Of a stretch of 64,000 nucleotides of DNA, positions 1 to 64,000 are shown one piece after another. Under the pieces are notes generated by a model. It searched no databases. It saw only the letters and a list, made by a program, of their open reading frames with translations, and was not told where the DNA came from. Source of the stretch: Conchocele bisecta (taxonomy: Eukaryota > Mollusca > Bivalvia > Lucinida > Thyasiridae); contig CM055265.1 in assembly GCA_029237695.1 (NCBI GenBank), forward strand, positions 216,148,506 to 216,212,505. Direction: 5' to 3'. Within the stretch, counting starts at the first letter, position 1. Every line of letters starts with the position of its first letter. The position numbers and the translations under genes were made by a program.

Positions 1-67
1 GAATACGACTTCGGGTGTACTTCATCATTCTTGGCTTCAGCCAGCTTCTCATGGGCTGAACGTGATC
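1..67 (-). CDS. Downstream exon of the basic-protein gene (partial, cut by window edge)
   Basis: On the minus strand a pyrimidine-rich stretch ending in TTACAG (about 80 to 68) precedes an open segment reading SRSAHEKLAEAKNDEVHPKS in one frame. The exon begins with two bases (GA) that complete the single G left by the donor at 1654/1653, giving a Gly codon, so the splice phases match. The charged, helix-prone composition agrees with the preceding exon. No domain is recognisable in about 22 codons, and the exon continues beyond the window. The link to the 1654-3222 exon is inferred from phase and strand only. Confidence 0.5.
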
Positions 68-133
68 CTGTAAGCGTAAAATTTATGTTCTCGGTCTAAG
101 CTGGAACTTGGTATTTGCTAACAATGTGGTTAA

Positions 134-368
134 CCCTTTCACCCCTCATTAACTGGAATGGAAGGTGATGTTGATATTAATTTTGCAACCAATCCCATGG
201 TCACAAAATGATTTTCAGACAAGTCCATTTATGAAAAGGGGGTGTTTTTGTTCTCAAAAATATTAAAATTACTTGAAAAAAGTGCAGATCCTGATGAGAT
301 GGCTCTAACGAGATCTGGATCTACACTGTTTGCCAATACCACTATACAGGCATGTGGTGTTGAAAGGG
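134..368. repeat. TTAA-bounded MITE, family M2
   Basis: The element is bounded by TTAA at 130-133 and 369-372 and starts CCCTTTCACCCC, ending GTTGAAAGGG. It contains an internal inverted motif (GCAGATCCTGATGAG and its complement) shared by all family members. TTAA target sites and CCC termini are typical of piggyBac-derived MITEs. No coding capacity. Confidence 0.7.
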
Positions 369-372
369 TTAA

Positions 373-902
373 AGTCTAAAGTGAACGTGTTTAACGACCC
401 ACCAACAGCTGGGTCATATGGAGACGTGACCACAGTATAAAGTCTCATCCGACAGACCAGTGGGATGGAAATAATATGTAAGTATTTTTCTGCCTAGGGT
501 GAGGATTGAACTCTCAACCTCCGGTATTGAAGTGTAATGCCATATCCAATAGACCACGGCCCATCTCGTACAATGTGGTTAAATATTACTCCAAGTTTAG
601 AAACAAAAGTCAAATATATATATAATACAGAATTATGCAATGACTGATATACCATCAGTGAAAGGTCGCTATCCCACGAGAGAATGTCATAACACACAGG
701 GTGAACATTGTAGCTATCCCACAAGAGAAGGTCATACCACTTAATGTGAATATTTCTACACATATTCATATGATGAATTAAAGGGAAACAGAAAATGAAA
801 CCTTTCAGCACACAAATGCCCCCGGTGGCAGATTGGAGAAAATAGGGCAAACTTCTTAACTGGACATACGTATGGACATTGGTAAGTGAGACCCCTTAAC
901 CA
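373..902. other. Non-coding stretch with one diverged repeat fragment
   Basis: At about 390-560 there is a degraded relative of the dispersed 'GTTTAACGGCCTATCAACAG' family (here GTTTAACGACCCACCAACAG). The remainder is AT-rich, and the open frames in it are short and without coding character. No gene seen. Confidence 0.4.
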
Positions 903-906
903 TTAA

Positions 907-1111
907 CCCTTACTATGCTGAATTAAATGTTGTCGGCTGCTGGAAATGCTTTATTTTAAATATTTCTCGATAAAAACCTGTTTTGACAGCGCATGAGAAT
1001 CGTCTCCACTGGAGACGATTCTCATGTGCTGTCAAAACAGGTTTTTTGTTGAGAATTAAGGGGAAAATGAAAAACAGCAGACGACATTTTTCATCTCCCG
1101 CGTAGTGAGGG
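907..1111. repeat. TTAA-bounded palindromic MITE, family M1
   Basis: Bounded by TTAA at 903-906 and 1112-1115, with CCCTTA-type termini. The core (about 973-1047) is a near-perfect hairpin: AACCTGTTTTGACAGC pairs with GCTGTCAAAACAGGTT and the loop is GTCTCCACTGGAGAC. The same core recurs at 46175-46389, 52169-52376 and 63029-63260. Likely a piggyBac-type non-autonomous element. Confidence 0.75.
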
Positions 1112-1115
1112 TTAA

Positions 1116-1342
1116 ACACCATATACCAGTAGAGTGGTACTAGCAAAAAGTGTAGATCCAGATGAACAGGCTCATGACGAGCCGTCTCATCAGGATCTGC
1201 ACTTTTTGCAAACAATTTCCGTATTTTGAGAACAAAACACCCCCTTTTCATAAATGGACTAGTCTGAAAATCATTTTGTGTTGATTTGATTGGTCGGAAC
1301 AGTAATATATCAGTCCATTCCAGTTACTGAGGGGTGAAAGGG
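1116..1342. repeat. TTAA-bounded MITE, family M2, abutting M1
   Basis: Reverse orientation relative to the copy at 134-368. It shares the TTAA at 1112-1115 with the M1 element on its left and ends with GGGGTGAAAGGG before TTAA (1343-1346). Two unrelated TTAA elements back to back imply insertion of one at the target site of the other. Confidence 0.7.
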
Positions 1343-1653
1343 TTAACTTAATTGGTGCCAAACAAGGGAATGACCACACAAGAACAATGGGCTTGGGTGG
1401 TTATGAAATACAAATTGTTTTCTTCCGTCTGAGACCACACCTCTAACCACCTAAGACCTGAATGTGTGCCCGTACAGACACACAGTCCAAACAGTATATG
1501 CCTCCCGGCTCTACCGAGAGAGGGCATAAGAGAATGCAATCATTATATCCACAAAACCATTTTGGTCAGCAGAAAAAGAAGACTACACAGTGTATGGATA
1601 TCTGTGAAACCATTTTCGTCAGCTAATACAGAAAACAACATTGTGTATGGTAC

Positions 1654-3222
1654 CTTTGATCTTTTTATTGCCCTTATCCCTGGAGGTCATGCGCCGTACG
1701 CGTCCAATCAAACCCGTCTTTGTGTCGGCACTCTCCTTCACCTTCCAGTCCTTCTCGATGTGCTTCGTCTCGCGCTGCGTCACGATGTCCACAATCTCCG
1801 TCGAGTCCTCCGTGCGCAGGATCATGCGGCCATCCACCCCGGTGTGGTGCTGCCGTATGTGTTGATCCGTGTGTGTGTGTTTCTCTTCCACGACCGAGCC
1901 TGTCACTCCCCTTGGTGACATGTCTGCCTCGTCATTGCCTTTATCACTCTTATTCTTCTTTTTCTTTTGTTTCTTTTTCAGGTCCTTCTGTCTCGTGGTA
2001 AATGTCTCGCTCTGCTCGTCATCTGGGGAGCTTCTACCCTTCTTCATTTTGAACAGGACACTGATCCTTTTTTGGGCTTTCTTGAACATCGACTTCTTCT
2101 TCTTGCCATGTGTGGCGCTATCAGGTTCCGCTTCTGATTCGCTTGATGAAGTACTCGACTTTTCATGCGCATGAGCCGAGATAAGATGGATGATTTTGTG
2201 GGAGACGATGACGATCTGTCTCGAAAATCTCCTTCCGAATATGTATCTCTGTCTCCGTTACTATAGGTGTATGTATCTATATCTAAAGTATCTGGTGGTT
2301 TACGGCGTTTTTTCGGACTTGTTTGTTTTCGCGAACCGAGATCTGTGGAAACTGATAAAGAATCCGATGACTGCGGCAATGATTTACTGTTGTCCGTGGA
2401 CATGGTCGATGAGCGATCATATGTGTATGGAACTGATACAACCTTCTCCGACGACCCCTCAGATTCGGTGTATGGGGTGCAGGAGGTGGGGGGTGGCGGG
2501 GGAACCCTCGCCTGCTTCGGTCTGTATGGCTTGTCAACAGAGACATCATACAGCGTGCATGGAGGATCAGACTTTGAGTGGCCATGATGGATTTCCAACT
2601 CAGAAATATTGCTACCGCCAAGAAATAATTCCCTGTAGTCAGAAGGCAGACTGTCGGCTTTCTGATCATTTTCGTCGTCGTCAGCGTATGGTATGGAGTC
2701 CTGCGCCTGGTAAACCACTGGCAGCTTTGGTACAGTACCAGAAGTTGGAGATGTTGAGCTATCCCCACTTGGCGACGTCTCAGTCCTGATGTTTAACTCA
2801 ACATAACGCTGGTACCCGTTATCTGGTGACTGGATCTCATGATCTCGTGACTGGAGCCTACGGTTTGGTCGGTGGGACCCATGTTCTGGTTTTCGGGGCC
2901 TACGATCTGGGGACTCAACCTGAATGTTTTTCTGAGCGAGTTGATATTGAAGAAACTCTTCCAAAATGTGTGCTGCCTCTGCACGCACCTCTTGTATTGT
3001 ACAAGTTTTCTTGTGCCGACGCCTCTTTCTACGATATATGTCCACTCTATTCGGTCTGTTACTTCTGGGAGACAGGCGAACATCTGCCATATTGCTTCCC
3101 TCATCCTTCCCACGTCTCGACTGTGGTGTAGCTGTATCAGACATCGTCTCCACCAAACGTTCGCCATTTCCCTCCACCTCTACCGCCCTGGAGGCGGCAC
3201 CCTGGTCATCCACAGTAGTCAT
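1654..3222 (-). CDS. Basic, low-complexity protein of unknown function; large exon with one frame shift
   Basis: Minus-strand coding begins at the ATG at 3222 (AGAAATGA context). The first frame runs 392 codons to 2044 and the frame from 2089 down to 1654 continues the same composition. In the region about 2170-2090 the second frame reads Ser/Glu-rich then Lys-rich sequence that fits better than the tail of the first frame, so a single-base shift near 2165 is likely. Features seen are an Arg/Lys block (RRKRRRHKK, about residue 65), Pro/Ser-rich disordered stretches, PPPPP (about residue 245), and a Lys-rich segment followed by a helical charged C-terminal part. The exon ends at AAAG/GTACC (donor 1653-1652), phase 1, matching the exon at 1-67. 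No known domain is recognised; the basic runs suggest a nuclear or cytoskeleton-associated protein, which is inference. Confidence 0.6.
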
Positions 3223-3284
3223 TTCTCAGGCTACAACTTGAAATGGAGAGTTATAGCATGTCGTACAACCCATCTAGATACGAA

Positions 3285-3520
3285 CCCTAAATAACTGGAA
3301 TCGACTTTGATATGTTAATTTTAGGACCAATCCAATCGTCACAAATTTTTTTTCAGACTAGTCCATTTATAAGAACGGGGTGTTTTTTTCCTAAAAAGTA
3401 TGAAAATTATTTGCAGTGCAGATCCTGATGAGATGGCTTGTTACGAGCCGGCTCAACTGGATATACGCTGTTTGCAAACACTGCTAAAGAGGCCTGTAGT
3501 GTTGAAAGGGCTAGTCAATA
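3285..3520. repeat. Degraded M2-family MITE
   Basis: TAACTGGAATCGA, TTTTCAGACTAGTCC, GCAGATCCTGATGAGATGGC and GTGTTGAAAGGG occur in the order seen in intact M2 copies, but the TTAA ends are lost. Confidence 0.55.
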
Positions 3521-3825
3521 TGCAGAAATGGGGCCAGTCTCGTTGTGAGTGCACGACTGTCTTGATAAACAGTCATGATGGCATTCTCTTTCAAATGTAG
3601 CATTTTCCTGTTTGAAAAAAAGTGATAAAATATCAAATTCAGTTTAATTTACACATTTTTAAACAAAATAACTTGTGGAATATTTTAGCATGTACATGCA
3701 TTTATATACATGTAGTAGTTGTGCACTATTTTAAGCTTTTATTGTTTATAGAATTAACATGATTATCATTTCAATTGACAAAATTCATTTGAACTTTTAA
3801 AAACCTGGCAATTAATATTATGGGC

Positions 3826-4330
3826 CAATGTTAGGCTTTTTGAAAGGTTCTGTCGGTGATCTGTTGGAGAAAAGGTCCGACACAACTGGGTGGACTGGCA
3901 CATCAATCTCATTGTCAGGACATCTTTCAGTAGCAGACACCTGTTTACTACTGTCTGTTTCACGAAACCGGCCCAATTTTTACGGCCATATAAACAATGC
4001 AAAAACAATATTTTTTGGATAATATTAAATTTTATCAAAATTTAAGAATGAGCCTTCTTTTTATTTCGTCAAATATTTATATTTTATGAAAAAATGATTT
4101 GTTTATGGGAATTTAACATGGGGGAATTTTTGGAATTTGCCTCCGAAAACTGGCTAGATAGCTTGGCAATGATCTAACTAAGAAAACAAAAGTTAACTTT
4201 TGAAAATCGGTCCAAAAGAAATTTTCCTTTAATTTAATATTATCAAAATAAATATTGTTTTTGCATTGTTTATATAGTCGTAAAATTTGGGCAGCTTTCA
4301 TGAAACAGACAGTAATGAAATCGGTCAAGA
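3826..4330. repeat. Inverted-repeat element
   Basis: Segments near 3945-4020 (GTCTGTTTCACGAAACCGG ... TATAAACAATGCAAAAACAA) recur as the reverse complement near 4240-4318 with divergence. A third partial copy lies next to the assembly gap at 58530-58600. Probably an old foldback element; no coding capacity. Confidence 0.5.
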
Positions 4331-4514
4331 GTAATTGATGTATCGCTATTGTGATTCATTTTAGTTATTCGGTGTGCGAAAGTCGCCTGTAAGAAGCCAT
4401 GTACACTTATTCTAAGTATTGTTGGAAACAAGCAGACTTGGGGAAAATTTAGTGAGCCAGGCATGTTTCCGAGATTGTGGCTATTATTTTGGTCAATTTA
4501 AGGGAGTAATTTAA

Positions 4515-4749
4515 CTCTTTGCATGATAGCGGTGAAAATATCCGCCAAACAAATTATGAGATAATTTTTATTTCTCTCTGTAAATATGTCTTGGAATTTC
4601 ATTAGAATGAGTCCTCAGGACTCAAATTATAATGAAATTCCAAGACATATTCATGATATTTACAAGGAGAAATAAAAGAAAATATGATAATTTTTTGTCC
4701 GCTATTTTTGAACTATTTATAGCCCACAAGTTTCCCAGCATGCAAAGAG
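4515..4749. repeat. TTAA-bounded palindromic MITE, family M3
   Basis: TTAA at 4511-4514 and 4750-4753 flank inverted termini CTCTTTGCATG / CATGCAAAGAG. The centre is a hairpin (TGTCTTGGAATTTCATTA pairs with its complement around GAGTCCTCAGGACTC). This is a third family with TTAA target choice. Confidence 0.75.
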
Positions 4750-5253
4750 TTAAGTCCCAATTCCTGTTAATGAAAGCACCGAGGCCCATCCAGCAATTCC
4801 AGTGCCGCCAATAGTGAAGTGTACTGTATATAGAAACATTGAAAAGTTATACGAGACGCAGCCTGGATTATAGGTTACACGCATGTATAAGTTCAGTATA
4901 TTCAGATTTTCCGCATTTATTTTGCAATACCATGAAGTAAATCTCGCTTGTCGTTACTTGTTGTTGTTGTTGTAGACGACAAACAGCAACCGGTGTCAAA
5001 GTCAATAAATCACCTACATGTAGTTACGTGGGCCAGGTGTAAATGGCCACTGCTGTATGTTGCGGTCATACAGCAGACAGATTTGTATCAGATAGCTTAA
5101 CTTGACAGGTCGGCCATATATGGGCCCATATTGTCTGTCAAGCACATCAACATGGCTCAAATCAATCAATATGTTGGCGAGTTGCGACAAAGGTAAAAAA
5201 AAAAGTAAATACTCTTCGAAAGCTAGTCATGGTGACTGGAAATAATCTAAGAA

Positions 5254-6447
5254 AACAAAGATTAGATTTTGAAAATCGGTACAGAATTTGCTACGTTAAT
5301 AATTTGATACATTTGATATGAGATTTATGAAACGAGTCGCTCACAATTTGTGCATAAAATTGATGACGAGTTTCATAAATCTCATCAAATGGAAACACGT
5401 TTGAGATTCTGTTTATAACATGGCTTCACACTCCACATAGCATAAAACTTGGAGATATCAGCGTTCTGCCTCAGTGAGAAGACACCATTGACTATTTTTG
5501 CATCTAGTTGAAACTATTCACAAAATAAAAATAGTTTTAATTCTAGCAACAAACTAGGGATGTCATTTGGAACGTCTTCATTTTGTTTGTTTGGCATATG
5601 TTGCGCATAATACGAATACGTAATTAGAGTGACGCAGCCAGCCATCACATTTGCTGCAGGTGTAATTGCATGTGTCATATCACTTTTATGAAATGGGTTA
5701 GAGCACGTCATAACAAGGTTTTGTTTGTTTGTTTTTGGTTTATTAGTGTTTAACGGCCTATCAACAGCTAAGGTCATGTAAGGCTGGGCAAACGGGATCA
5801 ATCCCGTTTTAACCTGCCTCATTGGGGGGAAAATCCCAAAATCAGAACGGAACAAAGATTAGATTTTGAAAATCGGTACAGAATTTGCTACGTTAATAAT
5901 TTGATACATTTGATATGAGATTTATGAAACGAGTCGCTCACAATTTGTGCATAAAAATGATGACGAGTTTCATAAATCTCATCAAATGGAAACACGTTTG
6001 AGATTCTGTTTATAACATGGCTTCACACTCCACATAGCATAAAACTTGGAGATATCAGCGTTCTGCCTCAGTGAGAAGACACCATTGACTATTTTTGCAT
6101 CTAGTTGAAACTATTCACAAATAAAAATAGTTTTAATTCTAGCAACAAACTAGGGATGTCATTTGGAACGTCTTCATTTTGTTTGTTTGGCATATGTTAG
6201 CGCATAATACGAATACGTAATTAGAGTGACGCAGCCAGCCATCACATTTGCTGCAGGTGTAATTGCATGTGTCATATCACTTTTATGAAATGGGTTAGAG
6301 CACGTCATAACAAGGTTTTGTTTGTTTGTTTTTGGTTTATTAGTGTTTAACGGCCTATCAACAGCCAAGGTCATGTAAGGCTGGGCAAACGGGATCAATC
6401 CCGTTTTAACCTGCCTCATTGGGGGGAAAATCCCAAAATCAGAACGG
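5254..6447. repeat. Tandem duplication, two 597 bp units
   Basis: Unit 1 (5254-5850) and unit 2 (5851-6447) are almost identical, differing by a few single-base changes. Each carries a hairpin (GATATGAGATTTATGAAACG with its near complement about 50 bp on) and a copy of the dispersed GTTTAACGGCCTATCAACAG repeat at its right end. The high identity indicates a recent duplication or an assembly duplication. Confidence 0.85.
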
Positions 6448-7770
6448 AATATTTACATTGAGAAAAATTATATTTAGCCCCGACATCAGGCGATGTTTGT
6501 AATGTCACGACGTCGCACCTTTTTGCGCCATATTTCTATGACGTTATCCATGTACCAATACACTTATATAACTTTCATTCATTCGGCTTATATTTAAGGG
6601 TGGGACTTGGCTCGAACACCGTCCATACCCGGGATATATAGCCCAGTAAAGAAGCTAGCCGATGGTCGTCGGTCTGGTTTATATTTCCGAATTTTGATAA
6701 ATTTTGCATTTATTCAGGCTCCAAAAATGTTCACCAAATATAGTAGAATCTATGCAGGTATGGTAACCTAGTATAATTTGAGGCCTCCTATAGCACCTAT
6801 CAGCTTATCGGTGTGTGATATAGTATGGCTGGGTATCGATTAGAGATGATTGAGGGGAACCCAGACTAGTTTACGTGTATTGTGCACTTTGAGTGACATA
6901 CTACGGACTGGTAAAATGAAATTAAGTGGCGAAAATACTATCCGAGTCACTAATGTTTAGCGAGTTTGCTCTACATAATTAACTTAGTCCTAATCCTACC
7001 TAATCACCATCGAGAAGAGGAGAAGAAGAAAGTGAATTCCGACGGTATGGTATTTGACGTGCCACCCTCACCCTATCTTAGTGTGCTGCATCAGAATGCT
7101 ATATTAACCTCTCATGATAACCGTGATTGCTGATTTTGTGTTGCTAATTGTTTTTTTAATATATATTTGTTTTTGTTATTTACTAGTATTTATTTAATTT
7201 TTAATCACCTACCACACTGTCAGATTTTGGCCGAAAATAGACTAATAAACATTCAATCGTTAGATTTTTGTCTATATTGGAGTAATGCAGATTGTCAATT
7301 TCACTTATATAACTATGTTCTTGAGAAATACATGTATAAAGAATCTGCAGTATGACAAATACATTATTGTGATTCTACACAGTTAAAATTATGTCAATTT
7401 GACCGTCTGAATCTATATTCAATGGAGACGTGGTTACAGGCACGTGTTACCGGCGGTACCGTTTTGTCTAACTAATGTTCCCACCAGAGACCGTTTGTAC
7501 AAACAACAGTGCAATTGACCAAAGATCTTTCACCTGGGACACCACCTAATTCATAAAATATATACTAAGATATATTTATTACGCGTTTTTGTCAATTGAT
7601 ATACAAAAGGTAGAATGGCGAAACCTGAACTTGGCAATCTCATAATCTGACATTACTGAAATTATGCATGCCATTCCGTCTGAAAAGGAGTAGTTATTAG
7701 TTACAGTCAATACAGTGACGTAAGTGTGGACAATATGAAACTTAGATGTTTCGCCCATATAGGTACCACC
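6448..7770. other. Non-coding stretch
   Basis: It starts with the tail of the GTTTAACGGCC repeat family (to about 6490). The rest is AT-rich single-copy-looking sequence. I see no exon with convincing splice sites and no RNA gene. Confidence 0.4.
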
Positions 7771-7771
7771 C

Positions 7772-7884
7772 AGAGCTCCAGTTAAGGTGCGTAATTTTAC
7801 CAACTTGGGGTGAAATTTTGTTATTTCTTCATCAAAAATGGCAAGTTGGGAGTTACCTCCAAATTACGCACCTTAACTGGAGAT
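7772..7884. repeat. Short foldback MITE
   Basis: CTCCAGTTAAGGTGCGTAA on the left is the reverse complement of TTACGCACCTTAACTGGAG on the right, about 110 bp overall. A related copy, AGCTCCAGTTAAGGTGCGTA, starts near 55698. Confidence 0.7.
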
Positions 7885-8149
7885 CTGGTACCACCTATTA
7901 CATATTATATCAAAACAACTTAAAGCTACTAACTCTACCTAACCCATGTGCGCTGTGATGGTGCATCGACAAATAAGCGGCGGTCCCCTGTTTTTGAAAC
8001 TGTTACAAAAACTTTCAAATAAATAAACAGACAGACGGACGGACATACGATCAGTAGCGAGGGTAATTGTATTAATGTGGAAGGATATATGGTTACCAAG
8101 TAATGCATGTGTGTAATATGAAGATATTAGCTGAAGGCAAACAGTTGTC

Positions 8150-8725
8150 AATGATTCGTGCCCCTAAGCACATACATTCATATTGTGTGTTATATTCTGA
8201 TTAATTCCAGAAAATGTATACATCAACATGAAGTTCAAACACTTGACTATGAGTGAACATAAGGAATTCACCAAAATTGTTGTTTATGCAAGTCTTATCA
8301 TCCCTAGAAATAACCCACCCAAGTCACCCAATTGATCTTGAAACTTCTCATCAGGTTCGTGCCCTACAACTTTTTGCACATTTGAGTGACATTCCTTTAT
8401 CACACATACATACAATAAAGAAGTGTTGCTGACTAGATGCATCAAATTTAAATATGGTGAAGTCCAGATTCACCTAGAGATCACCATATATCACATTTTA
8501 TGCATAATTTGCGAACAGACCCTCTTCAGATTAAGGAAATATATAGAAAAATCACAAAATATGTGGTAAATCACAATTGTATGTAACTGTAACTTAGAAA
8601 ACCTAAGGAAACAACTTAAAATACCTTTTTAAAATAATTTTCAATTTACAATTAGAATATGCTTATTCACTTGTTTACTCGGGGCACGAATTCATGAGAA
8701 TTGGGGCTATAGTATAGGTGATTTG
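8150..8725 (+). repeat. Dispersed element, partner of 42634-43788
   Basis: About 550 bp (GATTCGTGCCCCTAAGCAC to GAATTCATGAGAATTGGGGC) matches the reverse complement of the interior of the larger inverted-repeat element near 42750-43290 with a few percent divergence. This copy lacks that copy's long hairpin insertion and outer inverted repeats. Confidence 0.7.
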
Positions 8726-10560
8726 AAAAACTTACAAAAACTTTCAAAAGATAAACGGACAGACAGACAGACAGATGGACAGGGCGAAACCTAGGGCACA
8801 GGGGTCTAATAATATTCAGACTCTCTAAATGGCAAGCTCTAGACACAGACAGATTATACAGGTCTTTAATACTTCAAATGACATATATACGAACATGAGT
8901 AAGGCAAGGAAATGAGTTAAATAATTTACATATCAGTCATTTTATTTCAGACATTTGGATCGATTAAAGGCAAAGACCAGCTATACAAGGGTCATACCAT
9001 GCAGTTAGCCGGACAATCAGTTTATCAAACAAATGAAAATATGTGTTAATTAAGCGCATTCGTTTGATCCGAATTTGCAACGAACACATCTAAGTCACGC
9101 AGGTGCTTGCTGTTTCCATGCCAGTGTGAAGAATATAACGTACGCCAACATTTTAGTAAAATTTGCTAAAAACATTCCACAACTCTGTCCACAAGTTGTT
9201 TACAACGTCAAGTCGCACGGGTGCTCAATAGAGTGCGCCCATTACGTCATCACAGAGTTGTTCTATACATACAATAAATTCTATAAATAAAGTGTTTTCC
9301 ACAATGCTGTTTACACTGGTTTAAAGGCGATATTATATGATTTCAATGCGAGAAATAGCAGTTACAAGACGATTGCACGTTTGTCCGGATGAATGATTGT
9401 CAAATGTAATTTTGGGGTAATATTACGGCTGATGACCTGACCCGACCCAATTCCAAGTCAGAAAGATGGCACATTTTGCTAAAAAAATTAGCCTACATAC
9501 GTTGAGAAAGCAAGAACCGAGGATTGTTCTGTGAACATGTTATGACCGTAGCAGCTATTTTAAGAAAAATATCGTAAGACAACTGCCACTTTTGTCCGAT
9601 AATCTGGAGGATCCCTGTACACATAATTGATACCAAGATATATAAATTAATCACGGCAATGTGGTCTTAATTAATACCTTCACATCCATATATTTAGCAT
9701 TTCTCTGATTAGATCAGCACACTTTGCCTTTGTTTTGGTTCTTCATGATTTGTTGTTGTTGTACTCGAGTAGTTGCAGCCACTGACTTTTCGGCTCCATG
9801 TCCCCGTCTTCGGCAACTCGGACAGCAAGCATTTATCTGTAACGTGACAAGTGTAACTGCATGACATGTAGTTGGAACATGACACTAGGCAAGTGTTGCT
9901 GCACATTTTCCGCAATGTAATTAGAGGTAATTTACTCAGAACTGCAGACTGTGAAACAGTTTTCTAACTTATTATAAAATAAGTTTGAATTACAAACATA
10001 ATTTTTTTTTGGTGTGTATGTAACTTTTTTAAGCCAGACGCCTATATTTGTTATTATATGAATACCGGTAAGCAATAAAAAATGGTCCCGTTAGGATTTA
10101 CGTTGGAACCTCTCAAACGTGTGCACATACCTCTGGCGTGTCCCATTTTGATAGGTTCCACTGTAACACATAAACAATTATAGTGAACCCTCTAAATTAG
10201 ACACACAGCTGTATCAAGGGTGTCCTAATTACACATAGAAAGTGATAAAGACAGATAGTAAAATAATATAATTGTAAATTTGTATTTCTGAACCAAATTG
10301 TACTGTCAACGACAACTGAAAATAATCTAGGTTTGGTCAATTTTGGTTATACCATTGAATAAATAGTGCAAATGGTGGTATTTGTGCAATTGATGATGAA
10401 TAATTTAATTTATTTAAATTAATTCAACTAGTGTTTAGAATAGATAGAACAGAGAAACGTCCAATAGCTGGTATATCATTAATAGTTCACAACTAAAAAT
10501 CAGTAAATTAAGTTCTCACCACACAAGTCACTTAATTAGCCCCATTCACTAAAAGTAATA
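8726..10560. other. Non-coding AT-rich stretch
   Basis: Contains a short (GACA)n-like run near 8757-8780. Otherwise I see no gene, RNA or clear repeat. Confidence 0.35.
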
Positions 10561-10564
10561 GGAT

Positions 10565-10820
10565 TAGTATTGTTTTGTTTTGTTTTGTTGGGGTTTAACG
10601 GCCTATCAACAGATAAGGTCATTTAAGGCCGGGTCAATGTGTTTAGTACTAAATCCCATATATTACCTGTACAAATAACTGAATATTTACAATAAAAAAA
10701 TAATATATTCAGCCCTGACATCAGAATAATCCTGATCTGATGCCAGGTCCTTGCCACACCATTTCTACATTTAAAACTACCATTATGAGTGTCGAATTTG
10801 TCATGTTTCATTACTGAATT
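10565..10820 (+). repeat. Dispersed repeat R1 (GTTTAACGGCCTATCAACAG family)
   Basis: (TTTTG)n is followed by GGTTTAACGGCCTATCAACA, then GGTCATTTAAGGCCGGGTCA and GCCCTGACATCAGAATAATC. The same block order occurs at 5735-5850, 6330-6490, 24105-24420, 27735-27860 and 55800-55940, and in reverse at about 23350-23466. The terminal structure is unclear, so the class (SINE or MITE) is not assigned. Confidence 0.65.
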
Positions 10821-10864
10821 TTACCGAATTAGCACATGTAAACTAAAGAATAAAGCACGCAGTC

Positions 10865-11127
10865 AGTAGTATATAGGGAGTCACTTCGTTACCGCGACCC
10901 AGGGTAAGAGAATTAACCCAAGCCTGGCACACCAAGAGGGTAAAATTGGGACATAATTTCCCTTAATTAAGCATGAAAAAACTACCTCCCACCTATAACA
11001 GAGGTTATCATAAATGTATGACAAAATTATGAGAAAAAATATTTGAACTCCTATTGAACAAAGTAAACATAATATTTAAATATAATTAAATTTTCCAACC
11101 TTGGGAAAGTATATTTTACTAATATAT
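10865..11127 (+). repeat. Left terminal inverted repeat
   Basis: Matches the reverse complement of the right end at about 21925-22187 with only a few substitutions (for example in the ATATTTNTTCTCATAA region). The outer tip is AGTAGTATATAGGG. Host sequence outside the two ends is unrelated apart from CAGTC. Confidence 0.9.
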
Positions 11128-11200
11128 AAGAAGCAAAAAAAATGTCACACGCCAAACAAAAAATATCACAAAAAGTTATGAAAACGGCAAACCCTAAATT

Positions 11201-11447
11201 TATAAGAGTGTAAAAATCCCGCCGGCAACCCTGTTTTCGACAACCACAATCTAGAGAAAACCAAAGCAAGCGTTTCTAGCACCAAAATCTAGATGTTTGT
11301 AGTACATTTTCCGTCTACGATGGTCTCGATAGAATCTTCCGAATAGTTTTCCAACAGTACCAAAAATTGCCAAAAATTGTCGATATGTTCTCGAACAACC
11401 AATTGAACATATGTTGTTGTACATGTACTCAACAACAAAGTTTCGAC
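11201..11447 (+). promoter_or_regulatory. Leader preceding ORF1 (TATA-like box)
   Basis: TATAAGAGTGTAAAAATCCC at 11201-11220 stands about 230 bp before the ORF1 ATG and is repeated at the same distance before each ORF1 copy (14063, 16925 and, on the minus strand, about 21925). A short upstream in-frame extension with its own ATG (11367) exists, so the start is not certain. The promoter role is inferred from position and conservation only. Confidence 0.3.
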
Positions 11448-14015
11448 ATGGCAACCACAACAACAACTTTCCAAGCGATGGGAATCCGTGCAGCGAAAAG
11501 TCTTTCCAAGCATTTGCTCTTGGAGAACGCGTTCGAAAACAATCTTGTGTCCGACATTGGGCGCGTAGACTACCTCGAAAACCACGAGGGACAAACAAAT
11601 TTGCAACCTCTAGAAGGTTTGCCAGCATTTGTAGACGATTTGTACGTGTTTGGGTACCTAGATAGAGAAGAATGCGTAGTAGTAGGAAACAAAGCATCTT
11701 GCACAACTGGGGGAAAGGGGTCTGCGAAAAATTGTGTGGGTAGAATAGCAATTGCATCTAGAGAAACAATTGGGAAGAAAAGCAAACCACTGCACACTAC
11801 AATCGTGCATACAATTCGACGCGAGAAAGAGTTTGGAAATAGTTCCATTCGAAATACTGTAGATCGCATAGAAGAAGCTAGCGAAAGCATAGCGAAACAA
11901 AGATGGGTAGAAATACACCAAGGGAGAGAACCCTTCGCACTGTTTGTAGCAAAAATAGCAGTGTCCGAAATAGCAATAGAAATTCTAGAAGAGCAGCTAC
12001 AGGCTCTACAAACTAGGTTGCGAGCAGCTGGGATGGAAATCTACTGTGTAGACTACACGAAAGACTTTTCTGGTACGCTAGATAGACCGGCTTTGGTAGA
12101 ACATCTACAGAAAGAGAAAGATTTTGCAATGCAAGGGAAAAATAGAGGTTGGGGAGGAATCGACGAAAGTGCTGGAACAATTCTAGACAACACAGGTACG
12201 GTAGGGGACCATGTTTGCTCTTGGATACAAACCAGAGACAACAGAACCACTAGAACAAAATTGTACAACAAGGTAGTTTACAATTTCGAGGCTGGAGAAG
12301 TACGAGAAAGCATTGGTGGGCATCTAGCAGACTACGCAGATTGCACCAACGACCATCTTCGGAAAACATTCCACCATGCGGATGTACAACGGAGAGGTTG
12401 CACTAGAATCGAGGTTTCGGTCTACGGTTCTCCAGATATTTCCAAAGAGACAGCACTAGAGGTGCTTGCAGAAGCAGAAGATACTGTTTCCCATACAAAT
12501 CTATTTGTAGTACAACCTCCACACAAACAGTGGGAAAATCTGGCAAAATCCATCGATAGATGTTTTGTACTAGGAGACAAACCATGTGGAGAGATCTTGG
12601 TAGCATGGTACGCGCATACATGTACAGGTAGGATTTCTGGAGTTCGTGTACGACCAACTGCGGCCACTATTGCAGATCCTTCTAGATGGAGTAGAGCAAT
12701 GGAGTGGGCAGCTGCAGATTTTGGTTTCCGGGCATGTCCGATCTTTCTAGCAGAGATTCTGTCTGCGGAAAATGGAGAAATAGAAATGTCTCCACTACGG
12801 TGTTTTGCAAAGGCTGCAACATCTCACGATACTCTGTGGTTGCAAGCATCCATCCGAAATTCGCGCTAGAAGAGAGGAAGTAGATCTAGAAGAAGTACTA
12901 CCATTTACAAACTACGTCCAATGGAAGTGGAGAGCGGAAAAATGCCAAGCGGTAGGTGTAGGAAAATCCAAATTCGCAATTCTAGAAGTTCCAGCAATAG
13001 CAGCTACTAGGTCTGTTTCTACACTCTCTCCACGCAATAGAGCACAGAGGCTGGTACAATTGCAAGATGCAGAGGAAGCAGAAATTTGGAGAAGGACAAC
13101 TCTTGCAAGAGAGCTAGAAAACTACTCTAGAGAAGAGTACAATAGAAGAGCCATCGAGCTAGAAAAGCTTGCAGAAGCTGCCAAGGAACATACAGAACAC
13201 ATTCGCAAAAATGAAGAACTCCGTCTAGATGTTCGAAAAATGCTAGGAGACAAAAGAACGTGCAAAATATCGGAACTACCAGACGAAAACGAAGTGTGGC
13301 ACATTCTAGGTTTCCGTAGTAGACCCGGTGGCAGGTTTGGAGATAGTACTAGAGTAGTTTTCTACCAACAAAATGCCACAAAACATCTTTGTGTTTGGCC
13401 AACTAGAGGAATTTCCAAAGTTCTAGACAGTTGCAAGGATGCATTCGAAATGGAGCGCGAAGAGCACCTAGAGAGGGAAACATTCTGGCTACCACCACGT
13501 GTTTCTCTTCGAATTCGAGTGTGCAGTGGGAAGGAGTTCCAGAGCCAATGTAGGACCATCCGATGGAATCCCATAGAAGTTGTAGAAGTACCAAATCCAA
13601 GAGAGTTGGAGAGAATACAGAGATTGGCTAGAGAGACGGAAGAGTACGATTCGACAGAGAAGTTGTGCGTAGAGGAGACTTTCTTGCAACAGAAAACGGA
13701 AACATACAGAGACATAGATGTAGAAGCGGGTTTGTACGATTGTAGTAGTACTGCGACACAATGTACAGAGGATGCAAAAGAACAATTCTATTTCTGGTGG
13801 CCACAAACGAAGATGGTACTCCAACAACGGGAGTGGAAATTCCTACCTACGGATTTTTCCTACAGAAAGAAATAGAGAGAATTGGTAGGCCTCTCCGCGA
13901 ACTACAGAATCCACTACGATGTAGAATGGGGGAGCCTCGCACTACACCGAACAAGAGAAAATCTAGAACATTTGTAGTGTGTCCTGTAGATTCTTTTTCT
14001 TTGGAAAAAGTATAG
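11448..14015 (+). CDS. ORF1 copy A: large putative replication-initiator-like protein (two indels)
   Basis: The ATG at 11448 follows a conserved leader; an in-frame ATG at 11367 is an alternative. The full frame would be about 856 codons ending at TAG 14013-14015. Compared with the other copies it lacks two bases near 12825 and one near 13748, so it reads in three frames. Motifs: VDYTKDFSG near residue 201, KLYNK near 272 and RIEVSVYG near 320. This order (acidic strand motif, Tyr/Lys motif, R-x-E strand) resembles gene-II/CRI-type rolling-circle initiators of filamentous phages and plasmids. A predicted coiled coil spans about 530-610. No Walker A, SF3 helicase or polymerase motif was seen. 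Codon use favours AGA, GTA and TCT. The function is inference at fold level; the family is not recognised. Confidence 0.65.
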
Positions 14016-14062
14016 AAACTAGAATGTCCGGCGGCAGTTCTAGCAGTTTTTCGAAAACAAAT

Positions 14063-14309
14063 TATAAGAGTGTAAAAATCCCGCCGACAACCCTTTTTTC
14101 GACAACCACAATCTAGAGAAAACCAAAGCAAGCGTTTCTAGCACCAAAATCTAGATGTTTGTAGTACATTTTCCGTCTACGATGGTCTCGATAGAATCTT
14201 CCAAATAGTTTTCCAACAGTACCAAAAATTGCCAAAAATTGTCGAAATGTTCTCGAACAACCAATTGAACATATGTTGTTGTACATGTACTCAACAACAA
14301 AGTTTCGAC
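14063..14309 (+). promoter_or_regulatory. Leader of ORF1 copy B
   Basis: Repeats the copy A leader (TATAAGAGTGTAAAAATCCC) and marks the start of the second 2862 bp tandem unit. Regulatory role not demonstrated. Confidence 0.3.
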
Positions 14310-16877
14310 ATGGCAACCACAACAACAACTTTCCAAGCGATGGGAATCCGTGCAGCGAAAAGTCTTTCCAAGCATTTGCTCGTGGAGAACGCGTTCGAAA
14401 ACAATCTTGTGTCCGACATTGGGCGCGTAGACTACCTCGAAAACCACGAGGGACAAACAAATTTGCAACCTCTAGAAGGTTTGCCAGCATTTGTAGACGA
14501 TTTGTACGTGTTTGGGTACCTAGATAGAGAAGAATGCGTTGTAGTGGAAACAAAGCATCTTGCACAAACTGGGGAAAAGGGGTCTGCGAAAAATTGTGTG
14601 GTAGAATAGCAATTGCATCTAGAGAAACAATTGGGAAGAAAAGCAAACCACTGCACACTACAATCGTGCATACAATTCGACGCGAGAAAGAGTTTGGAAA
14701 TAGTTCCATTCGAAATACTGTAGATCGCATAGAAGAAGCTAGCGAAAGCATAGCGAAACAAAGATGGGTAGAAATACACCAAGGGAGAGAACCCTTCGCA
14801 CTGTTTGTAGCAAAATAGCAGTGTCCGAAATAGCAATAGAAATTCTAGAAGAGCAGCTACAGGCTCTACAAACTAGGTTGCGAGCAGCTGGGATGGAAAT
14901 CTACTGTGTAGACTACACGAAAGACTTTTCTGGTACGCTAGATAGACCGGCTTTGGTAGAACATCTACAGAAAGAGAAAGATTTGCAATGCAAGGGAAAA
15001 CTAGAGGTTGGGGAGGAATCGACGAAAGTGCTGGAACAATTCTAGACAACACAGGTACGGTAGGGGACCATGTTTGCTCTTGGATACAAACCAGAGACAA
15101 CAGAACCACTAGAACAAAATTGTACAACAAGGTAGTTTCCAATTTCGAGGCTGGAGAAGTACGAGAAAGCATTGGTGGGCATCTAGCAGACTACGCAGAT
15201 TGCACCAACGACCATCTTCGGAAAACATTCCACCATGCGGATGTACAACGGAGAGGTTGCACTAGAATCGAGGTTTCGGTCTACGGTTCTCCAGATATTT
15301 CCAAAGAGACAGCACTAGAGGTGCTTGCAGAAGCAGAAGATACTGTTTCCCATACAAATCTATTTGTAGTACAACCTCCACACAAACAGTGGGAAAATCT
15401 GGCAAAATCCATCGATAGATGTTTTGTACTAGGAGACAAACCATGTGGAGAGATCTTGGTAGCATGGTACGCGCATACATGTACAGGTAGGATTTCTGGA
15501 GTTCGTGTACGACCAACTGCGGCCACTATTGCTATCCTTCTAGATGGAGTAGAGCAATGGAGTGGGCAGCTGCAGATTTTGGTTTCCGGGCATGTCCGAT
15601 CTTTCTAGCAGAGATTCTGTCTGCGGAAAATGGAGAAATAGAAATGTCTCCACTACGGTGTTTTGCAAAGGCTGCAACATCTTCCACGATACTCTGTGGT
15701 TGCAAGCATCCATCCGAAATTCGCGCTAGAAGAGAGGAAGTAGATCTAGAAGAAGTACTACCATCTACAAACTACGTCCAATGGAAGTGGAGAGCGGAAA
15801 AATGCCAAGCGGTAGGTGTAGGAAAATCCAAATTCGCAATTCTAGAAGTTCCAGCAATAGCAGCTACTAGGTCTGTTTCTACACTCTCTCCACGCAATAG
15901 AGCACAGAGGCTGGTACAATTGCAAGATGCAGAGGAAGCAGAAATTTGGAGAAGGACAACTCTTGCAAGAGAGCTAGAAAACTACTCTAGAGAAGAGTAC
16001 AATAGAAGAGCCATCGAGCTAGAAAAGCTTGCAGAAGCTGCCAAGGAACATACAGAACACATTCGCAAAAATGAAGAACTCCGTCTAGATGTTCGAAAAA
16101 TGCTAGGAGACAAAAGAACGTGCAAAATATCGGAACTACCAGACGAAAACGAAGTGTGGCACATTCTAGGTTTCCGTAGTAGACCCGGTGGCAGGTTTGA
16201 AGATAGTACTAGAGTAGTTTTCTACCAACAAAATGCCACAAAACATCTTTGTGTTTTGGCCAACTAGAGGAATTTCCAAAGTTCTAGACAGTTGCAAGGA
16301 TGCATTCGAAATGGAGCGCGAAGAGCACCTAGAGAGGGAAACATTCTGGCTACCACCACGTGTTTCTCTTCGAATTCGAGTGTGCAGTGGGAAGGAGTTC
16401 CAGAGCCAATGTAGGACCATCCGATGGAATCCCATAGAAGTTGTAGAAGTACCAAATCCAAGAGAGTTGGAGAGAATACAGAGATTGGCTAGAGAGACGG
16501 AAGAGTACGATTCTACAGAGAAGTTGTGCGTAGAGGAGACTTTCTTGCAACAGAAAACGGAAACATACAGAGACATAGATGTAGAAGCGGGTTTGTACGA
16601 TTGTAGTAGGTACTGCGACACAATGTACAGAGGATGCAAAAGAACAATTCTATTTCTGGTGGCCACAAACGAAGATGGTACTCCAACAACGGGAGTGGAA
16701 ATTCCTACCTACGGATTTTTCCTACAGAAAGAAATAGAGAGAATTGGTAGGCATCTCCGCGAACTACAGAATCCACTACGATGTAGAATGGGGGAGCCTC
16801 GCACTACACCGAACAAGAGAAAATCTAGAACATTTGTAGTGTGTCCTGTAGATTCTTTTTCTTTGGAAAAAGTATAG
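14310..16877 (+). pseudogene. ORF1 copy B, second tandem copy, frame-broken
   Basis: More than 98 percent identical by eye to copy A, at an offset of exactly 2862 bp. One-base differences break the frame near 14545-14605, 14815, 14983, 15532 and 16256. They fall mostly in runs of identical bases (AAAA, GGGG, TTTT). It is intact at the two places where copy A is broken. Either it is a decaying duplicate or the indels are residual sequencing errors in a repeat that could not be polished. The same initiator-like motifs and coiled coil are present. Confidence 0.75.
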
Positions 16878-16924
16878 AAACTAGAATGTCCGGCGGCAGT
16901 TCTAGCAGTTTTTCGAAAACAAAT

Positions 16925-17184
16925 TATAAGAGTGTAAAAATCCCGCCGACAACCCTGTTTTCGACAACCACAATCTAGAGAAAACCAAAGCAAGCGTTTC
17001 TAGCACCAAAATCTAGATGTTTGTAGTACATTTTCCGTCTACGATGGTCTCGATAGAATCTTCCGAATAGATTTCCAACAGTACCAAAAATTGCCATTTG
17101 TAGTGTGTCCTGTAGATTCTTTTTCTTTGGAAAAAGTATAGAAACTAGAATGTCCGGCGGCAGTTCTAGCAGTTTTTCGAAAAC
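16925..17184 (+). repeat. Internally deleted third ORF1 unit
   Basis: The first about 174 bp equal the start of the tandem unit up to ACCAAAAATTGCC. The sequence then jumps to ATTTGTAGTGTGTCCTGTAG, which is the 3' end of ORF1. About 2.6 kb is missing, with CA shared at the junction (about 17096-17097). The left arm therefore once held three units. Confidence 0.85.
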
Positions 17185-17276
17185 AATTAAAAAAACTACA
17201 ATCGAAGCTCCCAATAGGGTAGTTTTCCAAAGAAAATAGAAAATTGTTCGAATACTTTTTTTCCCAAAGAGAGCTA

Positions 17277-17952
17277 CTACATGTAGAACGGGCTGCGTCT
17301 GCCAGAGGGAAGGTGTGTGGGCTCGCTACGACCAGATGGGGGATCGCTGGGGATGTTTTTTTTTTTCTTCGGCGTGCTTGGCTGTTGGGTGGGGTCGGGG
17401 TCCGTTTCGCTCTTCCGGAGTCTACGGGTCTCTTGCACCACGACTGGAAACAGTATTTTGCAGGCCGTGTATGCCGCCACCGCCGCACACAGCCACCACT
17501 TCGTATTCTCTACGGTTCTCCAGATGTCGTGCACCTCCAGCTCGTCTTTCTTCGGACACTAGGAATCGGCCGTGCGGGCATCGCCGGAAATTGCGTCCAA
17601 CAGCCTGCGTTCCAGTGTATCCAACCGGTTCTCCAAACGTCTCTCCATGTCGGACAGGCGCGTCGATTCTTCGAACGAGCTTGCGTTTCGTATATCTTCT
17701 AGTAGATCCGTGGGGAACTTGGTGGGAGGACCAGGTGTGGTCACCCTGTGTACTACGGGGGTAGGAGTTTCTTGTTCTTCTAGGGGTTTCTTCGGGCTTT
17801 GTACTACGTTCCGCATCGACGGCGTCCCATATACTTCGAAGACGCGTGGTACCGATCCCATATTTTTTCTTCGTGTCGTCCGCAGACTCGACACCTCGAA
17901 GATTGCGAATATCTTCTATATCCTGCTTGGACAAATTTCGTTTTTGTGGCAT
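17277..17952 (-). pseudogene. ORF2, left-arm copy (full N terminus, frame-broken)
   Basis: Starts at ATG 17952. The first about 50 residues (SKQDIEDIRNL ... KKKYGIGTTRLRSIWDA) form a helix-turn-helix-like DNA-binding region. Compared with the right copy there is one extra T near 17790 (frame shift) and a GAG to TAG change near 17560. The downstream part (17534-17277) keeps the hydrophobic segment WWLCAAVAAYTACK and a Lys/Pro/Ser-rich tail ending NPFYM-like. It is convergent with ORF1, with about 100 bp between the deleted unit and its stop. Likely a DNA- and membrane-associated accessory protein; this is inference. Confidence 0.65.
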
Positions 17953-18040
17953 CTAGGCACAAAATATGCATGTACATACAAATATAGTTTGCCATAATGT
18001 ACAACACGAAAAATATTGGGCACACCTAGACATACTAGGC

Positions 18041-18345
18041 ATGCGTGCACCACGACTAGGCATACCAGCACCACGACTAGGCATACCAGCACCACACCTA
18101 GGCATACTAGCACCACAACTAAGGCATACAGCACCACGCCCAGACTTTTGGTTTGGACCACTCTCTTTCCAAGGATTGTAGTCTGGAAATATACAGCAGG
18201 CTCTTCGCGGCCTCCTTGTTGCCCCTCTGGTCCAAAAGACTGGGCGTGGTGCTGGTATGCCTAGTTGTGGTGCTAGTATGCCTAGGTGTGGTGCTGGTAT
18301 GCCTAGTCGTGGTGCTGGTATGCCTAGTCGTGGTGCACGCATGCA
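18041..18345. repeat. Central hairpin of inverted 21 bp direct repeats (iteron-like)
   Basis: Left block (about 18041-18148): four units of 21 bp (GACTAGGCATACCAGCACCAC type; AGGCATA cores near 18058, 18079, 18100, 18121). Right block (about 18240-18345): four units in the opposite orientation (TATGCCT at about 18256, 18277, 18298, 18319). The loop of about 85 bp lacks symmetry except at its edges. This is the symmetry axis of the whole element. The 21 bp period is 7 codons, and the block is open in several frames. Candidate replication origin or telomere-type hairpin. Confidence 0.85.
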
Positions 18346-18955
18346 CACGAAGAAAAAATATGGGATCGGTACCACGCGTCTTCGAAGAATATGGGACGCC
18401 GTCGATGCGGAACGTAGTACAAAGCCCGAAGAACCCCTAGAAGAACAAGAAACTCCTACCCCCGTAGTACACAGGGTGACCACACCTGGTCCTCCCACCA
18501 AGTTCCCCACGGATCTACTAGAAGATATACGAAACGCAAGCTCGTTCGAAGAATCGACGCGCATGTCCGACATGGAGAGACGTTTGGAGAACCGGTTGGA
18601 TACACTGGAACGCAGGCTGTTGGACGCAATTTCCGGCGATGCCCGCACGGCCGATTCCGAGTGTCCGAAGAAAGACGAGCTGGAGGTGCACGACATCTGG
18701 AGAAACGTAGAGAATACGAAGTGGTGGCTGTGTGCGGCGGTGGCGGCATACACGGCCTGCAAAATACTGTTTCCAGTCGTGGTGCAAGAGACCCGTAGAC
18801 TCCGGAAGAGCGAAACGGACCCCGACCCCACCCAACAGCCAAGCACGCCGAAGAAAAAAAAGAAAAAAAAAAACAACATCCCCAGCGATCCCCCATCTGG
18901 TCGTAGCGAGCCCACACACCTTCCCTCTGGCAGACGCAACCCGTTCTACATGTAG
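18341..18955 (+). CDS. ORF2, right-arm copy, N-terminally truncated
   Basis: About 204 codons from the ATG at 18341 to TAG 18953-18955; the frame is also open upstream through the 21 bp repeats, from 18257. It lacks about 173 bp present in the left arm (about 17867-18039), removing the first about 27 codons and the upstream region. The remaining HTH core is KKKYGIGTTRLRRIWDA. Then follow a Pro/Thr-rich linker, a charged coiled coil (ERRLENRLDTLERRLLDAI, about residues 83-101), one hydrophobic segment (WWLCAAVAAYTACKILFPVV) and a Lys-rich, Ser/Pro-rich tail. It is convergent with ORF1 copy C. No database family is recognised. Confidence 0.65.
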   Translation: MHTKKKYGIGTTRLRRIWDAVDAERSTKPEEPLEEQETPTPVVHRVTTPGPPTKFPTDLLEDIRNASSFEESTRMSDMERRLENRLDTLERRLLDAISGDARTADSECPKKDELEVHDIWRNVENTKWWLCAAVAAYTACKILFPVVVQETRRLRKSETDPDPTQQPSTPKKKKKKKNNIPSDPPSGRSEPTHLPSGRRNPFYM

Positions 18956-19090
18956 TAGCTCTCTTTGGGAAAAAAAGTATTCGAACAATTTTCTATTTTC
19001 TTTGGAAAACTACCCTATTGGGAGCTTCGATTGTAGTTTTTTTATTTGTTTTCGAAAAACTGCTAGAACTGCCGCCGGACATTCTAGTTT

Positions 19091-21674
19091 CTATACTTTT
19101 TCCAAAGAAAAAGAATCTACAGGACACACTACAAATGTTCTAGATTTTCTCTTGTTCGGTGTAGTGCGAGGCTCCCCCATTCTACATCGTAGTGGATTCT
19201 GTAGTTCGCGGAGAGGCCTACCAATTCTCTCTATTTCTTTCTGTAGGAAAAATCCGTAGGTAGGAATTTCCACTCCCGTTGTTGGAGTACCATCTTCGTT
19301 TGTGGCCACCAGAAATAGAATTGTTCTTTTGCATCCTCTGTACATTGTGTCGCAGTACCTACTACAATCGTACAAACCCGCTTCTACATCTATGTCTCTG
19401 TATGTTTCCGTTTTCTGTTGCAAGAAAGTCTCCTCTACGCACAACTTCTCTGTAGAATCGTACTCTTCCGTCTCTCTAGCCAATCTCTGTATTCTCTCCA
19501 ACTCTCTTGGATTTCGTACTTCTACAACTTCTATGGGATTCCATCGGATGTCCTACATTGGCTCTGGAACTCCTTCCCACTGCACACTCGAATTCGAAGA
19601 GAAACACGTGGTGGTAGCCAGAATGTTTCCCTCTCTAGGTGCTCTTCGCGCTCCATTTCGAATGCATCCTTGCAACTGTCTAGAACTTTGGAAATTCCTC
19701 TAGTTGGCCAAACACAAAGATGTATTGTGGCATTTTGTTGGTAGAAAAACTACTCTAGTAACTATCTCCAAACCTGCCACCGGGTCTACTACCGAAACCT
19801 AGAATGTGCCACACTTCGTTTTCGTCTGGTAGTTCCGATATTTTGCACGTTCTTTTGTCTCCTAGCATTTTTCGAACATCTAGACGGAGTTCTTCCTTTT
19901 TGCGAATGTGTTCTGTATGTTCCTTGGCAGCTTCTGCAAGCTTTTCTAGCTCGATGGCTCTTCTATTGTACTCTTCTCTAGAGTAGTTTTCTAGCTCTCT
20001 TGCAAGAGTTGTCCTTCTCCAAATTTCTGCTTCCTCTGCATCTTGCAATTGTACCAGCCTCTGTGCTCTATTGCGTGGAGAGAGTGTAGAAACAGACCCT
20101 AGTAGCTGCTATTGCTGGAACTTCTAGAATTGCGAATTTGGATTTTCCTACACCTACCGCTTGGCATTTTTCCGCTCTCCACTTCCATTGGACGTAGTTT
20201 GTAGATGGTAGTACTTCTTCTAGATCTACTTCCTCTCTTCTAGCGCGAATTTCGGATGGATGCTTGCAACCACAGAGTATCGTGGAAGATGTTGCAGCCT
20301 TTGCAAAACACCGTAGTGGAGACATTTCTATTTCTCCATTTTCCGCAGACAGAATCTCTGCTAGAAAGATCGGACATGCCCGGAAACCAAAATCTGCAGC
20401 TGCCCACTCCATTGCTCTACTCCATCTAGAAGGATATGCAATAGTGGCCGCAGTTGGTCGTACACGAACTCCAGAAATCCTACCTGTACATGTATGCGCA
20501 TACCATGCTACCAAGATCTCTCCACATGGTTTGTCTCCTAGTACAAAACATCTATCGATGGATTTTGCCAGATTTTCCCACTGTTTGTGTGGAGGTTGTA
20601 CTACAAATAGATTTGTATGGGAAACAGTATCTTCTGCTTCTGCAAGCACCTCTAGTGCTGTCTCTTTGGAAATATCTGGAGAACCGTAGACCGAAACCTC
20701 GATTCTAGTGCAACCTCTCCGTTGTACATCCGCATGGTGGAATGTTTTCCGAAGATGGTCGTTGGTGCAATCTGCGTAGTCTGCTAGATGCCCACCAATG
20801 CTTTCTCGTACTTCTCCAGCCTCGAAATTGGAAACTACCTTGTTGTACAATTTTGTTCTAGTGGTTCTGTTGTCTCTGGTTTGTATCCAAGAGCAAACAT
20901 GGTCCCCTACCGTACCTGTGTTGTCTAGAATTGTTCCAGCACTTTCGTCGATTCCTCCCCCAACCTCTATTTTTCCCTTGCATTGCAAAATCTTTCTCTT
21001 TCTGTAGATGTTCTACCAAAGCCGGTCTATCTAGCGTACCAGAAAATCTTTCGTGTAGTCTACACAGTAGATTTCCATCCCAGCTGCTCGCAACCTAGTT
21101 TGTAGAGCCTGTAGCTGCTCTTCTAGAATTTCTATTGCTATTTCGGACACTGCTATTTTTGCTACAAACAGTGCGAAGGGTTCTCTCCCTTGGTGTATTT
21201 CTACCCATCTTTGTTTCGCTATGCTTTCGCTATGCTTTCGCTAGCTTCTTCTATGCGATCTACAGTATTTCGAATGGAACTATTTCCAAACTCTTTCTCG
21301 CGTCGAATTGTATGCACGATTGTAGTGTGCAGTGGTTTGCTTTTCTTCCCAATTGTTTCTCTAGATGCAATTGCTATTCTACCCACACAATTTTTCGCAG
21401 ACCCCTTTTCCTCAGTTGTGCAAGATGCTTTGTTTCCTACTACTACGCATTCTTCTCTATCTAGGTACCCAAACACGTACAAATCGTCTACAAATGCTGG
21501 CAAACCTTCTAGAGGTTGCAAATTTGTTTGTCCTTCGTGGTTTTCGAGGTAGTCTACGCGCCCAATGTCGGACACAAGATTGTTTTCGAACGCGTTCTCC
21601 AAGAGCAAATGCTTGGAAAGACTTTTCGCTGCACGGATTCCCATCGCTTGGAAAGTTGTTGTTGTGGTTGCCAT
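19091..21674 (-). pseudogene. ORF1 copy C, right arm, frame-broken
   Basis: The single right-arm ORF1 runs from ATG 21674 to TAG 19093-19091. It is near-identical to A and B, but has an 11 bp duplication near 21220-21241 and single-base indels near 21046, 20965, 20095, 19760 and 19551. None of these coincides with the breaks in A or B, so a majority reading of the three copies gives one long frame. It is convergent with the plus-strand ORF2. Confidence 0.75.
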
Positions 21675-21924
21675 GTCGAAACTTTGTTGTTGAGTACATG
21701 TACAACAACATATGTTCAATTGGTTGTTCGAGAACATTTCGACAATTTTTAATGGCAATTTTTGGTACTGTTGGAAAACTATTCGGAAGATTCTATCGAG
21801 ACCATCGTAGACGGAAAATGTACTACAAACATCTAGATTTTGGTGCTAGAAACGCTTGCTTTGGTTTTCTCTAGATTGTGGTTGTCGAAAACAGGGTTGT
21901 CGGCGGGATTTTTACACTCTTATA

Positions 21925-22187
21925 ATATATTAGTAAAATATACTTTCCCAAGGTTGGAAAATTTAATTATATTTAAATATTATGTTTACTTTGTTCAATA
22001 GGAGTTAAAATATTTGTTCTCATAATTTTGTCATAAATTTATGATAACCTCTGTTATAGGTGGGAGGTAGTTTTTTCATGCTTAATTAAGGGAAATTATG
22101 TCCCAATTTTACCCTCTTGGTGTGCCAGGCTTGGGTTAATTCTCTTACCCTGGGTCGCGGTAACGAAGTGACTCCCTATATACTACT
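21925..22187 (-). repeat. Right terminal inverted repeat
   Basis: Mirror of 10865-11127, ending CTCCCTATATACTACT and followed by CAGTC (22188-22192), which equals the five bases preceding the left end. Confidence 0.9.
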
Positions 22188-22192
22188 CAGTC

Positions 22193-24100
22193 TGAATTAT
22201 TTAATTATATATTTACATTATAGTCAATGTTTTGTCCTACTGTCCCATTAAACAATAGTTAACTGAACTGTCACCAGAGGTATGCAGCAGTTTAGTGGAA
22301 GGATACATCGCAGCCATTATGGCGACTTGTGAGGCCATATAAAGTTAATTTACTGAATATTATCCAAATGTTGGGGTAAAATAGGGTGGTGTGTGTGTCT
22401 TATTTTTTATGTTTTATTAAAAGTTGTTGTAAATAGTGTTAACAAACAATAATTCATGATTTATCTTCAAATATATTCAAACAAAAAAATAATCTTGCAA
22501 TGCTGTTCAATGGCAGGTGAGGATTATATACAGTAACGAACCAAGGTATATACATACATGTACACTAATTAAATATACCTAAAAGCATAAACGAGAACAA
22601 AATAAGGTAACATTTTATACTCCATTTTATAACACATTAATGTGTATAGGGGGGAGTAAATAATATTGTTTACCTTATTTTGTTCACTTATTGATGTTTT
22701 TTTTGTATATTTAATGTATTTATAGACCATGATCCATCACTTCAACCTGTGGCTGGACACACACCACACCTCACACACCGATGCTGTGTATTGAGGGAGC
22801 AACTTCTGATTAGATTCAGCCGTTTATTTTTCGGCCCATTCTCTCTCAGGCACAGAGAGTAGGGTAGTAATGTTGGTTTTTTATAGGTTAGATCGAAAGA
22901 TTTTTGGGTGTGCGAAGCCATGTACACTTCCATGTATTTTCAAATTGATTCACGTCGTGAACAATGGCTAATCGTTGAGCTCGCGTGCAGGGGCGTAGCT
23001 AGCCAATTTGAATCTGCAGGCCCGGTTGACGACTTCGAGCACCGTTGGTGCGAGTATGCTAGGGGGGTCTGGGGGCATGCCCCCCCCCCCATAAACAAAA
23101 ATCGAAACTAGAAGGTAAATGATGCACTCTGGTCGTTTTTATTTTTCCATTTTCTCGAAAATTCTGCAGGCCCGGGCCTGCAGTGCCTTAATGCAGCTAC
23201 GTGCCTGGCGTGAACTGTCTATTTCCGATGTTGAGCATCATATCTGCCAAAATACAAACAAAGGCGAACTATATTAATGTGTATACTGGTTTCTGATAAT
23301 TACCAAAAATATATGTAAAGTGTACGAAGCCACGTACACCGACTGTACATATTTGTCTGTAAATATTCTGTTCTGATTTTGGGATTTTCCTTTTTCCCTA
23401 CGCAGGAAATATGGGATTTGACCCTGTTAACCGACCTAAAAGGACTTTAGCTGATAAGCCATTAAACATCATTATGAATAAAAAATATGTATTAGTAATC
23501 TTGTGGAGCTAACCTAGTTTCAGTACTTCGATTTATTTAAAAGAGCGACATCTGACAAACATTTCTAGCCTACGTGTCAATTTGGCAAGTGGTGCTAAAG
23601 GCCTCAAATTCAAGATAGTGTCCGAGATGGCAGTCGAAATTGGTAACGCATATGAAGAATTAAAACTTATTAATTTAACTTCCATCACTGAAACTATGAC
23701 AAATACACAGAAAAATATTCTATGCGGACTAGAGGTAAATGGACAGATGGTTTAATGTGTTTGTGTAACCATGGAAACAAACCATGTGGTGTCCAGTATG
23801 GTCATCGATTTAAGTTTCCACTTTGATGTGGTTGTTGTGAGCCGGGTGGATTATCCCATATCCACAATAGCGGAATGCTTGTCTTTTTGCATCATCTTTT
23901 CTTTGCTTATTAGTGAAATGCTGGATTCGGTCAGATACAAAATGGCCACCAAAAAGTTGTTTCTCCTATGTTGGTCTATGGGACGTATAGAACCATGTGG
24001 TTCATATGTAACAAAAACTTCATCAGTTATGACAATTTAATTCAAGAACAACAGACAGTAATGCTAGATATGAATTATTGGATGAAGCTAGGCATCTTAT
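22193..24100. other. Intergenic stretch with repeat fragments
   Basis: Contains a possible MITE at about 22986-23212 (GGGGCGTAGCTAGCC opposite a GCAGCTACGTGCC end; an internal C12 run near 23078) and a reverse R1 copy at about 23350-23466. No convincing exon. Confidence 0.4.
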
Positions 24101-24104
24101 TTTA

Positions 24105-24420
24105 TGATTGATTGTTTGTGTTTAACGGCCTATCAACAGCTAAGGTCATTTAAGGCCGGGCCAACGGGTTGGACTGTCCCGTATTTAACCTGTCCATATA
24201 GAGGGAAATTCCCAAAATCAGAACTCAATATTTGCAGAAAAATATATATTCAGTCCTGAAATTAGAATATCCTGACCTGGTGCCAGCTAGGTCTATACCA
24301 CACCAGTCACTTAGCTCCAATCCCAAAAGTAATATGATCAGCACTAATCTTGTAAATGTACTTTTTAAATGGGGTATAACAGGATTTAGCTCTCAAGTAT
24401 CAAACGGCCAAAAATGTACA
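24105..24420 (+). repeat. Dispersed repeat R1 copy
   Basis: TGTGTTTAACGGCCTATCAA, GGTCATTTAAGGCCGGGCCA, CCCAAAATCAGAACTCAATA and CAGTCCTGAAATTAGAATAT occur in family order. Confidence 0.65.
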
Positions 24421-25620
24421 TGAAGGCCAAACCATGTTAGTCGGCATTCCGGAAAGGATGAACCCCGATCATTAAAGATCATTAAATTACGCTCCGCATG
24501 CTCCAAACCAACCACCCACTGAATGAATTGACAAGCTTTGCCCCTAATTCAGTCTGTAACAATATAACTTTGTGTGGGCCATTGTTTTTTAATGAATGGG
24601 TTTCATCCATTTTCTCATAATGCGACACATCCTTAAGCTGAGCTCATTTCAATTTTCTCTTTCCATGCAGCAGGTTAAACTCAAATATCAAATATAAAGT
24701 TGGTGGCTTCTAGATACATGTAGGTTTCAGGTAGAAATAATAGCGGTATCTACAGTAAAAGTGTATCGATTGCAATACACATGTACCGTACATTGATTCT
24801 ATTGATTTTTGGTGCATATATGCGAGCAAAAACATAGTAGAATGATACTTAGATATCAAGCACACTGTGTGTGTGTCAACTGCTATACACATGTATACAC
24901 ATGTACAGGCTAGACAAGACAAACATTATTTGTGGACTATATGCCGTCATATGTACAGTAATGGCACTTCACTTGCATCAAGGAAATTTACCAGTTTATT
25001 GTCACAAGAATACATACAGCGCCTTGTTTTATGTACATGCAATTTTCCTGTAATCAATTTAATTTTATTTATAATACATAACAAAACTAGATGGCCGCAA
25101 ACCACATCCGCTGAGGCATTGATAATATACCAAAATTTTTTTAACAAAAAATCTTAACCCGGACGAACATATGTACGTACACCAATGTGCCGACTATATC
25201 GCGTTGTATGCAAGTTGGCGCGACAATAATACCACCAGTCCTGTTCATCACAGTTTCTGATATTATACTCTTGTATTTAAGGCAAACCTAATGGAATGTG
25301 ATCAAAGAAAGGGTGTGATTGGCTGATATAGGTCATTTGCAGTGATTGAAGGGAAACTACACAATTTGATTATTTGAGACATCATCAATGGCCGAAAAAT
25401 TATTTTTAGACTAGTATATTAATAAAAGGGGGTGGTGTTTTTTCCCCCCTAAAAATAAAAAATTATTTGTAAAAAGTGCATATGACCAACTTGACCCCTT
25501 AGCTTTAAATGCAATATATTTTTATTCTAAACAATTTCACTACCATAAAAGTGTTCAGCAATTGAGCCACAACAACGGCTTGATTGGCTGCCAATTTTAT
25601 CTAAATCAAGAAGTAACTAG
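24421..25620. other. Non-coding stretch with repeat tails
   Basis: At about 25087-25232 a short form of the 'AGATGGCCGC ... GCCGACTATATCGCG' family is seen, which recurs near 46520-46740, 47590-47645 and 50360-50530. Fragments of M2 lie at 25400-25490. No gene seen. Confidence 0.4.
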
Positions 25621-26375
25621 ATTGGTCAGTGAGCAAGGCTTACGGAATACCCCCCGCGTGGGCCCAGGTACCCCTAAAATATGTAAAAATTTCCAAGTGT
25701 GGGGCTGGTGACCTGGACTCTGGCCTTAGTGGGAGCTGCATGAACGTGAATTTGTCACAGGGTGGTAGAGGTCCATTGGAGCAATGCGTGTGTAAAATGT
25801 GAAGCAGATCCGAGCAAGGAAATAGAAGTTATAACCAATTTCTCTGATGTTAAGTTTTGTAAAGAGACTAAGTATGTGAGCTTGACCTCGAGATCAGCGG
25901 GAATTTGTCACAGCCTGATAGCAGAGCCTTACAGGAATGCATGCATGAAATATTAAGAATTTTCGATGAAAGAAATAGAAGTTAGAACATATTTGTCTGA
26001 TGTTAAGTTTTGTAAAGAGACTAAGTATGTCACCTTGACCTTGGGATCAGCGGGGGTTGGACGGTCATAGATTTGTCACAGTACGATAGTACAACCTTAG
26101 AGAGGAATGCACAAGTGAAATACATTGTATTAAGAATTTTCAATGAAGGAAATAGAAGTTACAACTTATTTCTCTGATGTTAAGTTTTGTAAAGAGACTA
26201 AGTATAGGAATGCATGTGTGAACTATTAAGCATTTTAGATGAAGGAAATAGAAGTCATAACAAGATTTCTCTGATGTTAAGTTTACAGACGCACGGACAC
26301 GCGCACGCACGCACAGATGGACGGTAAGACAACCCCGACTCCAGTATACCCCCAACTCGTTGCGGGGGGTATAAT
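25620..26375 (+). repeat. Long dispersed tandem-type repeat (GGAATACCCCCCGCGTGGGC family)
   Basis: It begins GATTGGTCAGTGAGCAAGG and ends CCAACTCGTTGCGGGGGGTA. Inside are degenerate units each containing CTCTGATGTTAAGTTTTGTA, a CCTTGACCTTGGGATC block and TGTGAAATATTAAG. The second, longer copy is at 56790-58482. The TACCCC and GGGGTATA edges suggest a transposable unit whose interior expanded. Confidence 0.7.
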
Positions 26376-27034
26376 GAACAAATGGCAGCAAAAAAATGTA
26401 TCTAAAAATGTTACACTGCCGACATCTCCACGGAGGAAATATGTTTCTTCAACAATGCGGAAAAATGTAAACCTTTCATATAAGCCAGAGTGCCAGACCA
26501 TTTATGGAAACATGTATGCGGATAAACAATATATACAATGTAGCAATGTATGACGATTGACAAAAAAATGTTAAACTTCCGACATGTCGAAACATCATCT
26601 ATTTTTACGAAATGCATTCAAGAAAGGCAATATTTGTACCATAATATAGCAAAAGAAAACAAGTTTCATGAAAGCCAACATTATACTGTGTATAGTACTA
26701 TTTTGTTTAGTTTGATAAAGCTTTCAAAATTGAAATCTTCATTTTTTATCCGACATACAATGTCATTTGTTTATGCACAGATTTCGATAATTTTTTTCAG
26801 ACAATCAAGCGGTTATTGGGACACACCAGGAAGCATGTTTTTATCACATGTACACATTATAGTAAATGACATAGGTGATGTTGAAGGTAACATCCTTTCA
26901 GGGGTAATTCTTTTTTTAAGTTAACCCATCCTGATTACAAGCTGGCTCATGTGGAACTAACTCTGTTTGCAAGAACTGCTATAGAGCTCGGTAGTGTTGA
27001 AAGGTTAAGCGTCGTTTGTGAAAAGATTAAATAG

Positions 27035-27237
27035 CTGGGGCCCGTTTCACTATTAAACTTTGTACGACTAAAATGTTCGGAAGTGCAAATTTAGGATAGT
27101 CTGGAAATTTTAATTGATTGGATTTACATTTATTACGCATAGGCTGCAAGAAAACATTGTTAATGTGTAATTTACAGACTAGCTATCATCATTTTACAAA
27201 CCTTTTAGTCGTACAAAGTTAGTGAAACGGGCCCCAG
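27035..27237. repeat. MITE with GGGGCCCGTTTCAC inverted ends
   Basis: CTGGGGCCCGTTTCACTA on the left is mirrored by TAGTGAAACGGGCCCCAG on the right, and ACTTTGTACGACTAAAA pairs with TTTTAGTCGTACAAAGT just inside. About 203 bp, no coding capacity. Confidence 0.75.
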
Positions 27238-27734
27238 GTTTGGCAAACAAAGCCAAACTGCTGGATTGATTAGAAACTACACTGGACACGAGGGAAATAC
27301 TTTAGGCCGTCAAATAAGTTCAATACATATTTTTATTAATCATGTAAAATATGTGTACATGTAGTACAAAATAAAATAGAACACGTCAGTGCACAGTGGA
27401 TACAGAAACTTGTTTCACTAAACTGTGCACAGCTAACAAGTTTGTATGTGCAAAATTAAAATGTTCAAAAACATTAACCCTTAGAATGCTGGAAACGAAA
27501 ATATTTGTTTGCTGTTGTTTAATACATATTTTGTAAAAAGTATCCATAACAAGCACGTCGCCAACAGTATGTAGCCGATCGCTGTAGTGGTTGGATCACA
27601 AACATGCTTCAATTTTAAGCCAATCACTCATACAGTAAAGAAGTTACAAGAGAAAGAAGAAACGCAATATGCATCTATAATTGAATGTGAAAGTTATTTG
27701 ACCTTGGGCATGGAGGGAGCATCGTTGGGATTTA

Positions 27735-27860
27735 TTGATTGGTGTTTAACGGCCTATAAACAGCTATTAAGGTCATTTAAGGTCATTTAAGGCCGGGCCA
27801 ACGGGTTCGATCCCGCATGAAACCTGCTGCATTAGGGGGAAATCCCAAAATGTATCAGAA
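27735..27860 (+). repeat. Dispersed repeat R1, short copy
   Basis: TTGATTGGTGTTTAACGGCC is followed by a duplicated GGTCATTTAA and CCGGGCCAACGGGTTCGATC. Confidence 0.6.
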
Positions 27861-28500
27861 AATGGGGGTGGGAAATGAGTAACACGCACATGAAGTTGAA
27901 AGTCAATATCGCACGTACACTAAACAAGTTACATTAGAATTGTGAAACTTGCATGAATCTACTGAATGTGAAATGAAATGGGGAATGAAAACATGAATGA
28001 TGAGTAATTTACACATATAGTTTCAAGGCAAATCCTCGTACAGAATTTATAGTGGAATGGAGAAATGCAAACACATCTATTGAATGTGAAATTATTAAGT
28101 TAGTTGACCTTGACTTTGGCAACGTGGGAAGCATGAGTGGGACGGGAAATCAAAATATGACGAGAAACATGCAAATGAAGTTTCAAGCCAATCGCTCATA
28201 TAAAGTAAAGACGTTATAGGGGAATGGAGAAATGCGCACGCATCTATTGAATGTGAAATTTCAAAGTTATATGACCTTGACCTTGGCCACAGGGAAGCAT
28301 GGATGGGGTGGGGAATGAAAATATGGATGATAATCAACATATGTGTACATGAAGTTTGAAGACAGTCGGTCATCCACTGAAGAAGTTATAGCAGAAAGGA
28401 AAACATGGCTGGCTGGTCTGGCTGGCTGGCTGGGCGGGCGGCAAGGGCGGCGGCGGGCGGGCGGGGGCGGGCGGGCGGGCGGGCGGACAGACTTTTTTTT
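27861..28500 (+). repeat. Diverged tandem repeat with GC-rich (GGCGGGC)n tail
   Basis: Units at about 27890, 28045 and 28200 share CATGAAGTT, GGAATGGAGAAATGC, ATCTATTGAATGTGAAAT and a GACCTTGAC(C/T)TTGG block. The last ends in a (CTGG)n/(GGGC)n simple repeat at about 28405-28491. Confidence 0.6.
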
Positions 28501-28838
28501 GCATCCATATATCACATTTTCACTACGCGATGGGATAAAAAACATGGTTTGTCAGCACTTTAGAATCATTTCAATTGGAAATGCTTCTAAAGAGCTTTCA
28601 AAATATGTTTTTGTTGATAAAAATGGAAAGATCCAGATCAGGATCAGATGCAGATCCAGATCAGGATCTGCACTGTTTGCCATTCCATTCCATGAATGAA
28701 AAATATGTGATGCTTCTAACAAGCATTATATATCATTATCAGGCTAGGAGTGTGTTTAGTTGACCATGCCCTACATTAACCACACATCCCAGGCCCGTAC
28801 CAGAAGGGGTGGGATGGGTGCGTACGCAACCCCCTTAA

Positions 28839-29079
28839 CCCTTTCAACACCACAGGCCTGTATAGTGGTATTGGCAAAAAGTGTAGATCCATGATGAGCC
28901 GGCTCGTGACGAGCCGTTCTCATCATGATCTGCACTTTTTGCAAGTGATTTTCATACTTTTGAGAACAAAAACACCCCATGTTCATAAATGGACTGGTCT
29001 GAAAACCATTTGTGATGATTGGATTGGGTTGCAAAGTTATCATATCAAAATCAATTCCAGTTACTTTGGGGTCAAAGGG
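28839..29079. repeat. TTAA-bounded MITE, family M2
   Basis: TTAA at 28835-28838 and 29080-29083. The central hairpin contains GAGCCGGCTCGTGACGAGCC, and the ends CCCTTTCAACACC and GGGTCAAAGGG match other M2 copies. Confidence 0.75.
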
Positions 29080-29381
29080 TTAATCTGCCGAGGTCTGTTC
29101 GTGGATGTGAACACAGACCATCTCAGAATGGGCAGAACAAACATCAACACAAGACATACGGTACCAGAAAAATTTGCAATAGCTCAATAGGAGCTTTCAC
29201 AAGTTATATTCAAATATTTAGCATGTATACATGGATGTATATAAATAATTAGCTTCATAACAGGTATTCCAAAATGTGTAAAAGTTCCATAAATATACAG
29301 CAGGAATCTGGATACAATATAGTAAATTCTGTAATCCTATGAATTAATAACAGTTTGTGTCATGTTTGTGTCATGTTTGTG

Positions 29382-29522
29382 TCACGTATGTGCCTGTGAA
29401 CTGTCACATTTCTTGACCATATTGAGAACAGCATCGGCCAGCGTCTGGTACTGCGACAGCTCGTTGTAGATGTGGGTGGATATCCGCCCATACAGCTTGT
29501 CCCCCACACACTTCACCGGCAC
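29382..29522 (-). CDS. Class V PLP-dependent enzyme (isopenicillin-N-epimerase-like), last exon
   Basis: Acceptor GGTTGCAG (29524-29523) precedes 46 codons and a TGA (29384-29382). The peptide (VPVKCVGDKLYGRIS near the start, then YNELSQYQTLADAV) has the pattern of the C-terminal small domain of isopenicillin-N-epimerase-like class V aminotransferases. The phase (0) matches the donor at 33138, and the joined reading NIE-VPVK is as expected for the family. The enzymes of this group use pyridoxal phosphate; the substrate here is unknown. Three copies of a TGTCATGTTTG-like motif follow the stop. Confidence 0.7.
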   Translation of the reverse strand: MPVKCVGDKLYGRISTHIYNELSQYQTLADAVLNMVKKCDSSQAHT

Positions 29523-29539
29523 CTGCAACCGTATATGGC

Positions 29540-29670
29540 CCTGACTGGAGAATTGGGGCTTATGGGTTTTGCGACCAATGCAGATCCAGATCAGACTGTG
29601 CATCCGCAGTCTGATCAGGAACTGCACTGTTCACCATTCCATCAATGAAACACAAGTCATTCTTCTAAAA
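29540..29670. repeat. Dispersed foldback repeat R3 (GCAGATCCAGATCAG family)
   Basis: TGGGGCTTATGGG, CAGATCCAGATCAGACTGTG, the complementary CAGTCTGATCAGGA and CACTGTTCACCATTCC occur in order. Relatives lie at about 28620-28760, 44420-44560, 48985-49110, 49255-49400 and 58600-58673 (running into the gap). Confidence 0.65.
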
Positions 29671-29689
29671 GCCATATAGATCGGCATCA

Positions 29690-32600
29690 GGCAGCAGTTT
29701 GATAGTATATATGGAGCTTGTAATAACCTTGGGGTTAGTGAGCAACATGGGCTTTCTGTAGAATGATGCGGGATATTGTTACAAATGCATATATGGAATA
29801 CAGTCAGAATTCGTTACAGCGGCACACGTTACAGCGGCATATTCGCTTCCCAGCACAATAAGCCGCCAAACCAATCGGCATGCTCTTTAATCTGCTCGAT
29901 ATACCGGCAAATTCGGCTTCCGGCACCGGCAGGGAATTCCCGCAAACGAATACACAGTTTAAGTCTTATTTAATGTGCGTTATAACGGCGCCGGTACCCG
30001 GCGTCGCTGGTACCAGCACTGTGACCCAGCTCTGTTATCTGGCATTACGGAAACCGATATCCGGGAACCAGTCACTGACCATATAATGTGCGTCATAACG
30101 GCGCCGGTACCCGGCGTCGCTGGTACCCGGTGTCGCTGGTACCAGCTGTCATCCGGCATTACGTGCCGGAAACCGATATTCGGGAACCAGTCACAGACCA
30201 TATCTAAACAATTTCACAGCTGATTAACCCCGACCTGCTGTCATAAATCGCGGCAATTAACGTGTCGGTACCTTGTCACCTGCTGTGATGTACTATTTTG
30301 CAAACATCAATTAAGAAATGAACAGTTAGCAACTAAATGTACAAGTGATTAAATCCAGCAAGGGCCGATAGATTGTAAATAAAAACATATCATAATCGTG
30401 AAAAATTTAAATAATTATCGTGTAACATTGCCTCTGGGGCGAGTTCAGACAGGGACGTATCGTCATGTAAATATTTAAAGGGAAACCACTCTACATGTTT
30501 TTGCTTTGTATTTTTATAAATTTTAGCATGTAAATTAAAACAAGCTGTTTATTAAAATATGTGTTTCTTTTCTATATGCACATGCTTGCGTATTGCTAAC
30601 AATAAAGAAACAATTTCACAGATAATCCGGTATTCACCACGCGCTCTACAATTAACAACAGGTTCGCCTGTAACCTAGACTTTGTCAAATACCGGATTAG
30701 CTTTGAATGTTGTTGGTTTCCTTGATATAAATTCGTATATATGCATTGCTTTATCAATGTGGTGACAAATAAGTATATATCTCGCCGATAATGCTAATGT
30801 AAAATGACAGCAAATAGCGTCGATACAATGCGTGGTTACCAATTACCGACATGTTCCAATTACCGGAATTATCCCGACAGTCTGATAGCGAGGAGAAAAT
30901 CGCCGATTCGTTATACCGGCATATTCGTTATAACGGCAGATTCATCTCTGACGAACTATGCCGTTGTAACGAATTCTGACTGTATTTAAGCATAAACTGA
31001 GCGTTAATTTGTAAGTCAGTGACCTTGACCTTTGGGGTTAGCGGGCACCATGGGCTTTCTGTAGAATGATGCAGGATGTTGTTACAAATGCATACATGTA
31101 TATGGAATATTAAAGCATAAACTGAGCGTTGACTTTTCCAAACATGGAAATTTCTAATTCAGTGACCTTGACCTTTGGGGTTAGCGGGCACCATGGGCTT
31201 TCTGTAGAATGATGCGGGATGTTGTTACAAATGCATATATGGCATATTAAAACATAAACTGAGCGTTAACTTTTCCAAACACGGAAATTTCTAAGTCAGA
31301 GACCTTGACCTTTGGGGTTAGCAGGCACCATGGGATTTCTGTAGAATGATGCGGGATGTTGTTACAAATGCATGTATGGAATATTAAAGCATAAACTGAG
31401 CGTTAACTTTTGCAAACACGGAAATGTCTAAGTCAGTGACCTTGACATTTGGGGTTAGTGGGCACCATGGGCTTTCTGCAGAATGATGCGGGATGTTGTT
31501 ACAAATACATGTATGGAATATTAAAGCATAAACTGAGCGTTAACTTTTCCAAACACGAAAATTTCTAAGTCAGCGACCTTGACCTTTGCGGTTTGCGGGC
31601 ACCATGGGCTTTCTGTAGAATGATGCGGGATGTTGTTACAAATGCATGTATGGAATATTAAAGCATACATAAATTGAGCGTTAACTTTTCCAAACACGGA
31701 AATTTCTAAGTCAGCGACCTTGACCTTTGGGGTTTGCGGGCACCATGGGCTTTCTGTAGAATGATGCAGGATGTTGTTACAAATGCATGTATGGAATATT
31801 AAAGCATAAACTGAGCATTAACTTTTCCAAACACGGAAATGTCTAAGTCAGTGACCTTGACATTTGGGGTTAGTGGGCACCATGGGCTTTCTGCAGAATG
31901 ATGCGGGATGTTGTTACAATACATGTATGGAATATTAAAGCATAAACTGAGCGTTAACTTTTCCAAACACGAAAATTTCTAAGTCAGCGACCTTGACCTT
32001 TGCGGTTTGCGGGCACCATGGGCTTTCTGTAGAATGATGCGGGATGTTGTTACAAATGCATGTATGGAATATTAAAGCATACATAAATTGAGCGTTAACT
32101 TTTCCAAACACGGAAATTTCTAAGTCAGCGACCTTGACCTTTGGGGTTTGCGGGCACCATGGGCTTTCTGTAGAATGATGCAGGATGTTGTTACAAATGC
32201 ATGTATGGAATATTAAAGCATAAACTGAGCGTTAACTTTTCCAAACGAATATTAAAGCATAAACTGAGCCTTAACTTTTCCAAACACGGAAATTTCTAAG
32301 TCAGCGACCTTGACCCTTGGGGTTTGCGGGCACCATGGGCTTTCTGTAGAATGATGCGGGATGTTGTTACAAATGCATGTATGGAATATTAAAGCATAAA
32401 CTGAGCGTTTACTTTTCCAAACACGGAAATTTGTAAGTCAGTGATCTTGACCTTTGGGGTTAGCGGGCAACATGGGCTTTCTGTAGAATGATGTGGGATG
32501 TTGTTACAAATGTATGTATGGAATATTAAAGCATAAACTGAGCATTAACTTTTGCAAACACGGAAATTTCTAAGTCAGCGACCTTGACCTTTGGGGTAAG

Positions 32601-32690
32601 CGGGCACCATGGGCTTTCTGGAGAATGATGCGGGATGTTGTTACAAATGCATGTATGGAATATTAAAGCATTCCATTTAGGGAAACAGAA
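29690..32690 (+). repeat. Satellite array, about 137-142 bp units with trimeric higher-order repeat
   Basis: The unit is TAAACTGAGCGTTAACTTTT, CCTTGACCTTTGGGGTTAGC, ACCATGGGCTTTCTGTAGAA, TTGTTACAAATGCATGTATG. About 13 units lie at 30985-32690 and a first partial unit at 29700-29800, separated by an inserted element. Blocks near 31440 and 31855 repeat a variant (CCTTGACATTTGG) 415 bp apart, showing a three-unit higher-order period. A shortened unit occurs near 32247. Confidence 0.85.
29801..30982. mobile_element. TA-flanked pogo/Tigger-like non-autonomous element inserted in the satellite
   Basis: The ends CAGTCAGAATTCGTTACA and TGTAACGAATTCTGACTG are perfect inverted repeats flanked by TA (29799-29800, 30983-30984). 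Removing the element restores a continuous satellite unit. The interior has a roughly 105 bp tandem duplication (GGCGCCGGTACCCGGCGTCG at about 29990 and 30100) and scattered copies of the terminal motif near 30893-30960. No transposase. Confidence 0.8.
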
Positions 32691-33060
32691 GTTACAATGA
32701 ATTAACCTGAGCGTTAAGTTTTAGAAACAGAGCTAAACGCAAAAACTTAACGTTGAATGCATGTGAAAAGTAGGTCAATCAACCATGAAAACTAGGTCAA
32801 AGGTCACATGGGCTCCCTCTGTGTGAGATGGTTACACCACAGTGTTGATGTATACCAAGTATGGAGGTCGTAGGTGTTATAGTTTTCTGGAAACTGACCT
32901 AAACGCAAAAACTTAACGTGAAATGTTGACGCCGCCGCCGCCGCCGCCGACGCCGCCGCCGCCGCCGACGACGCCGCCGACGACGCCGCCGACGACGCCG
33001 CCGACGACGCCGCCGACGACGCCGCCGACGACGGAAAAGCTATGCCTATGTCCCGCTTCT
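32691..33060 (+). repeat. AAAACTTAACG repeat ending in (GCC/GAC)n microsatellite
   Basis: Two CTAAACGCAAAAACTTAACG motifs flank about 150 bp. The trinucleotide tract GCCGCCGCC/GACGACGCC spans about 32930-33035. Similar AAAACTTAAC motifs border the 50770-51375 array. Confidence 0.6.
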
Positions 33061-33138
33061 GCTAAAGCAGGCAGGACAAAAATGAACAATATGCAGCAGA
33101 CAACAACATTTAATTCAGCAGAGAGATACAATAGTCAC

Positions 33139-33251
33139 CTCAATGTTGTAGTCATGGAACAGCGAGTTCTGTATCCGCTCCGCCGCACCATAATCCAGAC
33201 TGGGCTCACCCTGGCACAGACGGGAGGGCAACTCCACCAGACACATACTGC
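33139..33251 (-). CDS. Isopenicillin-N-epimerase-like gene, penultimate exon
   Basis: Acceptor TTTCTTACAG (33253-33252) and donor GAG/GTGACT (33138-33137) delimit 113 bases: two bases, then 37 codons. The peptide starts SMCLVELPSRLCQ and ends FHDYNIE, matching the family pattern in which a strand with Met/Val/Leu-Pro is followed by a helix and an IE-V strand. The entry phase (1) fits the donor at 45554, and the exit phase (0) fits the exon at 29522. Confidence 0.7.
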
Positions 33252-33889
33252 CTGTAAGAAACAACACGTTAGTTTTTATGATTCTACATAGTCAACATGG
33301 TGTCACATTGCACGTCTGAATCTATACCATATATTTATCTGTTTTCCCCAATATAAATCCAGTAAATCTATACATCAGTGACATAATGGTGAAAAGCATA
33401 GGCCCTGATCAGACAGTGTACACACACTGTCTGATCCCGGTCTACACTGGTCACAACACCGGAAGGTACCTTTGGTCAGTCAGCAACCCAGATGTAGTAT
33501 AATTATTTAAATGGCATCAGCCACAGCCGTAGACACAGCCACGGCAGCCACTGTGTGCCGTGGCACTAATTTGGATCAGTTTTTTTTATAACACAGAAAA
33601 CACCATTGTGAGGGTCTATGTTGATTTTTTTCTGGGGAGACCCCCCTGCTCAATAGTCCGCCGTAGCTTTATTTTATTCACTGATACTGGGCTGTCAGCT
33701 ACATGTACTGGGTATATACAAAAACATTGTAAATTGTGTGTATAACTAACATACAGTCGACATTCAATTCAAAGTCCAATGAACTGAGCAAACTACTTGT
33801 GTTAACGAGTTTTTATTATGAGAAAACATGCAATTGGGACGAAGAATTTGACTTCGAGTTATCACTAGTTTGATTTAACCAAACCACCC

Positions 33890-34068
33890 GACATACCATA
33901 CAGCAAACATTTGCAAACACTGTAGATCCGGATGAGCCGGCTCATCAGGATCTGCAGTGTTTGTCCGTCTTCTTCACATATTTTAAAAATGCCCCTTAGA
34001 TCTTGTTAATGGAATAGTCCAGAAATGCTCATGGAATTATCAATGTTAGATAGTTAGGGGTGAAAGGG
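33890..34068. repeat. Truncated M2-family MITE
   Basis: The central hairpin (GTAGATCCGGATGAGCC with its complement) and the right end GGGGTGAAAGGG before TTAA (34069-34072) are present; the left end is degraded. Confidence 0.6.
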
Positions 34069-34631
34069 TTAAGAGTTTCATATAACGAGTGTAGACTGTA
34101 ATTAACAACCACACATTGACAAGCAACAATACGTTGATGCCTATCAAGAAGTGGAACAGTGTATACATATCGTAGTCGGGTTGGTCAACTATGCAGAAGC
34201 AGCCAACGTAAAGCTGCCCCAGTTGACAATATAGGTTGGCTATTGTTAAACAGAACCACATATATAATATTGATTATTCCTGAATTGGAATAATCGGAGT
34301 TATTTTGCCTATGAAATATTGTTTCCGGGTTGTTGTTGTAGTTATAACGGAAATGACAGGTACTCGCTGACGTCATTGGAATTTGTGTAACCCACGTCAT
34401 TTGCATCATCAGTTTTTGTATAAGCTGGTCATTTTGGTCTTCAGTATTTGCGTAGGTTCTGTCGTCATTAAAATACGTGCAATAATCTTTCTTTGCATTC
34501 TGATCGTTGGAGAGACAACAAGCAATTTGTAAAATTTATTTATAACGAGTTAGATATTTTTGTAAAATGTTTTAATTGTAATTGAACTGTCCAAGGTTTG
34601 CTATTGTATTTATCGATTGTACCTATTTGTA

Positions 34632-35741
34632 ATGGCGGGTCGCGGTAAAGGTGTGCGAAAAAGGAAAATCTTGTACAGTTCAAGGTCGGGAAAAAAGTCA
34701 CGTGGCGACGGAGACGGGGGGGCCCCACCACCCGCACCCGCAATGGAGGATGAATTTTCGTTACCAAGTCAGGACGAGGACAATGCTGGTATACGGGTAG
34801 CAGGCCATGTTGTGGATTTTGAAGAGATTTTGCGTGCATCAAATGACATTGTGCTGCCCGATAACCCCACCCCAACACATGTACCCAATCCCCTACGCCT
34901 TTCTACATCTGCTGGTGGTCTATCCGCAAATGTAATGGAGCAAAATGCAACAAATATGCCCATGTTTGTACCAGTTGCAACAGCGCGTACCCCCTCCGAT
35001 GATATTTTCATACATATTCCCATGTCCCTCAGACAACAGATCATCCGGGGGGATTATATTAACCTCGCCTTATTGTTGAAAGGGGATATTGAGCTGAGTG
35101 ATATTTGTGGAGCGAGCACATTCCGATTATCGGTGGATGGGGCCATAGAGGCAAAGCCGAGAGAGTGCAAGGATCGCATAGGATCTATTGAAAGGTGGAC
35201 GGATGCCTTCATCATATACATGGCAATATATTTATCGGCTCACAATGAAAAGTCGGTGGAAATGTTGCAGTATATGCAGAATGTCCGCGATTGTGCTGCC
35301 AGGCAGAGTGGGTTTGGCTGGCGCACGTACGATGAGCAATTCAGGCTGCGCCAGGCATCCACACCAGTCTCGTGGGCTAACATAAATACTGAGGTATGGT
35401 GGCGTTGCACTCAAGTAAGGGAGGCTACCAGTTTCTTGGGCAGTAACCACCTACAGTCGAGTGCAACGGCATCTAGGTCTACAACAGCAGGGTACGCATG
35501 TAATGATTACAACAATGGGGTGTGTCGTTGGCCAAACTGTCGGTTTGCCCATGTATGCGCCAATTGTGGACTGGGTCATAGGGCAAATCAATGCTCGGGT
35601 GGTACCCTCGGAAATAGTTTTCGAGGCCAAGTCCGACCCACCGGCATGTTACAGCGAGGGGGAGGCCCACCAGGTAGAGGAAGGGGTTTCATTAGAGGGA
35701 TGCGCGGATCCGCAAGGGGATTTGGGCGTCGTCCGTACTAA
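34632..35741 (+). CDS. Ngaro gag-like protein with C-terminal Cys/His clusters
   Basis: The start at 34632 (GTAATGGCG context) is preferred over an in-frame ATG at 34617. About 369 codons. The N terminus is basic (GRGKGVRKRK), then an acidic linker, then a helical central region and Cys/His clusters at about residues 292-326 (CNDYNNGVCRWPNCRFAH and CANCGLGHRANQC, the latter a CCHC-like knuckle), ending in an Arg/Gly-rich tail. Expected role: nucleic-acid-binding structural protein of the retroelement particle. Its 3' end overlaps the start of pol in another frame. Confidence 0.8.
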   Translation: MAGRGKGVRKRKILYSSRSGKKSRGDGDGGAPPPAPAMEDEFSLPSQDEDNAGIRVAGHVVDFEEILRASNDIVLPDNPTPTHVPNPLRLSTSAGGLSANVMEQNATNMPMFVPVATARTPSDDIFIHIPMSLRQQIIRGDYINLALLLKGDIELSDICGASTFRLSVDGAIEAKPRECKDRIGSIERWTDAFIIYMAIYLSAHNEKSVEMLQYMQNVRDCAARQSGFGWRTYDEQFRLRQASTPVSWANINTEVWWRCTQVREATSFLGSNHLQSSATASRSTTAGYACNDYNNGVCRWPNCRFAHVCANCGLGHRANQCSGGTLGNSFRGQVRPTGMLQRGGGPPGRGRGFIRGMRGSARGFGRRPY

Positions 35742-37370
35742 TTTAAACGTACAAAATTTGGCGAAATCACCCATAAATGTAGCAAGCTTGCGCGAAGCAC
35801 TCCGGAATTATGATACCGATAAGGCCACATTTTTGTTAAATGGTTTTACAAGCGGGTTTTCCTTGAATTATAATGGCCCCAGAGTTGCAACAGACTCGAA
35901 GAACTTGAAATCTGCTAAAAATGCCTGCGATATTGTGCAACAAAAAATTAACAAAGAAATTGAAGCAGGTAGGGTAGCAGGACCTTATAGGATACTAGCC
36001 ATTGCCAAATTTAAGAATATCACCCATCGGATTAGTGCCTAAAAAGGCTCCAGGGGATTTTAGAATGATACACCACCTATCTTATCCACAGGGGGCGTCC
36101 GTTAATGATTATATTGATCCGGCCCTGTGTTCGGTTCAATACACAAGCTTTGACGAGGCAGTTCATATGATACAGGATCTCGGTCCGAACTGCTTTCTGT
36201 TCAAGGTAGATATTAAGAACGCGTTCCGCCTGATCCCAATTAGACCGGAAGATTTTGAGTTACTCGGGTTTACTTCAGATAGTTCTTTCTATGTGGACAA
36301 ATGTTTGCCTTTCGGCTGCTCTATCAGCTGTAGTATTTTTGAGAAATTTGCGACATTTATTGAATTTTTTGGTATTACGCAAAATACAATCAGGAAGGCT
36401 CATACACTATTTGGATGACTACCTGGGTGGGGACAGGTCGAGACAGTTGTGTAAAAATGTCATGTGTACGTTTAAGGCATGTACAACGGAATTGAATGTG
36501 CCATTGGCTGAAGAAAAATCTGAGGGACCGGTTCAAATTTTGGTTTTTCTGGGGCTGGAATTAGATTCGCGTAATATGGTCGTTCGTATTCCTGAAACTA
36601 AAATAGCAGAGGTACTCGTTAAGATCCGGAACATGTTGGCCAAGAAAAATACCACGCTAAAACTAATGCAATCATTGATTGGGTCCCTCAATTTCTGTTG
36701 TAGGGCTATAGCCATGGGTCGTCCTTTTTGTAGGAGGATGATAAATGCGACGTGCGGTCTCACGAAACCACATCACCATTTAACGATTAATGAAGGTGTG
36801 AAACAATATTTGTTTATGTGGCGTGAGTTCTTTGCACAGCATAATGGAGTGTCCGTGTTTCACGATTGTTATTGGGTAACAAATGCCGATGCGGAATTGT
36901 ACACAGATAGTGCAGGGGCGCGAGGTCTAGGTTTTGGAATCTATTTCCAGGGTCATTGGGCATATTCAACATGGCCAGATTCTTGGCATGACAAAGGGTT
37001 CACGCAGGATATTACGCTCCTAGAACTATTCCCAATTTGGTTGTCAATGTATCTCTGGGGGAGACAGCTCTGTAATAAGAGGATTTCATTTCAATGCGAT
37101 AATATGTCGGTAGTGCACATATTGAATACAATGACATCCAAGTCGCAGCGCGTCATGCATTTGGTTCGTAAACTGGCATTGTTGTGTCTCGAATGCAATA
37201 TAATGATAAAGGCATCACATGTGGTTGGGTCCAGAAATGTAATCTGTGATGCGTTGTCTCGTTTGCAGTTGTCGGGCTTCAGAGAGTTGGCACCGGAAGC
37301 CGATCCGGAGCCTTGCTTGGTGCCGGAACACATTTGGAGCACCTTAACCAAACAGCTGAACAATTACTGA
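35640..37370 (+). pseudogene. Ngaro reverse transcriptase-RNase H, two frame shifts
   Basis: Pol enters in a different frame within the gag 3' end. Seen: KINKEIEAGRVAGPY (N-terminal RT region), LVPKKAPGDFRMIHHLSYP, FKVDIKNAFRLIP (catalytic Asp), LPFGCSISCSIFEKF and YLDDYLGG (active-site YxDD). The RNase H part has TDSAG, LLELFP, QCDNMSVV and ICDALSR supplying D-E-D-D. Frame changes lie near 35995 and 36395 (just before YLDDYL). Reverse transcription in this family yields circular DNA joined by the downstream recombinase. As read here the protein cannot be made in one frame. Confidence 0.85.
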
Positions 37371-38245
37371 AATCAAGTGTTTCTCCCAATACCGCATCGA
37401 CATATACAACCGCTTTAGCAGCTTTTTCGAACTTTCTCGTACAGAATAAATTACCGCCGAATTGGCCGGCATCGGTCAAACACATTGTTCTTTTCATAGC
37501 ATCATGCTTTGAGCGCGGTCTGGCATCTGGTACTATATGTACGTATATTAGAGGCATTAATTATTTTCATAAAATACACAGCTGGGTGAATATTTCTGAA
37601 GTATTCATTATTAAAAAACTTTTGGAGGGTTGTCGCCGGTGTCGGTCTGGGAAGCCTGATAATCGTGCCCCCATCACACCTGATATGTTGGCGGAATTGT
37701 GTTTGGCACTTCCGTCAATATGTTATAACATGTATGAAGCCCAAATGTTTAAGGCAGCTTTTCTACTGTCATTTTTCGCCCTCATGCGAGTTAGCGATTT
37801 GGTAGCAACTTCAATGTTACAAGCCGGTAGAACATTACAATTGAATGATGTTGTTGTTAGCGTGGACGCGTCTAAAATGTCAATATCACTTCGAACATAT
37901 AAAACGCACCAGTCGGGCCCGCCGACCGTTTTAGTGTTGCCACAGGAAAGCAAGGCAGACATGTGCCCGGTCCGTTCAATTATCAATTTCTTGAGAATCC
38001 GGTCAATGATAAAGGGCCCACTGTTTTGTCATGCCAATCAGAGGCCTGTGACTCGTGCTCAGTTTGATGGGGTTCTTGCTAAGTGCATGAAACATAGTGA
38101 CGTGCATAAGGCAGGCACCATCATTAGGTCGCACAGCTTTAGGATTGGCAGGGCAACACAGTTGGCCGCACGCGGGGTGAGCGATAAAGACATAATGAGG
38201 TTAGGTCGATGGCGTTCAAACGCTTATCTAGGTTACATTCGTTAA
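37313..38245 (+). CDS. Ngaro tyrosine recombinase
   Basis: The ORF opens upstream of the RNase H stop (overlap 58 bp); 310 codons. The N-terminal SAM-like helical domain (SPNTASTYTTALAAFSNFL) is followed by the catalytic domain. Arg I is in FFALMRVSDL (about residue 161), HxxR is in HSFRIGRATQL (about 275-278), and the nucleophile Tyr is near the C terminus in RSNAYLGYIR. It would integrate circular cDNA at short matching sites, consistent with no long target duplication. Frame intact. Confidence 0.85.
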   Translation: MLGAGTHLEHLNQTAEQLLKSSVSPNTASTYTTALAAFSNFLVQNKLPPNWPASVKHIVLFIASCFERGLASGTICTYIRGINYFHKIHSWVNISEVFIIKKLLEGCRRCRSGKPDNRAPITPDMLAELCLALPSICYNMYEAQMFKAAFLLSFFALMRVSDLVATSMLQAGRTLQLNDVVVSVDASKMSISLRTYKTHQSGPPTVLVLPQESKADMCPVRSIINFLRIRSMIKGPLFCHANQRPVTRAQFDGVLAKCMKHSDVHKAGTIIRSHSFRIGRATQLAARGVSDKDIMRLGRWRSNAYLGYIR

Positions 38246-38467
38246 GTTAATTATTCAATATTGATTTAACGTTGGTCGGCTGGGACAAATATACACGATC
38301 TAAGGCGATTCCAGTGTAAGTTCATTAGGATGTAAATTTACCGGGTTTTTTAAAAATGGCCGCCGATATTGGAAACATTGGGGATTAATCATTAATGAAG
38401 GTATGCAAAGTATTGGAACCTGTATTATTGTTTAAATACTGGCAATACATAGGCTTAGGTACATGTT

Positions 38468-39049
38468 ATGGAATGTTCTATGACTGATATTGAAATTTTA
38501 TTCACAGATATTTGGTGCGTCGGTGATTCCATTCCATATTGGGCCGGCACGTATGCGATGGCTAAGAATGACACGCATTTGCACTTGCCTGACGATATGA
38601 AGATGGGCTGGTATGGAATAAGGGGCATGAAATGGGAACAGTTTAAACACAGTCTGCAACTCCGGGTGTTGTTTCAGAAACCTCCGAAAGTGATACTCAT
38701 TCATCTAGGAGGGAATGACTTGACTTATTATTCTATTTTTACGATATTCAGGCTCATTACCAGTGGGGTGCAAATGCTGCATGAAGCTTTTCCTCTAGCA
38801 TGTATTGTTTGGGTGGACATACTGCAACGGTCCGCATGGTGTGGTGAGTTTATCTGCGTTGAGTTGAAACGTAAAAGGGTCAACCGTTGGGGTAGGCAGC
38901 AAATCAGACAGGTGAATGGGGATGTGTTGTCCTTCAATATTAAAGCGGTACAGACTCAATTCTATATTCCAGATGGGATACACCTCGCAGATAGTGGCCT
39001 GGAAGTGTATTTAGAGGGATTTCGAGATAAGATAATGGATCATTTATAG
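38468..39049 (+). CDS. Ngaro SGNH/GDSL hydrolase ORF
   Basis: 193 codons. Block I is VGDS (catalytic Ser, about residue 21), block III is LGGND (about residues 82-86), and block V is PDGIHLADSG with the Asp/His pair near the C terminus. These fit SGNH-fold esterases, which are known as an extra ORF in Ngaro-type elements. The cellular substrate is unknown. The frame is intact, and it lies between the recombinase and B1. Confidence 0.75.
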   Translation: MECSMTDIEILFTDIWCVGDSIPYWAGTYAMAKNDTHLHLPDDMKMGWYGIRGMKWEQFKHSLQLRVLFQKPPKVILIHLGGNDLTYYSIFTIFRLITSGVQMLHEAFPLACIVWVDILQRSAWCGEFICVELKRKRVNRWGRQQIRQVNGDVLSFNIKAVQTQFYIPDGIHLADSGLEVYLEGFRDKIMDHL

Positions 39050-39165
39050 GTATAGATGAATTTTTGGGGGAAATTTCGGCAGATACCGAAAATTTTGTGG
39101 GGGAAAAATTCATGCAGCCAGGGAGCAGTTTTTGTGGGCGTATACATATGATAAATAGCCAACAC

Positions 39166-39358
39166 ATACTGGGCGTTTTCCCCAGAGTATTTTGCGTTAT
39201 TGCTAAACTGGGCGTTTTCCCCAGATCATATTGCGTTATTGCTAAACTGGGCGTTTTCCCCAAATGATATTGCGTATTGCTATACTGGGCGTTTTACCCA
39301 GATCATATTAAGTTGTTAAGCTGGGCGTTTTCCCCAGAAAATATTGCGTGTTGCTATT
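39166..39358 (+). repeat. Tandem repeat (CTGGGCGTTTTCCCCAG, about 38 bp units) before B1
   Basis: Five copies of CTGGGCGTTTTCCCCAGA or close variants, alternating with ATATTGCGTTATTGCTAAA. Each core is itself a small inverted repeat (CTGGG...CCCAG). The last unit merges into B1, so the array marks the left edge of the B repeat. Confidence 0.8.
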
Positions 39359-40058
39359 AGTAATTGTAAACTGTTTTATCAGATACCCATCTTTGGGCAT
39401 CAGCCCGGGGGCAGTCTTGTGTGCAGATTTATTTGTGGTTGAACTGTAAACAGGCGTTTACCCCAATTTTGTAAAATGGGTAAATGCCGTTTACATCGGA
39501 AAGTTAAGTTTAACAAAGAAACCTTATTCAAATTGTTATGTAATTATATGGTCTCTAATTTTCATAATGTAATTATATGGTCTCTAATTTTCATAATAAC
39601 CCCCGGGTAGTTTTAATATGCTGGATCATGGTCGCTACCTGGCTGCGTTACTTTTCTTATACTGCGCCGGTATATTCCACTATTAATATTGGTTAGCTCA
39701 GTTGACTGAGCGCATTTTATTTACATGTACAATACACAATGAACTGCAGTTAATGTTGTTGGTCGTTTATTTTCTGGTCATAAATAATATTGATTATTCT
39801 TGAATTGGAATAATCGGAGTTATTTTGCCTATGAAATATTGTTTCCGGGTTGTTGTTGTAGTTATAACGGAAATGACAGGTACTCGCTGACGTCATTGGA
39901 ATTTGTGTAACCCACGTCATTTGCATCATCAGTTTTTGTATAAGCTGGTCATTTTGGTCTTCAGTATTTGCGTAGGTTCTGTCGTCATTAAAATACGTGC
40001 AATAATCTTTCTTTGCATTCTGATCGTTGGAGAGACAACAAGCAATTTGTAAAATTTA

Positions 40059-40812
40059 CCCTCCCTCCCACCCGTTTGGTTGGGCGACTTTTGAGCCCGT
40101 GGGCATTTGGCACCTGTCCCGCAGACGCATGTGTGCTTAAATGGATTCAGTCTTTTAATATTTCATGACTTTTATGTCGTAAAGTTATACAATTCTCCAA
40201 TTATTGAAGCACATGCGGCTGTGGGGGGATTGGATGGCGTTCATCATCTTGAGGTTATAATTAATAAAACTTTTGTGAATTGTGATTACGTAAAGTATGG
40301 GTTACACATATTTATGAGTATCTGTCATTTATCATCAGGAGCCGCATCTTTTGGTTCGGGGTGACTCGGTGAATCTCAGGAGGCAGTTCGTCTGTTGGGA
40401 TTCATGGGGTGGACCATTGATTTGGGACATGCGGCTTCTTTTGATCATGGTGCAGCCGATATGGGTTGCATCCATTGTCGCAGGTATTGCTGCTGTACAT
40501 TCTCGCTGCAGGTTCGATGGTAGCAGGACGCTCGGTGGATATTATGGCAGTCTCTTGGGATAATACAGCAGTTTCTCCGAAAGATATTTTCCCGATTGTG
40601 TCCACCTGCAACCCTGCTGGTTAGGAACAGCGCTACAAAAATGACTATATAGCATAACATGGATGCTGTGTGAATTGGGTATTGCTGTGCGGTGGAAAAG
40701 TGGGGCAGTGGGGGAGGGGCCGTGTGAAGGCATATTATATTATATTATTTTTAGGTATGTTGCCCCAGGGTCTTGGTCCGGAGGGATTAGCCTTGATGTG
40801 GGGCACATAGTT
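40059..40812 (+). other. Ngaro A2-B2 spacer
   Basis: 754 bp between A2 and B2 with no coherent frame. In Ngaro elements this region carries the unique segment used in circular-junction formation. Confidence 0.6.
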
Positions 40813-41399
40813 AATATTGCGTGTTGCTATTAGTAATTGTAAACTGTTTTATCAGATACCCATCTTTGGGCATCAGCCCGGGGGCAGTCTTGTGTGCAGA
40901 TTTATTTGTGGTTGAACTGTAAACAGGCGTTTACCCCAATTTTGTAAAATGGGTAAATGCCGTTTACATCGGAAAGTTAAGTTTAACAAAGAAACCTTAT
41001 TCAAATTGTTATGTAATTATATGGTCTCTAATTTTCATAATGTAATTATATGGTCTCTAATTTTCATAATAACCCCCGGGTAGTTTTAATATGCTGGATC
41101 ATGGTCGCTCCCTGGCTGCGTTACTTTTCTTATACTGCGCCGGTATATTCCACTATTAATATTGGTTAGCTCAGTTGACTGAGCGCATTTTATTTACATG
41201 TACAATACACAATGAACTGCAGTTAATGTTGTTGGTCGTTTATTTTCTGGTCATAAATAATTGTTACAGCATATAACCCTTTCACCCCACCCCTAAGTAA
41301 CTGGAATGGACACTCCTATATTATTCTTCAGACTATTCCATTTATCACTAGAGCAAGTGAGCAGAGGCTCATGTTTGCCCATGGCCACCGACTGCACTG

Positions 41400-41645
41400 A
41401 CAAACAAAAACTTAAAGTAAATTTCCAAGTATTTGACCTTGGACATGAAGGCCACCTGGGTGTGGTATGGAATGCAAATATGGATGGTGATAAGGACGTA
41501 TATGAAGTTTGAAGTCAATCCGACTGACCGTTGCAGAGTACCCGAAAACTTTAATGCAATTCTTACAGACGGACGGACAAATGGACGGACGTAATGACAA
41601 AAACTATATACCCCTTGACATACTTCGTATGCTGGGGATATAATA
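41400..41645 (+). repeat. Dispersed repeat (TTTGACCTTGGACATGAAGG family)
   Basis: TTGACCTTGGACATGAAGGC to CATACTTCGTATGCTGGGGA, recurring at 45690-45896 between the two copies of a host exon. Confidence 0.7.
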
Positions 41646-42041
41646 AAGTGGTATAGTTTTTAGAAATAAGAAAATATCAACAAATTGTGTCGATACGAGC
41701 TGGATCTATACTGTGAAACATTAATTATGATAGAGGTGTGTAGTGTTGAAAGGGATAAATGATCCACATACCAAACATGTAATCTGGTGCGGCGAGTGAT
41801 GTACCCCAAGCTTCTGTCAACAGGCGACCTACAAGTAAAATGTTCCCTAGTACAGGTAGTATGGGCCACAGACTAATAAATAGAGAATACTGGGCTCATA
41901 TAAAACATTTGCATAATAAATGTAATCTTTTGTTCAAAGACACATCAACTTGTTTATGTTAGGGTTAGGTTATCACACTTACATCAATTGGTTTTGTGAT
42001 GGAGCGATAATAAAATAATAACAATGATAATAGGCTTTATT

Positions 42042-42552
42042 TTAAAGGTACGTGCGCACTCAGTAGGCACAAAATGTTCTTTATATCATAGACATCATGC
42101 GAGACATTTTCTGGCAAAATAAACATTCATTCACCCATACCCCACATATTGATTGGCATTATTACACATTTTATATCAGACGTAACTTTCCACACTGATA
42201 TCAGGGACGATAACCGTGTTTCCTTAAAATGTTAATGGACATCACTATTTATACTCTGTATTTATTTTTTGATGTGCAATTATCATACTTTATAATCTGT
42301 CTAAAATTTTATTTTGTCAGGGGACGCATTTAATTAGTATAAATAATTAAAAAATACCATGCCTCATTTGCATATGGAAATAGCCCGATACCAACGCACG
42401 TCACTATCAGTGAAATAAATATTACTAAATGATTATACCTGTATAGCGGTGACTCGTAATCTTTAGAACTGCTGGAATAGTGACACAATTATACACTTAT
42501 TTAATTCCTATAAAGAACATTTTGTGCCTACTGAGTGGGCATGTGCCTTTAA
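42042..42552. repeat. MITE with CACTCAGTAGGCACAAAATG inverted ends
   Basis: Left TTTAAAGGTACGTGCGCACT and ACAAAATGTTCTTTATA; right TATAAAGAACATTTTGTGCC and GGGCATGTGCCTTTAAA. A relative lies at about 55170-55315. Confidence 0.75.
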
Positions 42553-42633
42553 AACTTAAAGGGTTACACATTTAGTTTCAAACTCATCTTCCACGACGCC
42601 CTCACATATACTAGTACATATACACAACAGTGG

Positions 42634-43788
42634 ATCACAGGTGGAAGACTCGGACCTGTGACACACAAAAAAATACCCATTACAAAAAATCCATTACCCC
42701 ACCCACTTGGACTCATACAGTACCGGTACTATCTTCTATGTATATAGCCCCAATTCTCATGGATTCGTACCTTCTCATTGATTCGTGCCCCTAGAAAACA
42801 AGTGAATAAGCATATTCTAAGAATAGTGTTAATTGAAAATTATTTTAAAAATGTATTTTAAGTTGTATCCCACGGTTTTCTAAGTTACAGTTACATAAAA
42901 TTGTGATTTACCACCTATTTTGTGATTTTTCTACTTACTTCCTTAATCTGAAGAGGGTCTGTTCGCAAATGATGAATAAAATGTGATATATGTTGATTTC
43001 TAGGTGAATCTGGACTTCACCATATTTAAATTTGATGCATCTAGGCAGCAACACTTCTTTATTGTACGAGTGATCAAGGAATGTCACTCAAATGTGTAAA
43101 ATGTTGTAGGGCACGAACCTGATGAGAAGTTTCAAGATCAATTAGGCGACTTGGGTGGGTTATAATTCTAGGGACTCTAAGACTTGCATAAACAACAATT
43201 TTGGTGAATTCCTTATGTGCACTCATAGTCAAGTGTTTCAACTTTGTGTTGATGTATACATTTTCAGGAATTAATCAGAATATAACACACAATAATTCCA
43301 GCACAAAAATATTTACACAATTCCCTAATATTTGATTGGTCCGTAGCAAGTCTCTGTCCAGAATTTATATCCCAGTAAACTCCATGCCGAACTACTTTCC
43401 GTAACCGTCAGGTGCAGTTAAAATAATTCTTCAGAAAACGGAAAATAAACACATTTTCTTGATGAATTTATTTCAAATGCTGGAATTATAAGGAATGAAT
43501 GGCCTTTTTGTGGAATTTATCGGGGATATAAACTTGGAAAAGTCGCGGGAATACTGGACGAGGCCTTCCGGTCATTCGTCCAGTATTCCCGCGACTTTTC
43601 CAAGTTTATACCCCAATAAATTCCACAAAAAGGCCATTCATTCCTATAATATGAATGTATGTGCTTAGGGGAATAGAATAGGGACTACACAGAAGATAGT
43701 ACTGTATGAGACCAAGATGGTGGGGTAATGAATTTTTTTAATGGGCATTTCTTTTTGTGTCACAGGTTCGAGTCTCCCACCTGTGCAG
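42634..43788. mobile_element. 1.15 kb inverted-repeat element with nested long hairpin
   Basis: About 100 bp inverted ends: left CACAGGTGGAAGACTCGGAC ... TGTGTCACAGG-type right end at 43690-43788. The interior (42750-43290) is the reverse complement of 8150-8725. At 43489-43654 two roughly 75 bp arms (TGGAATTTATCGGGGATATA / its near complement) pair around a short loop. No coding capacity. Confidence 0.7.
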
Positions 43789-43918
43789 TGGATTATGTTA
43801 CAGGAATAACCGTGCAATGGCAAATGTAGTTTTCAAATTCAGATTGACCATAATACATTATATCGGTGTCTATGACCGATACATTATTTTGGCATTGCTC
43901 CGTGACTTCTGTTAGTAC

Positions 43919-44326
43919 CAGTGCTCCAGATAAGCTGCGTATTTGCTTAAATACCCAATTAAAATTGCCAAAAACCCAATTGAAATCAGAAATAGCGAGT
44001 ATCAAAAAGCAATCAAGATTTTGTGGTACCTTTATCATGCTGCAGAAAACAATAAACAGAACACAAATATAGCATATTTTTCTTATTTTCCATGAAAACA
44101 CATCTTGGTATTTCATTAGAAGTGTCTCCAAGGAGACAATTCTAATGAAATGCAAAGACATGTTTTCATTTCGAAGCAAACTATTCAACAATTGCCGTCA
44201 GTTGATGTGTAAACAGTAGTGTGATTTTATTTAATTATTCCCAACTAAAATTTTGAAATACCCAATTGCTTCAGAAATGATGGGAGTGACAATACTCAAT
44301 TACTAATTCCTTATCTGGAGCCCTGT
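43919..44326. repeat. MITE with CAGTGCTCCAGATAAG ends
   Basis: CAGTGCTCCAGATAAG and CTTATCTGGAGCCCTG are inverted. A central hairpin lies at 44098-44172 (CTTGGTATTTCATTAGAA and its complement). The CAG-start ends are hAT-like, but flanking 8-mers match only partly. Confidence 0.6.
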
Positions 44327-44666
44327 ATTACACAGGTAGGTACCTCGCCAAAAGGCATTTAGTAATTTCTGTACTACACAATCAATAGACTGGTTGGTCA
44401 ACATTGCCATTCTGGGATTTGTGGCCGTCACTGGAGAAATGGGGCTTATGGGTTTAGCCACCAGTGTAGATCCTGATCTACATCCGCACAGTCTGATCAG
44501 GATCTGCACTATTTGGAATATATCAATGAAATGCCTGTCATAATTCTAACAGGGAATATAGTTTGTTATGAGGCTACAGAAGTGTGATTGTATTTGATCA
44601 GCAGCAACACTGGTTACAAATACCATGGTCTCCAGTCACAGCTACATATAAGTAATGCTATATTGA

Positions 44667-44950
44667 AAGCCGTGGCGTAATGGTTAGTGTGTCGGACTAC
44701 TGATCCAAGGGTCGTGGGTTCGAGCCTGACTAGCGGCATGCGTTGTGTCCTTGAGCAGGAAACTTTATCCACACTGCTCCAGTTCACCCAGCTGTAAATG
44801 GGTACCGATAATTTGTAGTTGCTCTGTAACTACGAATTACCGGCTTCTCTCAAAAAATCTCTACCTCCGTTCTTTCTCCCATTCTTGGGAGACGGCATGC
44901 AAGGTCCTAGAGCCAGTGCCGCCGTTAAATATAAGCTAAAGAAAGAAAAG
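44667..44950 (+). repeat. tRNA-derived SINE
   Basis: An A-box-like TGGCGTAATGG (about 44673) and a B box GGTTCGAGCC (44718-44727) have pol III spacing. They are followed by TTGAGCAGGAAACTTTATCC, CACCCAGCTGTAAATGGGTA and an A-rich tail with AAGAAAG. The head resembles a tRNA, and the central block is of the type conserved in invertebrate SINE superfamilies. Confidence 0.75.
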
Positions 44951-45212
44951 AAAGCCAAGGATTGGCCAGCAGGCCGACATGGGGCTCACATCGTAAGGTC
45001 CATTTTGAAAGCAAATGGCCAATATGTTTGCTGACCATGTTTTACAAGCTTTTTAGGTATTAATATATAATATTGTAATTTGACTGGAGAAGCATTTAAG
45101 CCTTGCATCCACAGTCTGACTAGTATCTAGTTCACTATTCAGTCACTTATATCATTTGATCGACAACCTATGACGGAACAGGTCAGACGATACCGGCCGG
45201 CATTTGTCTTAA

Positions 45213-45448
45213 CCCTTTCATCCCTAAGTAACTGGAATGGAATTTGAATGGAATGTTAATTTTGCAACCAAGCCAATGGTCACAAAATTATTTTCAGACT
45301 AGTCCATTTATGAAAAGGGGGGGGGGGGTTTCAGTTCTCAAAAATATGAAAATTACATGCAAAAAGTGCAGATCCTGATGAGACCGGCTCATCTGGATCT
45401 ACACTGTTGCCAATACCAATATACATGGATGTGGTGTTGAAAGGCGTA
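45213..45448. repeat. M2-family MITE (right TTAA mutated)
   Basis: TTAA at 45209-45212, CCCTTTCATCCC start, a G10 run near 45317 and hairpin GATCCTGATGAGACCGG; the right end reads GTTGAAAGGCG. Confidence 0.65.
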
Positions 45449-45554
45449 ATGTTACCATTTTTTGTTGATCTTGAACAAAATTCATAAGTCGAGAATTCAC
45501 TCGAATATAGTAGCATAGTGAATAATCTGATATCACTAGTTTATTGTATCATAC

Positions 45555-45665
45555 CTGCCTGCTTGCATAAGTCGTGCATATACTCTCTGATCCTGTCGAC
45601 CCCGACGATCTGCCAGAAATCCAACACCGTGTGTACGGCCAAGAATGGGCTGTAATCGTGTAGAC
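45555..45665 (-). CDS. Isopenicillin-N-epimerase-like gene, internal exon
   Basis: Acceptor TTGTCAG (45667-45666) and donor GCAG/GTATGA (45554-45553) delimit 111 bases, phase 1 on both sides. The peptide LHDYSPFLAVHTVLDFWQ followed by VGVDRIREYMHDL is the family's G-x-x-D-Y-x-x-x-L-A-V segment and following helix, close to the PLP site. The joined Gly from GG plus GT at the 5' boundary fits the upstream exon ending SEFIWT-G. Confidence 0.75.
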
Positions 45666-45689
45666 CTGACAATGTAAACACGAGACGCA

Positions 45690-45896
45690 AATTTGACCTT
45701 GGACATGAAGGCCACATGGGTGTGGTAAGGAATGAAAATATGGAGGATGATAAGGAAGTATATGAAGTCAATCCGACTTACCCTTGCAGAGATAATGGGC
45801 ACCCAAAAACTTTAACGTGGACGGACAGAAGGACAGACGCAATTACGAAAACTATATACCCATCAACATACTTCGTATGCCAGGGGTATAATAACG
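45690..45896 (+). repeat. Dispersed repeat (TTTGACCTTGGACATGAAGG family), second copy
   Basis: TTTGACCTTGGACATGAAGG to CATACTTCGTATGCCAGGGG; same order as 41400-41645. It separates the intact exon from its truncated duplicate. Confidence 0.7.
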
Positions 45897-45940
45897 GACG
45901 ATACATGATACATGGGACAGACTACTGGCCGGCCAGAAAT

Positions 45941-45996
45941 CCAAAACCGCCTGTACGGCCAGGAATGGGCTATAATCGTGTAGACCTGACAATGTA
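45941..45996 (-). pseudogene. Truncated duplicate of the 45555-45665 exon
   Basis: Acceptor and first about 17 codons (LHDYSPFLAVQAVLDFW) repeat the intact exon, with two codon changes (HT to QA). The match then ends abruptly at TTTCTGG/CCGGCCAG. The upstream 14 bases (GTTTACATTGTCAG) are also duplicated. No donor follows, so it could act only as a decoy acceptor. Confidence 0.75.
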
Positions 45997-46174
45997 AACA
46001 GACCATTGTCATATGGTAACAGACAGTGGCCACCACTAGGCTGGCAACATGGGGGAACGTCAATTGCCTGTGGCTGTACATTTAATACAAGCATTAACTC
46101 AGGATGTTGGATCACATAGTTTCCGAACGGAATGACGTCATATTTTTAGATATGTTTATGGTAATTGCCTTTAA

Positions 46175-46389
46175 CCCTTACATCTTAATTTTTTGTTGTC
46201 TGCTGTTTATTTTCTATTTTCCATTTTTATCATCAAAGACATGCTTTGACAGCACTTTAGAATAATTTACAACATGCTTTGACAGCACTTCAGGATTCTG
46301 AAGCGCTGTCAAACCATGTTTTTATTGAGAAATAAGGCTAGATATAAAAGCACAGCAGAGGACAATTGTTGTGTGTAGAGGCCTAAGGG
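46175..46389. repeat. TTAA-bounded MITE, family M1
   Basis: TTAA at 46171-46174 and 46390-46393; CCCTTACAT ... CCTAAGGG ends; the TTTGACAGCACTT hairpin core is partly duplicated. Confidence 0.75.
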
Positions 46390-46519
46390 TTAATGTCTAC
46401 CTAAAGAAATGACAGGTTTGAATGGAACATAGAGCAGCAAATGTGAAACTGCCCTATATTATACAGTTTGTTGAAATAAAAATCTACAGCATGTGGATGT
46501 AAGAAATAAATAATATAAA

Positions 46520-47650
46520 CTAGATGGCCGCGGCTTGCATGTCGCGCCTTGTGGCGAGGCATGGACACTAAAAAAAGAGATATAGTATAACGAAAAATTT
46601 TAACCAAAAAACTTAACCAAAAACTTTAACCGGACACACGTACGTACGTACGTACGTACGTACGTACGTACGTACGTACGTACGTACGTACGTACGTACG
46701 CCAAAGTGCCGACTATATCGCGCTTACCGCAAGCGGGCGCGACAAAAACTTTAACCAAAAAGTTTAACCAAAAACTTCAAAGTAATTTGACATTGGGCAC
46801 AGGGGCCACACGGGAGGGGGGTAGAATGAAAAGATAGATGATAAACAAACATGCCCATGAAGTTTCAAGGTAATGGGCAAAGCAGTTGCAGAGATATAGT
46901 ATAACGAAAAACTTTAACCAAAAAACTTAACCAAAAACTTCAAAGTAATTTGACCTTGATATTGGGCACAGGGGCCACACGGGAGGGAGGTAGAATGAAA
47001 ATATAGATGATGATAAACACCCATGTGAAGTTTCAAGGTAATGGGCAAAGCAGTTGCAGAGATATAGTACAACGAAAAACTTTAACCAAAAAACTTAACC
47101 AAACAACTTAACCAAAAACTTCAAAGTAATTTGACCTTGACATTGGGCACAGGGGCCGCACGGGAGGGAGGTAGAATGAAAATATAGATGATGATAAACA
47201 CCCATGTGAAGTTTCAAGGTAATGGGCAAAGCAGTTGCAGAGATATACAATCAACGAAAAACTTTAACCAAAAAACTTAACCAAAAACTTCAAAGTAATT
47301 TGACATTGGGCACAGGGGCCGGGCCGCACGGGAGGGGGGTAGAATGAAAATATAGATGATGATAAACACCCATGTGAAGTTTCAAGGTAATGGGCAAAGC
47401 AGTTGCAGAGATATAGTATAACGAAAAAGTTTAACCAAAAAACTTAACCAAAAACTTTAACCAAACAACTTAACCAAAAAACTTAACCAAAAACTTTAAC
47501 CAAAAAACTTAACCAAAAAGCTTAACCGAAAACTTTAACCAAAAAACTTAACCAAAAAACTTAACCAAAAACTTTAACGGACACACGTACGTGTACGTAC
47601 GTACGCCAAAGTGCCGACTATATCGCGCTTTCCGCAAGCGCGGGACAAAA
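46520..47650 (+). repeat. Tandem array with (AACTTTAACCAAAA)n and (ACGT)n
   Basis: An (ACGT)n tract lies at about 46636-46698. Four units of about 175-195 bp (46760-47430) each contain AAAGTAATTTGACCTTGA, GGGCACAGGGGCC, CATGTGAAGTTTCAAGGTAA and GCAGTTGCAGAGATATA, then runs of AAAAACTTAACC. Both ends carry GTGCCGACTATATCGCGCTT. A further unit is at 50520-50770. Confidence 0.8.
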
Positions 47651-47699
47651 ATTGTATTTGATTTTTTGTGTAGAGAGTACTGGTACAGTGCAACCTCTC

Positions 47700-48125
47700 T
47701 CTCTACGACAGCCACCCATGGGTAGACACAGAACTGGCTGTTGTAGAGAGGTTGCTGTTGTAGAGGTGGTTGTTGTAGGGAGGTGAAATATAGAGACAAT
47801 TGTCCATTTTGGATATGTAATACCAGCTGTTACAGAGAGGTGGCTGCTGTAGAGAGGTGGCTGTTGTAGGGAGGTGAAATATAGAGACAATTGTCCATTT
47901 TGGATATGTAATACCAGCTGTTACAGAGAGGTGGCTGCTGTAGAGAGGTGGCTGTTGTAGGGAGGTAAAATATAGAGACAATTGTCCATTTGGGTAATGT
48001 AATATCAGCTGTTACAGAGAGGTGGCTGCTGTAGAGAAGTGGCTGTTGTAGGGAAGTGAAATATAGAGACAGTTGTCCATTTGGGATATGTAATACCAGC
48101 TGTTAGAAAAAGTTGTTGTAGACGT
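47700..48125 (+). repeat. Minisatellite, 91 bp units, about 4.5 copies
   Basis: GAAATATAGAGACAATTGTC recurs at 47785, 47876, 47967 and 48058. Each unit also has TAATACCAGCTGTTACAGAG and GGTGGCTGCTGTAGAGAGG. It lies in the intron just downstream (in gene orientation) of the exon at 48175-48409. Confidence 0.85.
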
Positions 48126-48174
48126 GGCCGTTTGGGGAGGTTCGACTACAATATTGGTACACTGGTACACCCAC

Positions 48175-48409
48175 CTGTCCAGATAAACTCGGAGTTGAAC
48201 CCAGAGCCAAACCCGTGGGAGACAATGAGAGGCCTGGTGGCTGCCTGTAGGTCAGCCCCCGGGCGTACATGAATGCCGTGCCCTTGGGGCAGCACAGAGC
48301 AGCCACCCTTGAGGGCGTTGGGCCACGTAAGTAGTCGGGCCTGAGGGTACGGAGGTCCAGGGGCAGGGAGCCCAGGGCATGGGCCCCATCCACCAGCACT
48401 GGCACACCG
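48175..48409 (-). CDS. Isopenicillin-N-epimerase-like gene, exon with PLP-site region, frame-disturbed
   Basis: Acceptor GACTGTTGTAG (48411-48410) and donor ACAG/GTGGGT (48174-48173). The start reads GVPVLVDGAHALGSLPLDL, the family's Asp that contacts PLP followed by Ala-His. The end reads, in another frame, ATRPLIVSHGFGSGF then SEFIWT, which joins correctly to the next exon. Between them the expected Asn-Ala-His-Lys-Trp block carrying the Schiff-base Lys is disturbed; the visible frame has RGPTPSRVAA before CCPKGTAFMY. Several small insertions, some in base runs, would explain this. Either a pseudogene or uncorrected assembly indels. Upstream exons are not found. Confidence 0.65.
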
Positions 48410-48879
48410 CTACAACAGTCACCATGTGAGCTACTTAACGTGGAATAAAACAACTTTTTTATTTCTTTAAATGGTACAGTTTGCATGCAAAAATAACAAA
48501 TACTTCAAAAGTTACAAAGGTTTGAAATGTGTAATTACATGTAGCTGAAATATGCGCATTCCACAATGACATCATCAATGAAAATTATTTACATGTATAT
48601 CTATAACTATTTACATGTATATCTATAATTATTTATATTAACTCTAATTAAATTTTTCTCATTACCATACAACTATGGACTGTTGTATTTACTGCGGTAA
48701 GCAAAACATTTGGTCTGTTTAAAGATTGCGCTTCTCGCAAACTTTAAACAGACACATTTTTTACATGTTTACATACTACAGTAAATGTAATAGCCCATTG
48801 TTTTATTACTTATCTTTACATTGCATTTTCTGATAGTATCGATTCCAACATGTAAAAAACCAAATCTGATGAGATAAAA

Positions 48880-49700
48880 TTAAGAATCATCTTGTTTTAT
48901 GTCATTCACTTCTGATCTTCTAGTATAGTGTTCACCTGAAGCCTGATACGAATCAAAACTAAAACTTAGAAGCATTAAGGGTGTTTCATTGATGGAATGG
49001 CAAACAGTGCAGATGCTGATCAGACTGTGCGGACGCACAGCCTGATCAGGAGCTACACTGGTGGCACAATCCATAAGCCTGATTTCTCCAGTCACAGCCA
49101 CATATAGGGGAAAAACTGTATGTTCAGCTCAAGTTGCAATACACTTACCGCAGTTAACCCAAAATATCCCGATCTGATGCCAGACACTTCTCCTAAACCA
49201 GATCCCTTGGCCCCAGATGGTCAGACATACAATAAGTGTGTGGTTTGTCATATCACAGCCATTATATGTGACTGGAGAAATGAGGCTTATGGGTTCTGCG
49301 ACCATTGTAGATCCAGATCAGCCTTTGTGCATCCGCAGTCTGATCGGCATCTGCAATGTTCGCCATTCCATGACCGAAGTCATATCCTGTTTCTAGCAAA
49401 CAATACAGATCATGATCAGACTACAGGAGTGCGCTATCTGATAAGGAGCTACATTGGTCACAAATCCCATAAGCCCCATTTCTCCAGTCACAGCCCTAGA
49501 CACACATTGTGGCCAAATATTATCAAAATCAGTGAAGAGTTCTTGAGTTATTGAAAATAAAAAGTGTTACTAACGTACGTACATACAGACGTACGTACAT
49601 GGACGAACGCTATATCGCCTCTTGCCTATCGGCGAGGGGATAAGATGCAATTTGAACAAAAATATGTTTCTATGGCAATTTTTAGCACTTATTGCTTGAT
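48880..49700. repeat. Cluster of R3 foldback repeats
   Basis: Three R3-type copies (CAGATGCTGATCAGACTGTG near 49010; GATCCAGATCAGCC near 49310; a reversed end near 49430-49500) are followed by ACGTACGT-rich sequence and CGCCTCTTGCCTATCGGCGA. No gene. Confidence 0.55.
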
Positions 49701-49714
49701 CACAACAACTTAGC

Positions 49715-49882
49715 ACACACTAAACACTGAACTCATAACACTGGAGACTCACTGTTTCACAAACACAGAACTCATAACACTGGAGACTCACTGTTTCACA
49801 AACATTGAACTCATAACACTGGAGACTCACTGTTTCACAAACACTGAACTCATAACACTGGAGACTCACTGTTTCACAAAAA
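49715..49882 (+). repeat. Short tandem repeat, 42 bp units
   Basis: GAACTCATAACACTGGAGAC followed by TCACTGTTTCACAAACA is repeated four times in direct succession. Confidence 0.85.
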
Positions 49883-50769
49883 AATAACTAATTTTCTTGT
49901 TTTGCACCATGAAATTTCATCCCTGTGATCAGTTAATTCAGTGCCTCTATTATCTTGTCAATCCCATGATACGTGGCGAACTGCTAGATCTCGTCGATGA
50001 ATCCAAGACAGTCATTGATTGTACAGCTCGGATTAATATCCTCTACCAGTAGCCTATTTCATTAAAATTGCAAAGCATACTTACATACTTACACATGTAT
50101 CTAGCAAAGTGTACTTTGAGGGAGTAATCATTTATTTTTCACGAAATGCATTATTTCATATAGAACTAACGACTGCATATATTTCATGATTAAAAATATG
50201 CAGAATTATGATACTGAATTTATTACATTATCACAGCAAAAATTGCTGTGATAATGTAATAAATTCAGTATAAAAACAAGAAACGAGGCAAAGCCACGAA
50301 GGCCAGGTTTTTTCCAAGCATAGACACTTGGATAACATAATTATACCCACTTTTTGTAGACTAGATGGCCGTGGCCTGCATGTCGCGCCTTGGGGCGAGG
50401 CATGGACACTAAAAAAATAGATATAGTAGATGGAAAAACTTTAACGAAAAAACTTTTAACCGGACACAGACGGAAGGACGGACGTATGCCAAAATGCATA
50501 AAATGCGCTTTCCGCAAGCAGGTGCGACAATGATGATAAACACCCATGTGAAGTATCAAGGTAATGGGTGAAGCAGTTGCAGAGATATAGTACATTAAAA
50601 AACTTTAACAAAAAAATTCAAAGTAATTTGACCTTGACATTGTGCACAGGGGCCGCACGGTTGGGGGTTAGAATGAAAATATGGATGATGATAAACACCC
50701 ATGTGAAGTTTCAAGGTAATGGGCGAAGCAGTTGCAGAGATATAGTATAACAAAAATGTTTTAACCAAA

Positions 50770-51375
50770 AAACTTTAACCAGACGTACGTTAAAAAGTTA
50801 ACGTTGAAAATGGCTAAGTCAATTACGTAGAAATAATAGGTGAAGGTAAAAAAATGGTCACATGTTGGATAGTTGTATGTGGTAGGCACCCCTTGGTTAT
50901 GAAGCTGTGAAAGTTTGGTGGTCCTAGGTGGTACAGTACCAAAGAAATGGACTTAAACACGAAAACTTAACATTGTAAACGCGAAAACTTAACATTGAAA
51001 ATGGCTAAGTCGACTGCGCGGAAAAAATGGTCAAGTTAAAAAAAAAAGTAACATGTTGGATAGTGATATGTGGTGGGCACCCCTTGATTATGAAGCTGTG
51101 AAAGTTTGGTGGTCCTAGGTGGTACAGTACCAAAGAAATGGACTTAAACACGAAAACTTAACATTGTAAACACGAAAACTTAACATTGAAAATGGCTAAG
51201 TCGACTACGCGGAAAAAATGGGTGAAGATAAAAAAAAAGTAACATGTTGGATAACATGTGATAGTGATGTGGTGGGCACCCCTTGATTATGAAGCTGTGA
51301 AAAGTTTGGTGGTCCTAGGTGGTACAGTAACAAAGAAATGGACTCAAACACGAAAAGTTAACATTGATTGTGGAC
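50770..51375 (+). repeat. Tandem array, about 190 bp units, three copies
   Basis: Each unit has AACATTGAAAATGGCTAAGT, GTAACATGTTGGATAG, GGGCACCCCTTGATTATGAA, GGTGGTCCTAGGTGGTACAG and ACACGAAAACTTAACATTG, ending at a CCGGCCGCCCGCCCGG tail (about 51376-51391). Confidence 0.8.
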
Positions 51376-52125
51376 GCCGGCCGCCCGCCCGGCTTTCGCT
51401 AATCCAATAGCCTGGATTTTTTTTCAAAAAACCTGGCTAAAAATTAATAAATTTATCCCTAAATTGAAAATTTCTTCCTCAAAGTGTACTTAGCAAGAAA
51501 AGTATGCTTAGGTGAAATAGTCTACAGGAGCTCCTCAACCTCGCAGTCAAAGAGCTGCCGGGACACGATAGGGTAGTTGTCGGCCTTGTCGTCTGCTGGA
51601 GCAGGACTGCTGGAGCAGGACTGCTCGAACTCTCGGGCTCAGACACGATCGACATAGATGACACAGACTCAACTAAGTCACACTTATCAAAACACTTGAT
51701 CACAGTAGAGGATTGAACCTCCTTCCACAAACTCGCGATCCAATACACAGTATCAAGCACACTGATCTCCTTCAATAGCTCGCAGCCATTCTTTGTTGGA
51801 GTTATCGCCTCCTCCGGTACTTCAGCTTCAGCATCTGAATAATCCCCTGGTCCATGGGTTGACACAGGGCGCTGGTGTTGGCTGGTAAAAATTTCACAGT
51901 CACGATCTTCAGTTGGGTGGACACGCGTGATGGGGTGTTTTCAACGAACAATAACACCGTCGTACCCATCATCTGCCTCAAACCACTGTCGCCACTCAAC
52001 AGACAATGTGTCATGCAGTCATCCACGCCTTCTTTTTGGCCCGATACAAGACTGGCAGACGATCAACACGACTCAAGCACCTGCGTTTCTTCGATTTGCC
52101 GCAAACAAAGGAGTAACCTTCTCTC

Positions 52126-53398
52126 CTGCAACTGAGACAATTGACATATTGATTAAACAGTGTTTTAATCCTTAGAACGCGGGAAACGTAAATTGTCGTC
52201 TGCTATTGATTTATATTTTGTTGTTTTTTTTTCAGTAAAAACATGGTTTGACAACACTTTAGAATCATTTCCATTGAAAATGATTCTAAAGCATTGTGAA
52301 AATATGGTTTTCATGAAAAAAATGGACAATAGAAAATAAACAGCAGACAACAAATTTTAAGCCAGCATTGTAAGGGTTAACCCATACTATGCTGAATTAA
52401 ATGTTGTCTAATTTTTTGACAGCTCATGAGAATCGTCTTCATTTGATTGATACCGAATGTACGGTGATGGTGTCTTTAGTGGGCCCCGCCCATTGGCGCC
52501 CCTCTGAAGAAAATTTTAATTAGTCTATAATTCCTTTTTTAGACGGGCTCCAACGGATAGGTCCAACAAAAGACACAAGCACCGAATGTGTTTTAATGGC
52601 GATTCAATTTTTATTTGTGGTATTGGCAAACAGTGTAGATCCAGATGAGCCGGCTCGTGACGAGCCGTCTCATCAGGATCTGCACTTTTTGCAAGTAATT
52701 TTCATATTTTTGAGAATAACAAACACTTTGTTTTTTGTAACGGGTGTACCATATACCCATCCTGGTGGATCACATTGCCATCTGGTATGTGCAATCAATT
52801 ACACCAGCTGGCTCGTTTCCAGTGGAATGAGTTTTGTACTTATTGCCAACACAGAAAATAGAATGACAAGTTAAGTGGATAGCGAACAGTGTATAACATG
52901 ATCACACTGTGCAGATACGTAGACTGATATGGGTATGCACTCGTCACCAACATCACAAACACTGTAAACATGTTATAAACTCACATGCACATGATAAGTC
53001 ACAGGTGAATTAAGCATCCATTACACACCACACCTCTTACAAATCAATGTCCAATATACAGGGAACTAATTATCATGATTATCAAGTGATGTCAAAGTAT
53101 GTTTGTGATGAAAAAAGTGGAGAACAGAAAATAAGCAGCAGACGACAAAATCTAACCATCATTGTAAGGGTTAATCTGCCCTTATTTGTGACGTGTTGTG
53201 ACATAGTCAGAGTTTATTGAGAAAATGGGTGTGGATAGCTGGTCAGCCAGCATATATCACAGTCCGGTTTTTAGCGAACAAGATAGATCGTGTATAAACA
53301 CGTTCAGTCGGGACAGTGTTTATACACGATCTTCTACGCTAAAAATAGTGGTCAAGCTGGTTACCATTCCACAGTTCACACCCGACAACTTTACTAAC
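52126..53398 (-). other. Apparent intron (or insertion) inside the Tigger-type transposase
   Basis: GT donor in CAG/GTTAGT, AG acceptor in TTGCAG/GAG, phase 1. It contains an M1 MITE (52169-52376), a partial M2 (about 52610-52735) and a 75 bp hairpin (about 53270-53348, GATCGTGTATAAACAC and its complement). Confidence 0.6.
52169..52376. repeat. TTAA-bounded MITE, family M1
   Basis: TTAA at 52165-52168 and 52377-52380; hairpin TTTAGAATCATTTCC / GGAAATGATTCTAAA-like core. Confidence 0.7.
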
Positions 53399-54003
53399 CT
53401 GTCATGCTAGCGCACAGTGCTTTGGTGATCCGATCCTTCGACCGTTTCCCCTCCAGCGCAATCCTACACTTTCTTGAAGAATGTCAACTTCATGGTGTCC
53501 CAGAAAAAGAGCCCGGTCTCGTCCACGATGAATATCGGCCTGATCGTATCCTTAGTATGCCAACAGTATCTTCTCCTTCCAGACGTCAATGATGGTGTGG
53601 TTGATGCTGCGTTCACCTGACATTAAACACGATATTGTTCCGTTTTAAGAAGCTCTCCAGCACACCCATTCAAACTGTCCTCGCCAAGGTCCTTCGCAAA
53701 TGAGAGTGCCTTTTCCTTCAATAAGGAGTCGGACACGTTTAAATGTCTTCCTGTGGCATCGTTCGACGGGCGTTTTAATTCCAAATTTGCGTTTGCGTCA
53801 AACTCCTCCATTATTCCACGCTTCCTTTTCATTATTCCCTGGATTAGAGTTTTTCTCACTGCCATTTCTGTGGCAATCAAACTGCTACGTTTCCCCGTGT
53901 CAGCCAGTTTCAGCACTGTCATTCTATCCAATGTTAGAAATTTCCGCTTTGATATTCTGACAGTCAAAGTTTGTGATGTTATCACGATTTAGTCATTAAA
54001 TGA

Positions 54004-54962
54004 TAGAGGTGGACCGATAGTATTGATGCATCGATATATCAAGGTACATATCTTCACGATACATGTATCGCGATACACTGCCAACTATCGATAGTTGACG
54101 ATAGCTACATTGTAATTAGTAACACATTTTCAATGATCGTGTTTTTGGTGCTAGAAAGAGGTAAATATTTGAAGTGATTTTTATAGGAACCTCTGGATTC
54201 GACATCCTAGGACATCGACAGTTTCTTTAACAATCATTAATGTGCACAACAAACACTTTATTGAACCGTTTGGCTTGTGCGCAGTTGATGGCATTTTTTT
54301 TATTGACCTCATATCAAACCAGAAGTTCGGAACACGAGCCGTGTCACGAGTTTTCGCGACCATTTTTTTTCACTTCCACATCGAAAAAGGCAGCGTTACA
54401 GTAGAACTGGCCGTTTTTGGTGTAAAATTAAAATTCATAATTGTTGTTTAATGATGCCTTCTGTGTGTTTGTGGGTCCTTGTAGATTCATTTTGAATATA
54501 TGTTCAACAATTCAATAAAAATAATAATAATAAAATAAATTCAACTCCAAATCACAATGTTATTATCAATCAAATTAAGCTGCATCATTATTATTGAGTA
54601 TTGTGTATTTAGCGATCTTTTTTTGAGACACTATACTTTCAATCCTCCCTACCCAAGCGCCCTCACCCCCTCACCACAGCCCCACCTCTTTCTGTCCACG
54701 GGCATTTTTTTTATTATTTGAAAACCGTCTGGAGGCCAATTAATTATGCAATATAACTAATTGATCTATTTTGTATTAAAGAAAAACGAGTAGAACATGC
54801 ATACCACTAATTATAAACAGTGTTAAACACCACACAACAACTATGTATGGTACACAACTTTGGCTGCACAGTACAAAAGCAGTGTAACTGGTTATCAGAG
54901 TAATCTGCGATACTATCACGATACGTATCGCGATATGTTTTTTCCGGCAATACCCACCTCTA
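54004..54962. mobile_element. hAT-like element with perfect 8 bp target duplication
   Basis: The flanks TTAAATGA (53996-54003) and TTAAATGA (54963-54970) are identical. The ends TAGAGGTGG and CCACCTCTA are inverted. Inside each end are ATCGCGATAC-rich subterminal repeats (54060-54110 and 54905-54935). No complete transposase; non-autonomous. It sits just upstream of the Tigger relic's start. Confidence 0.8.
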
Positions 54963-55169
54963 TTAAATGAATGGAAATTATTAATTTCATATCGAATATA
55001 CAAAGCAAGTAAATTTATAATTACCAAAAGCAATGTTAAACGATTTTACTCACTAGCAAGCGCTGGAATATGAAAGATCGTTAATTGGCTCTTTTTCGTA
55101 ATTGGCACAATTAGCAAAGATTACATGATATCGGCGATAAGTAAAAGAAAGCACATACAGGTGTTTACA

Positions 55170-55318
55170 TGTAAAGGTACATGTACCTGCCCACTCAGTA
55201 TATCTGCATAGCGGGCACTTGTCATTTTTAGAACTGGTGGATTAGCGACACAATTATACACTTATTTAATTCCTACAAAGAACATTCTATGCCTACTGAG
55301 TGGGCATGTATCTTTAAT
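55170..55318. repeat. Short relative of the 42042-42552 MITE
   Basis: AAAGGTACATGTACCTGCCC at the left and CTACTGAGTGGGCATGTATC at the right match that element's ends; the interior is mostly deleted. Confidence 0.6.
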
Positions 55319-56215
55319 TATCATGAAAGTATTGTGCAAGTAGTAAACACATGCAATCCATGGCCAATTGGATACGGCAATTTGAAATTCAAATAATAGG
55401 GCCACGTTTGTGATGAAAGGAAAAGCGATGTCATTTTTTGGCCTACAAAACATGACTTGGCCGCTGCTCACACACAAAAATGCATCACGGGAACAAAAAC
55501 GCTGGCCGCTGGTCGTAGTTTGGGGGTGGCCGTTATTCCAATGTCTTTTAAAGAACAAAATTGGACAGGCAGGTTTTTAACTGGCCATTGTGGACAGGTG
55601 GTCCCTATTCACAGGTAGCCATTAGCACGGGTTCGACTGTATACATCCATGTATGCACCAATATTACCAGTTGTCCTGAAAGCAAGAAGTACATCAGAGC
55701 TCCAGTTAAGGTGCGTAATGTTGAGGTAAATTTCTTATTTCTCCATCAAAAATGGCAAGTTGGGAATGCTTTAGAATCGTACCAACTTGCCATTTTTGAT
55801 GAACAAATCCCAAAGTCAGAACTGAATATTTACAATGAAAAATCTATATATTCAGCCCTGAAATCAAAATAAACCTGATCTGATCCCAGGTCCACGCCAC
55901 ATCAGAATCACTTGGCCCCCTCCCAAAAGCAATAGGATCAGTAATAATCTTACCACTTTTATAATGGGCAATAACCCAATTCAACTCCCAGGTAACAAAC
56001 CGTTAATTTACGCTGTCATGTTCGTCCGAACCACCACCCACCATGTGATTCTGTACCTAAGAACATGTGCCATATCTCATGAAAAATATTTACATAATTG
56101 ATGATACCTGTATTTTCAAAGACAACATTTTCATAGCAAATGCAAAATAGAATTCCGTAATTTTGTTACCTTTCAACATCATTTACAGAATATATCAGTT
56201 TCTGTAAATGTATTT
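55319..56215. other. Repeat fragments, no gene
   Basis: A CTCCAGTTAAGGTGCGTAA foldback piece (55700-55800) runs directly into an R1 tail (55800-55940). The rest is AT-rich without coding character. Confidence 0.45.
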
Positions 56216-56789
56216 CATAAACCAGATGACCACGGCCCGCATGTCGAGCCCACCGAGGCATTTGACCTTGACCTTGGGCACAGGGGCAGCATGAGTGGGA
56301 CACAGCATGAATATATGGATGATGACTAATAAGCATATGAAGTTTCAAGTCAATGTGACTTAGTACTGCAGAGATATAAGGTATTTAAAAACTTTAATGC
56401 AGATTTCGGACAGACGGATGCACGGACGCACGGACGCACTTTTCAAAATCAATAGGCATCTTCGTCTTGCCGTGATAAACATGTATACCGAATTTGGTTA
56501 CGAGCGGTGAAGTAGAACTTGGAGTTATTGCGTGGACAAGGATACAGAGTGCGAAAAATAAAAATGGCCGTACAAGATGAATACATAATACGTCCCGTTT
56601 TTTCAAACGGGCGTATAAAAATATGATTTCTCTATGGGAATTTAAATGGGAGAAAAAGGGGTGGAGAACCTGTCGAAAAAGAAGAGTCGAAAAATTGTTG
56701 AAATTGACACTGAAACCTGGCTAAATAGCTTGGAAATGATCCAAGTTAAATTTTGAAAATCTGTCCACTATTTCTGAAATTAGAAAAAA

Positions 56790-58482
56790 CTAGATTGGTC
56801 AGTAAGCGAGGAATACCCCCCGCGTGGGCCCAGGTACCCCTAAAATATGTAAAAATGTCCAAGTGTGTGGGCTTGTGACCTTGACTCTGGGATTAGCGCG
56901 AGCGGCATGAACGTGAATTTGTCACAGGGTGGTAGAGGTCCATTGGAGCAATGTGTGTGTGAAATGTGAAGCAGATCCGAGCAAGGAAATAGAAGTTATA
57001 ACTGATTTCTCTGATGTTAAGTTTTGTAAAGAGACTACCGTATAACCTCGAATTAACGCCCCCGGAGGCGTTACATTTTACAAAAAGGGGGGGGGTGGGG
57101 GGGGCGTTTATTAGCCATTTTAAAAAAAAATTTTTTTACCAAGGACCGCCAATTTCAAACACAAATAAGGATTTAAGGATTATTTGTGTTTCAAATTGGC
57201 GGTCATTGGTAAAAAAAATTTTTTTTTTTTATTTTGTGGGGGGCGGGGGGGGGGGTGAGGGGGGGGGGGGGGGGCGTTTATTAGGAGGGTGCGTTAATTC
57301 GAGGTTATACGGTATGTATGTGACGTTGACCTCATTTGTCACAGCATATGAAATATTAAGAATTTTCAATGAAAGAAATAGAATTTATAACATATTTCTC
57401 TGATGTTAAGTTTTGTAAAGAGATTAAGTATGTGACCTTGGGATCAGCGGGGGTTGGACAGTCGTAGATTTGTCACAGCATGATAGTACAACCTTAGAGG
57501 AATGCACAAGTGAAATAATAAGAATTTTCAATGAAGGAAATAGATGTTAAGTTTTGTAAAGAGACTAAGTATTTCACCTTGACATTGGGATCAGCGGGTG
57601 TTGGACGGTCATGGATTTGGCACAGCATGGTATTAGAGCCTTACAGGAATGCATGTGTGAAATATTAAGAATTTTAGATGAAGGAAATAGAAGTTAGAAC
57701 AATATTTCTCTGATGTTAAGTTTTGTAAAGAGTCTAGAGACTAAGTATTTGACCTTGACCTTGGGATCAGCGGGGGTTGGACGGTCGTGGATTTGGCACA
57801 GCATGGCAGTAGAGCCTTACAGGAATGCATGTGTGAAATATTAAGCATTTTAGATGAAGGAAATAGAAGTTAGAACAATATTTCTCTGATGTTAAGTTTT
57901 GTAAAGAGACTAAGTATTTGACCTTGACCTTGGTATCAGCGGGGGTTGGATGGTCGTGGATTTGGCACAGCATGGTTGTAGAGCCTTACAGGAATGCATG
58001 TGTGAAATATTAAGCATTTTAGATGAAGGAAATAGAAGTTATAACAATATTTCTCTGATGTTAAGTTTTGTAAAGAGACTAAGTATTTGACCTTGACCTT
58101 GGGATCTGCAGGGGTTGGACGGTCGTGGATTTGGCACAGCATGGCAGTAGAGCCTTACAGGAATGCATGTGTGAAATATCAAGCATTTTAGACGAAGGAA
58201 ATAGAAGTTATAACAATATTTCTCTGATGTTAAGTTTACGGACGCATGGACGGACGGCGGACGGCCGGACGTTCCAACATTTTGGGTTTATGGGGTATTT
58301 CCATTGTTTGAAGAACAAAGAAAAAGCCCCTAAACAACAATAGAGTTTATGAGCTTACGGAATATTACAAAGAAATCTTTTGTTCCTAACCACGCCCCTA
58401 AGCTCTCAAACCCCCCGGACGTTGGCCCGGACGGACAACCTGACTCCAGTATACCCCGCCACAACTCGTTGCGGGGGTATAA
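56790..58482 (+). repeat. Long GGAATACCCCCCGCGTGGGC-family repeat with 169 bp internal units
   Basis: Starts GATTGGTCAGTAAGCGAGG and ends CAACTCGTTGCGGGGGTATA, as in the copy at 25620-26375. The CTCTGATGTTAAGTTTTGTA marker recurs at about 57010, 57400, 57712, 57889 and 58058, and truncated at 58227; the last units are 169-177 bp apart and very alike, each with CCTTGACCTTGGGATC and TTGGCACAGCATGGCAGTAG. Confidence 0.85.
57038..57312. mobile_element. TA-flanked MITE with G-rich stem inside the 169 bp array
   Basis: The ends CCGTATAACCTCGAATTAAC and GTTAATTCGAGGTTATACGG are perfect inverted repeats flanked by TA (57036-57037, 57313-57314). Inside are long G runs and a hairpin built on CCGCCAATTTCAAACACAAA and its complement. 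pogo/mariner-like. Confidence 0.8.
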
Positions 58483-58673
58483 AAATAGAATGAGAAGAAG
58501 GCTCATTCTTATATTTTGCTATACCGGTAATTTAATATATTATCAAAAAAATATTGTTTTTGCATTGTTTATATAGCAGGTTTCGTGAAACAGACAGTAG
58601 AGAAATGGGGCTTATGACTTTTGCGACTTGCATAGATCCAAATCAACCAGTCTGATCATTGTTCGCCATTCCG

Positions 58674-59173
58674 NNNNNNNNNNNNNNNNNNNNNNNNNNN
58701 NNNNNNNNNNNNNNNNNNNNNNNNNNNNNNNNNNNNNNNNNNNNNNNNNNNNNNNNNNNNNNNNNNNNNNNNNNNNNNNNNNNNNNNNNNNNNNNNNNNN
58801 NNNNNNNNNNNNNNNNNNNNNNNNNNNNNNNNNNNNNNNNNNNNNNNNNNNNNNNNNNNNNNNNNNNNNNNNNNNNNNNNNNNNNNNNNNNNNNNNNNNN
58901 NNNNNNNNNNNNNNNNNNNNNNNNNNNNNNNNNNNNNNNNNNNNNNNNNNNNNNNNNNNNNNNNNNNNNNNNNNNNNNNNNNNNNNNNNNNNNNNNNNNN
59001 NNNNNNNNNNNNNNNNNNNNNNNNNNNNNNNNNNNNNNNNNNNNNNNNNNNNNNNNNNNNNNNNNNNNNNNNNNNNNNNNNNNNNNNNNNNNNNNNNNNN
59101 NNNNNNNNNNNNNNNNNNNNNNNNNNNNNNNNNNNNNNNNNNNNNNNNNNNNNNNNNNNNNNNNNNNNNNNNN
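58674..59173. other. Assembly gap, 500 N
   Basis: Exactly 500 unknown bases, a conventional placeholder size. The left flank is an R3 repeat, suggesting the assembly broke in repeats. Confidence 0.99.
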
Positions 59174-59570
59174 GCGAATGCAGACTGGTTCAAGCAGTGA
59201 AATCATACATCTACTATAGTTCGACTAGCCAAAAAAGACGCCTGTTCCTCCAGTTTCAAGATGGCGGTTAAAAGTTCTAGAGAGCGGGAAATTTACATGG
59301 AAATTCTCTACTAGACATGCGCAATGCATCTACTATAGTACGAACCAGGGCTTCTAAAATGTTCAGTTTATCGGTTCTGGACCGATTTTTGAAATCTCCG
59401 ACCGATTGAGATTTGAAAACTTGTCTTAAAAATCGGTCCGAGAAAAATTACCTATTTGCTGCTATTTCCGTATCAACCGTGTAAATGAAAGATTTTGACA
59501 CCAAGTGATGTCAGTTTTATGACACATATCCGGGGCATATCCGTGTTAACATTGTTGGGTAATAAATCGT

Positions 59571-59667
59571 TGTGTGTTTGATCACAAGCATTCGGCGGGT
59601 TTCGGCTTTCATCTATATAGTTATACCAATGAAAGCCGAAACACGCCGAATGCCTGTGTGTTTGGTT
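59571..59667. repeat. Foldback hairpin
   Basis: GCATTCGGCGGGTTTCGGCTTTCAT pairs with ATGAAAGCCGAAACACGCCGAATGC around a short AT-rich loop (only the outer halves are quoted by composition; arms are about 25 bp). Confidence 0.75.
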
Positions 59668-59869
59668 GCCTTTCAACACATTTCTCCACGTATCGATTTT
59701 TCATAACACGCGCGTGGAAATTGTTACAGGTCTCGATAACCGTAGAGCGGTTTATAAATAGACTGGCTTTAGCGTATTTAAGACTCGCCGTTTCTGATAA
59801 TTTTAAAATAAAATAAAGAACCCATGCACTGTGGCACTGTGGTTATCCGTTTTTGTAATATTTTTATTA

Positions 59870-60135
59870 CACATTTCATCCCCAAGTTACAAGTAACTGA
59901 CACGGACTATTCCATATTAAGTGTGGAACTGTTACATTACGCTTTAGTAGGGGTATTTTTTTGGTATAAATAAAGTACGTACAAATGGTGTAGATCCTGA
60001 TGAGACGGCTCGTGAATAGCATCGGAATCTACAGTTTGCAATTTTTCCGATGAGCCTGCTATTCAATAGCCATCTCATCAGGATCTATGCCATTCGTACG
60101 TACTTTATTTATACCAAGAAAATACCCCTAATACA
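59870..60135. repeat. Long palindromic M2-related element
   Basis: GGTATAAATAAAGTACGTAC on the left is mirrored by GTACGTACTTTATTTATACC on the right. The arms contain GATCCTGATGAGACGGC / its complement and a CATTTCATCCCCAAGTTAC start. No TTAA on both sides. Confidence 0.65.
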
Positions 60136-60289
60136 GCGATGCAGATCGCGAAGCAAAAATGCGCTGTCTGTGGGCGAAATTGCGAAAAAGTAAGATTGAA
60201 TACGATAGAACCGCGTATTTTCGTCTCGCAAGCTCGCGATCATACTTCGTATTTGCGCAACCTATGCTCGATATTGCTAGAACGCGAGA

Positions 60290-60910
60290 TGGTAAAATGT
60301 CCCCAACAGGACACGTAAAATAGTCTTAGGATTCTCATGTGCTGCTGAAACATGCTTTTATTAAGAAGTAGAACAAATGTGGACAGACACCAATAATTCT
60401 TGACAAAAAACAACATAGTTTTACGAAAACATGATAATCGTCGTCTTAGGAGAAGATTCTTATGTGCTACCACTACATGTTTATTGGGGGAAAAACATAT
60501 TTCGATATGTGTTATTGGTTACTGCATCGCATCGCCGGTTTTTGCCTTACCTTTTTTGGGGGATTCTGCACCTCCTACTTTTAAATTTCGAAGTCAAAAA
60601 GTTATGGAATAATTATGTGCGAAACTCCGATAATTCCAGAGCCAAATCTTACTAAATAAAGTACTATTTTATTCCATGCCTAATAGTGTCCCGAAATGGA
60701 TAAATATTACGTGCATATTATGTACGACGAATCTGACAAAACTTATTGTATATTATGCGAGTTGTGAAGACCAAAACGTGTTCACCATCAGTAATGCAAA
60801 AAAAACGTGAGATTGTAACGTGTCCCCAACAGGACACAAAACACTCATCTTAGGAGACAATTCTCATATGCTATCAAAATATGTTTATTATAAAAAGATA
60901 ATATTTTTAC
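60290..60910. repeat. M1-related fragments (GTCCCCAACAGGACAC)
   Basis: GTCCCCAACAGGACAC occurs at about 60299 and 60824, each followed by GTCTTAGGA- and ACATGTTTATT-type M1 core fragments. A G16 tract lies near 60927-60945. Confidence 0.5.
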
Positions 60911-61589
60911 AAAACATGAGAGGGGTGGGGGGGGGGGGGGGGGGAGCGGCGGTAGCACTAATATCGTACCGGCTCCATCGGGCTGACAATTACGTCCGGA
61001 CCGATTGGAATTCTGAAATTTTGGAAGCCCTGGTACGAACCGAACTCGCTCTAAGGAAACTAGCGATTCAGAACGAGATTCAGGTCAATAATCATAAACA
61101 ATGCAACATTCACACTTTGACAGTGACAGGGGATTTGTTTCCTTTGTTTGTCACACGCTTGGGGCTAATTTCACCTGGAGAAAGTGACATTCTGTCAATT
61201 AATGGTCGTTAATACAAACTAGTGTTGCTTTTGTTAAAATAAGTGACCGGTGGTCGCGTTAAGGGAAAGTCGTTTAATACACTGTCATTATATAGGCAAA
61301 ATGGTCGGGGGGAATTGAAAGTGGTCGCTTAAGACAAAAGTCGCTTAATGCACGTGGTCGCTTGTGCAAGTTTGACTGTATATATACACCTCGGGAGGAC
61401 AACGGTATAGAGACAGATGGCGAGTCACTTATTGGTCAGAGTGAACGACAAGACAAGATTTTACGATTAATGTCGAACCAGACCAAGTGATGAGTTTCTA
61501 CACATGTACATAGTTCTCATGCTCAAATTTAAGCAGTTTGATTAATTGAGCCTGAGCTGTGCTACCCACTCAATGTTTTTAGGTGACCT

Positions 61590-62990
61590 TGGTGACACTG
61601 ACGTTTGTGTAAAAAATACGGATGTATGTCGAAATGTTGCATATTTCCTGATCCATTAGTCAACACATTACCAACCTACATCAATAGCTTTCTGACATTG
61701 ATGGCTATCCATCCGTTGTCATTCGCGTGACCTTGACCTTGTTGAAACTGGCCTTCGTGCCAACAATTTTGGACATACTTCAAATGTTGAATACCTCCTG
61801 ATCCGGTAGTCAGATCATTACCAAATAACTTCCTCACATTGATGGCTATCCCCCCAGTGTCATTCAGGTGACCTTGACCTGACGTTGACCTTTGTGTCAA
61901 CAAGTTTGTATGTACAGTCGAGCACCAGTATCTCGAGGTCGAAGGGAGATCGTATTTTAGTCGAGATAGGACTAGGTTCGAGATACCGAGGAAGTGACAT
62001 GGTCAAATATTTTCGCAAACAAATATCAAATCATGTTACCCATCACATCACGAGTAAACAATAAAGGAATAATGAAACAAAACATGTGTTGCTTTTATTA
62101 TTTTATATACCAATTAATTGACAAATAACAATATGAACATTACATACATTATATACATGTATTAATTCAATAGACAATAAATATGTCACTCACTAACAAG
62201 GAAATAAAGTTGTGTTTACATAATGAGTAACATGTAATACAAGAAACAGAAAAGTACATTTTTTAAACAAAACAAAATTGACACCGTCACTCGCAGTCAG
62301 GTCTCGTGAAGAAGTACTTGATCGTCCCTTGCTTCGTACACCGGCATCTATACAGCTGTGTGAAGAATGCCGTGGACTTTGACAGGGCGTTAAGAATGTC
62401 ATGTGGCACGTCGTGATATGGTTAATGAATCGTGTCAAACATTAAAAATAAATCGAGGTGGACCAATTAAGCAAACAACCTGAGGCAGGTGTGAATTTAT
62501 TTTGTAAGGTTGGCATCCAGGCGCTTCGGTGATTTACCCAAGCGTTTATGTGATCGAGATAGCGAAGTGATTTTTAACGTATTTTTATACGAAGGGGACA
62601 GAATGAACAGTCGAGATAGAGAACATGTTCGAGATAGGGCATGTTCGAGATAGCCGAGGAAATTTACATTAAACCAATAAGGATATAATTCGGGACTTTA
62701 GCGAATCATCGAGATAGGGGATACCATCGAGATACTGACGTTCGAGGTACTGGTGCTTGACTGTACGTCCAAATGTTGAATATATCCTGATCCGTTAGTC
62801 GGGTTATTACCAAACTTCATCAATAGCTTCTTCACATTGATGACTCCACACATGTGACATTTGGATGACATTTTCCTTCAGGTCAATAAGTTTGGACAAT
62901 GTTGAATATCTCCTCATCCATTAGTCAGACTTACCATACTTGATCTATAGCTTCCTCACATTGTGACTTACCTTGGTGACATTGACCTTC
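61590..62990 (+). repeat. Tandem repeat (AATGTTGAATATCTCCTGATCC) split by an inserted element
   Basis: Units of about 170 bp with TCCTGATCCGGTAGTCAGAT, TTCCTCACATTGATGGCTAT and GACCTTGACC lie at 61620-61914 and resume at 62766-62990. Confidence 0.75.
61915..62763. mobile_element. TA-flanked pogo/Tigger-like element in the tandem repeat
   Basis: CAGTCGAGCACCAGTATCTC at the left and the complement of CAGTCAAGCACCAGTACCTC at the right, flanked by TA (61913-61914, 62764-62765). Removing it rejoins the repeat unit. A minus-strand open segment near 62420-62290 (LSKSTAFFTQLYRCRC) may be a transposase C-terminal scrap. Confidence 0.75.
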
Positions 62991-63028
62991 CTGGGTGAGC
63001 CACTCGCCGGCGATCGCCTTGTGTTTAA

Positions 63029-63260
63029 CCCATACACCGCTATATTTTTTTTTTGTCGTCTGCTGTTTATTTTCTATTTTTCATTTTTATCATGCTTTGA
63101 CAGCACTTTAGAATAATTTACAACATGCTTTGACTGCACTTCAGAATCATTTCCATTGGAAATGATTCTGAAGTGCTGTCAAAACATGTTTTTATTGAGA
63201 AATAAGGCAAGATATAAAAGCAACAGCAGACAACAATTGTTGTGTATAGTTGTCTAAGGG
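63029..63260. repeat. TTAA-bounded MITE, family M1
   Basis: TTAA at 63025-63028 and 63261-63264; TTTGACAGCACTT core with hairpin CATTTCCATTGGAAATG; close to the copy at 46175-46389. Confidence 0.8.
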
Positions 63261-63382
63261 TTAATATTATTTACTGTGACACATTATTTGAAGTGATACC
63301 TTGCAAACAGACATAAGACCCCAAACCATTAATCCTTAGCCCACCGCCACATTCAATGAATAACTGCCCCCGTCCATTGCAG

Positions 63383-63550
63383 GGTCGATTGAGGCCGTGC
63401 CATTCAGGGACCTGTCTGCCAGTAAGAAGGAGGAGTTGTACGAGAAGATCGCCGAGAAGTTGGCGGCCATGGGTGACAGCCTGAACACACGCCAGGAGGA
63501 ATCCCGCGAGGAGTCCACCAGCTCTAGTCCCGCCCAGAAAGATCCCGATG
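63383..63550 (+). CDS. Internal exon with BH3-like motif (Bcl-2 family candidate)
   Basis: Acceptor CCATTGCAG (63381-63382) and donor GATG/GTGAGA (63551-63552) delimit 168 bases, phase 1 at both ends, GC-rich against an AT-rich background. The peptide includes KIAEKLAAMGDSLNTR, which fits the BH3 pattern (hydrophobic-x3-Leu-x2-hydrophobic-Gly-Asp-x-hydrophobic-Asn/Asp) seen in BID- and BAK-type proteins. A Ser/Glu-rich acidic tail follows. In such proteins the BH3 helix binds the groove of Bcl-2 relatives in apoptosis at mitochondria. No neighbouring exon of this gene is visible, so the assignment rests on one motif. Confidence 0.6.
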
Positions 63551-64000
63551 GTGAGATAATAGCTATAGCATTTTGGCTTATAATGCCATCCCAACGATAG
63601 TTATCTGTGGCATTTATTTATCGTTTACCCTGTCCATCCAGCTGTGTTTTTGTTTCCACACGATAGCTTCAATACTATATGGCAGATGTCCACCAAATTT
63701 CACATAAGCATTAATATTGATCAGGGAAAGACACCTATTGAAAGGGGAGTTTGTCACCCCCTGGCTAAAAGTAGATTGTTTATTGTGCAACATTGTCGTT
63801 TCTGCACGATAACTCCAATGCTACATGGCTGCGGTCCACCAAACTTCACGTATGTATTCATATTGTTCATGGGAAAAATAGATTATTTATGTTTATTTTG
63901 CATTTCTTTTGTTTCCGTGTGCTAACTACCGTATTTAGCTGCGTATTGCGCGCATTGGTGTATTGCGCGCATCACTATTTTGGGCCAAAAAAAATAATGG
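63551..64000. other. Intron sequence and start of a repeat
   Basis: After the donor there is a tandem-like repetition (CACGATAGCTTCAATACTAT / CACGATAACTCCAATGCTAC, about 150 bp apart). From about 63928, CCGTATTTAGCTGCGTATTG starts a TA-adjacent repeat with TATTGCGCGCAT duplicates, cut by the window end. Confidence 0.5.

Follow-up and report, generated by a model that had tools for sequence, protein, structure and literature searches.

The Conchocele bisecta genome contains, within a 64,000-nucleotide stretch (the window), an 11.3-kb palindrome, and we asked what kind of element could take this form. The palindrome had been described in preliminary form as either an integrated intermediate of a hairpin-ended replicon or a new transposon class. 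Comparison with its relatives showed that it is a genuine but damaged member of an animal mobile-element family.

A damaged palindrome in the window

The terminal inverted repeats, earlier put at about 260 bp, measured 269 nt and were 98% alike (10865-11133 versus 21919-22187), and the CAGTC reported on both outer flanks was found at the positions listed below. At the left end, 336 bp are common to other elements, of which 269 bp are mirrored on the right. Similarity to elements with a DNA polymerase B ends at position 11200, within the first codons of the polymerase gene, and the interior of a second family begins there. The features of the element are:

10860..10864, no strand: target duplication CAGTC, left copy (from the sequence)
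10865..11200, forward: left terminal sequence, 336 bp, starting AGTAGTATATAGGGAGTCA, common to ten polymerase-B palindromes at 87-92%
11142..11200, forward: remnant of the polymerase-gene start, ~19 codons, from the polymerase-B family (by-eye comparison with open-frame starts)
11201..14062, forward: first unit copy in the left arm, with the ~860-aa gene broken (ORF1 11367-12869, ORF2 12805-13875)
14061..16924, forward: second unit copy in the left arm, a tandem duplicate of the first and likewise broken
16921..17096, forward: unit start, partial, third occurrence
17422..17952, reverse: broken helix-turn-helix/coiled-coil gene in the left arm, converging with the 860-aa gene (domains by eye)
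18034..18336, no strand: centre, inverted 21-bp minisatellite flanking an 80-bp asymmetric core (18152-18231)
18257..18955, forward: helix-turn-helix/coiled-coil/membrane-stretch gene, right arm (domains by eye)
19044..21933, reverse: the one unit copy in the right arm, with its 860-aa gene broken
21919..22187, reverse: right terminal repeat, 269 bp
22188..22192, no strand: target duplication CAGTC, right copy (from the sequence)

The two arms mirror each other, as first described, but they are unequal: a 2.87-kb unit is tandemly duplicated in the left arm (11.20-14.06 and 14.06-16.92 kb) and single in the right arm (19.04-21.93 kb), with pairwise identities of 98.6-99.1%. Each of the three copies carries the 860-aa gene split across frames. 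ORF1 and ORF2, previously taken for two genes, are pieces of this one gene, since homologues from other genomes run through both and eight loci in the same genome have uninterrupted open frames of 854-874 aa. As a protein query on its own, ORF2 retrieved none of 4152 candidates at E ≤ 0.001. Nor are these the only recognisable genes, as had been proposed: the helix-turn-helix/coiled-coil/membrane-stretch gene flanks the centre and converges with the 860-aa gene. This helix-turn-helix gene type is also present in a non-palindromic relative, L073.

Polymerase-B palindromes share the ends

Outside the window we found 15 facing end pairs. Ten were retrieved, and all ten proved to be palindromes of 9.5-12.1 kb, with arms 95-99% alike and DNA polymerase B sequence inside; the window copy retains ~19 codons of this gene. 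In one of six frames scanned from polymerase elements, PF03175 was detected above its cut-off (3.9e-6). The intact polymerase of L073 had 2556 homologues, and PF03175 was precomputed on 22 among the 120 matches listed. L073 has similar ends and a single polymerase gene within the 8.4 kb read, and an 18.1-kb non-palindromic element with similar ends contains a decayed polymerase. Insertion therefore does not require the palindromic form.

The end pattern had 8,990 exact matches genome-wide (~4,500 per strand) versus five for a reversed control. Among 38 end pairs from a sample of 100 matches, 19 were spaced at 15.9-19.2 kb and one at 29 kb. Our reading of these 16-19 kb elements covered parts of two, one through L075 and L076 and the other through L077. 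The scanned frames, which comprised a subset per element and the parts read of the 16-19 kb elements, contained no recognisable integrase gene, and no protease, ATPase or capsid gene was recognised in the stretches read. The adenovirus-type protease model PF00770 had no matches in the genome, but this search detected none of 14 controls. Searches of open-licence papers turned up no description of palindromic polymerase-B elements, a weak indication of novelty.

A second palindromic family with an 860-aa gene

The 860-aa gene marks a second palindromic family, which has relatives in other animals and has the terminal motif AGTAGT(AGT) in common with the polymerase-B family. At 85 loci, the genes of this family were arranged as 31 convergent pairs, no divergent pairs and 54 single genes. 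The protein contains D, E, Y, K and R residues that are strictly conserved. Searches against Pfam, PHROGs, NCBIfam and PDB sequences returned at most weak, sub-threshold matches at chance level. Known cut-and-paste transposases were likewise hit only by chance below threshold, and the earlier statement that no known transposase is visible agrees with these profile and database searches, where no known transposase or recombinase matched.

The order of the motifs D-Y-T-x-D, Y-N-K and R-I-E-V, which we take to resemble that of rolling-circle Rep proteins, prompted a comparison with these, but the kinship was unsupported by profile tests. The Rep_trans profile had no matches in the genome, while a B. 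subtilis control matched, and an hhalign comparison with seven gene II proteins of filamentous phages gave P = 0.13, with 2 of 20 column shuffles scoring better. Phage and viral-contig collections contained no relative of the 860-aa gene or the polymerase, and prokaryote genomes contained none of the 860-aa gene; thus, no exogenous virus was found in these collections. The analysis places on the map an animal gene family for which it found no annotated relative.

Target duplications and terminal repeats

We examined 18 elements for target duplications. All 16 that were resolved at both ends, which are palindromes rather than 16-19 kb elements, had a duplication of 5 bp, with 15 distinct sequences among them. 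For the 860-aa family, seven ORF1-type end pairs were retrieved; two unresolvable pairs were excluded from the count, and the five resolved elements have 5-bp duplications. In a scripted flank comparison, 5 bp agreed in 11 of 11 elements versus 3 of 594 shifted positions; after inspection, an additional AGT was assigned to the element in two of these 11. Other copies with different duplications thus support the earlier suggestion that the palindrome is mobile and its target duplication real.

The terminal AGT is repeated two or three times, and two elements have one extra AGT at a single end only. In protein-primed initiation, slippage yields a variable number of terminal repeats, so the variable AGT count is as expected at protein-primed starts. 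Of the hairpin-ended dimeric replicon that had been proposed, the hairpin at the centre stands, but the outer ends resemble those of protein-primed replicons and are common to polymerase-B elements.

A conserved hairpin at the centre

Among 30 loci in the 860-aa family, 17, from 16 elements, have a stem with at least 19 of 20 positions paired that closes a loop of 50-64 nt. The other 13 loci had no tight central stem in a 44-71-nt scan, and some of them fall short of the centre. The loop was less divergent than the gene in two groups of this family, L1 (1.5 versus 4.7%) and L2 (2.1 versus 5.5%), although in 10 of 66 pairs and in another 3 of 28 it was the loop that diverged more. Of 40 places scored (150 candidates), 31 have the 81-nt hairpin of L1 with 100% identity, and two of these lie beside ORF1 genes that are only 53 and 55% like the C-terminal part in the window. 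Such identity at many places could reflect spread driven by recombination.

Six of the ten polymerase palindromes have a conserved 58-nt loop, different from that of the 860-aa family, which is absent from the other four. Two other palindromes tested had loops of 81 and 91 nt. The loop in the window, 67 nt at the tightest stem, is unlike the conserved loops of its relatives. With the same central loop in six of ten polymerase palindromes and within two 860-aa groups, the palindrome looks inherited, and a near-constant hairpin in many relatives suggests copying through a folded single strand. The layout of a head-to-head dimer around a hairpin is supported by this conservation. Conversely, the palindrome is not a single trapped replicative intermediate, as had been considered, but a recurring form of its family.

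Arms resemble each other within elements

In the polymerase palindromes, arms diverged by 0.20-2.53% within an element (mean 1.0) and by 1.32-10.06% between elements (mean 6.2), and the nearest relative was the sister arm for all 20 arms tested. Differences between arms were clustered in three of ten elements (C6_106, C10_45 and C2_155; variance/mean 2.6-4.6), which fits gene conversion or recombination there. They were fairly even in the remaining seven, with variance/mean values of 0.8-1.9 taken without a formal test. When nine polymerase palindromes were placed on a common map, their arms had inner ends at differing points, at about 3.4-5.5 kb.

Possible modes of propagation

We consider it reasonably probable that these elements are protein-primed linear replicons whose displaced strand forms one long hairpin that is repaired, refilled and integrated in trans, and that the window contains a dead recombinant with the ends of polymerase elements. 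An element-coded polymerase would copy the linear DNA, with a protein at either end as primer. When this DNA is a palindrome, the strand displaced would fold into a single long hairpin, with the whole arm as its stem. Repair of mismatches in the stem would make the arms identical, while the unpaired loop would escape this levelling and be inherited. Synthesis that begins anew at the hairpin base and continues round the loop would restore the double-stranded palindrome, to be inserted by an integrase supplied in trans. Palindromes that have no polymerase, including the 860-aa family and the window copy, would depend on replication in trans. Recombination probably joined polymerase-element ends to an 860-aa interior in the window copy, which also acquired a tandem duplication and frameshifts.

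Palindromes could instead be defective derivatives of non-palindromic Polinton-like elements, each formed independently by strand switching and then inserted, with no palindromic life cycle. Adenovirus symmetric recombinants, or copy-back genomes, offer a parallel, being protein-primed linear palindromes that arise by copying back as occasional defective genomes. Non-palindromic elements with the same ends do exist, the ends are very numerous at spacings larger than the palindromes, and the inner arm ends differ among the nine mapped elements. However, these unequal ends may also stem from deletions on one side of an unstable centre, and both the recurrent central loops and the strictly convergent gene pairs of the 860-aa family argue against independent origins, which we regard as rather unlikely. 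Still less likely is that the palindromes moved as double-stranded DNA by means of some integrase and that their arms convert each other in the chromosome, as gene conversion keeps the arms of human Y palindromes alike. The three elements with clustered differences favour such conversion, but the fairly even spread in the other seven does not, and divergence within elements varies as for insertions of unequal age.

The 860-aa protein itself might be an integrase or transposase of unknown class, making its family autonomous, with polymerase-element ends gained by end capture only. While the stop-free frames at eight loci, the invariant D, E, Y, K and R residues and the 5-bp duplications of the five resolved elements would suit such an enzyme, sequence and profile searches matched no transposase, recombinase or solved structure, the repeated-AGT ends fit protein-primed copying, and the terminal motifs are common to both families; we therefore hold this to be very improbable. 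Long palindromes are a recognised assembly problem, and an artefact had been named as an alternative for the window copy. Yet independent palindromic copies, each with its own 5-bp duplication and its own arm divergence, argue against this, and an artefact or a chance inverted repeat has a negligible probability.

Returning to protein-primed replication through a hairpin, we tentatively suggest, while doubting it more than the general scheme, a bipartite replicon made up of a polymerase palindrome and an 860-aa palindrome with related ends and helix-turn-helix genes. Each would move only as a palindrome and copy itself by way of a hairpin formed from the entire single strand, with a conserved central loop. 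The 860-aa protein would have a putative role on the hairpin or ends as terminal protein, resolvase or integrase.

Comparison with known systems

Polintons/Mavericks are 15-20 kb long, have inverted ends that begin 5'-AG and make 6-bp target duplications. A protein-primed DNA polymerase B and a retrovirus-type integrase are universal among them (PMC4642659), and most members have capsid proteins, a packaging ATPase and an adenovirus-type protease. Our elements are like them in their viral/organellar-type polymerase B (PF03175), AG-starting inverted ends, target duplications and many copies, and in the spacing of 19 of the 38 sampled end pairs (15.9-19.2 kb), although the palindromes themselves are shorter. 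They differ in the 5-bp rather than 6-bp duplications of all 16 resolved palindromic elements, in the 9.5-12.1 kb length and central hairpin of the retrieved polymerase palindromes, and in having a second family with an 860-aa gene in the polymerase's place; in the stretches read, no integrase, protease, ATPase or capsid genes were recognised.

Bidnaviruses have genes divided between two molecules. They form virus particles and have small genomes with a Polinton-type polymerase and inverted ends that form no hairpins (PMC4061559). The polymerase and inverted ends are thus alike, while the particles and hairpin-free ends set bidnaviruses apart, and no kinship of the 860-aa protein was found. 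Unlike adenovirus symmetric recombinants, the palindromes described here recur across many insertions with a conserved loop. Parvoviruses and other linear hairpin replicons form head-to-head dimers around a hairpin, like the dimer layout and conserved-loop hairpin here (tight stem at 17 of 30 loci), but family searches gave no Rep/NS1 match, the hairpin is central and the outer ends look protein-primed. Foldback/Galileo elements share the very long inverted repeats, but Galileo is a member of the P superfamily (PMC4168063, PMC2775673), whereas our palindromic elements have a polymerase and a conserved central loop.

The known routes of movement for animal mobile DNA are cut-and-paste, rolling-circle, reverse transcription and copying of the Polinton type. 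Recurrent long palindromes with levelled arms and a constant 81-nt hairpin beside diverging genes would, if the proposed scheme is true, represent a new replication layout for transposons. The scheme would also explain how kilobase palindromes persist in genomes, and arm divergence would then provide an LTR-like clock for each insertion.

Structure and gene content of the window element

The inverted ends, 5-bp flanks and mirrored arms of the palindromic element (window positions 10865..22187) lie where the preliminary description placed them. The unit of about 3.95 kb given there fits the right arm, which spans 3.96 kb between the core (18232) and its outer end (22187). It does not fit the left arm, which is 7.3 kb long because its 2.87-kb unit stands twice in tandem. 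The centre is an asymmetric core of 80 bp (67 at the tightest stem), embedded in an inverted minisatellite of 21-bp units. ORF1 and ORF2, originally read as two genes, proved to be portions of a single gene of about 860 codons, both being spanned by foreign homologues (P0002 and P0013, for example). This gene occurs as stop-free open frames of 854-874 codons at eight loci in the host genome. In the window it is broken across several frames in all three copies, and we therefore consider this element dead. The three unit copies differ from one another by about 1-1.4%. A second gene is found once on each side of the core, convergent with the 860-aa gene, and its product resembles, by eye, a helix-turn-helix, coiled-coil and membrane protein. 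Sequence and profile tests revealed no relative of known function for the 860-aa protein.

Related palindromes carry polymerase sequence

A search of the host assembly (eukaryotic, 1.89 Gb) with the window end sequence, in which 40 of 225 candidates were scored, matched at least 52 places. A count by eye gives 16 facing pairs, including that of the window, and eight unpaired places. We fetched ten of the 15 non-window pairs, and all ten were palindromes of 9.5-12.1 kb with arms 95-99% alike. Instead of the 860-aa gene they contain polymerase sequence, often broken. Among six palindrome frames, one matched Pfam DNA polymerase B_2 over the cut-off (3.9e-6) and the other five fell below it; the longest frame had no Pfam match better than chance. 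In L073, a non-palindromic relative, the polymerase is open across 1363 codons and has 2556 homologues. The B_2 domain is precomputed in 22 among the 120 listed homologues, and both domain-bearing homologues with an organism label in that list come from the coral Oculina. An MDTDS motif, which we take to be polymerase motif C, is invariant in the polymerase alignment.

Ahead of its polymerase domain, the polymerase profile (L073 3553-7641, alignment A2) weakly matched a C2H2 zinc finger (0.0077) and showed a non-significant similarity to a Vsr-type endonuclease (E 0.23-0.25). A large polymerase subfamily, about 79% identical, shows up mainly as single rather than paired copies among the 115 scored. 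A first search returned 16302 candidates, suggesting very many polymerase fragments in the host genome.

Sister arms of the polymerase palindromes are levelled

The two arms of each polymerase palindrome are levelled against each other. Over the outer 3 kb of the ten palindromes, sister arms differed by 0.20-2.53% (mean 1.0), whereas arms of separate palindromes differed by 1.32-10.06% (mean 6.2), and the nearest neighbour was the sister arm for all 20 arms. The LTRs of retroelements behave in the same way. Differences between sister arms were fairly evenly spread in seven palindromes and clustered in three.

Ends and target duplications

The left end of the window element shares 336 bp with the polymerase elements, stopping among the opening codons of the polymerase gene, so we interpret the element as combining ends of the polymerase family with an interior of the 860-aa family. 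The ends of other 860-aa family members are related to those of the window yet distinct. We surveyed target duplications in 18 elements (the window, ten polymerase and seven 860-aa type), 16 of which had both ends resolved. A 5-bp duplication flanks all 16; 15 are distinct, with ACTGG found twice. A scripted test recovered the duplication in 11 of 11 elements, in two of which an extra AGT was assigned to the element after inspection, versus 3 of 594 shifted positions. Element ends begin AGTAGT, and in those two elements the extra, third AGT stands at a single end.

The end pattern AGTAGTANNNAGGGNRTCA had 4515 forward and 4475 reverse matches in the genome, versus 2 and 3 for the control. Of the first 100 listed, 76 make 38 facing pairs less than 30 kb apart, 37 of them with the same end variant on both sides. 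Spacing was 15.9-19.2 kb in 19 pairs, 29.0 kb in one, 7-14 kb in nine and below 7 kb in nine. From these counts and spacings we place the ends in a very large family, with half of the sampled pairs Polinton-like in size. A member of 18.1 kb contains a decayed polymerase gene and, over the 12 kb read, no mirrored arms. In the 8.4 kb read of L073, a single polymerase gene is accompanied by a helix-turn-helix gene of the same type as in the window. Another 18-kb element is represented by its end, L077, in which a gene appears by eye to be related to a small gene from the polymerase-palindrome loops.

Two L077 products have, by eye, a virus-like look: a coiled-coil repeat protein (32-1597), matching one PHROG of unknown function (0.0026), and a hydrophobic protein (1838-2478) with no PHROG match. 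An inverted repeat of 68 bp, whose outer ends are both AGTAGT, occurs beside an 860-aa gene copy (L044 3352-3419) and at the extreme end of the 18.1-kb element (L075 19-86). Two readings fit it: a minimal element, or a hairpin inside the end sequence.

A conserved central hairpin

The 860-aa gene of the window had at least 121 matches at 85 host loci (117 of 768 candidates scored). Copies run forward-then-reverse at 31 loci, in the opposite order at none and in a single direction at 54, the window being counted among the last because its reverse copy went unscored. Inverted pairs of at least 100 bp were present in 27 of 30 loci examined. Scanning for loops of 44-71 nt, we found a tight stem closing a 50-64-nt loop at 17 of the 30; because L031 and L043 overlap, these represent 16 elements.

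The loops include two sequence groups, L1 at 14 loci (13 elements) and L2 at nine (eight elements, one partial). L1 loops diverged by 1.53% versus 4.74% for the gene (12 loci, 66 pairs; loop exceeds gene in 10), and L2 loops by 2.09% versus 5.45% (8 loci, 28 pairs; loop exceeds gene in 3); one of these L2 pairs falls within a single element. The 81-nt L1 hairpin was fully identical at 31 of 40 scored places and 99% identical at nine (150 candidates), and 23 of the 40 lie within 4.5 kb of a known 860-aa gene copy. Perfect copies adjoin genes with a C-terminal part 53 and 55% identical to that of the window, and a 99% copy adjoins one at 55%. The polymerase palindromes have a separate 58-nt loop, present in six of ten at 77-100% and at 37 genomic places at 76-100%; palindromes C13_24 and C6_106 have loops of 81 and 91 nt. 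The window's own loop had no match among the other loci compared.

When nine polymerase palindromes are placed on a common map, their mirrored parts stop at differing inner points, though several reach the same hairpin. The pattern is consistent with deletions on one side of an unstable centre, or with independent events of copying back.

Relatives of the 860-aa protein (139 proteins) include, among the 120 listed, sequences from Elysia, Nematostella and Actinostola, as well as matches in assemblies of Thiodiazotropha bacterial symbionts, where we suspect host contamination. We compared five protein pairs, chosen by eye from contigs of equal length and assumed to share a contig. Two were mutual nearest relatives (98.8 and 97.8%), one was 93.7% alike without being nearest relatives, one was just 42% alike, and one reached 94% across 67 aa, an overlap too short for a verdict; a comparison pair from contigs of different length was 54% alike. 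On these results, palindromes in other species are possible.

A hairpin-copying model

Alongside the anatomy, target duplications, levelling and conserved centre observed in the palindromes, we infer steps of replication, action in trans and integration. A palindromic single strand would form a hairpin with the entire arm as its stem. Protein-primed copying would displace such strands, and repair of the stem would level the arms; only the loop would be handed on through copying unlevelled. Such a model would jointly explain the near-identical sister arms, the recurring loop, the trinucleotide repeats at the ends and the movement of palindromes lacking a polymerase. The element would work like a Polinton-type self-copying element. 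We do not claim membership, because the palindromes have a 5-bp duplication and, in what was read, no integrase or capsid gene was recognised. The new feature is a palindromic organisation around a conserved hairpin.

Other features in the window

An N stretch (masked or gap) at about 58.66-59.17 kb produces X runs in translated frames. The window also contains the following:

34617-39049: retroelement with a gag-like frame, a reverse transcriptase/RNase H frame, a tyrosine recombinase, then a frame with a hydrolase-like start

Its arrangement resembles that of DIRS/Ngaro elements. The reverse transcriptase/RNase H frame had weak Pfam matches below the cut-off, and the tyrosine recombinase matched PF00589 over the cut-off (3.2e-6).
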